Origin: Erythrobasidium yunnanense
Taxonomy: Eukaryota > Basidiomycota > Cystobasidiomycetes > Erythrobasidiales > Erythrobasidiaceae
Assembly (NCBI GenBank): GCA_001600175.1
Contig: BCJC01000002.1
Location: 1,246,318-1,310,317 of the forward strand
Direction of reading: 5' to 3'
DNA length: 64,000 nucleotides
Shown here: positions 1-64,000 of the stretch, piece after piece
Numbering within the stretch: position 1 is the stretch's first letter
How the letters are laid out: each line of letters opens with the position of its first letter
Notes under the pieces: model-generated
What the model was told of the DNA's origin: nothing
The model's database searches: none
What the model saw: only the letters and a program-made list of their open reading frames with translations
Program-made: the position numbers and the translations under genes

Positions 1-854
1 ATGCAGCTCAAAGCTGCGTCAGAGAATGCGTGAGTGACAAGTACGCCCTACAAGGTGCTTCCGCTCAATAAAGCGAATGTCTTTCCAGCTTCGACAAGCC
101 GCCCTCAACACCCAAGGCTTCAGCTACCAAGCCTTCCAGCATTCCGAAGAGCGTCAGACGCAATCTGCTCGACTCGCCCTTCGTGCCTCTCAACACCGTA
201 GAAGGTATACTCTACCCTTGTCGTCTCGATGGACTCTGCTGACTTACGTTACCTACAGCCCCGGGTAACAGCGAGCAGGAAGCTATCATAAACAAGCTTA
301 AGGCACGCATCGCAGAGCTTGAAGAGCAGCTTGCTGCCACTGCTACACAAGCCGCGGTCGAGGAAGTCAGCTCGCCTCCTCGACAACACAGAATTGAAGC
401 AAGTGCCGATAGCGACCCGGGCGAAGTAAAGATCGCGGAGAAGAGAGACATATCCCGAGCGTCGTCTCCGGAACCTCAGAAGGACACAGAGAAGGACACA
501 GGTAAAGCGGCTTCCGCTTCAGCCGACTACTGGCTCTCTACCATCTTCCGCAATCCACTTACACCAGCCAGCACGCCGGTCAAGAGTCTGGCCAATGTCA
601 GCCAAGCCAAGGTTCCGCAGACTGAGCCCACTCAGCACAAGAAGAAGGCTCTGCCTCGCAGACTGTCCTTGATCAAGGCTACAGCTGCCATGACCTTGGG
701 CAGTCCTGCTGCACCAGTCGCCGCTTCGTCCAAAGCGGAGACGCTGGGCAAGCAGGCTAGCTTTTTCGACGTTTCTTCCAGCCTGCGACAAGCTCTCACC
801 TCGGAATCTTCACCTCCTCTAGCTGGTCTTGGCTGGCTTCAGCCATCGGCCTAA
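1..854 (+). CDS. 3' part of an unrecognised coiled-coil protein gene (partial)
   Basis: The window opens inside this gene. Three exons join in phase: 1-29, 89-204 and 259-854, separated by GT-AG introns of 59 and 54 nt. The spliced protein reads FDKPPSTPKASATKPSS, then SIPKSVRRNLLDSPFVPLN, then a short coiled coil (KLKARIAELEEQL), followed by a Ser/Pro/Lys-rich, probably disordered tail ending GLGWLQPSA. I do not recognise the family. The basic Ser-Pro stretches and the coiled coil would suit a cytoskeletal or nuclear phosphoprotein, but that is inference only. The start lies outside the window. Confidence 0.6.
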
Positions 855-1358
855 GCAGTCCACTTTGATGAATGAGATGTCACAACCGGCCGTATACCAC
901 TTGGCCACCTGTAGTCTTCTCCAGTGAAGCTCTGTACTTGGGGGGATGTGATCTGGCTGGAGACCGTACATGCTATGCGGGTGCAGCAGTGTTTGTTGTA
1001 GTAGTATTTCTAGCTTCTTGATCTACTGTAGTAATTGGCAGGCTTCTTCCATGAAGCTTTCGTTTCAATCGCTTTCTTTCGTCCCGAAATCTGCATTTGC
1101 AGGTCGCCAGAGCCTTGCTCGCTCCTCACTCCAGATGTTTCGCTTGAAGCTTCATCGAGTCCACCGATGCTGAAACATCGACAGCTTTTTGTCATCTCGG
1201 CTCGCATCCGTGTCGCTGGACCGTTGGACGCCTTGGAGGACAGGCAGCAGCTTTCCTGTCTGCAACGATGTGACAGCTCTCGTCTCCTTCGACTTGCTCA
1301 TACACGACCATACACGCGTACGAGTGAAGGCTGAAGCCGAGCTGACCCTGATCTCGCA
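855..1358. other. Intergenic, nothing recognised
   Basis: This 504 bp stretch between two + strand genes holds the terminator of the upstream gene and the promoter of the downstream one. The short open frames on both strands show no protein character. No RNA gene or repeat is evident. Confidence 0.5.
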
Positions 1359-3386
1359 ATGCCGGATGACAAGAAAGATGAAGACAAAGACAAGCGGCCG
1401 TCACCGCCAGAGAAGGTCGATAATCCACTCCCAATGCTGGCCGAAGCCATGAAGTCGCTTGGAGCTATGCAGGTAAGCCAAGAGCGTTTCTGCATGGGAT
1501 CGCGTCTAAGTCTCTTCGCCCTCAGGTTGCAATCACGAAAGTCAGCTACTAGCTGTCTTCCTAGCGCATGTAGATAGCTCTTCCAGCTGACTTTGACCTG
1601 ATAGGCAGTAGATGAGCTAGACATCAAGCGACAAGCTGACTACATAGCCGCCGTCGAAGCTTGGGAGAAGAAGCATCGCGGAGGGTAAGTAGTCCTATCA
1701 GCTAGCCTTGCGCTGCAGATCTTCTTGGTACATTGTCTGATAGAAGACTGCAGCAAGGAGAAAGAAGATGCAGACAAGGCGGCCGCCGAAGTCCTCCACA
1801 ACAAGCGAGAAGTAGCGCGTCTGAAAGCGAAACTTGCGAAGACTCCCTGCCAGCCGAAGCCCGAGCTGCATCCGATGGCGATACCGAGCGTCATTGAGCT
1901 CGTCCTCAAGAAAGAAGAGTTCAAGAAAGGAGATCTTCAGAATTTCTGTCTGATATGTAAAGCTTGGATTCTCCCTACCCGGAGTCTGATGTTCGCGAAT
2001 CGTAGGTGCTTGGTCTTTAGCTTTGCGACTGATCAGGCTGATTTTTGCGCACCAGTGACGGACCTGAAAGTACAGTCCAAGCAAAGAGCCGATACCCTGA
2101 TCGAGCTTCTTACAGCCCGACAAGCTCTTATCTCCGTCATCAAAGCTATGACATTCACTTTCCAGCCTTCAGATCCTTCCGTCCCAAAAGCTGTCGCATT
2201 GCGGGAGAGTCTGCCTTCTCCCTTACAGTTCATCCTCCTTCTGACTTTGTGCGCGGAAGCCAAGCAGCTCGTCTTTGAGAATGTGAGGCCGACAGTTCCT
2301 ACTTCCTGCGTCGCGCTGACATGCGGCATATCTCAGATGGCAAGCTTTGGCGCAACGCGAGTTGTGCTTCATCACATTGCTGATCGTATCGAAAACTGTA
2401 CGATCGATCCGAAGGGCTACGCTTGGCATGGCGTGGGTATAAACTGCACAAAGTTAGAAAAACTTACTTTTGATTGACTCGTCATCTATCCAGAAAGAAG
2501 TCGAGTTTGGTACCGATGGGCAAAGAGCCATTCGGGAGCTGGAAGAGTCTGAAAGAAATCACTCTCGCTCGGATCGTCCTGAAGATTCACTCGTCCGACA
2601 CGTATGCAAGAGGCCTGTCCGACTCGACATATCCGGCAAAATGCCCTTTGCAGAAGCTCAAGATGGAGAAAGTAAGGCTTCTTGGCAGGCTTGTGGATGT
2701 TCTCGAAGGTGCAAAGGGCCATCTAACGCAGCTCTCGCTGTTGAGTATAGGCTCGCTCTCACTCAAGGTGCGGTTGTCATACGTGGCTCCTGTGTCTTCA
2801 TGCTGATGCCTCTGCTCAGGACCTATGCATGGTATTAACGGATCATGGAGCGACTCTAACTCATCTTACTCTGGCGGCTTGCGATATCAAAGACGCGGAC
2901 GCTGCGCCAGATGAAGATAATGATTTTGGCAACAACGGCAATTGGGGAAATAACAACGGCGGTAACTGGAGCGCTGGGCAGAGAGCTAGCCATGGAGCAT
3001 TCGACCGCGCTCTATCGGCCTGCATGAACCTCGTTCACCTTAGCATAGAGCCAGGATCGTATCCCGTCTATGCTCCAGGGGCTTTGTTCCGGCCTTTCGA
3101 GAAGCTCGAATCGCTGGAATTCAATATGCGGAACGCTGGCGCGTATGACTACACTGTATGGCATACGCTCTTGGGCCTCGTACCTGTTCTGCTAGAAGAA
3201 AAGCGGAAACTGAAGAGTAAGTCATTTGAACCGATCGCAAGTCTGCTAACACTGACACACATACTTGCAGAAATCCACTTCGGACATGACTGGAACAGTG
3301 ATGACCGGCGCTTACATCGACTTCGGACTGAATGGGCAAAGCATGCTGAAGAAGTCAAGATAGCCCGTCTACCGCGTCTGAGGTAG
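1359..3386 (+). CDS. F-box-like protein with C-terminal leucine-rich-like region
   Basis: The start [12 protein letters not shown] is followed by an intron from 1473 (GTAAGC) and another at 1685-1753; splicing gives [19 protein letters not shown] in phase. After a charged helix comes an F-box-like segment, [20 protein letters not shown] then [18 protein letters not shown], matching the fungal pattern of 'LP.EI..LIL..L...DL.....VCK.W...A..LLF'. Later exons carry LRR-like strands ([28 protein letters not shown]). An Asn/Gly/Trp-rich insert ([13 protein letters not shown]) interrupts them near 2926-2970. The last intron is 3217-3270. F-box proteins recruit substrates to SCF ubiquitin ligases; the substrate here is unknown. 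Exact joins between 2440 and 2830 are uncertain. Confidence 0.6.
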
Positions 3387-3423
3387 CAGGACTTTAGCTT
3401 TCTACGATGCAGACGTACCCGTG

Positions 3424-3594
3424 ATGTACATAACTCTGATGACCAGTCAAAGAATTGTTGTCCATGCTACACCGGCTTGCCCAAATCCCGACTTGAGTCA
3501 GTCACGCAACATCATTCTTCTGACTTCGAAACTCGCCCAAGCGCATCGCTGCTTCAGACTTACGCGCGTCAATCATCTTCTATACTCGCGCAAG
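3424..3594 (+). other. In-frame N-terminal extension of AlaRS, possible mitochondrial leader
   Basis: The AlaRS frame stays open upstream of the main ATG at 3595, with in-frame ATGs at 3424 and 3439. The extension from 3439 has about eight Arg/Lys and only one acidic residue, with Ser, Thr, Leu and Ile, which is the composition of a mitochondrial targeting sequence. Fungi usually make cytosolic and mitochondrial AlaRS from one gene by alternative starts (known for yeast ALA1), so this is a likely second product. It begins only 37 nt after the stop of the upstream gene, so a transcript starting there would have a very short leader. Confidence 0.5.
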
Positions 3595-6500
3595 ATGGCT
3601 TCAGCCGCTGCTGTCCCGAACAAATGGGATGCAACGACCGTCCGCAAGACATTTGTCGACTTTTTCGAGAAGGAGAATGCGCACACCTTCGTTGCCAGCT
3701 CAAGCGTAGTGCCGTATGAGGATCCAACGCTGCTCTTTGTCAACTCTGGAATGGTCCAAGTGCGTCCTGTCCCTGTCGACAGCCAAAATCCCAGGCAATT
3801 CGATATACTTTCTAACGGCGACCACGACAGTACAAACCTATCTTCCTGGGCATTGCAGATCCCAACTCTGACTTTGGAAAGCTCAAGCGAGCCGTCAATA
3901 GTCAGAAGTGCATTCGAGCTGGCGGCAAGCATAATGGTATGTGCTTCTGCTGTCGCAGCAGCCTAAGCTAAATATGTATACGATACACAGATCTGGATGA
4001 TGTTGGTAAAGACACGTACCACCACACTTTGTACGGACTCATGCTTATCGAGCTATCATCCAGAATATTGACATGTTCCGTGTTGCAGCTTTGAGATGCT
4101 TGGTAACTGGTCCTTTGGAGACTATTTCAAGAAGGAAGTGATTCACATGGCGTGGAAGCTCTTGACCGAAGTCTACGGCCTCAGTCCAGACCGCCTATAC
4201 GTGACCTACTTTGAAGGCGACCCAAAACAGAAGCTTGAGCCAGATACGGAGTGCAAACAGCTATGGCTAGACCTCGGAGTGCCTGAGGACCGCATCTTAC
4301 CAGGAAACGCAAAAGACAACTTCTGGGAGATGGGTGCAACTGGACCTTGCGGGCCTTGTTCAGAGATCCACTACGACCGTGTCGGCGGGCGCAACGCTGC
4401 CTCTTTGGTCAATCAAGATGATCCTCTCGTCATCGAAGTGTGGAATCTCGTTTTCATGCAGTACAACCGAGAATCAGATGGATCTCTGAAGGAACTCCCG
4501 GCCAAGCACGTCGATACCGGTATGGGCTTCGAGCGCCTAGTATCGATCTTACAAGACAAGCCTTCGAACTATGACACCGATGTCTTCGGGCCTCTTTTCG
4601 CCAAGATCCAGGAGCTTACGGGTGCAAGAGAATACCAAGGCAAGCTCGGAGATGAAGACGTGGACGGAATTGATACAGCCTACAGAGTAGTTGCCGACCA
4701 TGTCAGAACCTTGACCTTCGCTCTTTCAGATGGCGGAGTGCCGAGCAATATCGGAAGAGGCTATGTGCTGCGTCGAATTCTGAGAAGAGGGTCACGCTAC
4801 GTGCGCAAGAAGTTCGGAGTGCCCATCGGATCTTTCTTCTCCTCCCTTATGCCTACCCTAATCGACCAGATGGTGAGCTTGTCGCGTCAACATGCGCTAT
4901 ATCTGCTAAGCTTGTCACTGCCAGGGTCCCTTCTTCCCTGAGATCACGAGAAAGGTCGATGATGTGAAAGCACTTCTTGACGAAGAGGAGGAGTCGTTTT
5001 CGCGCACGCTGGATCGTGGAGAGAAGCTGTTTGACACCTACGCCAAGGCTGCTAAACAGGAAAACAGGACAGAGCTGAATGGAAAGGATGTGTGGAGACT
5101 TTACGATACATTCGGGTTCCCTGTGGATCTGACGGAGATCATGGCGGAAGAGCAAGGTCTCAAGATCAACCAGGCGGAGTTCGAAGCTGCTCAGAAAGCC
5201 AGCAAGGAAGCTAGTAAGGGCTTGGCCAAGAAGAGCGATGCAGAGGTGGTCAGACTCGATGTGCATGACATCGGCGCACTCGAAAAGAATGCAGACGTGC
5301 CGAAGACGAACGACGAAGCGAAATACGGCCGAGAGAACGTGACTGCCAAAGTCAAGGCCATCTACGATTCACGTTCTTTCCATTCATCAACCGAAGGTAT
5401 TGCACCCGGAAAAGTCTTCGGAGTCATCTTGGACAAGACCTGCTTCTATGCTGAGTCCGGAGGTCAAGAGAATGATACGGGTATCATCAGCATCGACGGC
5501 AAGGTCGAGTTCGAGGTAGAGGACGTTCAAGTCTTCAACGGATATGTGCTGCACATCGGCACGCTGAAGGAGGGTCAGCTATCCCTGGAAGACGAAGTCG
5601 TCTGCACATACGATGAGCTCAGACGCTGGCCGATCCGAAACAATCACACCGCCACCCACATTCTCAACTACGGTCTACGAGAAGTGCTAGGAGACCACAT
5701 CGACCAGCGAGGATCGTTGGTCGCCCCAAGCAAACTCCGTTTCGATTTCTCGCACAAAGGACCGGTGACGCTGGACGAAATGGAGAAGATCGAAGCTATC
5801 TGCAATGACTGGATTAAGAGGAACGTCAAAGTGTTCTCGAAAGAGTTACAGCTCAAGGAAGCGCATAGGATACCTGGCCTCCGAGCGGTCTTTGGCGAAG
5901 CATACCCTGACCCAGTCAGAGTCGTCACTCTCGAATTTGATGTGGAAGACATTGCAAATGATATTGAGAACCCTAAATGGAGGCAAACATCGGTCGAGTT
6001 CTGCGGTGGCACGTAAGTCGGACTTTCTCCCCTACTCAAACGGTATTGACTATGCAAATTTCGTAGCCATGTGAACAGCACAGGAGACATCAAAGACTTC
6101 GTACTAGTTGAAGAATCTGGTATCGCTAAAGGTGTCAGGCGAATGATCGCATTTACGGGCACGGAAGCTCGCGAGGCATCTCACCTTGCCAACGAATCGG
6201 AAGCAGAGCTCGCATCAATCCGAAACATGAAGGGCAAGGAGCGAGCGAATGCTGCTAAGGGATTCTTGCTGGTAGGCGCCCTGTGAGGCCATCGTAGCGC
6301 GGCTGCTGACAATTGTATCGACAGTCCCTTGACGCTAAAGACATCTCACAAATACGAAAGAACAAGATGAAGGATGCACACAGCAAGCTGATTCGGGAGA
6401 TCACCGAAGAAAACAAGGCGATTGAAAAGGCTGCCACCAAGACCGCAGTAGACGCTGTCACTGCATTCTTCACGGAGAACCCGAATGCGCGAGTGTGCGT

Positions 6501-6822
6501 GCTGGAGATCAACGCCGGAGGCAACACGAAAGCACTGCAGATGGCGCTAGGTCACGTCACCAAGCAATATCAGCGTGCTGCCTACCTATTCACGGTGGAC
6601 AAAGATGAAGGCAAGGTCATCCACATGAACACGCTGCCCAAGTCAGATGTGAGCAAGGCATTCAATGGAAAAGAGTGGATCTCTGCCATCTCTGCCATTG
6701 TAGGAGGGCGCGGAGGCGGTAAGGATGACGGAGCTCAAGGCGTAGGCAACGAGCCCAGCAAAGTTCAGGAAGCAGTAGCGGAAGCCAAGAACCTCTATGA
6801 AAAGGCGATAGGGAGCCTGTAG
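3595..6822 (+). CDS. ALA1: Alanyl-tRNA synthetase
   Basis: Charges tRNA-Ala with alanine. The start [20 protein letters not shown] was chosen because the class II core begins here. Visible in order: [18 protein letters not shown], then after an intron [14 protein letters not shown], then [20 protein letters not shown] across a further intron, and [13 protein letters not shown], all hallmark AlaRS motifs. The editing domain carries HTATH (near 5645) and CGGTH split by an intron at 6014-6066 (followed by [12 protein letters not shown]), giving the zinc-binding HxxxH and CxxxH. The C-terminal DHHA1-type module has [16 protein letters not shown]. At least six introns are needed. An upstream in-frame extension could supply a mitochondrial form. 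Confidence 0.95.
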
Positions 6823-6936
6823 AGACCGACCATCCGCAATTGAGCACATCATTTCGTAGTTTTAGATGGGCAGTGCGCGTAATGTCATGGTTGGGTCAAG
6901 CCGTAATCTTCAGCAATCCTCCTTTGCATCCAACGC

Positions 6937-9468
6937 ATGTCTGGCCATGCACCAGTACTGGGTTGCAAACTGTGCGCCTCTGCATTTGCGCGTCGCCAGC
7001 AAGCGGCCTTGACGAGAAATTTGCAGCGATGCATATCGACTTCGCCGGTGGTAGCTCGACTTGCGCCAAAACCCTCGTCTTCCTCTACGATAGGTGGCAG
7101 AAGAAGCAGACCACTTCGTAATGGTACACCCCCTCCCTACGCTTCTCCTTCAAGACGATTTCCAGGAAAAGCTCCAGCTCCAAGCGTCTTCAAGCTTTCC
7201 TCTGATCTTCGAATTCAAGCTGGAGAAGGCGCTCGAGATCATGATGTTCTTCGACAATTGCAAGCTCGTACAGCAGAGCTCAGTGTCGCTGATCCGGCAA
7301 GCCAAATGCTCCAAATCCTATCGGCTCTCGCGAGAAGATTAGGGCTCGATGGCACAGAGCTGAAGAAGCTGGCGAAGGACTGGGCAGATACAAACCCTTT
7401 CGAGTCACAAAAGCTTCTTGATCCTAAAGGCAAAGGCAAAGAAGATTCGCGACACAGGTATGGCCAGATTGTCATATCAGTAGCGAAGAAGCATACTGAA
7501 GGAATACTACATCAGTGTCGATATCGATGCCGTGCAAAAGGATCTCAGAGTACATGGACCACGAGCCATAGAGCGCGCTGTACTCTCCTGTCTCGTCAGC
7601 TGGATTCGCGAAGCTGCCTCCGATGGAAAGTATATGCTTTCATCGCAACTGGACGCTATCCTCGAGACTCTCGATGTTCGCTTCCCTCCTGAGCAGTTCC
7701 CAAGAGCCCGCTCGAAAGCCCGCAAGCTCATTCTGCATGTTGGACCAACGAACAGCGGGAAAACGTACAATGCCCTTTGTGCGCTTGCGAAAGCCCCGCG
7801 GGGCGTTTTTGCGGGTCCACTGAGACTGCTAGCCACCGAGGTGTACAATCGCTTCAATGCAGGCCTGATTGGGGGCCTTACACCTGCCAATCCACGAGTC
7901 TGTAACCTAATTACGGGCGAGGAGCGGCGTATCAAAGACAAATTTGGCGGCCTTGACTCCTGCACTATCGAGACAATGGATCTCATCAACTCTTACGATG
8001 TCGTCGTCATCGATGAAATACAGATGATAGCGGATCCGAATCGTGGCTCCGCCTGGACCAATGCGCTTTTGGGAGCGCAAGCCAAAGAAGTGCACCTGTG
8101 CGGAGAAGCGAGTGTAGTCGACCTGGTCAAGCGTATTGGTAAAGCATGCGGCGACGAAGTCATCGTAAATCGATACGAGCGTCTATCACCTTTGCAAATC
8201 GCCAAGAGTAGTCTGGCTGGAGATCTTCGCAAGCTTAGACCCGGAGACTGTGTAGTCACATTCTCACGAAATAACATCTTCGCTTTGAAGACGGAGATTG
8301 AGAAGACTACCGGTTTGAAGGTAGCGGTTGCCTATGGCAGTCTTCCGCCAGAAGTGAGAGAAGAGCAAGCAAAGGGATTCAACGCAGCTGGCACTCAAGG
8401 AGGCTACGATGTCATGGTAGCGAGTGACGCAATCGGCATGGGTCTAAACCTGTAAGTCAGACGTCCATCGCGAGTAGGGGTTTCTCTGACGCGTCTCATC
8501 TCAGAAAAATCAAGCGCGTCATCTTTGAGACGCTCAGTAAATATGATGGGCAGCAGGCAGTAGACCTTTCGCATTCCCAAATCAAGCAAATAGCCGGACG
8601 AGCTGGTCGGTATGGTACAAATACTACCACATCTTCGCCTTCCGCGCCGGATACCGACAATGTAGACTCAGAAAAGGAGAAAGAGACTCAAGAATCTGCT
8701 GGAGGCATCGTGACCTGCCTGGATCCAGAGGACATGCCTCTTTTGCGGAAAGCTCTCGCAGCGCCTATGGAGCCTGTTGAAAAGGCGACTCTGCGAGCGA
8801 GACCTAGCGAGCTTGAGGCTTTCAGCTCGTTGCTGCCAGAAACGACTACCCAATCCCATGTCTTCGAAATCTTCCCCGTATTAGCGTCTATGGGTCCCGA
8901 TTATTACTCCCCTGCTTTCGGAGCTGGTCTCAAGGTCTCAAATCTCGTCAGCGACATTCCCAATCTTCTGCTAGCGGACAGATGGGAGATGGTGCAGGCG
9001 CCAGTCAATCTAAGAGACCCGAAAGTCGCGGCTCTGTATACGAAATGGGTCGGCGCCTATGCGAATCAACAGATCGTCAGACTGACGGACTGGTTCGGTG
9101 ATGATGGGGCAGAGTACTCGCAGATGCTGGCCGAGTTCAGAAAGGTCGACGATCGAAATACAGACGTCAAGCTTGCTGCTGGCCTCAATAACGAACTCGC
9201 AACGAAGTTCGCTTCACCCGCCAATCTCGCTGGTTTGGAATCGCTCCATCGCTGCATAGGTCTATACCACTGGCTCAGCTCGCGATTCTCCCTTCTATTC
9301 CCTCAAGCTGCTGAAGCGCGTCTCTTAAAGATAGAGACGGAGGATGCAATCGACTTTATACTACGGCAGATGACCTTCGTGCGTAAGCGGTACTTGTCGT
9401 CATCATCGAGGAAGAATGCTCCATTCTTTCACCATAGCGGTAGGCTTGATGAGCGAGCGATGTTGTGA
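6937..9468 (+). CDS. SUV3: Mitochondrial ATP-dependent RNA helicase SUV3
   Basis: SUV3 unwinds RNA for the mitochondrial degradosome. The N-terminus MSGHAPVLGCKLCASAFARR continues with many Arg and Ser and few acids, as expected of a mitochondrial presequence. Splicing out 7458-7515 joins DSRHS to VDIDAVQKDL. The helicase core shows Walker A GPTNSGKTY (about 7742), DEIQM as the DExH motif (about 8011), VTFSRNNIF, and motif VI QIAGRAGRYG after the intron at 8452-8504. The SUV3 C-terminal domain follows (LVSDIPNLLLADRWEMVQAP, LDWL-type region near 9260). The final codons SGRLDERAML lie beside a possible donor (GTAGGC at about 9440), so the last few residues are uncertain. It converges on the amylase gene. 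Confidence 0.93.
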
Positions 9469-9661
9469 AAGGTCTCGCTGCCAGTCACAATATCTCAATG
9501 CAAATAGCCCCTCTCAAAGCTCAGACTTCAGTCTTTCATGTTTCCGTGCACGATCGACTAAGAAAATAAAGATAGCTAACGAAAGCGGGTATATAGCATG
9601 ACGGCCCGGCCGCATATGGATGAAAGAACACTTAGTGTCACAGCGTCTTGCTAATACTCTA

Positions 9662-11668
<2,007 letters not shown>

Positions 11669-11771
11669 GACGGTCGTTATTCAAACGAGAGTGTATGTAG
11701 GGAGTGTGATGGAGAAGGGTATGCAGGATGTTGGAAGAGACTGAAGGAGGTAAAGAGCTGTAACCTTGATC

Positions 11772-11778
11772 TATATAA
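11772..11778 (-). promoter_or_regulatory. TATA-like element of the amylase gene
   Basis: A TATATA core read on the minus strand lies about 105 bp upstream of the amylase ATG, a usual distance for a fungal TATA box in a regulated gene. It is one short motif in AT-containing DNA, so it is only suggestive. Confidence 0.4.
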
Positions 11779-12085
11779 GCGGGACTCTTTGGGCGGCCAA
11801 GGGACGGGAGGAGCTTGCGGGTTGTCGAGGAGTATTGATTTTCGTTTGGTAGCAGATTAGATGGCAGAATGCAAGTCGTGCTCAGGGTTGTTCAAATGTC
11901 TGAGCGCTCTCCGCCCTTTACGACTGCCGGGTCTCAATCTAATCTGCCTTTATAGACCGTGAGAAGCAGCAGTGGATAGATTAGACGGTTGTAAGACTGT
12001 GTAAGCATGCATTGAGGCCGCGTGTTACATAGTCTTGAAATATGAATGTATCTCAAGTCAACCTTACCCTCACTCGTTTGGCGCA
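11779..12085. other. Intergenic between divergent amylase and complex I genes
   Basis: About 300 bp that must carry the upstream regulatory sites of the amylase gene (minus strand) and the promoter of the complex I subunit gene (plus strand). Nothing else is recognised. Confidence 0.4.
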
Positions 12086-13224
12086 ATGTCTTTCCGGGCT
12101 ACAAAAGCGCTGGGCAACGCAGCAAAAGCAGGTGCAGCTGGACCAAAGTCTGCTGGTCAGTGCAAACAGCTACAGCATCTTACGACGAAGCTATCGTAGC
12201 TGATTTGAAGGCATCTGGACTGGGCAGATCCATGGAAGTACCATCTGGGAGACAAGGTGGGCTCAAAGAACAGCGTTTAATACACTAAAAGAAGCTATAC
12301 TCATACGTCTGTGTCCTCGCCAGTCCCCCTTCTGGAAGAAGTTCAGAGAGACACTCGTCGTAAACCCAGAGAGCACGACCGGAAACTGGGTGCGCACCGA
12401 CATCTAGGAGGGTTGTTATGAAGAATAGAACCCTGAGAATGTGTGGTGTGCCGCCAGATCACTACAAAGTTCAGAAATCCCCAGCCTGGATCTCGTACTG
12501 AGAAGTACGCCCTGCCGCCTACGAAAGGTGAGGAAAGACCGCGCAGATCAGCTTAGATAGCAAGCTCACGAGTGTCATACTATCATACAGCCTCGGACCC
12601 CGCGCAGAATGCATACTTTGAGCGGGACTACCGGTGAGGATACATCTCGAGGGCAAAACAAGGACGTATGCTGAGATGTCGTTCCATGCCTCTTCAGCCG
12701 TCAATACCCTCGCCTGGATGTGATTACCCAGACAGACTTGTCAGCCCTTCTTCTTGCTCAGCCAGAGCAGCTAGGGTGATTGGTCACATTGCATCAATAA
12801 CAAATACACTGCTAATCCTAGGTTATGTAGCCTCCCTCTACCTAATAACGCACCTGCGAAAGCAGCTGCAGAGGGTAGCACCGACATCACGACCATTCCA
12901 TCTCCGGCACCCTCCCTCTCCTCCCTCTACCTAGCTCCTTCTTCCGATAAGACAGAGGCAACTACTTTCTATACTGCTTCTAAACTACCTCCTATGCCTG
13001 TATCGGGAGTAAAACTTTCGTGGGCTCCCAGCGAAGAAGTCCCTCCGCATGATGAGTTTGCGTACTTCCCTATGGTAGGTCTGTAGCTTCGTTGAGATGG
13101 AGCGTAGCTGATGAGGTGTGACCAGACGAACTACTCGAGCTCGGTCCAGGAACAGCAGGCTACAGAGCGGGGTCACGATACCGAAAGAACCGGCGTCACC
13201 AACAAAGTCGGGGCAGATGCATAG
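12086..13224 (+). CDS. Complex I accessory subunit, NDUFA7/B14.5a (fungal 21.3 kDa) type
   Basis: Visible only after splicing, as all exons are short. I join 12086-12155, 12200-12256, 12292-12389, 12458-12527, 12591-12633, 12698-12775, 12822-13074 and 13126-13224, which gives 768 nt, no internal stop and 255 residues. The protein begins MSFRATKALGNAAKAGAAG. Its core reads SPFWKKFRETLVVNPESTTG, then FRNPQPGSRTEKYALPPTK, then ASDPAQNAYFERDYRRQYPR followed by LDVITQTDLSALLLAQPEQ. The NxYxxRDxRRxYPRLxVxxQ pattern is that of the fungal NDUFA7-type subunit of NADH:ubiquinone oxidoreductase on the matrix arm. The 35-nt intron at 12257 and exon 2 are the weakest joins; acceptors 12821 and 12830 both keep frame. 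Confidence 0.72.
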
Positions 13225-13283
13225 TTGAGTGGGTCGTGTGAATGCCGCATGTCGTGTAGACTAGAGAGACGTTATTCCATGAG

Positions 13284-15697
13284 GTGTCATCGAGAATACT
13301 TTGTCATCGCTTTGCCTTGGCTCTCATGCGACCCCTATTTCCAGCTACGAAGAGCTGCTTGCGTCCAGCAGCGCGTACTTTCAGGACTTCTGCTGTCTAT
13401 CGCTATGACAAGCCCACTTCTGCTACTTCCTCAGCTGGTGAAGATGCAGACAAACTAGACGCCCTCGTCAAAGAGCTCGAGAACTTACGGCAGAAGATAA
13501 AGTCGGACAATGAAGCTAATCAGCAGCAACAACAACAACAGCAGCAGCCTGGTGGTGCAATCGATACTGCCCTGGGAATCGCGCTTGGCACTCTGCTTCT
13601 GGGATGCGGAAGCGTCGCTTACTTTGCATGGTCAGTGCAGGCTGGGTCGCACTGGGCTGCATGGGAGTCTGATCATGTTTTACGATTCATAGGTATAAGT
13701 ACAATGTACTCAAGAAGATGGAACGAGCATTTGCGCGTGAGCTTGGCGGCCCGCTTTTCCATAACATCCAGGACTGCAGTTGAAGCGTCTCCATGTCTCT
13801 CCTCTCTTTCCCAGCCGGCTATGATCCCATCCTAGAACTAGCGCGAGCATCCCACTCTCCATCCTGTGCACATCTGAAGACGCAAGATCCAGAAACAGGC
13901 GACGAAGAAGCCGAAGATGAAAATGAGCTAGATACACAAGTCCGACGAGCAGAACAAGATTTTATTGATAGGATAGTGAAAGGTGAAGAGAGAGGGCATT
14001 ATTATCTATTGCTGGGCCCGAAGGGGAGCGGGAAGTCGAGTATGCTCATACAGTCGGTAGGTCTAGCTCCACACTGACCTGTAATTATGAGAAGATGCTG
14101 AAGAAATGCCTAATGGCTTGTAGATACTGGAAGTCGATGCGGAAGGAGTGGCTGTTTGCGAAGCTCATGAAGATCCGGAAGTCTTCAGACTGCGCTTGGG
14201 TAAAGCACTCGAGTAAGCTCGCTAGCTCTACCTTGGAACGTAAACAAGCCAGCTAAGCAGCATATTCTGCGATCTAGCTTCGAATACTCCGGTAAGCAAC
14301 GACCAATCAGCACACGACTCGCCGTTCTAAGTAATCTATTCTTTTCTCAGAGGACAGCATGAACGGCCTCTTCTCGCGTCGTGATCCCCGCGAAGCCGGC
14401 CCTCTGATGGACCTAGAACGCGCAATGAACAAGCTTGAAAAAGTGGCTATCCGGTATCGCAAACGGACGGGCAGACCTCTTATTCTGATCTTCAATAATA
14501 CGCACTTCATGAAAGATGATGAGGCTGGACAGGGAATGCTGCACCTTATTCAGCAGAGAGCGGAAAGCTGGGCGCAGAGCCAGTGTGCGAGCATGTGGGT
14601 GCAACAGTCTCAGCAATGCATAAAAGTAAGAGAGCTGACTCTCCTATCACTTCATAAGTATTCTCAATTCGGATGACTTCAGGATATACGATTTGCTCAG
14701 TAAGCTTATTCGAGTCCCCAGCAATCCATCTTCCGCTGAACACAGTGCTAACAAACAGAAAAGACCGCTAATCGCATGGAAGTACTTTCATGCAAAGACT
14801 TGCCCGAAGCCGAAGCGATACTAGCAATGCGACAAGCCCGCAAACGCTTATGGAACGAGAACATGTCGAAGGAACAAGCGAAAGAAGTATATGATCTCGT
14901 GGGAGGCAGGCTGAGCACGCTTTCGAGGCTTGCGAAGAAGAAGGACCCTCTTGCTGCTGCCAAAGATAGGATAGAACAGGAGAAACAATGGCTCTTATCG
15001 AAGGTTGGACTGATTCCCGATCATGATGATGGTATGTCGTGCAATCTCCGCGTTGAGACTTAACGTTGACGGACCGGCTGTCTAGATGTCATGGACGAGT
15101 AGGCTTTTGTTCAGCTAAGGGCAAGTAACAGAAGGAAGAGCTTACCTTTTCCCACCAGACAAAAATGGAGTTCCTGCTCCTGGCTGCTTCTGCAAGACCT
15201 AGCAAAACAAGCAGAAACATCCGACGATCCGAAAGTGACATGGTTCCGTACGTATCCTATTCACCGAGAGAACGAAGCTGATGAGCACGGTTTTCAGGCG
15301 CAAGGGAACTGATGACTAGGCCAGATTTCATCAACGATCTAGATCATCTGAACATCATACAGATCGATACGCATTACAAGTATATCCCATTCTTAGCATG
15401 TTGTTATGTATACTGACACTCATCGCAGTGTTCGACCGGACTCGAAGCTTCTTCTGACAGTCTTCAAGCAAGTGGTGGAGGAGGAAGACTTTCAAGAACG
15501 TCTGGATTCTGTCCGTGCACGCGTAGACGAGATTGAAGTGAGTCAGCCTGTCGTAAAGCGACTGAAACTCTGCTGACCCTGGGACATCTGCGTAATAGTC
15601 TTTGCATCGAACTCGCGAGCTGACTCTGAAGGATGGTCCGGATGCAGAAGGAGTGTTCAAGCTCATGCTGACGCCGCAAGAGAAGGGCAAGAAGTAG
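13284..15697 (+). CDS. Mitochondrial inner-membrane P-loop ATPase-like protein, unnamed
   Basis: The N-terminus (MSSRILCHRFALALMRPLFP, alternative ATG at 13326) is basic and Ser/Ala-rich with RTFRTSAVYR, a mitochondrial presequence with a likely cleavage site. A coiled coil with a nine-Gln tract follows, then one membrane segment (ALGIALGTLLLGCGSVAYF). After splicing the soluble part has Walker A GPKGSGKSS (about 14017) and the strand RPLILIFNNTHFM (about 14475), where a Walker B acidic pair would be expected but Asn-Asn stands. Later exons include MEVLSCKDLPEAEAILAMRQ, typical of the lid region of STAND/Orc1-like AAA proteins, and the end is MLTPQEKGKK. Function unknown; the layout suggests a matrix-facing ATPase anchored in the inner membrane. 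Confidence 0.65.
13521..13547 (+). repeat. CAG/CAA repeat coding for nine glutamines
   Basis: Nine consecutive Gln codons of mixed CAG and CAA lie inside the first exon of the mitochondrial ATPase-like gene, between a coiled coil and the membrane segment. The mixed codons make it more stable than a pure CAG run. Confidence 0.9.
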
Positions 15698-15837
15698 TGA
15701 GGCGCCTTTTCGACATCCTTCCAAACGTTTCCCGAGTAGAGCAATCATCCAAGATTACTGTTTTGTGACTCTGCTTTTATTTGCTCTACAAGCGTTTTGC
15801 CTCCTGCCCAACTGCTTGTGCGACAGCTGCCATAAAA

Positions 15838-17788
15838 ATGGCCACATCAACTCCAGATGAGCCATCGCTGCATCCGGCTGTCATGACTCTTCTACGAGTA
15901 CGCTCACCGTTTCTCATCAAATCCTTTGGATGACCTGCTGACCTGTTTCAGTCACGAACTTTGGTTAGGATCTCTAGCGCGTCGGTCGGCGACGCTGACT
16001 TTGAGACTTCTGCTTCAGCTACTTCTAATCACGCTACACAGCTAAAGGTGCAAAACAGCTCGCTCGCAGCCTTTCCCCTCCCCCCTTCCTTTTTTCCCGT
16101 GTTCAACTTCGATATCCATTCTTGCGATTGAGCATCTTGACTCTTCTTCTTCTCCTTCCTCTTCTTCTTCGTCTGCAAGGTATTCGTTCTGAGTGCGGTA
16201 CTGACTTTTTGCCTTCCGGATTCCATTCAGGACTGGATCTTTAATCCCCTCGTTCCCACATTCAGTGTTGCGTCAGCTCAAGACCTCCTCAACGCTATAG
16301 AATGTCATTCAGACAGCATCACTATCACGGTATCAACAGCAGCCGAATATCCTAGCCATGCACCATCTGAACATCCTCCGCTACTCGGTGTCTATTCTCG
16401 AGGGATTGCTATCGATATCAAGTTTAGGCATGGTCGAGAGATTCATAGTCTCTCACCATCGACTTCATTCTACATTCGCGATCATGGCTACACTCATGAG
16501 CAAATCGCAGCGATTGCAGGCGATCCGTCCGCTAAAGATGGCGCAAAGCCTCTTCTGGGTTTGCTGAGGGAAGTCTGTCGGACTTCATCCATGCCTCCGC
16601 GTCCAGTGAATGATGATGACTTCTCGTTTTTCACTCGAAAATTGCACAGCTACATCAAGGGCACTTCAAGTAATGCGTGGTGGCAAAGGCGTCAGATTGC
16701 TCCTCTTCCTGGCACAACCTCAGAGCAGGGTGCCGCACACATGGAGCTTCGTATATGCGTGCCCAAGCATCGTGTATTCCAGGAAACCCCGTCATGCTGG
16801 TCGATGATCACCGTCAGCGGCGGCACTGCAGAAGAGATAGGACGCCAGGCTCTTGACAACCCACTACTCTGGCACCTAGTGGAAGATGCGTATGATCCTT
16901 CCAAGATCGTCGCTAGACTGGTCAAACGTACGGCAAGCAAGATACACTTCCCTTGGTATCTCCGCAATTACGAGCTGCTCAAAGCACCTCCTGGATACAA
17001 CGCTGATGCAGCTATCTCGCATCTTCTTCGACCATTTGGAGCGCAGTTTACCCTACAAATCGCTATCGTCAATTCCTACATTTCGCCTCCTTTTCCTCCC
17101 GAGCGAGAGAAGGCCTTGGGCTTGCGCCCCTTTGAAATCAGGGAAGGCGGTGTGCAAGTTGGTCCTTAGCCTAGACCTTCCACTTCAATTTCCACTACGA
17201 AAGTGGCGACGGGGGCTCAAAGCCTGGTCGAGCGTCGCATTCGAGCTGGTCAAGAGCCATCTGTTAGCGGCAGGTCCGCCAAGAAGAACAGGTCAGCTGC
17301 TTCCGACATTTGTTACACTGCTGGGCTCTACAAGCCTACCTTTCGCCTTTGGCATCCTGCAAGCAAGGCGGTTTTCGAGATTCCCGAGGGGTTGTCGGCC
17401 TTCTTTCCGTCTAGATCGACCGCGATTGTCGGAGTACAGGAAGCAGCTATCGCCCTAGGCGTGGTCGACTTTATTGCCCAGTGTGTCGGTGTCGAGGCTG
17501 TTGCAAAGGCTGTTGCAGAATTTCCCCGCTTTCCCCGCTTCGGCAATGCGTGTGAGTGCGCTGTCGTCCACGTATCATGTCGTCGTGCTGATCTTACACT
17601 ATTTCTTTCATTCCTTACGTTCGGACTCTTGTCCCACCTATCGCTTGCGCCTGCGCATTCGTCCCTCTACAGCCTTCTTGGTGCCTCTACCTCCTGCTGA
17701 TCCGTCGGTCGTCGACGTTCATCCTGGCGTCGAGCCTGCCATCGCTGAATTGTTTGTGACTATGGGGCTACAAGCACCCGTAGCATGA
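15838..17788 (+). CDS. Unrecognised protein
   Basis: The start MATSTPDEPSLHPAVMTLLR is followed by three or four introns, all in phase. One joins TLLR to SRTLVRISSASVGD. One from 16047 to 16230 contains a pyrimidine-rich tract and joins ATQLK to DWIFNPLVPTFSVASAQ. One near 17148-17200 joins FEIREG to VATGAQSLVERRIRAGQEP. The last joins FPRFGNA to FLVPLPPADPSVV. The protein is about 560 residues with well-formed secondary structure, a basic SGRSAKKNRSAA stretch, and no signal peptide or clear membrane span. I do not recognise the family. The continuous phase across all joins supports one real gene rather than two. Confidence 0.6.
16126..16175 (+). repeat. Pyrimidine-rich CTT-type simple repeat inside an intron
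   Basis: A run rich in CTT/CTC triplets lies in the longest intron of the 15838-17788 gene. It may serve as an extended polypyrimidine tract, or may simply be a microsatellite. Confidence 0.5.
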
Positions 17789-18075
17789 TGATCTATTTCC
17801 GGTAGGGCTCTCTGTAGACCTCCTGAACATGGAATCTGGTTTGGCGAGTAAAGCAATAACCAAAGATTGGTGTTACGTACAACAACCCTCAGCAGTGGAT
17901 GTAAACCATTGAAATATAGATTAAGCTGTGGAGGGAGTGTGGGTGATATGGCTCAGGGCATGAAAGCCGCAAAGCCGATATCGGATAATTACGTGGTACC
18001 TCTAAACTGTAAAACTGGACTCTCTTTACCTAACGCATCAAAGCTGCAATATATTGAATATGCACTGGATATGGA

Positions 18076-21000
18076 TTAGTTGCGCTTCTCCAGCGCTTGC
18101 TGCTGCACCAGCTCTGCGTAGATGCCCCGTTTCTGCAGCAATTCTTGATGCGTGCCCTTTTCTGCAACCCTTCCATCTTTCAGGACAAAGATTACGTCCG
18201 CATTCTGGATTGTTGACAACCGGTGCGCTACTGCTATCGTAGTACGATTGCGAGCTGCTTTGTCCAACGCAGCCTGGACCACGCGCTCACTGGAGGAATC
18301 GAGGGCTGATGTCGCTTCGTCAAGCAGGAGGATAGTCGGATTCCGGATCAGGGCTCTCGCGATAGCGATACGTTGCTTCTGGCCTCCGGAGCTGGTGACG
18401 CAACAGGTCAGAGGCTGACGTTTGTAAAGGAAGATCGTCGACTTACAGCTGAGAACCTTTGCCTCCTACTAAGGTCTGGTACCCTTCTGGCTGCGATTCC
18501 TGTCAGAACAAACATCGTCTCTATGCTGGAAGCCAGAAACTTACCATGGACATGATGAAGTCGTGAATGTTCGCTTGGCGACAAGCTTCTTCGACCTCTT
18601 CTTGCGAAACATCCTTTGTGGCTCCCAGCGTAATATTGAACAGCACGCTTCCATCATACAGTGTGGGTTCCTGCGAGACGAGAGAGATACGTTCTCTCAT
18701 ACTCTTGACGTTCAAGTCCCGTACGTCTTGGCCATCGATCTCGACTTGACCGCTGATTGTATCGTAGAAGCGCTCGACTAGCTGGATGATCGTTGACTTC
18801 CCGCATCCTGAAGGACCCACAAGCGCAACGAATTGGCCGGGCTTTATTGCTAAATTAAGCCCTCGTAGAACGCGGACAGCGGGACGGGTAGGATAGCGGA
18901 AGTGTACACTGCAGCAAAAAGCTATCAGTTTGCTTCGGTCTTCAAAAAGGACCTTGACATACTTCTTAAAGATAATTGATCCTTGCAAAGTCTGTACTTG
19001 CTTGCCTGCAGGTGACTCGGCATCTATCTCGATTTCCCGATCAAACAGCTGCACAATCTTGTTCGCTGCGCCCTTGGCACCGCTCAGGTCGGGTACGAAA
19101 GTGAACACTGCGCTCAGATGTTAGCAATCGGACCTATGTCTCATGCAGACGCCTCACGCACCATTTCCAGCTTGAATACTTCCAAAGATAATGGATGTCT
19201 GGTAGGCGACACTGTCTCAGCTTCACACAGCTCACATTGGCACGCAGGAAACTCACAAGCGAGATGAAGAAGTTTTTAGTACCGAGACCATGATCGACCA
19301 TTTGATGCGATCCGAACCAGAAGATCAAGGCACTGTTTACTAGTTAAACTTGTGCCTTCATTGCCTGGGAGTGACCACTTACATTGTCGGGAACGTTAAA
19401 GCCTGAGACAAGCTGAAGAAGATATTTGACACGAGGGCGATCCTGTTCGTGATGCGCATGGGTGTTTCTGGTTGATGTCAATCAGCAAAGGACTCTATGA
19501 GACCGAAAGTGTGTACTCACCAAGAGATATAGAGTATGCTCTGCAAGCATCGTCTTCGCGAGTCAAGCTCGCTACTGTACGGATGGCAGCAGCGGCTTCG
19601 CAAGCCGTCTGAGCAGAGTGTTCATGTGCGCCTCGGACCTTCTGATCTTTGAGGTTGACAACTCGTAGACGGACAAGACCGGTTGAGAGAGTAAGTGGTA
19701 AACAGGCTAGATATCATGTCAGTATAGGCTGTGCTTTCTAGAGGAAGGCATGCTCACCAATACCCACGAGAGAGACCTTCCAAGAGTACTGTCAGGAAAA
19801 GCTCAATTAGCCCATAATCGACGCTTGCACAAACCAGGCAAGCTCACGCAAAGACCGACTAGAAAGCATAGAATAAGTTAGTCAGGCTTATCGCATGTTC
19901 GCGAAATAGCGCACGTACCGATGCATCCTCCTAGAAGCGTGACTATACTCTGGATGATGACACCTTGAAGGGATAATCAAATCAGTTCGCCATCACGAAA
20001 GCACATAACGAGAACGACTGTATACTCACCCAATGTAATACCGCATGCTGCGTTGACCTTCTGAGGCTGTTCACTGATATTGCTAGTCAAGGCGCCTGTC
20101 GAGTTCTTGTCTTCATCGAAGTAGGCAATATCTGAGCGAAGTGTAGCGGAGAAGATCTTGACACGCAATACGCGCGAGAGGTATTCTGCACGCGAGACCC
20201 ATGATAATTCAGCTTCGTTCCCTGCCTTCAAAGATTAGAAGAAGTCTCACCTGAAGTATAGCCAAAGCAGTATGTCTGGATCATGATAGCGGCTGAAGAG
20301 ACGAGTGCCACGATGAACATATACAGTGCATATCTGTTTCCTCCGGCTCGGAACTCTTCACGATCTGTTATGCTGAAAACGCCGAGAAGAGCACCGAAGA
20401 TGATAGAGAAGACCTGTTGATGATATTGTCAGCTCTGACTACTAGTGAAGCGTTATTTAGGAGTTAAGCTCACCGGATAGACCATACCAATAACCTGGCA
20501 ATCGAGGCAGTCAGCAACGAGACTTCTCGAAGTCCGGGGCTTGGAGAACTCACGAAGCTGGCGATAGTACCGATATAATAGTAGTATTTCGTCTCCCAGA
20601 TCTCTTTGATCATCCTCGCCAGTAGCCAAAGCATGCCAGGCGACTTCTTCTTTCCCTCATTCTCCGCTTCCAGAGCTCTCTTCTCCAATATTTCACTAGC
20701 TTCCGATCTTCCAGTACCAGTTCTTTTCAGTATACCTTTAGCTTCCTTGTCTAGAAGTTCTTGGGTTTCTTCAGCGTCGACTTTCTCGGGTGCTTCGCCG
20801 TCTTCTTCAGAGTATTCTTGTTGACGGAGAGCTTGCGCTTTCACTAATGCTGCATATGCGCCGTTCTCCTTCTGTGACAGTGTTTCATGATTACCTCGCT
20901 CGACCACGATTCCGCCTTTCATCATGACGATAATCTGATGGGCATCTTTGATGGTCGATAGTCGATGGGCGATGGTGATGGTCGTACGGCCTTCAGATGC

Positions 21001-24000
21001 CTGGTCTAGAGCTTTCTGCACCAGGACCTCACTGGCAGTATCTAATGCGGAAGTGGCTTCATCGAGCAGCAGAATCGAAGGGTTCGATACGATGGCTCGA
21101 GCGATCGCGATACGCTGTTTCTGGCCTCCACTCAACAGCATACCTCTTTCTCCAATGGAGGTCTGGTATCCTTCCGGCAAGTTGCAGATGAACTCGTCTG
21201 CATTCGCAAGCTTGCAAGCCTCGATGACCATTTTCCGTTTCGTGTCCTCGTCTGCCGACTCGTATGGCGTATTTATGAGGCCATAAGCTACGTTCTCCCA
21301 GATCTTCGAGCTGAACAGTGTAGGTTCCTGCGAGACTAGGCCGATCTGCGAGCGGAGCCATTTGACGTTAAGCGAGCTGATTTCCTGCCCATCAAGCTTG
21401 ACTGATCCGCCTAGGATGTCATAGAAACGCTGTAGAACGCCGATAACGGATGATTTCCCACTTCCGGAAGCGCCTACGAGTGCCGTGATCTTGCCTTTCG
21501 GGAAAGTGGCCGTGAAGTTATCGAGGACCTTAACGCTTGGCCGCGAAGGATAGTAGAAGTCGACATCCTCGAAACTGATCTCGCCGTCGACCTTGGAGGG
21601 CTTGAGACCGGCGTCTGAGGCACTGTCAATAGGTGGAATGCGCCAGATCGTGAAGAGAACCTTGTTGGCGGCACCGATTGCGTAGCCGACAGCTTGCATA
21701 TTGGGTGCAATTTGTGAAAGAGAGAAGGCACCGATGAGGATGGCGAAAAGACATGTGATAATTTCCCCAGCTACGGCGTCGCCGCGGAGGATGCTAGAAA
21801 ATCGGTAATATTTAGCTTTTGACTGACGACGACGCGACGAAACACGCTTACAGCGTCGTACCCCACCAGAACGAACTGGACGAAACCGTAGATTCAGACT
21901 TGTCTCGACAATCACACTTCATTTGGACTCACAGGGCATAAGCTGCGTAGATTATGAAGAAGAACCACCCGAGTCCGATAGCAGTCAAGATGGCTGTTTT
22001 CCTTCCATAAACAAGAGCCTTGGATCATACCATGGCGTCAGCTGCCACTGGCCCTTCCTAGTCGCCACGCCAGGAGCTGCTCACCTTCGCATTCGGTACA
22101 TCATACAATTTCGCCAATTTCCCCTGTGTTCCAAACGCATGTGTCGTTCTAACGCTCGAGATAGTCTCTTCTGCCAGACTTCCACCTTCAGCGATGAAGC
22201 CGAGCATCTTTATGCGGTATTTGGCTTGGAAAGACGCCATTGCTCCGCCGGTGATGGCGATCGCGGGGACGATGCATGACAGGACGAGGGTGAGGCGCCA
22301 GTTTCTACGCGAAAATAACGAGGTGAAATTAGTATGATTGTGCTGAATGAGATTGAGTACGTAAGACATACTTGATGAAGGCAACCACGAAACCAGCGAT
22401 GAAAGTAGCTGTAACAAACACGCACTTCAGCCTAATCCCCTTCTCAACCTTAGGAAACCACGACTGACCGAAGAACTGAGCAGTGATAGGGATCTTCTCA
22501 CTGATTCCTTCCTGGATCAAATGCATGTCTGAAGTGATGCGCGTAGTGACTTCTCCCGCGCCGAGCGTGTCAAAGAAACCTATATTTTGTCGAAGCACAG
22601 AGCGGAGATATGCCTCTCTGATTCGTTTCGTAGTTACTTCACCCGTGTAGATCCTGCAGACATCGACACACACATTACTCAGCACCGCGAAAGCCAGAAG
22701 ATAGCCGGATAGGAGGAGAGCGGACGCACCAAGTCGCCATATATCCATAAGTGGTACAGAACATGCCTATTCCAATATAGACGAGGTAGAGCGCGTCTTT
22801 GTTTACCTCAGTGAAGAGACGATCCCGGATCGCGCCTGTGTCTTGGCCTAGCGCGAGTGCTGTACCGTACGCTACGAACGCTGTTGTCAGGTTGCCGAAA
22901 ATGACTGTCATGAGGGGTTGTACGACGCCTGCGGTTTACACGAGTCAGTATTGCTGATCTGCAAGAAGGCAGAGACGAGGTTGCAGGCTCACCAGACACA
23001 ATCGCACATAGCAGCCCGAGAAAGTCGAGCAACAGCTCAAAATTGGTTGAAAACTTATAGATATCCGCATATGTTGCTTTCCGTTTCTCATTCCCAATCT
23101 CCGTCTGTGCCAATATAATTCTCTTCTGCTCAGGTGTGAAATGCTTCAAGTCAGGATTGTCCTCTGGTGCAATGTTGGTCTTGTGATCTCCTGCCTCGGC
23201 CTTGTCTTTTGATGATGCTTTCTTGTGCTTGCGACTGAAGAGACCGTGTTTCTTCTCGTCCTTCTCGTCAACGCTTGAGCTGTGCGTTGTAGAAGCTGCT
23301 TTCTTGTTTACTTGATCAGGCACTACTGAAGAGGAAGGATGATTGTCGGCATGATGGAGGGTTCCTTGATCTCCTGGGCTACCTTGTCCACTCTGTGCCG
23401 CGGCCGAGGGTACACGCGTCACGTCCTCCGGCGCACTATCCTGCAATGTATCATTCTTAGCAAATGCTTCCTCCGTAGCTGCTCGCTCCGTCTGTCCCGT
23501 AGGGGGGTTCTCCTCTCTTGCAGGCTGCGGTAGGAAAGTCTGAGTCGCAGCTTGTCTATTCACCACTGCTGCTGTCTCTTCTGCTACGTTTGCTTTGGCT
23601 GATGCTGGTGCTTGCGAACCATCTGGTCCTGCTTCGTATGCCTGCAGCGTGGCCTTATCGATCGGTGGTTCTGCTTCATCGGTCGCAGGAGCATGATCTT
23701 GCTGTACATAATCTGTCGCTTCATGCGTAGCCAGAGGGGATCTAGGTCTAGCAGGAGGAGGACCGTTCGAAGCACTTAGATAGTGCTGATAATTGTACGA
23801 TGACCCAGGTTGCACCAAGCTGGGCACGCTCGAGTTTGCGAATGATTGAGCATCGAGATATCTCAACGATTCAGTTTCAGTGTTGTATCCATTGTCGATG
23901 CTCTGACGCGGTGTTCTTGATCCAGCTGTTTCGAGGTCCCCTTCCTCTGCGTCTGTATAGTGGGCAATGCTGCTCGACACCACAGAAGGAGGTCGGGCCG

Positions 24001-24004
24001 TCAT
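18076..24004 (-). CDS. Full-length ABCB-type multidrug transporter
   Basis: Exports hydrophobic substrates or peptides, like Pmd1/P-glycoprotein or Ste6. Order: an N-terminal cytosolic extension of about 300 residues starting [20 protein letters not shown], rich in Ala, Ser, Pro and Gln, then membrane domain 1 and NBD1 with Walker [10 protein letters not shown], signature [15 protein letters not shown] and Walker [14 protein letters not shown] linker ([19 protein letters not shown]) leads to membrane domain 2 and NBD2 with Walker [10 protein letters not shown], a signature [14 protein letters not shown] split by an intron near 18390-18450, then [16 protein letters not shown]. It ends QQQALEKRN. 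Many short introns interrupt mainly the membrane halves. All catalytic motifs are intact in both NBDs, so it should be active. Substrate unknown. Confidence 0.93.
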
Positions 24005-24542
24005 TGGGCAGAATATTGGAAGATGTCAGATGAGAGTCAACCCTCGAAAGGCCAAGCCCTGTTTCCAACTTTTTTATCTGATCTGATCTCAGCGGCTCCT
24101 CCTTTTCAGCCGAGCGGAACCGGGAGCCGTTAAGTCCGTGGTGCAGCAAGGAGTAGAGGAAGTGCACGTTACGCTGCATCTGCACCATGTACAATGTTAC
24201 AAGATCGATACAGTGTTGCCTCGATAGATCTACGCGAAAAAGCGCGTCGAAAACAGTCAAGAAGCAGCATGTATAATGCAACATCGCTTTGATGGACATT
24301 GAATGGCTGTGTATTGCAAGCAGAGATACAATGATTACACGTAGCTAAGCTCCGTCAGCAATTGTACGCGTATGCGCTTGCGCGTCCTACGTTTTCAAAG
24401 TCTACGACGCTTCAAGAAAGTCAAGCTTCGTCTTGATCAGACATCGACTGGCAAGAGACGCTGATTTCTGGGCACAACTCTTAGACGAGCTGAGAGGCTC
24501 GTCTTATCTGGTGGCCTGTCTGGCAGCCAGTCTGGAATCACA
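24005..24542. other. Divergent promoter region of the ABC transporter and Wss1-like genes
   Basis: This 538 bp holds the 5' regions of two genes transcribed away from each other. The short open frames within it show no conserved protein character. No specific sites were identified. Confidence 0.4.
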
Positions 24543-25934
24543 ATGAGCGCCAGCGACAGGCAAGAAGGGCCAGGCAATGTCGGGCAGTTTCAAGTACTCA
24601 AGAACATGCCACGTATGGACGAAGCACTGGCACTATTGAAGAAACTACATTCCCTATGCAAGCCTATTCAGAAGAAGTAGTCAGTTTGGCAACCCTTGAA
24701 GCCTCGTCATTGACCGAGACAGACATTCTGACAATACGTTAACAGCGGATGGTACCTTCCTACACTATGTGAATTCTTCCCCAACAACGACAACTTGCTC
24801 GGAATGAACATGAATCGTGGACAGAAGATATTCATTCGACTTCGACCAGCATATGACAAGAACACCTTCTACCCGCTCGAGGAGTCACTCGTCGGGACGC
24901 TCTTACACGAGTTCACACATAATCTCCACGGTCCACACGATAAAAACTTCTATGACTTCCTGGATAAGTTGCAAGATGAGTTTGACGCGCTCAAATCGGG
25001 AGGATATACAGGCGAAGGCTTCCTATCTGATGGAAAGAGACTGGGAGTAGCGCATAACTTACCTGCACACTTGGCGAAAGCAAAAGCGCTGGAAGAAGCT
25101 GAGCGGCGGAGCAAGTTGGCGAAAATCATGGGTCCGCCAGGTGGAAGGACACTAGGAGGAGGAAATAAGCTAAAGAGTGGGAAGTCGCAGAGGGAATTGA
25201 TGGCGAAAGCGGCGGAGAGAAGGGCGAGGGATGCCAAAGCATGTGGACATGGAGATGCAATCAACGATCAAGCTATCGCGAACGAGGCGCAGAAAGCAGA
25301 TGATTTGTCACAAGCTGTGAACGCTATCAACTTGGAATCAGATGAAGACGATGAATTCAAGCTGCCTCCTCCGATACAAGCCAAGTCGGATACAGGAGCG
25401 TACGAAACTGAATCATCGGACGATTCAGATCTAGAAATCATTTCAGCTCCTCCAGTCGCCCGTCCTATTCCCTCGTCATCCAAACTTACATCCACTACCA
25501 TTCTAGGCAAAAGGCCCCAACCGCCTTCTCCTGGTCCTAAAGCCAGCAAAGCCAGGCCTCTGAAGCAGAAACCGGCGCCGAATAGCGCAGCATGGACGTG
25601 TGATATATGCACATTCAGCAACCCGAAAGCTATGGCATTAGCATGTGAAGTGTGCGGCTCGGAGAGGAGTAGTGCGAATGATACTGCTTTGCTGGAAGAC
25701 TTCGAGGATGAAGAACCACCTGTGCCGATTCAGAGACGGGCTCAAGTGACGCAGAAAAAGACACAACAGACTCCGGATGGCTGGTGAGTTCTTAAAAATT
25801 CGATTAGTGAGCATTATACAACGGCTGATCTTGCTTTCTGGGCGTGCAATAGGACATGCCATCGCTGTGGAGGCTTTGAAGAGCATCAATACTGGACATG
25901 CCGCCTGTGTGGCGTCATGAAGCTGAGCAGCTAG
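24543..25934 (+). CDS. WSS1: WLM-domain DNA-dependent metalloprotease, Wss1/Spartan type
   Basis: Cuts proteins crosslinked to DNA and handles SUMO-linked complexes. The start MSASDRQEGPGNVGQFQVLK leads, after an intron at about 24679-24744, into HGWYLPTLCEFFPNNDNLLG, a WLM-domain hallmark. The zinc and catalytic site is LLHEFTHNLHGPHD (about 24902), matching the HExxHxxxGxxH pattern. The C-terminal half is disordered with acidic stretches (ESDEDDEF, SSDDSDLEIIS), which could be SUMO-interacting sites. A RanBP2-type zinc finger WTCDICTFSNPKAMALACEVCG follows (given in parts: WTCDICTF, ACEVCG). After the intron at 25783-25850 comes a second one, CHRCGGFEEHQYWTCRLCG, ending MKLSS. Two zinc fingers is a common fungal layout. 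Confidence 0.9.
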
Positions 25935-26130
25935 TGGACAGCACTTCCTTCAAGCATCCCCTTACGCCTAGGTCACGACGGGCCAATCTTCTGACTTCGC
26001 CCGCGTCTTTTTTTTCTTCTTTCTATCCTTCGTTTCATACCCTTGCTGTTTTCCGTCTATCAGTGTTTTCTTCGTATGTAGTGGCAAAGTACAACAAGTC
26101 GGACAGTCTTCTGTTGTGCGTGCTGTACAT

Positions 26131-27120
26131 CTAGGCATACCAGTCCTCATCGGAATCAAAGTCCGGATCGTAGACCTTGCCTAACAGATCGAGGGTTCCT
26201 GCTATAGGGCGGCCTAAGCTGTTCATCCTAACGTTCTTCATGACCAGTCGTGAATCTGTGATCCATTGTCTTAGGATGCGCCTGCTACGCTCGCCTGCCC
26301 GCAGGTACTTCTCTATCTCTGTGTAACCCTGTCCGAATCCAAAGTTGCCCATGTCCACATGAACTCCCTTCAGCCAAAGATCGCCAAGATTTCTGATTCG
26401 TAGCCTGAAGTTTCCATGCAAAATGGATGGACGCAGAACAGACGTCTGCGTTTCAATGTAGTCTACGACTTGCATAAGCTTGGGTACATTTGCCCAAGCC
26501 TTCCCGCCATCCAAGCTCAAGACAGGCTTGCCGTAGACCACTGCTGTTTCGGTCCTCGGGAAGAGCCTGAACCGGACACCGACCTTGCAGTCGTGAAAGT
26601 CTCTCGCTCGAATGCACTGTGCAGCGTCTTTGTCGTTCCGGTCGTAGTCGAGGAATTCCAGAGGTATGTTGAGGTATTTCTTGGAGTTCTTCTGTGGCCG
26701 TTCGTTGCGCAGGAAGCGACTCAGTCGCAGACTAACGAAGTTGCCATTTGCTGTGTAGAGCTCTTCGCACGTCTCATGTTCAACCTGCATGGGAAGGTTA
26801 TCTGCTGGCTCGACATGAGTGACGAAATAATCGAGGTCCGGTGAAAGGGTTATCCGTGATAGAGAGGCAGTACCGCTATCCCTCCGATCCTTCGAAGACA
26901 TGGATGAGCTGGAAGCACGCGACGACATGCCGCTAGACAGACTAGCGGAACCTTGACTCCGCCGGTGGACCGTAGTGGAAGCAGGGCCAGCCTGCTTGTT
27001 GCGCGAGGCTGCCGGATAGGCAGGCTCTGTCTGTTGAAGAGGGGAACGCCCAACAGGGCATCGCGGTTTGAGAGTGATCCGTTTGGCTTGGCGTTGCTGC
27101 CTGTTGAGGAAAAGAGCCAT
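26131..27120 (-). CDS. Tandem family member 1, unrecognised
   Basis: A single open frame whose start MALFLNRQQRQAKRITLK was chosen because the neighbouring paralogue at 28737-29708 begins the same way; the frame stays open to 27216. Shared features: a basic N-terminus, an NKQAG motif near residue 37, a Ser-rich stretch, then LSRITLSPD, then CIRARDFHDCKVGVRF, PVLSLDGGKAW followed by VVDYIE, and a C-terminal QWITDSRLVMKNVRMNSLGR then PIAGTLDLLGKVYD. There is no signal peptide or membrane segment, so the product is probably intracellular. It is closest to member 3, including nearly identical DNA at the 3' end. I do not recognise the family. Confidence 0.65.
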   Translation of the reverse strand: MALFLNRQQRQAKRITLKPRCPVGRSPLQQTEPAYPAASRNKQAGPASTTVHRRSQGSASLSSGMSSRASSSSMSSKDRRDSGTASLSRITLSPDLDYFVTHVEPADNLPMQVEHETCEELYTANGNFVSLRLSRFLRNERPQKNSKKYLNIPLEFLDYDRNDKDAAQCIRARDFHDCKVGVRFRLFPRTETAVVYGKPVLSLDGGKAWANVPKLMQVVDYIETQTSVLRPSILHGNFRLRIRNLGDLWLKGVHVDMGNFGFGQGYTEIEKYLRAGERSRRILRQWITDSRLVMKNVRMNSLGRPIAGTLDLLGKVYDPDFDSDEDWYA

Positions 27121-27424
27121 GTCTGCCGAAAGATAGGATAAACCCAGTATGTGAGTAGAGAGGTGAGAGCCTTGTCGCCCCTTTCGCATAGGGTCTTGCT
27201 GAGGGATGAAGGGCAACCTTTCAGAATCAGAAAGGGATTTCCGGTATTTGTGCTACCTCTTGCGACAGTCCTTGATTGTAGCGCTCGCGTAAATCTGTTA
27301 GTACAGAGTACAGAGTATGCAGTTCTCTGTGACGCTCCCAGCCTGTCAGACCTGGTGTTGTCAGCTGTCAGATAAGCTGCGAAGCAATCGATAAATGCCT
27401 GAGGGTGAACATGTACGTGATGAC

Positions 27425-28396
27425 TTACTTCTTCAGCAGGATTAGAGTCGCCCCCATAGGTCTATTGAAACTGTTGAGACCTACGTTCCTAACCACGAGT
27501 CTTTTCGTCCCAATCCACTTCTCCAATGTTTCTCTTTGCTCCCAAAGCTCTCTCTTCTCAAACCCCAACCAGCTCTTGTTGCCTGTCTCATCGGCGAAGG
27601 ACAAAGTCGACCAACTGATGTGAGAAATGTGAGCCCCGTTCCTGATCTCGAGGTCGCCTTCGGAGAACGAGGGTGGGGCCTTGGAACGAGGATTATAGTT
27701 TCCTATATATTTTATGACGTCCATCTCGTTTATCTTGGTACAGGCTTGCCCGCCGTCCACACTGAACAGCGGGCGCCGAAGCAGGACTACCTTCTGGCTG
27801 TCGACAGAGATGCAGTAGTCCAGTTGACTGACGCGGCAGTTGCTGCGTTCCTTGTCGAGATTCCCTTTTCGCAGGCATCGTACCGTGAGCTCGTCGTCAG
27901 TATCGTAATAGAAGAGCTTTACAGGTATATTGAGGACAATGTGTGTACCTAGATTCACCCTCGATGGCAGCCGCAGGCTGATTACCCCTTCAACGGGACT
28001 TCTGGTAAGGTCCCTTCTGAAGGAAACATCGTTGCAGCTGGTCAAGTCGCGGTTCGTACCGGAAGGTAATCGCGAAATTTTGGTAACGCGATAGATTTGA
28101 TCTTGCGTGCGACTGGGGTTCATCGTACTCTGATATAGAGTGATGCGTGAAAGGAAGGCAGTCTCGCTTTCCGTCCGGCCTTTTGCAGTGCTCGATCTGG
28201 CAGAGGACAGGGAGGCGGCCGAGACGCCAGATGATGTGGTAGAGACTTGGCTTGATCGACGAGAGGGAGACGCAGCAGGACCAGCCTGCTTATTGGATGT
28301 CGAGACGACAGACTGCGCTGGGGAAACAGACGCTGTGCCAGCAGCGCAATTGATCGTGGAGCCAGGAGAAGTATTGCTTGTCGTATGCTGTTTCAT
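27425..28396 (-). CDS. Tandem family member 2, unrecognised
   Basis: The frame is open from 28627, but the ATG at 28396 (MKQHTTSNTSPGSTIN) places the family's NKQAG motif at residue 35, as in members 1 and 3, so I prefer it. Family landmarks are present in diverged form: AFLSRITLYQ, CLRKGNLDKERSNCRV, PLFSVDGGQACTKIN followed by VIKYIGNY, and KWIGTKRLVVRNVGLNSFNR then PMGATLILLKK. It is more diverged than members 1 and 3, which suggests an older duplication or weaker constraint. No signal peptide is evident from this start. Function unknown. Confidence 0.6.
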   Translation of the reverse strand: MKQHTTSNTSPGSTINCAAGTASVSPAQSVVSTSNKQAGPAASPSRRSSQVSTTSSGVSAASLSSARSSTAKGRTESETAFLSRITLYQSTMNPSRTQDQIYRVTKISRLPSGTNRDLTSCNDVSFRRDLTRSPVEGVISLRLPSRVNLGTHIVLNIPVKLFYYDTDDELTVRCLRKGNLDKERSNCRVSQLDYCISVDSQKVVLLRRPLFSVDGGQACTKINEMDVIKYIGNYNPRSKAPPSFSEGDLEIRNGAHISHISWSTLSFADETGNKSWLGFEKRELWEQRETLEKWIGTKRLVVRNVGLNSFNRPMGATLILLKK

Positions 28397-28736
28397 CTTG
28401 CTTAAGCGTCCTGGTCGTATTGCTTGTGAGGTGAAAGCAGCCCTGTGGGAGACGTGCGAGCCTTTGCGCATATCGTGGCCTTCAAGGGTAAACTTCCACA
28501 AAGGCCTTTCGGCGCATGAGGCCCGCGTGCCATGAACTACTCGCGATGAGCACTGGTCTGCTCCCAGATATCCGTGAAAGTATGAACGTTGTAATGTGAA
28601 TGTCAGCGCCCTGCCGGGCAGAGTCAAGAAAGCATAGTGCTCACAGTCTACCGGACGGAAAATCGCCTATGCAAGCAGGCTACCACTCTGCTCAAGTAGT
28701 AATCGAATGTGCATTTGCATGTGTGCTCGTGCCGGA

Positions 28737-29708
28737 CTACCACCAAAAAACAGAGTCATCGTAGACCTTGCCTAACAGATCGAGGGTTCCTGCTATAGGG
28801 CGGCCTAAGGTGTTGACTCTCACGTCCCTCAGGACCAGGCGTTTTGCCTTGATCCACTGTCTTAAAAGGCTTCTGCCACCATCCTGCGCCCGCACATATT
28901 CGTCTATCTCTTGATGACCCTCGCCCGCCTCGAAGTCGTCCATGTCCACGTAGGCTCCTCTCATCCAGACTTCCCAGAGGTCACCGAAAGCTTTACCTCC
29001 TAGCCTAAATTTGCCGTGCAGCTTTAGCGGATGCTGACGACGAGGGGGCGCTTCTTCCTCAATGTAGTCTATGACTGTAAATGTACCCGGGCAATTTGCC
29101 CAAGCTTTCCCGCCATCTACGCTCAAGACAGGTTTGCTGTAGACTACTGCTGTCTCGGTCTGAGGAAAGAGCTTGAACTTGACATCGACTCTGCAGTCGA
29201 CGTAGTCTCTCGCTCGAATGCACTGTGCTGCAACTTTGTCGTTCCGGTCGTAATCGAGGAGTTGCAGAGGTATGCTAAGGTATTTGTTAGAATATTTGCT
29301 TGGCTGTTCGTTGCGTGGGAAGCGATTCAATCGCAGACTGATATAGTTGCCATTTGTTCTGTAGAGCTCTTCGCACGTATCATGTTCAACGTTGACGGGG
29401 AGATTATCTATTGGTTTAAGATCGGTAACCCAGTATTGTAGGTCCGGCGAAAGGGTTATCCGTGATAGAAAGGCAGTACCGCTATCTCTCCGACTTTCCG
29501 AGGACGACGATGAGATGGAGCGGCGGAGCGACTCGTTTGTACGTGAAGTCGCGGACCCTTGACTCGGCCGGCGAGTCTGACCAGCCTGCTTATTGGGCGT
29601 GGATATCGGGAAGGCGGGCTCTATCTGCTGAAGCGGAGAAGGCCCAGCGGGGCATTGAGCTTGACGAGTGATTCTTTTGCGTCTGTGCCTCGAGAGAAAG
29701 AGAGCCAT
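28737..29708 (-). CDS. Tandem family member 3, unrecognised
   Basis: Starts MALFLSRHRRKRITRQAQ, like member 1. Landmarks: PNKQAGQTRRPSQGS, AFLSRITLSPDLQYW, CIRARDYVDCRVDVKF, PVLSVDGGKAWANCP followed by VIDYIE, and QWIKAKRLVLRDVRVNTLGR then PIAGTLDLLGKVYDD, ending SVFWW. The DNA just inside the stop codon is almost the same as in member 1, pointing to a recent duplication or gene conversion. Intact frame, no introns needed. Function unknown. Confidence 0.65.
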   Translation of the reverse strand: MALFLSRHRRKRITRQAQCPAGPSPLQQIEPAFPISTPNKQAGQTRRPSQGSATSRTNESLRRSISSSSSESRRDSGTAFLSRITLSPDLQYWVTDLKPIDNLPVNVEHDTCEELYRTNGNYISLRLNRFPRNEQPSKYSNKYLSIPLQLLDYDRNDKVAAQCIRARDYVDCRVDVKFKLFPQTETAVVYSKPVLSVDGGKAWANCPGTFTVIDYIEEEAPPRRQHPLKLHGKFRLGGKAFGDLWEVWMRGAYVDMDDFEAGEGHQEIDEYVRAQDGGRSLLRQWIKAKRLVLRDVRVNTLGRPIAGTLDLLGKVYDDSVFWW

Positions 29709-29953
29709 GTCTACTGAGAGATCTTCAAGCGGGTGTATGAATACAGAGGTGAGAGCCATGCCGCCCTTTTCCCATGAGGTGTTGCTGAGGTAAAGGGAAC
29801 CCTTCCGACTAAGGGCTTTCGTCATCGATGGGCCCTGACCGCCTGACCCTATTGCACGCTTTTCGAGGCCGGCTCAAGGTGCGCCCTGACAATTGATGTT
29901 GCCACTCTGCTTGACAATATCCGTCAACTGACAAGGCTAGTAATGTGCACACA

Positions 29954-30895
29954 TTACGCTTTAAAACCGGATTCCTTCAATCCAAAGTCACCAGAGATGG
30001 CCCTGCCGCAGCTGTTGAGGGTGACAAATCTAAAGGTCAAGCGGCCGGCTCTGATCCAGCCAGTGATAGTTCGCAGGCGCGTATGAGGCGACATAGCGTT
30101 GACATCTGTGAGGTGCTTGTCGTCACTATCATTGATGAGTGACCAATCCAGCCATACATCACTCCTCGACTGATCGACATTCCGCCAGGTGTTGAGTAAC
30201 CGCACCTTGCCCTGCCCGTACGATATACCTCCACTATCTTGAGGCTTGCCAGTAAAGTTCTCGATGTAGTCCGTAGCCCGCGTATCCCATAAACACTTCC
30301 AGTACTTTCCGCCGTCTAAAGTCAGAACCGGCCGACGCTGCAGGGTCACTGTACAGTCTACAGCATTCTCAGATAGGACAATACCGCTGAGCCGACAATT
30401 AGAGAAGTCCTCCTCTTGTAGACGTTCTCCCAAAATTCGATCTTGCTTGTCGCGATTACAGTATTTGAGCGGTATATCGATTTCATCGCCGGAGCGGAGG
30501 CCTGAAGAGACCAATTTTACCCTAAGGATGCCTTGAGTGCGATAAAAGAGTGAAGCGACAGAGAGGGGAGGTCCTGAAGGCTTGCAACCCGGGTCGATGT
30601 TCGAAACTAGGCGGCTGCGCGTTCGATTGTCAGACAGTGACATACGCGACAGAGGTGCAGTGACGGAGTCTAGGAGGCTTTGGCGGCGACTCGAAGATCT
30701 GGTGGAGAGACCGGAGCACCACGAGCCAGCGGATGATGTGCTAGCAATGCTAGGGATGGAGGATACTGACGATTCGGTAGATGCAGTACTCATTCGCCGC
30801 TCGGGGATAGAAGCTGCATCGCTGTTGGAGTTCGAACAAGCTCGTCTCATCTGCCGAAGAGGAGACGGGATCGGAAGTGGTCGTCTGCGCTGCAT
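29954..30895 (-). CDS. Tandem family member 4, diverged, unrecognised
   Basis: The start MQRRRPLPIPSPLRQMRRA is basic like the other members but lacks the NKQAG motif. A Ser-rich stretch leads into APLSRMSLSDN, then LQEEDFSNCRLSGIVL, RRPVLTLDGGKYWKCLW followed by ATDYIENF, and GWIRAGRLTFRFVTLNSCGR then AISGDFGL. The order and spacing match members 1-3, which supports common descent, while most other residues differ. No signal peptide. Function unknown. Confidence 0.6.
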   Translation of the reverse strand: MQRRRPLPIPSPLRQMRRACSNSNSDAASIPERRMSTASTESSVSSIPSIASTSSAGSWCSGLSTRSSSRRQSLLDSVTAPLSRMSLSDNRTRSRLVSNIDPGCKPSGPPLSVASLFYRTQGILRVKLVSSGLRSGDEIDIPLKYCNRDKQDRILGERLQEEDFSNCRLSGIVLSENAVDCTVTLQRRPVLTLDGGKYWKCLWDTRATDYIENFTGKPQDSGGISYGQGKVRLLNTWRNVDQSRSDVWLDWSLINDSDDKHLTDVNAMSPHTRLRTITGWIRAGRLTFRFVTLNSCGRAISGDFGLKESGFKA

Positions 30896-31050
30896 GGTCG
30901 TCCACTTCGCGGTCTACGCAGGCTGTCAGTGTCTTTGCGCGAGTTGTCAAACCTGTGAGCCCACATAGACGGGTGCTGTCGTGAAACATTGAGAATTTGA
31001 AAGGGCTCCATGGTGATTGGCAAAGTTCCGGCATGCAAGGGAATGGAAGT

Positions 31051-33233
31051 CTACTTTCCTTTAACTCTTCCGTGAAAGTAATCCAAAGCCTTCTTGACTG
31101 CCCCTAAACAGGGTTCTAGCGCTTCCCTCACTGCGACGTCGTCCATCCCGATCTTTTTGGCATCCGCAACGACGGTATCTACTCTTTCTTGAGTCTTCTC
31201 GAGATATGTGACCATGCGTTGTGCTTTTCCAGCTTTCTGTTGCGGAGTAGCCATCGCACTAGCTGAGATATCATCTGTCCGTGCGGGCAGAACCGCGGAC
31301 CAGAAATGTCTGAGAAACTCGTTTGCAGAGGCTTGACACGATATCATAGCTCGGAGTATCTGTTCAGGGAACATTTGGGAATGGGCGGTAGACGAAGAAG
31401 ATGTAGCCAGGCGCTGCTGTATATTGGCTTGTAGTGATTGCAAAGCAGAAGTTGCGGACGAGCGGGAGAAGCGGAAGTGACCAAGGTCTGGTTGCCATCC
31501 TTTTAACCTCTTCCTGCTGTCTTGCCAGATCTCGTCTGCTTCGTCCTCCGTCAAGCGCCGCTTTTGATTCTCCTTATCTGGCCCATCCGGAGTAGCACTA
31601 GCTGCAGATCCTCCTCCATACGCGTCGGACTGATCTCCGACATTCAGAGGGATGACTTCGTCCCTCTCGTTGCCTTGTAGATCATCCAGAACAATATCGT
31701 CGTAGTACTTCCGAGAACCTGCATCTCCGCCATGAAGGTGGTTGAGACTGTTGTTACCCCGAGCAGCAGCACCCCTGCGATCGTAAGATAGTCAGCGGTA
31801 AAGTTAGCTGCTCCACATAATTGTGTGGTACTGACATAGCTTGTACGAGGAGCCTTTCACTATGCTCGTTGAACTTGCGCATGAGAGGTAAGCTTTTCTT
31901 CTGACTCCCTGCCTTCATCGTAAAGTCCTTCGAGTTACCCGTCTCTCCGTGATCCTCTTCCGTAGCAGCCAAATCGAGCAGTCTGTAGATATCGTCCTGC
32001 CTCATATTGGTATTCTTCGGTTCTAGATCGTCATCCGGATCTTCGAGGTACTTGTCAAAGATCGCATCGTCTTTGATCCTGCCGCTGGCTTGTCCTGCTA
32101 AGGTCGAAGAGCCGGACATACGATGTCGATCGAAAAGTTTGCTTGAAAAGTATCGATGCCAGAACTCTGCTTCTGCCAGCTAAGAAGCGGAACATCAGTT
32201 CTAGTTTGTCACTCAACCAGAATTCCCTTACCGGCTCCGGCACATTGTCGTTATAGGCTTTCTGCACAATAGGATATTGTTCGAAGATATCGCGAATAAT
32301 GTTCTTATTCAATGTGATCCTGATTTCGCCAGATTCTGTGTGTTCAGGCTTCGGGTCCACTATTTGGGCGGATCGACCAGGATTACTGTTAATGCTCTGT
32401 GCTATAAATTCTGCTTGTAGCATATACTGCAACCAGGTGACCCTGTCAGAACACGCAGCTTATACATGAGGAAGCCAGACGCACCTCTCTGCCCTCCCAA
32501 AACTCCTCTTCACTCATAGCTCCGCCTCTGACCAGGTCTACATGCAATGCATACAGATCGGGATTATCCATCAGGATTTTCTTCCTTACGGCAAGATCCT
32601 TGGTAGGGTCTCTCTCAGCAATCGGAGAGTCTTTTGCTGCTCCTGCCTGTGAGGCCACCTGACTTGGAGACGGAAGGCCATTAAAGCTTCCCGAACCTGC
32701 ACTGCTGCCCGCGACTGGTGAAGGTGCCGCAGAAGGTGCTGCAGACGATGATATAGCTGCTTCAGCTGCTAATGCGGTAGCTGCCTTGTTTCGACTGATG
32801 ATCTGAGATATCTCCCGCTTGAAATGCTCTCTGTCAGAAACAGCTGAAGCCCCGGATATGAATCTAAGCATAGGTCAGTTACTGTTTACGGACCAGGCTA
32901 CAATCAGACATACGTGAAATTATAGCTCTCTTCGTTTGAGCCACCTGGCAGATCCAGAATATTTATCTTCATCACAACTTTGGCGCCGCCCTCTTTCGAC
33001 ATGAACAGAGCTGAACACGGATATCGTCAAATCACCGGAAGCCGAAATCTAGAAGGCGGCCCACTGTTCAGACGCTCATTGACAAAGCTTAGCTCGCCGT
33101 TTGGGTTGGTCGACCCTTGCTGGCTCCAGACCAGACGCGTTCTGTTCAATGAGAGCGTGCCATTCTTCTTCTTGTAGCTGGTGTTCGCCTCGCAAAGCAC
33201 AGCAGACTTTCCCTTGCCAGCGGGTGAAGCCAT
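31051..33233 (-). CDS. TFB1: TFIIH core subunit Tfb1/p62
   Basis: Subunit of the general transcription and repair factor TFIIH. The N-terminus MASPAGKGKSAVLCEANTSY, then KKKNGTLSLNRTRLVWSQQG, is the PH-like domain that binds activators and XPG/TFIIE. After introns come NILDLPGGSNEESYNF and REHFKREISQIISRN. The BSD region has AVRKKILMDNPDLYALHVDL and then EEFWEGRE, the conserved F-W pair. A later exon has PIVQKAYNDNVPEPVREFW (second BSD-like part), and the C-terminus has AMISCQASANEFLRHFWSAV, matching the p62 C-terminal helices. It is divergent from ATG4 with about 280 bp between starts, and a second TFIIH subunit lies 3.7 kb away. Confidence 0.9.
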
Positions 33234-33514
33234 TCTCGCAGGGCCGTCTAAGGGCTTCTTTGAAGGTCTATCTTGATAGTGCGATAGTCCTCATATATGG
33301 TAGAAGCGGGCTTTGTCGTTTCGCGTATCTTGCAGCCTATCTTTCGCTTCTTCTGACTCCCAAAAGAGCTGACTTTCGCCAGAGTCGCCAACCAGCGCCA
33401 GCTACAGTCCACAGCGATGTCTTCGAGGTTCAGCCAGAAGACTTGAGATCTCAGAAGGTAGCTTAAATCCAGAAGAAACAGATTGGAGCGAAGACAACCC
33501 TGCGAAGTCGAAGC

Positions 33515-36500
33515 ATGACGCTTAAGCCGGCAACAGTGTCGCAAACCTCGAGCAGACCGTCAAGTAGCTTTCTGGACGCTGATGTATCACAATCCCAACA
33601 CCATGGTGCTGCGAATCAGCCCGAAGATGCAAACCAGGCCTCGTTAGATGGTACCGGTCCCTACGTGATCCTGGAACCGCGACAACCGCAGCTAGACGGG
33701 ATTCAAGAAGGCACTGATCCTATTATGATGCATTCAGGTAGCTGACGCATCGCCTCGGTATCCCGAATGTGTTGACTGATCAAGGACACGCTTCAGGCCC
33801 GCTTGTGAACTCTGGCTCACCTACATCGCCAGTCTACAGTGACGCGCACAAGTCTTTACCCAGTCTTCCGCTGCACGAGGTGACTCCGGCACCTATGGCT
33901 CCACCGCTTGTAGTACCAGATAAGCCGGTCTCAGCACCTCAAGATCAGCAAGCCGGGCGTCGTATGGGTGCATGGATCAATGGTCTAATCAACAATCAGG
34001 ATAGTAAATCCATCCGAAACACTCCGCCAGCAAGCATCAATTCGTCACGCGAAGATGCCGACTCGACATATTCCTTCTCTACCATCGCATCCAATACAAG
34101 TTCGCCTTCAAAGCTTCGTAAGAAGCACAATACATCGAGCTATACGAGGAACAGCATTGACGCAACCATCCGACCGGAAACTCCCAATTCGCAAGCTTCG
34201 ACAAGTCAGCCGGCTTTGCGCATGGGTGGCCTCGACCGCTTCCTTGATCGTGCTGTACAGTACTTTACAGATTCAGACAGCAACGTCGATCAGTGTCCAG
34301 ACGATATCTGGCTACTTGGCGTGCGGCATGACGGCTACAGACCTGAGCCAGCAGTAGGCGACATGAGCGAGCGCCGCTCTTCCGCCAGCGGGCCTTCATC
34401 TTCATCTGCACCGTCTGCGCCACAGGCATGCAGATCACCTCGCCTGCCTCGCATCAAGCGTAACGGCTTTGGAAAGGGCAGAGAAGGGCGGCGAGGTAGT
34501 AAGACCAGTCTAGGCGAAGCCAGTGACCAGAACGAGAGTCCTAGATCCTCTTCCTCGACCATCCCTGAAGCTTCGACTTCTCGCCCAGCAACGCTTCAAC
34601 CGTTTGCGTCTCCGCCGCGATCCAAATCGGCAGCTTTCTTCTCCGCCTTTAAGTCTAGCAATACAATGAATAGTATTGCTCAATACTCTTTGCCCGAGGG
34701 CACTTCGCGGTCTCCGTCAAAGCTTCTCGGACGTGCGAGCTCTAGTAACTCTAGTATATCCGCGTCCTCCCAAACAATGTCGCGGCTTTCTTCCTCATCG
34801 TCAGCGGGCTCTTCTCAATCTATCTCGACGCCTCGGATCTCCTCTACATCCGATGCTAGTCTTAATACGCTGCCTACTCTGGCGGAAACAAACGGCTGGC
34901 CTCCGTCTTTCTACCTCGACTTCTACTCACGGATACAGCTTACCTACCGCTCGAGCTTCTTGCCGATACCCACAGCTCAGAATTCATCTGGATCGCTTTC
35001 ACCGACCAATGCCGTTAGCGGGGCGTGGAATTCGATGCTGAATGGCTTGAGCGCGAGCATAGGAAGAGGCTCGCCCGCCACTCCGAAGGAGAATGGTCTA
35101 ACTAGCGATACCGGGTGGGGATGTATGCTGCGGACGGGACAGAGTCTTCTGGCCAACGCTTTGGTGCATGCCCATCTTGGCAGAGGTGTGTAGAATTTGG
35201 TCGAGACATAGAGGGCAAGCACTAACTTACTTCAAATTGTAGACTGGAGGCATCCCCTCGCTGAACGTGCCGAGGCGCTGCGAGACCGCCCTGATTATCA
35301 TACTTACGTCCGCTTGATCAGCTGGTTCCTCGACGACCCTTCCGCCCTGGCAGCTTTTTCCATACATCGCTTCGCAGCGGAAGGTCAAAGACTCGGTAAG
35401 CAAGTCGGAGAATGGTTTGGCCCTTCAACTGCTGCCGGTGCCATCAAATCACTCGCGAACAGCTTCGAGCCAGCAAACCTAGGTGTTGCTTTGGCGATAG
35501 AGACAACGATCTATCGATCTGAAGTCTTCAGCATCGCTTCTGATGGCGGGCCGGATGGGCTATGGAATAGACCTGTCCTTATTCTCGTACCGCTACGCCT
35601 GGGATTGAATAACGGTGTCAACCCCATCTACTTCAAGTCCATCAAGCATTACTTCACTCTACCTCAGTGTGTAGGAATAGCTGGAGGGAGACCATCAAGT
35701 TCGTACTACTTTGTTGGGACGCAGAACGACAACCTCTTCTACATCGATCCGCATCACACCAAGCCTAGCGTACAGAAAGTGACCGTACCAGATGAGCTTC
35801 GGCATCAAGCAGAACATGCACCCTTACAATCAAGCGAGTCCAAAGCCGCAAAGGAGCTAGAGGGATTCTTTACTTCTGCGTACAGTCCGCAGGAGCTACT
35901 GTCCTTTCATTGCGAGAAAGTCCGCAAGATGTCTCTGACTGGTCTCGATCCAAGCATGCTAGTCGGTCTTCTGTGCAAAACCAGAGCAGACTGGGACGAT
36001 CTCTGCGTACGGATGAAGGAATTCGGGTCCGCGAAGGGTGCACAACCGATCATACATATCGTTCAGGAGATGCCTGCGTGGATGCGGAATCCGAGCAGGA
36101 CGCTCAGCAGTACAGGCCGACCAGCAGACGCTGTCCGCGATGTAAAGTTATCACAGCTTTCTGAGGGAGGGCCTCTCAATTTACAGCGCACCATCAGCAG
36201 AGAAGATGCAGACTCGGTAGATTATGCCGATTCCGATGACTGGGATATCGAAGATTCGGAAGGCGAATCGAATATGGGTGTAGAAAGTATTGGTAGACAA
36301 AGCTCCGCCAGCGCATCTGTTCCTTCGGGCAGTCTACCGAAAGATTACACGAGGGTGGAGGAACCCAAAGAGCGGAACGACAGTACCGACGATTGGCAGG
36401 AGATGCCTCAGCCTTCACGGACAGAGCGCAAGGAAGTCGCCGGATCGCCGGAATCTCTCTTCTTCGACAGAGACGCAGAGGCAGTGGTCGTACCGTCTAC

Positions 36501-36714
36501 AGCAAGGACAGTCTCCTTCCCGTCGACCAGTATTTCTCGCCTGCCTGAGCAGGAAGAGAAGCACGAAGTAGCGGCACTGTCATCGAAAGACAGCGAAGAT
36601 CACTTTGATGATTGGCAAGGTGTCGGTCTCGAGTCGCAGCGGACTCGGCAGACTTCAAACGATTCGGGCGGTACGCAGAGGGCGAGAACTGTTTCGCGCG
36701 AAAATGATATTTGA
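33515..36714 (+). CDS. ATG4: Autophagy cysteine protease Atg4
   Basis: Processes and delipidates Atg8. The start MTLKPATVSQTSSRPSSSFL is followed by an intron at about 33738-33785. The protease core has TSDTGWGCMLRTGQ with the catalytic Cys near 35124, preceded by FYLDFYSRIQLTYRSSFLPI. After the intron at about 35187-35242 come RDRPDYHTYVRLISWFLDDP and a C54 middle region, then NNLFYIDPHHTKP (read as QNDNLFYIDPHHTKP) with the catalytic Asp and His. An N-terminal extension of roughly 500 residues, Ser-rich and probably disordered, and an acidic Ser-rich tail with DDWQEMPQP and DDWQGVGLE repeats are larger than in yeast Atg4; long forms are usual in basidiomycetes. Confidence 0.93.
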
Positions 36715-36914
36715 TGAAGATACGTAACGGAGTCTTTCAGTGTGTCGTTGTTTTATTCGAACAGCTAGCCGAAGACCGGTAGATGTACTCTGTGTGCATT
36801 GTCTCTTGATTCTTCTGTAGCTAGCTTCCTTTTGCCTGCAGTCTTCGTCTGACTTGATCGTCTGTTCTGATACAACAACAGCATCTATACTTCTAACACT
36901 AGGAGGGGTTGCCT

Positions 36915-38238
36915 TTACGCGAACGGGTCCACTTCTCTCGCCTTGGCTTCTTCGATCTTCTTTGCCCTCTTTCTCGATTCTTGCTCTTCCTTCTCCCTCT
37001 CCCTCTTCTTGTACAAACTGCTCTCCGGGTTCTTTTCCGGATTCTTACAGAACTTAAGCCTTCTGTCCACTTCACGGACAGCTTCGACATCCACTGCCTT
37101 CTTCGCTTGTTCTACCAACAAGACTAATGGATCTATTATGTCTTTGAGTAGGCTGTCTAAGGTGGTCTTGAACATGTCTTTATTGACTATTAGCTTGCTT
37201 TCGGAAGCTAGTGCCAGTTTGGAGGATAGCCAGCGCTCAGTGAGTGATGGATCTGCTACGTGGAAAGCGGCGAGGGCGATCTGAGAGGGTGTATAGAGGA
37301 ACTCGGCGTCTGTAAGCCGAAGGAGGAGAATAGAGGCTGAAGCTTTGGGATACGTAGACGATGCTAGATGGGATACATCATCTTCGTTGCCTTCCAATAT
37401 TGTCTGAGGCGCAAATGTCAGCTTAGGTGGCTGCAGGCAGAACAAGCTGGAGGACGCACCTGCATGTCCAGAAACAACCCTCTTCCAGCCAAGTCGGCAT
37501 GATGCACTTTGAATTGGAACTTGAGTGACTGCGCTACTAGAAATTCTAGCGAGAGGACGTCTTCTGGCGTGCACTTCGGTATCCGAGATGCGAATGCTTC
37601 TATCGAGATTGGGAAATTCTCGGTCTTTGTTGCAAGGAAGAGACAGGTGAGCCTGTTAAGAACCCATGTCAGTGCACTATACAGCTTTGGGCTGCGGTCC
37701 CAGACCTACATTACGTTCTTGGGGTGGTAGTCCATGCAAGTATTCCGCAAATAGAACCTCTTCACGTAGGTCATCGCCGTACTCTCTACAGGAAGAGGGA
37801 ACTTGTATGTCTTGCAGAGCCGAACGAGCTGGGCGAGGTAGTATGCGACCAGAGAGAGCTCGTCCGCGACTGTCAAGTATTGAATCTCGTTCGGCGCAGG
37901 CGCGGAGGCTGTAGTACCATCTTCATTCTGTTGATTACTTGCTAGATCTTCTTCGAGCATAGACCGAACCCTATTGACTGCCGTCGTGTTCAGCTCAGCG
38001 CGTGCATCTGCCAGGCCCTTGGACGAGTAGCGCCATGTTCTGGAGCATTTGATCAGCACAGTGTAATGGTGATAATCTTGATGGGAGTCTGTCAGTACTT
38101 GAATTGGGAGGACATTTCGAACAGAGGTAGCTGGGATGTCGAGGCCACAGCGCCAGATCCGTTCGCAGACGACGAAGCAACAGGAGCACCATTTTTCTTG
38201 CTGTTGTTCGCGCCGTTCTTTGTGTCATCTTTGCTCAT
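36915..38238 (-). CDS. CCL1: Cyclin H, TFIIH kinase module
   Basis: Partner of the Cdk7/Kin28 kinase that phosphorylates the RNA polymerase II tail. Start MSKDDTKNGANNSKKNGAP. The first exon ends FEMSSQFKY and splices to RYSSKGLADARAELN, giving the family's SSQ-x-(K/R)-(W/Y) opening. The cyclin box reads YLTVADELSLVAYYLAQLVR, then FPLPVESTAMTYVKRFYLRN, then after an intron the expected LTCLFLATKTENFPIS strand and later EFLVAQSLKFQFKVHHADLA. The C-terminus is basic and coiled (KKREREKEEQESRKRAKKIE). It is divergent from GDT1 with only about 80 bp between start codons. Confidence 0.9.
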
Positions 38239-38318
38239 ACTTTCTTGCTGGGAAATCGCCAAAAAGCCAACAGAATCAGTCGCCTTTTCGCTTCTTCGTT
38301 CCCGTCAACTTCTCAGCC

Positions 38319-39532
38319 ATGGACGCGCTCGACAGTTCGCCGTACTTTCATGGATTAGCGCGGTCTTATGGTGAGTGTTGAAATGGCCTTTGAAGGATGT
38401 TATAAGCTTGGGTTAATGCTCGCGTCCTCCAGCTGTTATCGTCGGTTAGTCGAGCTGTGAAAAGGCCCTTAACCCTTGATATACTAATGCTATGACACTC
38501 TGTATCGACGTTACAACAGTCTCGGAAATCGGCGACAAGACCTTCCTGCTGTGCGCGTCCTATCCTCAAGCTGATCCACGTCTGAGGGTCCATCGATACT
38601 AACGCTATGGTTCGCTGACAGTGCCGCAATCATGGCAATGCGACATCCGCGTCTCATTGTCCTGGCTGGCGCTTTTCTGGCCTTAGCGGTCATGTCCCTG
38701 CTGTCCGCTGTTCTCGGTCACATCCTACCATCCCTGCTGCCGCGCAGATACACAACAGTCGCAGCGGCCCTACTCTTTTTTGTATTCGGAGCAATGATGC
38801 TGAAAGAGGGTATCGAGATGGAAGGAGGAAACGAGAAGATCCAGGAAGAGCTACGCGAGGTACAGAAAGAAGTCGAAGATGCAGAGGAGAAGTCGAGCAG
38901 TACTACATCAACAGCTAGACGTCTGGAACAAGCAGAAGAAGGCAACTTGGCCAGTCCAGTCCACGCTCTATCTTCATCGGCTGGTGGTAATACAGGCAAG
39001 CTGTCCCTGACAAACAGGAAAGGTCACAAGGGCTCCGACAAGGGCGGACTGAAGAACCTCAAAGATGGAATCGTCAATCTTGCGCAACTCTTTCTCAATC
39101 CCATCCTAGTTCAGACATTCATCATGACTTTTTTGGCGGAATGGGGCGACAGGTCACAGATCTCGACTATTGCGCTCGCAGCGGCACACGTAAGCTATAA
39201 TCCATCTGCCTTCCTCTCGAGCTCGCTTATCATCGATTACTGTTGATCTGCAGAACGTCTACATCGTGACGATCGGCACAGTTCTCGGGCATCTTACCTG
39301 TACAGCCGCTGCTGTGGTAGGAGGCCGGTATCTAGCTACCAAGATCTCCGTCAAGCATGTCACTTTGGGAGGTGCAGTCCTCTTCTTGGTATTCGGTGTT
39401 GCGTACGTATACGAGGTGGGTCTTTTCGTCATAAAGAGATCCGCTAGGACATCAGCTGACTCGGATGGTTCACAGGCATATACTTGGGACGAAGCCGCTG
39501 CCCTAGCAGAAGATTCGCTCGCTTTTCGGTAG
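38319..39532 (+). CDS. GDT1: Gdt1/TMEM165 family cation antiporter
   Basis: Golgi/vacuolar Ca2+ and Mn2+ transporter of the UPF0016 family. Start MDALDSSPYFHGLARSY. After the intron ending at about 38519 comes the first signature SEIGDKTFLLCA, then IMAMRHPRLIVLAGAFLALA, a second helix (RRYTTVAAALLFFVFGAMML), and a long charged central loop. The second signature AEWGDRSQISTIALAAAH (about 39136) precedes an intron and two more helices (HVTLGGAVLFLVFGVAYVYE). The two E-x-G-D-(K/R)-(S/T) motifs bind the cation and are both intact. Six membrane segments fit the family. Confidence 0.92.
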
Positions 39533-39806
39533 ACCCCTCCCCGAGCAAGCATTGCCTTGGGCAGGCGAGTAAGCTAGCAAAAAGCTGCAAAGCCAGACGA
39601 TCCTGGACGAGACGAGACAGTACCTAGATATACCACAGTCCCCCTGTAGTACTATTTCCTCTTGCATCTGCATCAGCGTCAACCTTATTTCTCGTCTTTC
39701 AGTCCCAGCTATTGCGGGATTGCACAAGTCTGTCTATACATTGCACTGAAACGCTCCTGAATACATACATATTCAGCACTATCAGATTCTAGGGCAGAGA
39801 GGTCTC

Positions 39807-42694
<2,888 letters not shown>

Positions 42695-43125
42695 CCTGGG
42701 CGAGCGGCTGTCGCGGCGTGTCTAGACTATACACTGAATCTAGACGTCGAGTTCCGAGCCAAGTTGATTGAGCTTTGAAGTTGAGTAATGTCAAGATTGG
42801 ATTGTGAGAGAGACAGCTTTAGAGGTTACAACGAGCAGCATACAGATTGCATCGACTTCAACTAGTATGCATTTACACAACACTATAAAAGAACGTATAT
42901 GGTCATCATTATGGCCTTACAGGGAGCTTTCAGCCCAAGATTTACTGACAGCAAGGCTACATCAGGGCCGGCTTTTGGGACTTAGCAGAATTTCATCTGA
43001 TTTCGCTCCACTTCATACGCGGACACCGTATAATGCCGCACTTTGCCGGGGTGTCTTATTACCGGACAGCTTCAACTTCGGCCTGGCTTTCCTTTGCTTA
43101 GACCACTTTCACAACAATCTCAAGC
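42695..43125. other. Divergent promoter region of CDC5 and the dehydrogenase
   Basis: 431 bp between start codons of genes on opposite strands. No coding character or repeat is seen. Confidence 0.4.
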
Positions 43126-44362
43126 ATGTCTAAACAGGTGCTCTTCCTCGGTGAGACAAGTCATCATTGCATATCTAATGCAACATCTGACATGGCATTA
43201 TAGGCCACCTTATCTGGGCTCACAAAGAATACGATGAACTAGTCGCAAGCATCGCAGAAGTCATCGTATGCCCCTCCCATCGCTGCCGTATCCATCTGTG
43301 CCCTTCTCATTCTCTCCCTTCGCAGCACTCGAAAGCGAAGTCCCGGGCAGAACTGCTAGATCTGCTGCAATCTGACTATAAGAACATAAGCGCCATCTTC
43401 TATGACGGTAGCACTGCAAAGAAAGTCGTAGGCGGACTGGACAAGGAGCTCATCCAGGCTTTACCTGATTCTTGCAAGTGGATCGGTGAGGAGAACAGCC
43501 TAAATAATGCGTTACACATAAATAACACTTTCCGTTATAGCATACAAGGGCGCCGGATACGATGGCGTAGCTGTCGATACCATCAAGGCACGGGGCATCG
43601 GCTTCTCAAACACCCCCGGAGCAGTCGATGAAGCTACCGCTACCGTTGCTCTTTTCCTCCTCTTATCCACCATGCGCAACACTACATGGGCGCAGAACCA
43701 TCTTCGCGCTGGCAATTTCACCCCTATGCCCGAGCTCGAAGCTGCTTCTTTCGATTTGAGCGGCAAGACGATTGGTATCCTAGGATTAGGAGGTATCGGT
43801 CTTCGTTTCCTGGAGATGGTCCAGCCATTCGGCATGAAGGTGCTCTATCATAATCGAAAGCCCTCGGATCGCGCGCCCAAGAATGCAGAATACTGCGCAG
43901 ATGTATACGATCTTTTGAAGAGAGTAGACGTCCTTTCGGTACATACGCCATTGAGCCCACAGACGAAGAATAGCATAAGCGACAAGGAGATCAAGACGAT
44001 GAAGAAAGGAAGCATAATTATCAATACTGCTAGAGGAGGCGTAATCGATGAAGAAGCGATGATAAAAGCATTACAGGAGGGTCATGTGGGTCTGAATGGC
44101 AGTTAGAACATTCTAATCGGATATCTAACGCTCTTCGTTTCTGATCCTCCTCGCCTAGCTCGCGACCGTTGGACTCGATGTATTCGCTACGGAACCAAAA
44201 GTGGATCAGCGCCTGCTGGACATGCCCAATATCACACTGCTACCTCATCTTGGAACAGAGAACCAGGACGCGAGGAGAAAGATGGAGGTCGTCGCTTTAA
44301 CGAATATCAAGGATTTCCTTGAGAAGGGGCAAGGACCCAATTTGGTCCCTGAGTGTAAGTGA
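43126..44362 (+). CDS. D-isomer-specific 2-hydroxyacid dehydrogenase (glyoxylate reductase-like)
   Basis: Reduces 2-oxoacids such as glyoxylate or hydroxypyruvate with NAD(P)H; the true substrate is not visible. Five exons: MSKQVLFL, GHLIWAHKEYDELVASIAEV, HSKAKSRAELLDLLQ..., AYKGAGYDGVAVDTIKARGI..., and after an intron at about 44092-44158 LATVGLDVFATEPKVDQ. The Rossmann motif is GKTIGILGLGGIGLRFLE. The catalytic triad is complete: Arg in INTARGGVID, Glu in VFATEP, His in LLPHLGTEN. It ends LVPECK. A truncated second copy lies 0.9 kb downstream. Confidence 0.9.
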
Positions 44363-44553
44363 GCTAGCATATAAAGGCTTTGTAGATGTAGAGATAGAGA
44401 GATACTGGAGAAACCGGCATGCTGTCTTTCGATCGCGTTCCAGATGTACATATGCCGGTCTGACAGATGACAACTCAGACTTGAATGCCCAAACACCTTA
44501 ACACGGCCCCGTGCAGCTACCGGCTTGTCTAAAGACGCTGAAAACCATGCACC

Positions 44554-45254
44554 ATGTTTCAAGCGTCAAATAAGGCAGCATACGTCCCTCGGTGGAGTAT
44601 CAAGCCAGAGCCGCCAGAGCCCGACGAGCCGCACTTCCAAGCACCGCAAGACTTTGACAGTTTCATTGCTACCCTAGGGTAATTACCTGCGCCAGATCTG
44701 CTTGCTCTGAGCATTCACACTGACGCTGGGCCGGCCCGGGCTGGCTATGACATCCAACAGAGCGCTGCACTTCTGGTTGGATGGTTGGTGGGCAATCCTG
44801 GACGGCTGGGCACGCAGAACCGACTACGATCGGATTGGCGGCTTCCACCTTGTAAAGAAATGCTACGTGAGGATGCCGCTCGAACTGGATGGAGTAAATG
44901 TAGCTGATAAAAAGCCGGGGTTCCGTCCCTTCTGACAGACGAGTCTCACGTTGCTACTGGGACAGATGGCAGCGGATATCGACCATACTACCTACCCCTG
45001 CTTCGTCAATTCCCTCGCAAAACTCCATCAGTTCCTCTCACGCCGCCGCATTACGCCAGACAACTGCGATAACGGAGTGGACTCTTCTTCCGCTATGATT
45101 GACTGTCGCGCTGCCATCATCGCGGGCTACATGGATGCCTATGGTAATTTCCCTCATCGGGCGCGTAAGTCTTCCTTTTGGTAGATGACTGCCATCCGGT
45201 TAAAAACACCACATCCATACAGTATTCGCAGCGATCACCGAAGAAAGGACGTAG
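44554..45254 (+). CDS. Small unrecognised protein between the two dehydrogenase copies
   Basis: Four exons join in phase. Exon 1 from MFQASNKAAYVPRWSIKPEP to FDSFIATLG; after an intron at about 44681-44750, ALHFWLDGWWAILDGWARRT and on to MPLELDG; after an intron at about 44897-44938, TSLTLLLGQMAADIDHTTYP, SLAKLHQFLSRRRITPDNC and GYMDAYGNFPHRA; after an intron from about 45163 to 45222, LFAAITEERT and a stop. The result is about 185 residues with several Trp and a mixed charge, looking like a folded enzyme-size domain. No family recognised. It ends about 40 bp before homology to the dehydrogenase copy begins. Confidence 0.55.
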
Positions 45255-45295
45255 TACATGGATGAGAAGGAGTGCTGTCAAAAATGCGCAAGGGT

Positions 45296-45990
45296 TCCGC
45301 TTGTGCAACACAACCTGGGCGCAGAAGCATCTTTGCGTGGAGAACTTCACTCCCATGCCCGAGCACGAAGCTTCTTCCTTCGATTTGAGCGGAAAGACTA
45401 TCGGAATTCTAGGATTGGGAGGTATCGGTCTTCGCTTCCTCGAGATGGTCCAGCCATTCGGGATGAAGGTGCTCTATCATAATCGAAAGCCCTCGGATCG
45501 CGCGCCCAAGAATGCAGAATACTGTGCAGACATATATGATCTTTTAAAAAGAGTCGATGTGCTGTCTGTACATACGCCATTGAGCCCACAGACGAAGAAT
45601 AGCATAAGCGACAAGGAGATCAAGACGATGAAGAAAGGAAGCATAATCATCAATACTGCAAGAGGAGGAGTCATCGATGAGGAAGCGATGATAAAAGCAT
45701 TACAGGAGGGACATGTGGGTCTAGATAGTGTAAACTCAAATCGTTCTAACCGGGTATCTGACGCTCTTCGTATCTGATCCTCCTAGCTCGCGACGGTCGG
45801 ACTCGATGTATTCGCTACAGAACCCAAGGTGGATCAGCGGCTACTGGATATGCCAAACATCACCCTACTACCTCATCTTGGAACAGAAATCCAGGACGCG
45901 AGGAGAAAGATGGAGGTCGTAGCTTTGACAAACATCAAAGACTTCCTTGAAAAGGGAAAAGGGCCCGACTTAGTTCCCGAATGTCAATAG
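45296..45990 (+). pseudogene. 5'-truncated second copy of the 2-hydroxyacid dehydrogenase gene
   Basis: From about CNTTWAQKHLCVENFTPMPE onward this copy matches the gene at 43126-44362, through the Rossmann motif GILGLGGIGLRFLE, INTARGGVID, a retained intron at about 45720-45786, VFATEPKVDQ and LLPHLGTEIQD, ending LVPECQ. The first four exons and promoter of the parent are absent, so the substrate-domain N-terminus is missing. The retained intron rules out a retrocopy and shows DNA-level duplication. No disabling change is seen in what remains: the frame stays open upstream to 45178. It may be a remnant, or a shortened transcribed gene. Confidence 0.75.
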
Positions 45991-46116
45991 TCGGATTTGG
46001 TGTATGTAGTTGGTAAGCTTGTGCAGGATAAACGTACGAGATCAATTCTGTTACGGTATATATGGATGAATTGCAGGCTATCGCTTGAGAGCTCTCGCTC
46101 AACACGATACACTTCG

Positions 46117-46975
46117 TCAGTTACGGAAGGCTTCCTCAGCGGACGAGCTTCGCGATGGGTTTGAGCCCCCGCCTATGTCGAAATCCGAAGGGAGCCTTTG
46201 GGCCGGTTCGAAAGTCAGCGGTGAGTAGTTTATAATCTGTACGAGCATAGCTTTCAGCGAACGGGGCATCGTTATGCTCAGCAGGAATCTATTACCAGTG
46301 ATCTCTTCGTCTCTCCCGTCGGGATGGTGTATAACTCGAGGCCGGTAGGCTAATGACCATTCTACTATCTGCTGATTGCGGCCATCTGGCGTGGCTCCGA
46401 CTAACCCAGAGGGCTTCTGAATGGCTTCTGGTTTGATGGAATCGGGCGAAGCATTGCTGTCTCCCGAGTCTGTGGAGTAGCGCCGTCGAGGTTTGTGAGG
46501 AGCGATGGAGATGTCGGACGGTCCAAGCAATGGCCCGTTGTAGTACTTCTCCTGGTTTCTGATGAACCTTTCGCGACCGAAAGAGGGAAGCTTGTCGCCG
46601 TCAGTCACACGGGCCATGGGCACCTTTCCTCCTGCAGAAGATCACATGCTTGTCAGCGTAGACGGGCAGGGCACTTTGTACTTCAATGTACGTACTCTTG
46701 ATCTCTTCTACAGTTCCATTGGTATGATGAACGCTCCACTTGGTGTATGGGCACTCAACAGAATACTTAGCTGTATGTGTCCCCGCTATGTTGGTTCCAG
46801 TTACGACCGGCCCAACGATGTCGACACCGGTGTCGCCTTGAACCTCGTAGGTACGAAGGCGCTGAGGTGCGCTAGGTCTTCGTACATGTTTGGAGGACTG
46901 ACTCGCGCTCGACATGGAAGCTGAACGCGGCTTATCGGAACTTGCCTGCAGGTTGGTGGTCGAGCCTGATGACAT
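46117..46975 (-). CDS. HH-repeat family member A, unrecognised
   Basis: Start MSSGSTTNLQASSDKPRSAS, a Ser-rich head, then LRTYEVQGDTGVDIVGPVVT, YSVECPYTKWSVHHTNGTVE and EIK. An intron (about 46633-46694) joins EIK to RGKVPMARVTDGDKLPSFGR, then RFIRNQEKYYNGPLLGPSDI, and a second block WSLAYRPRVIHHPDGRDEEI. The last part may contain another intron; the open frame ends SSSAEEAFRN. Two blocks with the pattern (S)-x5-8-HH-x-(N/D)-G-x2-E-x suggest an internal duplication. There is no signal peptide. The paralogue lies at 48448-49265 on the same strand. Function unknown. Confidence 0.55.
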
Positions 46976-48447
46976 GACGTGATTGAGCTGTTGTTTGGGT
47001 CCAGTGTACTCTGAATGCTGGTTTGCTTGATTTCTTTGCTTTACGCTTAAACAGAAGCAAAAGAGACATCCGTGGGAGAGAGCGGGCTTTATGAGCTGGA
47101 GACACACAAAGGCACCGGTTCATAGGGAGCTGATCCGTCGAGGACTAGGGCCACGGAAAAGGAGGAATTCGAGGGCTCCGCCGAGCGGAGAGGACCAACC
47201 CCATCTATTCATTGCTTTGCGCAGGCCTACACAGACCTTGTGGCATAGTCAGACTCAGGTCAGCGATGACGCATCAATAATTAGCAAAGGAACTGTCGCA
47301 CCTACCAGCACAGCCCTTTCTCTGTGACTTATAAGGATGCATTTGATGTCGATTGACAATCACATAGGCGTCCTCTTCGAGAGCGAAGTGTGCTGAGTTA
47401 GGAAAGTCTTGGAACCCATGTACGCTACGCAATTAGCGGCCTGGGTACGAGCTCCGTCATTCTTCACGGCTGGCAGCAGGAGCGCTGGCAGCAGTCTCAC
47501 TGTGTGGGCATGAGCTTTGAGAGCGATCTCGTGCTTGGGCATAAGCTCTGGCAGCAGTCTCACTGCGTGTTTATCGCCCCCGCTGCGGCTCAAACACTTC
47601 ACTCACCTTGTCTCATCACTGTAGCATCTGAGCATGGAGTGATTGTGCATTTTGCAGCGGCCGCTCTCCGGAAGCATAGACAAAGGAAGGGCAGGATACC
47701 TGAATTGCAGTAGTGTGGAGCGCATACACCAAAACCGTAGACTGGAGGGATTGTGGAGATGAGTCCTTCATCCTACAGCCGACCTTGTGAGGCCATCATG
47801 CATATCATCGGAGGAGGGATGCTTGAAATCAGAAAGAAAGGGAATAGCCAGTGGGCCTCCAGGCGTCTTGCTTTCTAGCTGCTTCGGTGGAACGTATTAG
47901 TGATGGTGCTCATCGATGGTTGTCGCTTAGAGCTGGCTGCAATGACTGGACGCTTCCGCTTGAAATACCACTCGGGACCTTGCATCTGAAGTCGGGAGGT
48001 TGATGCTGTCGCCCGCTAGTACACCTCTGCATACGAACCCTTGAGACGTCAGATGACAGCAATCTCGCAGCAACTCGAAGCTCACCTCCATACGGACACT
48101 AGGATCTGGCTGGAGCGGATGCAGCAGCAGCTTTCCTCTGTCCTTTCACACGGTCAGTCAAAGGGACAGCTTGCCACCCCGTCGTCAAAATCTCCAGCAG
48201 CACATCACGGATAACTAACCCTTAAAAGGGGTTAGAATGCCGTTGAAAGTGCACAAGGGCTCACCTTAGACGAAAGGGAGAGTCCAGTCAACTTGAATTC
48301 GATTGAAGTTTGAAAATTATCGATCTTGGTGTCTTCACTACTTGGTACGAGAGCGCACATCGTCGCTGGATCTGCTAACGCGACCCCGCTCCCTCACTTT
48401 GCATTCGAGACATTGAGCTCAGATATTATACCTGACTCCGCTGCCGT
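46976..48447. other. Long intergenic stretch without a recognised gene
   Basis: About 1.47 kb, the largest gene-free gap in the window. It contains a degenerate direct repeat near 47.5 kb and a small perfect inverted repeat at 48215-48235 (7-nt arms CTAACCC/GGGTTAG). No protein with convincing composition was found on either strand. A non-coding RNA cannot be excluded by eye. Confidence 0.4.
47485..47569 (+). repeat. Degenerate direct repeat, period 63 bp
   Basis: A 22-nt unit beginning CTGGCAGCAGTCTCACTG occurs at 47485-47506 and 47548-47569 with one mismatch. A related GGGCAT(G/A)AGCT unit sits at about 47506 and 47536 between them, and a partial copy of the first unit sits at about 47469. 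It looks like an old minisatellite. Confidence 0.7.
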
Positions 48448-49265
48448 TCACGAAGCATGGGTCTTATGATTAGTGATTGCTGATGATAACAGGAAAGTAG
48501 TGTGGACAACGAGATCTGCAACGTTAGGGTATGCGTAATTTTCGCTTGAGGCGGAAGCGCGTGCTAAGTGTGACGGGTTCCGTTTGAAGAGTCGCATGTA
48601 GAAGCTTGGCGTCTGTGCCAGCCGTAAATGAGCATATGCTCTTCTTGCCTGTATGCGTCTAGACTTACTGTTAAAAGTATCAGTTTCCCCGTTTTGGTGA
48701 TGTACAGTGTGGGGCTGAAAGACGCTCGCCAAGTGAATTGTTCTCTGGTATCGAAAGTCAGGGGACACGCCAACCTCTGTGCTTGCACTGTCGAAGATCG
48801 GCGTCCCTGCCGAAATATGAGACGCAGCACTGCTCGTGGAGGTTGACGAGCCATATGGCCTGAGACGCGGAGCTACACTTATGTCCGCAGGTCCAGCAAC
48901 AGGAGACTTGTAGATATTTGCTTGTTTCTCGATGAATCTCTTGCGGCCAAAGAGAGGAAGCTTCGCCCCTAAATTGAGATGGCCGTTGATAACACCTTTT
49001 CCACCTTCGATGGAAGGTACTTCAATCAGCATCGAAGTTCTACCATGCAAAAGCCAACGGAATACGTACGTTTGATCTTCTCGACCTTGCCGTCCTTGTG
49101 ATGTATCGCGACTTCTGTGTACGGACACGTAATATGGTATTCAAGCAGATGCTTTCCTTTATTGTCAACTCCTGTAACGAATGGACCGACAAGATCTTGA
49201 CCGCTGGTGCCAAGTACCTCGTAGCTGCGGGTAGGCTTTTGTACTTGGTTCGGACCCGTCGACAT
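48448..49265 (-). CDS. HH-repeat family member B, unrecognised
   Basis: Start MSTGPNQVQKPTRSYEVLGT. It follows member A: SGQDLVGPFVTGVDNKGKHL, YHITCPYTEVAIHHKDGKVE and KIK, an intron, then LNLGAKLPLFGRKRFIEKQA, YKSPVAGPADISVAPRLR, and a second block RTIHLASVFQPHTVHHQNGE. The C-terminal segment after a probable donor at about 48670 differs from member A and ends ITNHKTHAS. The HHxxG element occurs once in each half. No signal peptide. Conservation is strongest around CPYT-x5-HH, LP-x-FGR-x-RFI and GP-x-DIS-x-AP, so these are likely the structural core. Confidence 0.55.
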
Positions 49266-49794
49266 GTTGATGACTTGAACTACTTGGGTACTTTGTTACT
49301 TTTCGCTCGCGCCGACAAACTCATTGCTTGAACGGAAACAAACAGCAGTATCTGCCGTAAGCCCGCTTTATGGGCGTAGCATCGACAGCCATGACCCGCG
49401 CGGCTCTCAGCAGAGTTTTCAACAGGTAAAGGCGCTGACAGGTTGCGCCTCATCCGTGAGAACTGGTCTTCCGGAACAAAGGCCTATGTGATAGCCTCGA
49501 TGGGAATTTAAATGTGTGGTGTGACGAGGGTTGAGAGGGTGTTTGCGACATAGTCTGAAAGTAGACCGTATTCCTAACCTTCACACCCCTAGCAGCTGAA
49601 GAAAACCAGAATTGGGATTATGCGTCAGGGCGGAAACAGTGCACTTGACTACATAGCTGAGTCTGCTGAAAGCGTCTTGGGGTATGGTACTATAGAGCAA
49701 CAACCAGCTTGCTACACGTCGAGATTCTCGCCACTTGAGGGAGGTCCAAAGAGGTCAGCTTCGCCTCTTCGGTTCTTGCATACATTGGGTCGCA
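49266..49794. other. Intergenic between member B and ERO1
   Basis: 529 bp between divergent genes. The open frame beginning at 49620 overlaps the ERO1 start in another frame and has no family features. Nothing else recognised. Confidence 0.35.
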
Positions 49795-51930
49795 ATGAGC
49801 AGGCATCGCAAGGTCGCAGCTTCTCGAGGATCGAGGAGGACATCCTGGCGGCCGTCGACGCCCAAACTGGCAGTGCTCCTAGGGCTTGCTACGTTTCTGG
49901 CATCATTTCGAGACGCGACAGCAGCGTCGCCAGCATCGTGGAAGGATGGCCTGCAAGCGCCGCGAGCTGACTTCTTCGAAACGGTTCTAGAAGGGAACGT
50001 AGCGAACCAGAAGAGTTGCAAGGTCAGCCAGATGCGACACGTTGGTCATCTGGAAAGAATGGTCAAGGCTGATCCGATCAAGTCAAACAGCCAACGGGCC
50101 TCATACACGATGCATGCTGCGACTATCAAACAGTAGAGGACGTCAACAACGACCTCGCAAGCCGGCTCGACGAGATTATTCAGCTCCCTTTCTTCCGGTT
50201 CCAGAAGGTTAACTTGTTTCAAGAGTGCGCATTCTGGCAGGAAGATGGTAGCTGTATGAACCGTGCATGCGCAGTGCAGGAGACGGACGAGGTAGGCCAA
50301 GCCACATCCATGTTTGAGCCACGTATCGATCGGGCTGACCATGTATGCTTTGTCCTTTCTTTCAGGAGCATGTCCCAGAAGCATGGAAGTCTGGAACGCT
50401 TGGCAAAGTGAAAGAAGCGCTCGCTTTCCCGAATGCGCTGCAAGGAGCCTTGGCTAAAGACTCGGACTTCTGTGTACTTGACGAAGATTCGCCTTCATCG
50501 GACGGCATATACGTCGATCTATACGAGAACCCCGAACGCTTTACAGGCTATGCTGGCGCATCTGCCAACAAGGTCTGGAAGGCCATCTACGAGGAGAACT
50601 GCTTCGATGTAGTACCTTTCATGGCACCCTCTCGGGGTCAAGAGAGTGGAGGAAGCGGATATGTGCAAAGCAGCCTTCTTGGAGACAAGTCACGCACTGT
50701 GCGAAGCCTGATGGGCAATCTTGGCTTAGCCGCACCGCGAGATACGCAAGACGAGGAGCAGTGTCTGGAGAAGCGCGTCTATTATCGCTTGATCTCGGGT
50801 ATGCCTGCCTGCAAGTGATCTCATCCATCTACTAATGTGCTCTCTCCGCCAGGCCTTCATGCGTCTATCTCGATACATATTTGCGCAGAATACCTTGATC
50901 AGGAGACTGGACAATGGAAACCTAATCTCGCTTGCTTTATCACCCGTATAGCAGAACATCCTGAACGCTTACAAAACGTCTACTTCAACTATGTTCTCAT
51001 GCTTCGCGCACTCACCAAAGCTGCACCTTACCTCCGTCAATATAACTACAACACTGGAGACGAGCAAGTCGATGCACGCACAAAGCAGCTTGTCACAGCA
51101 CTATTGGACAAGGCAGAGTCATGTCAGGCTACCTTTGACGAGACGAGCATGTTCAGCGGACCTGAAGCGAAGGTGAGGAGCGATGCATTTGCTTTCGACA
51201 GGCTTATGCTGAAATGCGCCTGTGTCTTACCTAGATCTTGAAGCAAGAGTTCAAGTCGCACTTCCGGAACGTCTCTCGCATCATGGACTGTGTAGGCTGC
51301 GACAAGTGCCGTCTATGGGGCAAGACCCAGGTCACCGGCGTAGCGACTGGCCTCAAGCTACTCTTCTCATGTGACGATGCATCTTCTTCGACTTTCAACA
51401 ATGAACTCGAGCTCCGAAGATCCGAGATCGTAGCATTTATCTGGACTCTGCACAGATTCTCAGAAAGTCTGGCTGCCGTTGAGCAGTTCAGAGATATGTG
51501 GGCGAAGCGCGACCAAGCACAAGGGACGCCGTTGGTTCTTCGACAGCCTTCGCAAGACGAGATCATGCAGGATGCAGTCGAGAAGGTGGTTCCCTCTCAA
51601 TCTGTGCCGTCGCCTGAAACGGAAGGCAAGGAGCACGCAGAGCCAGCTATCTTCTCTCCGCCCTCACGTTATTCCGATACGCCTGCTTCCGCCGGCGAAG
51701 CAAGGCCTGTTCAATCGCAAGCTGCTGTGGAGCCGGATCTCGTCAACACAGTCGAAGACTCGGTCTATCACGCCTCTCCCGAGAGCACTGCCATTGGTCC
51801 ACGCTTGTCTGGTATTTTGGCCAAACTCTACAATGCCTGCCGGTCAAGTATTGCAGCATGCTTTGCAATTGTCGAGCGGAGTTTATCGTTTATCAGTAGT
51901 CTCGCTAGCGACCGCAAAAGCGAGTTATGA
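49795..51930 (+). CDS. ERO1: ER oxidoreductin ERO1
   Basis: Flavoenzyme that passes electrons from protein disulfide isomerase to oxygen in the ER lumen. I chose [18 protein letters not shown], which leads into a hydrophobic segment [19 protein letters not shown] as signal or anchor. After an intron at about 50023-50089 the hallmark [14 protein letters not shown] appears, then [28 protein letters not shown] with the shuttle Cys pairs, and [13 protein letters not shown]-binding [10 protein letters not shown] follows. A further exon has the active-site [12 protein letters not shown] (CxxCxxC). The C-terminal tail beyond [12 protein letters not shown] is about 145 residues longer than the core and ends in a moderately hydrophobic stretch ([20 protein letters not shown]) that could hold it to the membrane, as the yeast tail does. 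Confidence 0.94.
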
Positions 51931-52143
51931 GTTTCAATATTTGCCGTCTTGTGCATACATCCAGCATGATCATACCCACTTCGATTAGCTACCTTTTTTT
52001 GTTTGTCTAGACATCGTGTAGTAAGTCGTTCATATGACCATCTAGCATACTTCGTACAGCATCAGTTGTTGTCTCATTGAACTTGCAAATATATACTCTT
52101 GCGACAACAACATTACGAAGCAAGCCCTCGTTCTGAATCCTGC

Positions 52144-55100
52144 CTATTGCGCGTTGAAAGGGTACCTCGGCTTCCGTGGAAGACGCTTTGCTATCGGATC
52201 TTCGTTCAAGAATAGGCGCCGCTTCTCCACAGCTCCGTGCCCTCTTCTCAGCTCAACCTCAGGAAGGTCCAGCAAATGCTGCTCGTTGGCCTCTTTCGAT
52301 CGCCTTTCGACCAGCTGATCATCTTCGTAAGACCAGCAAGACTTGTAGGCTGTCTGAACGGATAGAGGAAGGATGTTGAGATCTTGTGAACCCTCGCTTG
52401 CTTGACTCTTGGCGACATCGTGAAGAGCTATCTGTCTGGCGATGTCAAAGTCCCCCGAGCAGGCACTAGTGGAGGTGGAATTATCATCAGTCTCTCTTCG
52501 ATCGGACTGATGTGTTGTACTTACTACCACAAATCGACAGCGTCTTCCCTGGACAGACCAGTTGATCTGATATGTTGCTTGATCGCTGCATGCCTTTCAG
52601 CAACTTGTTGCTGTACGACTTCTGAGAGCTTCGCCTTATGTCCTGCACTTGAAGCCACCGAGGAGCCTCTAGCCTTACTCTTACTAGCAGACGAGACGCT
52701 CGACCGCTCAAGCACAGGCGCCATCGATGATCTTCTGGGCTGTTGAGGCTGTATCTCTATCGCTTGTATTATCTTCTCAGGAGATCTACTCGTCGATTGC
52801 CGATGAGCGATCACAGCTGAGGCCGGACTCCGCTTCGTGAGCGTACTTGAGGCCTTTTTGCTGGATGAAGAGGAGCGTGGCTTGATTTGACCCGGACTCG
52901 AAACGCTATCGTCATCGTACACAGGCCGTCGCTTGCTACTGCTAGACTGTAGTGTGGCAGCTTTGGACGTCGCAACTCTGTCCAGCCAGTCCTTCTGCAC
53001 CGCTCTGGCGAACATTCTATGAACCTCCAAAAGCTGCTGCAGAGCTTCGTCATTTGAGGCGACCTTGCTTGCTTGCATTTCGCGGTTGTAGTCTAAAGCG
53101 CCTTCGTCTTGAGCGAGATTATGGAGGCTATCAACGATGGCGTCTACGTCGAGTTCGGGAGTCTTCGAAGTGATAAAGTCCGGATCCTCTTCCAGAGTGT
53201 CTTCGCGTCCATGCCGAAAGGCGTCTCCTGCCAACTCTGCCTGCGAATCCTGGGCTATATTAGGATACTGCCGATCCTGCAGAAGTCGAGCTACTTCTTC
53301 ACTGCTGGAATATTCTTGTTTGATGATGGGTGAAAGGGGGACGGTCGAGGTAGAGAGCCCAGGCACGAGCTTGACGAATTCGAATCCTTCATCCGATGCA
53401 GATTCTGCTTCGGAAGCCTCGGAATGACTGTCGAATACGCCCGTTGCATCTTGTGTCTGATTTACTGTTCGCGGGATATCCCCTTCATCTTGGTCATCGA
53501 CTACCATATCCTGGATCGTATCGATTGTTGCCGTGGCGTCGGCCTCGGCCTCCATCATCTGCTCCAGCGGTATGCTGGCATCTACCATCTCTATACCTTC
53601 CTTCTGTGCGGACGATCTATACGTGGAATTAATGTCGTTCAGAGGCTGTTCATCCTCTCTCCTTGTCTCGGTCTCCAGGAGACCTATCCCATCCTCTTCG
53701 CCATTATTCAGTGCTGCTCTATGTTCGTCATCTTCCTGAAGCATAGTCTCATCCTCATGCTCTTCGCCCGAGGCTTGAGAGCTTAGCTCGAATCTAGGAA
53801 GGCGGGCCTTCCTGCGCTTCTTCGCACCCACTACAAGCCGCGATATAGTAGGTGCTTGTTCATCCTGAATCAGCGGATTTGAAGGCTCATCGACCGGATT
53901 TTGGGTGTCTTCGGCGAGCGGAGCAGCGGATGTCTTGCCTTTAGGGGTTGACGACCTGAACAGAGTGCGGATGCGCTCCTGTGTATCTGCCGAAATTCCT
54001 TGGATCCCTTCCAGCACACCTGTGTGACCTTGCCGAGCAGCATCTTCGTCAGATTCGGGTGATAGACTGCGCGAGCTCGCATGGCTGGATGGCGGAGGTG
54101 GATCTGAAATCGGAGCAGCTTCCTCCGAGTATTGAGTAAACATTTCTTCGGGTTCCTGACTTCCAAGATCAGACTTATCGTGATCATCTACACTCCGCTT
54201 GCGTTTCCCTGCATGAGTCCTTTCGTCAGGTTGGGCTTGTATTGCGCCAGACTGAGAGGCCAACTTGGTCGGTGTATTGTCCATCGATCCTGCTGTCGTT
54301 TGTTCGACTGCAATCTGTTGCTGAACTAGCTTCCGAGCCGAGATGAAGTCTGGCAACAGGTTCTGGGAAGGTGAAGGCGTTCCTGGCAGAAATGAGGTGC
54401 GCACTCCATTGTTCCGTGTCGGAGTTGATGTAGAGGTTGAAGCGGCGTTCGGCTGTAGAGGCGATTCTTCTCCGTTCCTCATGAGAGTATCGATGGCTTG
54501 TCTGGCGTTGCCTGTGAGACTGAGGGGTCAGGGTGAAGCATGTATCAGTCTTGCCGTACTCACCACCCTTCCGCATGACTTTCCTTCTAGCCTCATCAGC
54601 TACTGCTGTCACGACATCATCTTGGGCGGGCTAGTCAATGAAGATTGAGTGAGTGAGGTTGCTATGGTTGCTCGTTGGAAAGCATACCTTCGTGTGCAGT
54701 ACTGGCTTTTCTTCGATCCTGCTACCTTTTTTCTCCTCCTCGTCCAGCAATATATCGCGGATCCAGGCAGCCGATAGCAGATCAAAGTTCCTGGCGGAGG
54801 GCGACCAATCACTCTCGCCTTTGGAAGAGAGGTATTTGAAAGAATGTACAGACAGGACCAGCTTGCGTTCTTTCGGGCCCAGATCTAGTTGAGCACTCGA
54901 AGGTACCCGGTCGACGTAGGTTGAAGTGTACTGGAAACGAAATGCTCGGATCTGAAAGAGGCCGCCTTTGTATGAAGTGAAGGATTCGTGGGTTCTATCG
55001 AGATATTATATCAGATTGATGAAGTGCTCGCTTGTATACAGCCGCGCTGCACCTTTCGAAATCGTTGATGGCAGACGCCTCAAACTTGACGAGCACTCTG

Positions 55101-55366
55101 TACTGCTTGTCGTGAACATGAGCCCATACGCCGAGCTGGTCATAGTCGGGCTTGCGCTTGTCGCGGTAGCTTGTGAACTGGGAGGGACAGAACAGGGAAC
55201 ATATCGAGATTCTAATCAATGGCCAAGAATCTTGCGTATTAGACAACTCGCTAACCTGGACGATCTGGCTGTAGCCGCCTTTGTGCTCGAAGCTGAGATT
55301 GACGCGATGCTTGTTTCTGTAATCTTCGACGGCTTTGGACAGCCAGGGAGAGATGGAGCTCGACAT
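52144..55366 (-). CDS. TPP1/Est3-like OB-fold telomere protein candidate
   Basis: The start MSSSISPWLSKAVEDY resembles the 'x-PWI-x3-L' opening of TPP1/Est3 proteins. An intron at about 55187-55241 joins GGYSQIVQ to FTSYRDKRKPDYDQLGVWAH, then YRVLVKFEASAINDFE. The next intron (about 54998-55056) gives NDFER-THESFTSYKGGLFQI, then KERKLVLSVHSFKYLSSKGE, like the last OB strand and helix of TPP1. From memory, yeast Est3 has ILVEFSQECVSNFERTH at the matching place. After the OB domain comes a long acidic, Ser-rich disordered region (52524-54482) and a C-terminal exon with KRRLFLNEDPIAKRLPRKPR. In shelterin, TPP1/Tpz1 recruits telomerase and links Pot1. Not verified by structure or search. Confidence 0.55.
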
Positions 55367-55527
55367 GTCATAAGGGCAGCATTAGATGGTCATTGATGCA
55401 TGGTTAGTAGTATCAGCTTTCAATATTTCAAGAGAATTGGCTTGAAATCGAAACCGAAAGCTCTTCTTTACGTCGACATTAAAACCCTCTAGAAATACTG
55501 ATTGAAGAGACTCTACGACCTCCCTAC
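55367..55527. promoter_or_regulatory. Short bidirectional promoter
   Basis: Only 161 bp separate the start codons of the TPP1-like and HMMR-like genes, which are transcribed away from each other. Both promoters must lie here or overlap. No specific site was recognised. Confidence 0.5.
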
Positions 55528-57811
55528 ATGTTCGCCAAAGCACCGCGCTTCACTGCTGCGCCCGACAGCGGCGTCCCTGGTCCTGCAGCCTACACGATCC
55601 TCTCGCCAGAAAACAGAAAGAAAGGCGCATTTCTCGAGAAAGACAGGCGCTTCAAGGACGTCCAGAACAATGGAGTTGGTACGCAATGGCTCACCTACGA
55701 TGCGAAGATGGTTTCCTAGTGTTTTGACGGTAAACAACACAGAACTCGCGCCGGCAAACGACGATGGAATGGCGCACAACAAGCTCAAAGCGAGTACTAA
55801 CACTAACAGTAATGAGATAGCGAAGCACAGGGTGAGAGCTCGCGCTATTCCTTCAGAGAACAATCGCTGATATGCCGGCACACGTGATCTACGTACAGCT
55901 TGATGCTCTACGAACGCAGCTCACCTCGGAGCACGCAAGGGAGGTCAAGGTACTGGAGCAGCAGATAGCACAACAGACGCGCAAGATCGCCGAGTTACAG
56001 GCTGCTCAGACAGAGGTTGAAAAGCTCAAGAAAGAGTCTAGTAGGTTGCCGACTTGTTACGAGCAAACAGTACTGATTGCTATGCTTATTCATAGAATCT
56101 TCAACAAGACGCGAGCATGCCCTTCAGTCCGATCTCGAGAAAGCGAAAGAGCAGCTGGCCCTTCTTCCTGGACTGCGCCAGAAATTCGACGATCTCGTAG
56201 CGGAGCATGCGTCTTCAAAGACTAGACATACCGAAGCGAAAGACAGCTACAAGTCTCAGATAGTAAATCTAGAGAAGAAAGTCAAGATGATACAAGAAGC
56301 GGAAGCAAAGCTGAGCGCAGAGGGTATAGCGAAGACACGCGAAGTCGGTAGATTGGGTGATGAGCTGGGAAGATTGCGAGCAAGTAAAGGAGATGTCGAG
56401 CAGAAGCTCAAAGAGAAGCAAAGGGAGATGGAAGAACAGGATATCAAGTACGACCAGCTGCAGCTTGTTCTTCAGGAACAGCGGTCACGCTTTGCCGACT
56501 TGGAGACAGCAACTCGCAAACAAACCTCTTCTCTATGCGCATATGCTTCCGCCCATATCGCAAGCCTCCATGAACAGCATCGTTCCACGCAGTCTCGGCT
56601 CCAGCAAGACAACCTATCTTCCGCCTTTCAGATAACACGATTAGAGCGCAAGGTGATGGAGAAGGAAGATCAAGTAACTCAGCTGATAGAGCTCATCATG
56701 TGTCTCGAAGAAGAGAAGGAAGTGCTGCAGGAAAGGAACGAAGAGCTCGAGGATGATCTGGAAGAACTGTCAAACACGCTCAATATCGACAATGCCCGGT
56801 ACGACAATGTTCGCAGATATTATGAGGCTCAGATTCAGGATGAGCATGAGGCGGCGGAGGCGCTAGTCGAGCGCTATGAATCTGAACAAGGCGAATGGAG
56901 GGTGGAGCGCGACTACTTCGATGCGTGCATGAAAGAGGGCAAACATCACGCATATGCACATGAGCAAGCTATCAAAGCACTGGAAGAGATGGGAATGCAG
57001 AAGTATATGCTTGAGCGGGATCATGCCAAATTGACGGAAGAGATGCAAGCTGCACAAGAACTGTTGGCCGAACAAGAAGTAGAGATGGAAGAGAAGCAAG
57101 CGGCACTCACAGCCCTGCAAGCGGAACATGCGCAAGTTCAGGAACGACTCGACTCCACCGTTGCTGCGAAGAAGGCTCAAGTAGCAGAGTTGGCAGAACA
57201 GCGAGAGCAGAGCCGGTACCTCGAAATTTCTATCCAGGCTGCTCAAGCAACGGAGCATCATCTAAACGATCAGATCGAGACTCTGACGAACGAGCTTGTC
57301 GATTACGCTTCATTGCAAGAGACGCACGAGGAGCTGCTGAAAGCATTGGACAGACTCATGCGGACAGCAGACCTTGCTGAAGAGGATGTGAATCAGCTGG
57401 CACAGCTCAATGCTCAGCTAATTGGTCATAACAACCCTGGACAGAGGATAAGACATATGGATAGGCTCCGCAACGAGCTTGCGGGGCTCAAGAAGGTGCG
57501 AATGCAACACGCTCCATCGGAAGGATGACACTGACCTTTCGTCATCATCAAAGCAACACATAGCGACCCAGTCCGAGCTGTCTGCCGCAACGAGGCAGAT
57601 CGAAGCTCTGCGATCGGAGATCAGCGCCTATAAAGCTGTAGGCGGAGCAACAGTGAAGCATCTACAAGCTTCAAGAGCCGCAGGGCCACCTCGAAACCCG
57701 CTCGCAGCTAGTATTGCCAAGCAAGCGGGTTCTCGGGAGAATCACGCATTACAGGCGCCAGCGAACGCGCTGAAGCAGGTTGGAAGGATGTCTCTCGCGG
57801 AGCTGCGGTGA
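55528..57811 (+). CDS. HMMR/RHAMM-like coiled-coil protein
   Basis: The start MFAKAPRFTAAPDSGVPGPA, then AYTILSPENRKKGAFLEKDR, resembles the RHAMM/HMMR N-terminus (FPKAP...RF...PGAYDV...F.KS.RF). Introns join QNNGV to ELAPANDDG, AKHR to LDALRTQLTSEHARE, KKES to KSSTRREHALQSDL, and LAGLKK to QHIATQSELSAATRQ. Most of the protein, about 600 residues, is continuous coiled coil. Near its end LAQLNAQLIGHNNPGQRIRH then MDRLRNE matches the C-terminal 'LLGHQN..QKIKH...LK.E' block of HMMR that binds TPX2/centrosome partners. The tail ends KQVGRMSLAELR. Probable spindle-pole or microtubule role by homology. Confidence 0.7.
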
Positions 57812-58200
57812 AGAACAAGGAAGGAGGCTTTGGGCATTAGCAGTCAGTAGTGTTGTTGTGCATAGGGCTTCGAGTATCTCGAAACAATGCAGAGAGTCTC
57901 TTCACGATTCATTCGACAGCATCGCCGTCTCGCAACTATTGCTAACGATGAACAAAGACTATGCTGCTCAGAAAGGGCTAAAGACTGTTCAGAACGAATT
58001 GTGTCGCAGCGTTACAAAAGCTGCCTTTTCGATTTCATCTCTCCTTCTCTTTCCTCTTTCACAAGTGTTTCCATGGTGGATACCCGTCTTCTTTGTACCC
58101 TTTCTTTCACTTGCCAAGAAACGTTTGACAATGGTCCTCCCCCTTCTATCACCGTCACTTTCCTCTTCTTGCTTTTTCTGCTAATCGGAGGGCATCATGC
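57812..58200. other. Convergent 3' region of the HMMR-like and SEC61 genes
   Basis: 389 bp between two stop codons on opposite strands, pyrimidine-rich on the + strand from about 58020 to 58180. It must hold both terminators. No gene seen. Confidence 0.4.
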
Positions 58201-60496
<2,296 letters not shown>

Positions 60497-60820
60497 CTTG
60501 TAGAATTAAGGCGAGTCTCTGGGCAAGGCGAAAGGCAAGAAGCGACTTCGAAGATACAACGGTTGGTAACATGGCGACTGAAACGAAGAAGAATCACACT
60601 GCAATCTGAGATGATGCTGATGAGAACATTATACACCGATAAATGATTAATCTTCACACCGTCAAAGGAGCATGTCCACGGAAAGAGCGCGCTTTCAAGA
60701 GATGCTCCAGCTCCGACAAGCCGATACAAACAAACACTGACACTGACCCTCGCTGACCGTCTTCTATCTTCACGTCTCTCTCTCTCTTGTCTACCTCCAC
60801 CCATCTGCCCAGCTTCCTCG

Positions 60821-61462
60821 ATGCAACCATTCTCCGCCAGCCCAATCACAAGCTCTTTCACCTCTGCTGGTGTGCAGACGTGCGACATTTATACCTGTGA
60901 CGAAAAGATCGCTGTGGACAGTATGCTCCTCCTATCTGGCAAGGACGCTAGCCAGACTCCCTCCCAACCAGCCAAACCTTCCAGCAAGACCCGGCTTACA
61001 CGCTGTCTCGTCGCACTCGCTCTCTGCATGATATTCCTCATGGCTTACAATTCAAGACCCGTACTCGATGCGATATGCTCACAATGCCCGACTGATACGC
61101 CCTCGGGCGCCTTTATGGCCTCCGCTCTTCCAGCCTCATTCGGAAACTCGGCTTGCAAGCTCGTCTGTCAAACCCCAGATACTCCGTCAGTAGCTTCAGA
61201 TGTCATACCTGCACCTACCGTCGAAGCAACTTCCCTTCCTGCCGACACGCCTGCCGCAAGCAAGCCTAAACATCGACCATGCCCCCATCATCGCCCCGTC
61301 AGCCTCGGCCAAAGCAGAGACGACAAGTCTCCTAGTCCCCTCAAGGCTCTTCTGGATCATCTTACCGAGATCCGAGCCAAAGCATCGAGCAAGCGCCATA
61401 ACCGCGTATCTGGCAGATACTCGACTGCGCGAAACAGACGTCGCAGAAGCCGTCATATGTAA
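60821..61462 (+). CDS. Putative single-pass membrane protein, unrecognised
   Basis: One uninterrupted frame of 213 codons starting MQPFSASPITSSFTSAGVQT. A basic segment (KTRLTRCLVALALCMIFLMA) leads into one hydrophobic span near residues 65-80. The following part has several Cys (ICSQCPTD, SACKLVCQTPD) that could form disulfides if luminal, and a very basic tail ending RNRRRRSRHM. The layout suggests a type II membrane protein. It is divergent from SEC61 across about 325 bp. No family recognised, so it could also be a spurious open frame. Confidence 0.4.
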   Translation: MQPFSASPITSSFTSAGVQTCDIYTCDEKIAVDSMLLLSGKDASQTPSQPAKPSSKTRLTRCLVALALCMIFLMAYNSRPVLDAICSQCPTDTPSGAFMASALPASFGNSACKLVCQTPDTPSVASDVIPAPTVEATSLPADTPAASKPKHRPCPHHRPVSLGQSRDDKSPSPLKALLDHLTEIRAKASSKRHNRVSGRYSTARNRRRRSRHM

Positions 61463-61673
61463 TTATACTCTCGGTGTGATACTAGCCAGATCCAGAAACG
61501 ATTATTGAATTGCTGATAAGGAATTGGTACAACAACTCTGCGAGAAAGGCGCAGGAAGACTGCCCGAACGAGCTGCCTTGCGTCCGTAACCATGGCCAGG
61601 TGCTCATCTACTGATCTTGCTGTCCATCTAATGCGAAAGCTAGAAGCGAGGTGAATACGAAAAGGCCCAGGCT

Positions 61674-62014
61674 TTATACGGCAAAGCAGTCCGCAAACGT
61701 ATTCTGAGAACCAGCAATCAGAGTATCAGTAAGTTTCATGCAGAAGCATCAACAACATGCACGTACCTTTGGATGTTTACTGCTTGCATGGTCCTGCAAA
61801 AAGACCGTCTTTTCCTTCTCAATCATGACTTTGCAGACCTGTCCGCGTACCACATCAGCTTCTTCCGCACATTCACAACCTTTTGAGAGTAGAAAGAGAC
61901 ACACCTTGCATTGGATCTTCTCCTTCTCTGCTTTCACGGGAATACCGCTGGCTGTCAATTTGGCACGCGTGCCAGCTGCCTCGGCCGCTTTCTGCTCGCG
62001 GGTCCTGCGGTCCT
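61674..62014 (-). CDS. Small ZNF706/At2g23090-like zinc finger protein (5' end unresolved)
   Basis: Three exons are clear. The first visible exon reads KDRRTREQKAAEAAGTRAKL and on to EKEKIQCK (ending about 61908). After an intron, VCKVMIEKEKTVFLQDHASS KHPK. After a second intron, NTFADCFAV and TAA at 61674-61676. The pattern C-x2-C-x12-H-x5-H followed by HPK matches ZNF706 and the plant At2g23090 family: small basic proteins with one C2H2-type finger. The start is not settled; a candidate first exon MPISK at 62215-62229 is in phase but unsupported otherwise. Confidence 0.6.
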
Positions 62015-62459
62015 TCTACGTTGTCCAGCATAGTCATACAGCAGCAGTAGAAGTGGAGAATTCGTTCACAGTGCATGATAGGGATGTGACCAGGTCGATT
62101 GGGTTTTCGAGAAGGACATGGTTTGGGCAGCGCAGCAAGACGGCAGGGAAATGGACATGACAAGTGGAATCAGCCTCTTGATCCGTATAGACTGGTCAAC
62201 AACTGTAGCAGTACCTTCGAGATAGGCATTTCAGATATGTGTCTTGAAGCACAAGTTTTTTTTGGCGAAAGAAGGAGAGAGACAAAGCGTGGCAAGCAAG
62301 CGGGTAAGTGAGATGCTTCATAGGCTTTCATTGCTATATGGCACTAGCGCTTCTGCAAGTATAGCGACATGATGTCTACACAGATTCTATTGTCGATGCA
62401 TTGCATGCTTCTGCCTTGACTCTTTGTTCTTTTGGGCTATTCTCGTGAGATCGCAATGC

Positions 62460-63366
62460 TTAGAGCTTGGCCATGAAGTTGTCGGCTTTTGTGACGGTGA
62501 CTTGACCGAGGTCATCTTCGAGCTCGAGCTCCTTGACGATTCCATCCTGGACGAGGAGGACGTATCCTGGAGAACGGCGATCCGACAATTAGCCTGCGCT
62601 CTACCGACACATCTATAATGACGCTTACTCTTTGAACGAGCGTTTCCAAGGATGGGACCAGCGTCGAAGGACATGCCGATGGCAGAGGTGAACTTGCCAG
62701 CATCATCAGCGAGGAAGTGGACCTTGGCGCTGTCGGCAGCACCAAGCTTCTCCTTCCATGCTTCCATTACGAACCTGAGAGATGAAGATGAAAGAGGTCA
62801 GAAAGCAGCCCGTGCTTGGAGTAAAGACGGCGCGTACTGGTCATTGACGGCAACGACGTAGATGTCGGAGACACCCTTAGCGAGGATGGCATCGAGGTTC
62901 TTGACGTATCCAGGGACCTGAGTAGAGCAGGTGGAGCTGGATTATGGAGAAGACGTGCCTTCAGCCGAAAAGCGTCTGTGGTTTTCTCGCGAGCCCGACT
63001 GACGTGAAAGCTCCTGGAACACCGACGATGATGATCTTCCCTGGCGTGTTGTCGAGGTCTACATTGGCGTTTGTTCTGATGGAAGAAAGCGACGCAGAGG
63101 GTAATAGTCAGTCTTTAAGCCGGCTCGTCATCAGTCGGAGTCCGAGAACATACACGGAGTGCCTGCACATCAACGAGGTCAGCTTTGATCATGCTATACG
63201 CTGAATGTACGCCTACTCCTTGAGCTTCACACCAGTAGCGAGTTTGTCACCCACTTTGATGGGACCGACAATTCCTCCAATAACCGACTGAACTGTTTCC
63301 CAGAGGTTAGCGAGCTATAGTCTTCTTCCTGACGCCATGCTCACCTTTCTGGATGATCTCTGCCAT
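62460..63366 (-). CDS. Prx5/Ahp1-type peroxiredoxin
   Basis: Reduces peroxides with thioredoxin. Start MAEIIQK; exons then give SVIGGIVGPIKVGDKLATGV, TNANVDLDNTPGKIIIVGVP and, across an intron at about 62940-63005, GVPGAFTSTCSTQVPGYVKN with the peroxidatic Cys in T-x2-C. Later exons read AILAKGVSDIYVVAVND, FVMEAWKEKLGAADSAKVHF, FTSAIGMSFDAGPILGNARS and RYVLLVQDGIVKELELED, ending FMAKL. Family length and motif order are complete. An upstream ATG at about 63450 (MARAT plus donor GTAAGG) could splice to the AG inside the ATGGCAG of the main start and stay in frame (MARAT-EIIQK), giving an alternative N-terminus. Confidence 0.92.
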
Positions 63367-63811
63367 GATGCGTTATATGAAATGATGAGAGAAGAAGAAA
63401 GACAAGCAACGAAGACACCTTACCGGTTGCGCGAGCCATGATTAGCCGCGGACACTCTTACAACATGCTGCGACATGAAGCACCTCTCTTTACATGCCTC
63501 CACCACAACAGAAGCGCTGTCTCTGATACTGACAGGTGTTTAGTCCAGCACTAATGCAAGTCTGACAGGTGTCTTGTCAGGTCCACTGCTCGGGCGCTTA
63601 GTCCTTCGATCCGGGTTTCTCAAGCGCTTCCTGTTGAGGACGGTCTCATCGCGAAACCTCGAGGCATATGCCAGCTTCAATGCCTTCACGGTTGGCCTTT
63701 GTGCCTGTGCTGTGCCTGGTGTCCGGCTAGAAAATGTCGACAGCCTCGCTGTCGACTCTGCACGTCAAGCTTACGAGAGCAGAACCACTTGAACCCAGAT
63801 CATCGCTAGAC
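63367..63811. other. Intergenic, nothing certain
   Basis: 445 bp between the peroxiredoxin start and the last gene. A frame at 63574-63792 on the + strand has no family features. A possible alternative peroxiredoxin first exon lies near 63450. Confidence 0.35.
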
Positions 63812-64000
63812 ATGCAAGCCGCCCATACGCAGAGCGCTCGAACGCCCTTCTTCAGCAGATCCTCCGTACAAGGTTCACAGACTGCGAGACGCAAATCCAG
63901 TAGGTCCTTGACATCAGTCACCCGCATTACGTGCTTATGCCTATGCCAGGTGCTTCATCGATCGCCAAACTCATGGAGTCACCCAGCTACGATGAATACG
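63812..64000 (+). CDS. Start of a gene leaving the window (partial, unrecognised)
   Basis: MQAAHTQSARTPFFSRSSVQ continues GSQTARRKSS; a donor GTAGGT at about 63901 and acceptor TATGCCAG at about 63949 join it in phase to ASSIAKLMESPSYDEY at the window edge. The Ser/Arg-rich opening and clean splice suggest a real gene, but too little is visible to name it. Confidence 0.4.
   Translation, partial: MQAAHTQSARTPFFSRSSVQGSQTARRKSSRSLTSVTRITCLCLCQVLHRSPNSWSHPATMNT

Follow-up and report, generated by a model that had tools for sequence, protein, structure and literature searches.

The C-terminal end of human TPP1 is a TIN2-binding motif. The corresponding fission yeast protein, Tpz1, is a partner of Pot1 in which a long linker separates an N-terminal OB-type domain from an interaction end at the C-terminus. 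Its OB fold is reported to contact telomerase in fission yeast (PMC4936895, PMC13419711), and the available text of PMC9333443 places the motif that holds Pot1 at about residues 190-212, behind the OB fold. Further along the chain lie a Ccq1-binding motif (residues 425-470) and, near the end, the Poz1-contacting residues W498 and I501, as described in PMC9333443 and PMC6686008. Poz1 in turn is described as connecting Pot1-Tpz1 with Taz1-Rap1 (PMC9333443). The RCT (C-terminal module) of Rap1 is characterized as a docking module; in budding yeast it binds Rif and Sir proteins, in fission yeast Taz1 and in mammals TRF2 (PMC3487762).

Here, we describe a gene from Erythrobasidium yunnanense whose product is probably a TPP1-family shelterin subunit, with a telomerase-contacting OB-like N-terminus, a POT1-holding segment, a linker and an RCT-like end. 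This explanation was preferred on the strength of a TPP1-family match, the consistency of the gene model, the resemblance of the C-terminus to an RCT, and the presence of POT1, TERT and Rap1 genes. The likeness to Tpz1 is one of layout; in contrast to the Ccq1- and Poz1-binding end of Tpz1, the protein terminates in an RCT-like region. The window, which denotes the whole 64,000-nucleotide stretch analysed, spans positions 1246318-1310317 of contig C2 in a 20.9-Mb genome of ten contigs.

The gene is read from the minus strand, from 55366 to 52144, and the spliced model of six exons and five introns encodes a protein of 971 residues (Table 1). All five introns have GT..AG borders. Intron 1, whose length is a multiple of three, contains no stop codon and could therefore be retained, while an unspliced intron 5 leads immediately to a stop codon (TAG at 52526-52524). 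Using a codon bias trained on ten open stretches in the window, six of them matched by Pfam and four unscanned, we found that the best of the three frames was the modelled one in 6/6 exons. Short pieces make this measure noisy: best frames lie at 0.14 to 0.35 per codon in exons and 0.12 to 0.29 in introns, and certain intron frames equal those of exons. Expression and splicing of the gene are given here as predictions from sequence. The preliminary description had drawn two introns, both of which hold, although its count falls short of the revised model, which places three more introns further downstream.

Table 1. Predicted exons and introns of the TPP1-type gene, in window coordinates.
Feature	Position	Strand	Description
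Exon 1	55256..55366	-	ATG at 55366-55364; residues 1-37, PWL opening
Intron 1	55178..55255	-	78 nt, GTTAGC..CAG
Exon 2	55053..55177	-	VWAHVHDKQYRVLVKFE..NDFE; terminates within an Arg codon
Intron 2	54995..55052	-	58 nt, GTGCAG..TAG; interrupts FERTH
Exon 3	54688..54994	-	TH..GGLFQI..KLVLSVHSFKYLSS..AAWIRDILLD
Intron 3	54631..54687	-	57 nt
Exon 4	54564..54630	-	directly behind the OB-like region
Intron 4	54512..54563	-	52 nt
Exon 5	52528..54511	-	long Ser- and acid-rich linker; last residues GLSREDAVDL form the start of the RCT-like region
Intron 5	52466..52527	-	62 nt, GTAGTA..TAG; interrupts the RCT-like region
Exon 6	52144..52465	-	RCT-like body ACSGDFDIA..CWSYEDDQL..GHGAVEKRRLFL..PRYPF; stop codon 52146-52144

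The downstream (3') neighbour of the gene is ERO1, on the plus strand and ending at 51930, and the window also encodes an Atg4-type peptidase C54, a Cef1-type protein (Myb_Cef) and a Sec61-type SecY. Upstream (5') and head-to-head with it, at window positions 55528-57528 on the plus strand, lies a gene whose long product looks like a coiled coil and matches HMMR_C only below threshold (20.4 vs 28.6 bits).

The N-terminus very probably belongs to the TPP1 family. Spliced residues 1-186 matched the Pfam TPP1/ACD model (PF10341) at 36.7 bits (E 4.5e-9), above the curated cut-off of 26.5, and an 865-residue version of the protein without exon 6 also passed the cut-off at 31.6 bits. Splicing is what brings the match to light, as had been foreseen: the motifs PWL, VWAHVHDKQYRVLVKFE, NDFERTH, GGLFQI and KLVLSVHSFKYLSS all fall on the minus strand in a single consistent spliced frame, and FERTH straddles a splice junction at which an Arg codon is split AG/A between the end of exon 2 (55053) and the start of exon 3 (54994). 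None of the unspliced pieces reached the PF10341 cut-off: the open frame across exons 1-2, with intron 1 read through, scored 20.4 bits and the open frame of exon 3 alone gave no PF10341 match. Removing intron 2 and keeping intron 1 yielded 34.2 bits, which the excision of intron 1 lifts to the full score. When the genome was searched with PF10341 at E up to 10, a single candidate was scored and a single place reported, namely exons 1-2 of the TPP1-type gene; at E 0.001 the same search was empty, because exons were scored one by one.

The OB-like region measures about 165 residues and is predicted to adopt an OB fold. In the PDB (177,635 distinct sequences, E up to 10) the only two matches were to Est3, the budding yeast telomerase subunit, as 2m9v (E 0.1) and 9swn (E 0.12), both covering residues 53-83 and centred on FERTH. 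The local alignment to yeast Est3 scored 73, where the maximum among 10,000 shuffles of Est3 was 63, and the two proteins have the PW, V.A...D, LV.F and FERTH positions in common; Est3 D86 pairs with D60 of the TPP1-type protein, and FERTH with FERTH. Past FERTH the alignment is gapped, such that the TEL-patch residues of Est3 (S113/E114) have no assignable counterpart. A PDB profile search built from the region together with Est3 returned no human TPP1 or Tpz1 chain, and the kinship to these two proteins is thus drawn from the Pfam family, whose model bears the name of human TPP1/ACD. Three weak glycosyltransferase chains, neither TPP1 nor Tpz1, appeared beside Est3 in this profile search. 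A Cdc6_lid match (E 0.012) fell below its own cut-off and was dismissed as chance, and an NCBIfam search gave nothing useful.

That an unrelated protein, OB-like or not, might resemble Est3 by accident is scarcely credible. The PDB match taken by itself is weak, and the profile built with Est3 did not extend to human TPP1 or Tpz1; the family score well beyond the PF10341 cut-off is a strong counterweight, and none of five controls made from the 169-residue region, four shuffled and one reversed, matched TPP1. These results bear out the TPP1/Est3 family call of the preliminary description.

A further alternative concerns the two names in that call. A telomerase holoenzyme subunit of the Est3 kind, as opposed to a shelterin subunit, would agree with Est3 being the sole PDB hit and with a FERTH that is identical letter for letter. 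Est3, however, is a tailless protein of 181 residues with neither linker nor RCT, whereas the protein described here adds a long linker and a C-terminal module, proportions that fit TPP1/Tpz1 better. The genome moreover encodes a homologue of POT1 (40.6 bits), the partner of TPP1, and we regard the Est3-like reading as improbable. Under the preferred assignment to TPP1, the segment encoded by exon 4 would, by analogy, occupy the location of the Pot1-interacting motif of Tpz1.

Behind this segment the chain continues into a linker that had been described as acidic and Ser-rich, a fair if mild characterization: residues 166-845 contain 16.6% D+E, 12.6% Ser and 11.6% K+R. The linker reading frame contains no convincing Pfam domain (best E 0.88). 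This, together with a single transcript that is predicted from sequence, leaves room for a model in which two genes have been merged, a short TPP1 homologue made of exons 1-4 and part of exon 5, and a downstream gene for an RCT-like protein. Against it, exon 5 is one uninterrupted open stretch of 661 codons with coding bias in the modelled frame, it carries on the frame of the TPP1 exons, and the RCT-like match already begins at its end. A merger of two genes is therefore quite improbable, and we treat the locus as one gene.

The tail had been expected to hold Poz1- or TIN2-binding segments. What we found at the extreme C-terminus instead was a region overlooked in the earlier account, formed by the end of exon 5 (..STGLSREDAVDL) and by exon 6 (ACSGDFDIARQ..CWSYEDDQLVERR..LLDL..GHGAVEKRRLFL..PRKPRYPF). 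Among 24,736 Pfam families, the spliced C-terminal 135 residues matched a single one with E up to 10, Rap1_C (PF11626), at 15.6 bits (E 0.017) and over profile positions 6-84 of 84. Since this score lies under the curated cut-off of 24.2, we describe the C-terminus as RCT-like and not as a family member. Exon 6 alone scored 14.3 bits, the end of exon 5 alone gave no Rap1_C match, and an alternative intron 5 donor three bases upstream reduced the score to 14.0. Of five control versions of the C-terminus, four shuffled and one reversed, none yielded Rap1_C; across ten control sequences one drew unrelated families at a best E of 0.04, and hence an E of 0.017 is by itself no proof.

The genome also encodes a separate Rap1, on contig C7 (Myb_Rap1 E 2e-12, Rap1_C 29.5 bits), which allowed a comparison within one species. 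The local alignment between the C-terminus and the RCT of this Rap1 scored 71, compared with a maximum of 57 among 5000 shuffles, and in BLASTP against the same Rap1, a one-sequence search, the RCT region came top at 30.4 bits (E 2e-4), with 116 aligned columns of which 29% are identical. The window and ten loci supplied 1162 translated segments with a minimum length of 50 residues; ranked against exon 6, these came in the order exon 6 itself, then Rap1 (71), then a segment at 50. Common to the two proteins are ACSG, GSQ, W[ST].E[DE]D, LLD, G...VEKR..[FY]L, PR and PF. We consider the RCT-like end likely to be genuine, and an RCT fold and its binding partner are predicted from these resemblances.

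Several results weigh against the RCT reading. A whole-genome protein search with exon 6 retrieved exon 6 itself only, and in the genome search with Rap1_C (E up to 10) the true Rap1 was the sole candidate scored, with the TPP1-type gene absent. No Rap1 emerged from the PDB when it was searched with the C-terminus by itself or with a profile of the two RCTs; the two-RCT profile drew Myb chains (E 0.15 and weaker) through W[ST].E[DE]D. The organism's own Rap1 RCT behaved in much the same way, reaching yeast Rap1 in the PDB at E 0.35, behind Myb chains with a best E of 0.013. Myb chains share the W..EED motif, and a match to W[ST].E[DE]D alone is for this reason not specific; searched against Pfam, the C-terminus returned no Myb family. 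Compared as whole proteins by phmmer, the TPP1-type protein and Rap1 reached only 4.6 bits, in a segment partly made up of low-complexity linker. A single-sequence AlphaFold model of exon 6, folded as its unspliced translation with the first two residues derived from the end of intron 5, was too poor for use (pLDDT 55.3, pTM 0.17).

These observations define the main alternative for the C-terminus, in which the gene is an ordinary TPP1/Tpz1 orthologue ending in a short helical binding motif and the likeness to Rap1_C is a matter of chance, of Myb-like sequence or of low-level helical similarity. The score below the Rap1_C cut-off, the failure of exon 6 to recover Rap1 genome-wide or of the C-terminus to do so in the PDB, and the attraction of Myb chains by the two-row profile would all agree with it. 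On the other hand, the lone family returned by Pfam is a shelterin one, matched over nearly its full profile and across an intron, and the alignment to the organism's own Rap1 exceeded 5000/5000 shuffles and ranked best after exon 6 itself among the translated segments. We therefore judge an ordinary orthologue unlikely and continue with the RCT-like end as the preferred reading. The region shares with the RCT of Rap1 both the profile match and the motifs listed above, but it differs from Rap1 in being carried by a TPP1-type protein, for pieces of which Pfam returned no BRCT or Myb domain, and in its sub-threshold score.

The other components of the telomeric machinery are partly represented in the genome. 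TERT was recognized by Telomerase_RBD (64.2 bits), with an RVT_1 fragment under its own cut-off. The TERT gene lies at C2:1326454-1326681 (L002, L015), on the same contig as the TPP1-type gene, about 25 kb from it and just beyond the window; a random place would be equally near about 0.2% of the time, a proximity noticed after the fact. Genome searches for TRF (PF08558) and for TIN2 (PF14973, TINF2_N), both run without a working positive control, gave no match. A degenerate telobox pattern produced two poor matches and no convincing partner.

The telomeres themselves are divergent from TTAGGG. Four tandem copies of TTAGGG occur nowhere in the genome, and neither TTAGGG nor CCCTAA was present in a single copy within the 20 contig ends (1.5 kb each, two of them partly masked). 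The repeat is instead an 11-nt unit, TTTACAGAGGG, at 10/20 contig ends (L004-L013, L016-L025), most of which also contain 10-nt TTACAGAGGG units, and its G-rich strand points toward the contig end. Among the matches listed in a literature search, none was by its title a fungal telomere paper with a unit of the TTTACAGAGGG type. In the 150 bases compared, the end of C6 (L021) and the start of C9 (L012) carry identical sequence in opposite orientation, and the start (L013) and end (L025) of C10, a 57.9-kb contig, carry a shared sequence in inverted orientation.

An exact 17-nt telomere-like match was also seen at six internal places (L033, L034, L035, L040, L041 and L045), with L035 masked there. 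By eye, L033 and L034 resemble short repeat tracts adjoining splice-like sites. L041 holds CTCTGTAAACCCTCTGTAACC, about two repeats with unrelated flanks, and could be a candidate telomerase RNA template; an Rfam search of the six loci, one of them masked at the match, found no telomerase RNA.

Based on these comparisons we propose how the protein may work. Binding to telomerase and to POT1 is inferred from sequence, and contact with telomerase would be made by the OB-like domain (about residues 1-165), as it is by the TPP1 TEL patch and by Est3. The segment directly behind it would retain the POT1 homologue at the single-stranded overhang. A linker of nearly 700 residues would then lead to about residues 855-955, an RCT-like module akin to the one at the end of Rap1, and this end may dock TPP1 directly onto a duplex-telomere-binding protein; Rif1-like proteins or other partners of Rap1 are alternative candidates for its ligand. 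Direct bridging of this sort, with TPP1 docked straight to the duplex binder, is suggested by analogy with the RCT of Rap1, which in fission yeast and mammals attaches Rap1 to that binder, and we hold it tentatively.

Equally tentative is a broader evolutionary scenario, in which TPP1 gained the RCT of Rap1, a single protein came to replace the bridge of TIN2/Poz1 and Rap1, and the telomere repeat drifted to TTTACAGAGGG; the outcome would be a naturally short-circuited shelterin. Pan et al. (2015) reportedly engineered minishelterins in fission yeast, in which an artificial link bypasses the Rap1-Poz1 bridge. Those are engineered constructs, unlike the natural gene described here. While the TPP1/Est3 family to which the N-terminus belongs is known, its combination with an RCT-like end was not met with in the literature searched: among the matches listed from open-access work on shelterin, TPP1, Est3, Tpz1 and Rap1, no title or abstract start mentioned a TPP1-RCT protein, a scope that does not establish priority.

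If the RCT-like end is true, it would raise the questions of whether TPP1 binds a duplex-telomere protein directly and whether the usual bridge was lost. The linkage between single-stranded and duplex telomere would then become testable in a natural rearrangement, in which one protein could do a linking job that is divided among several elsewhere.
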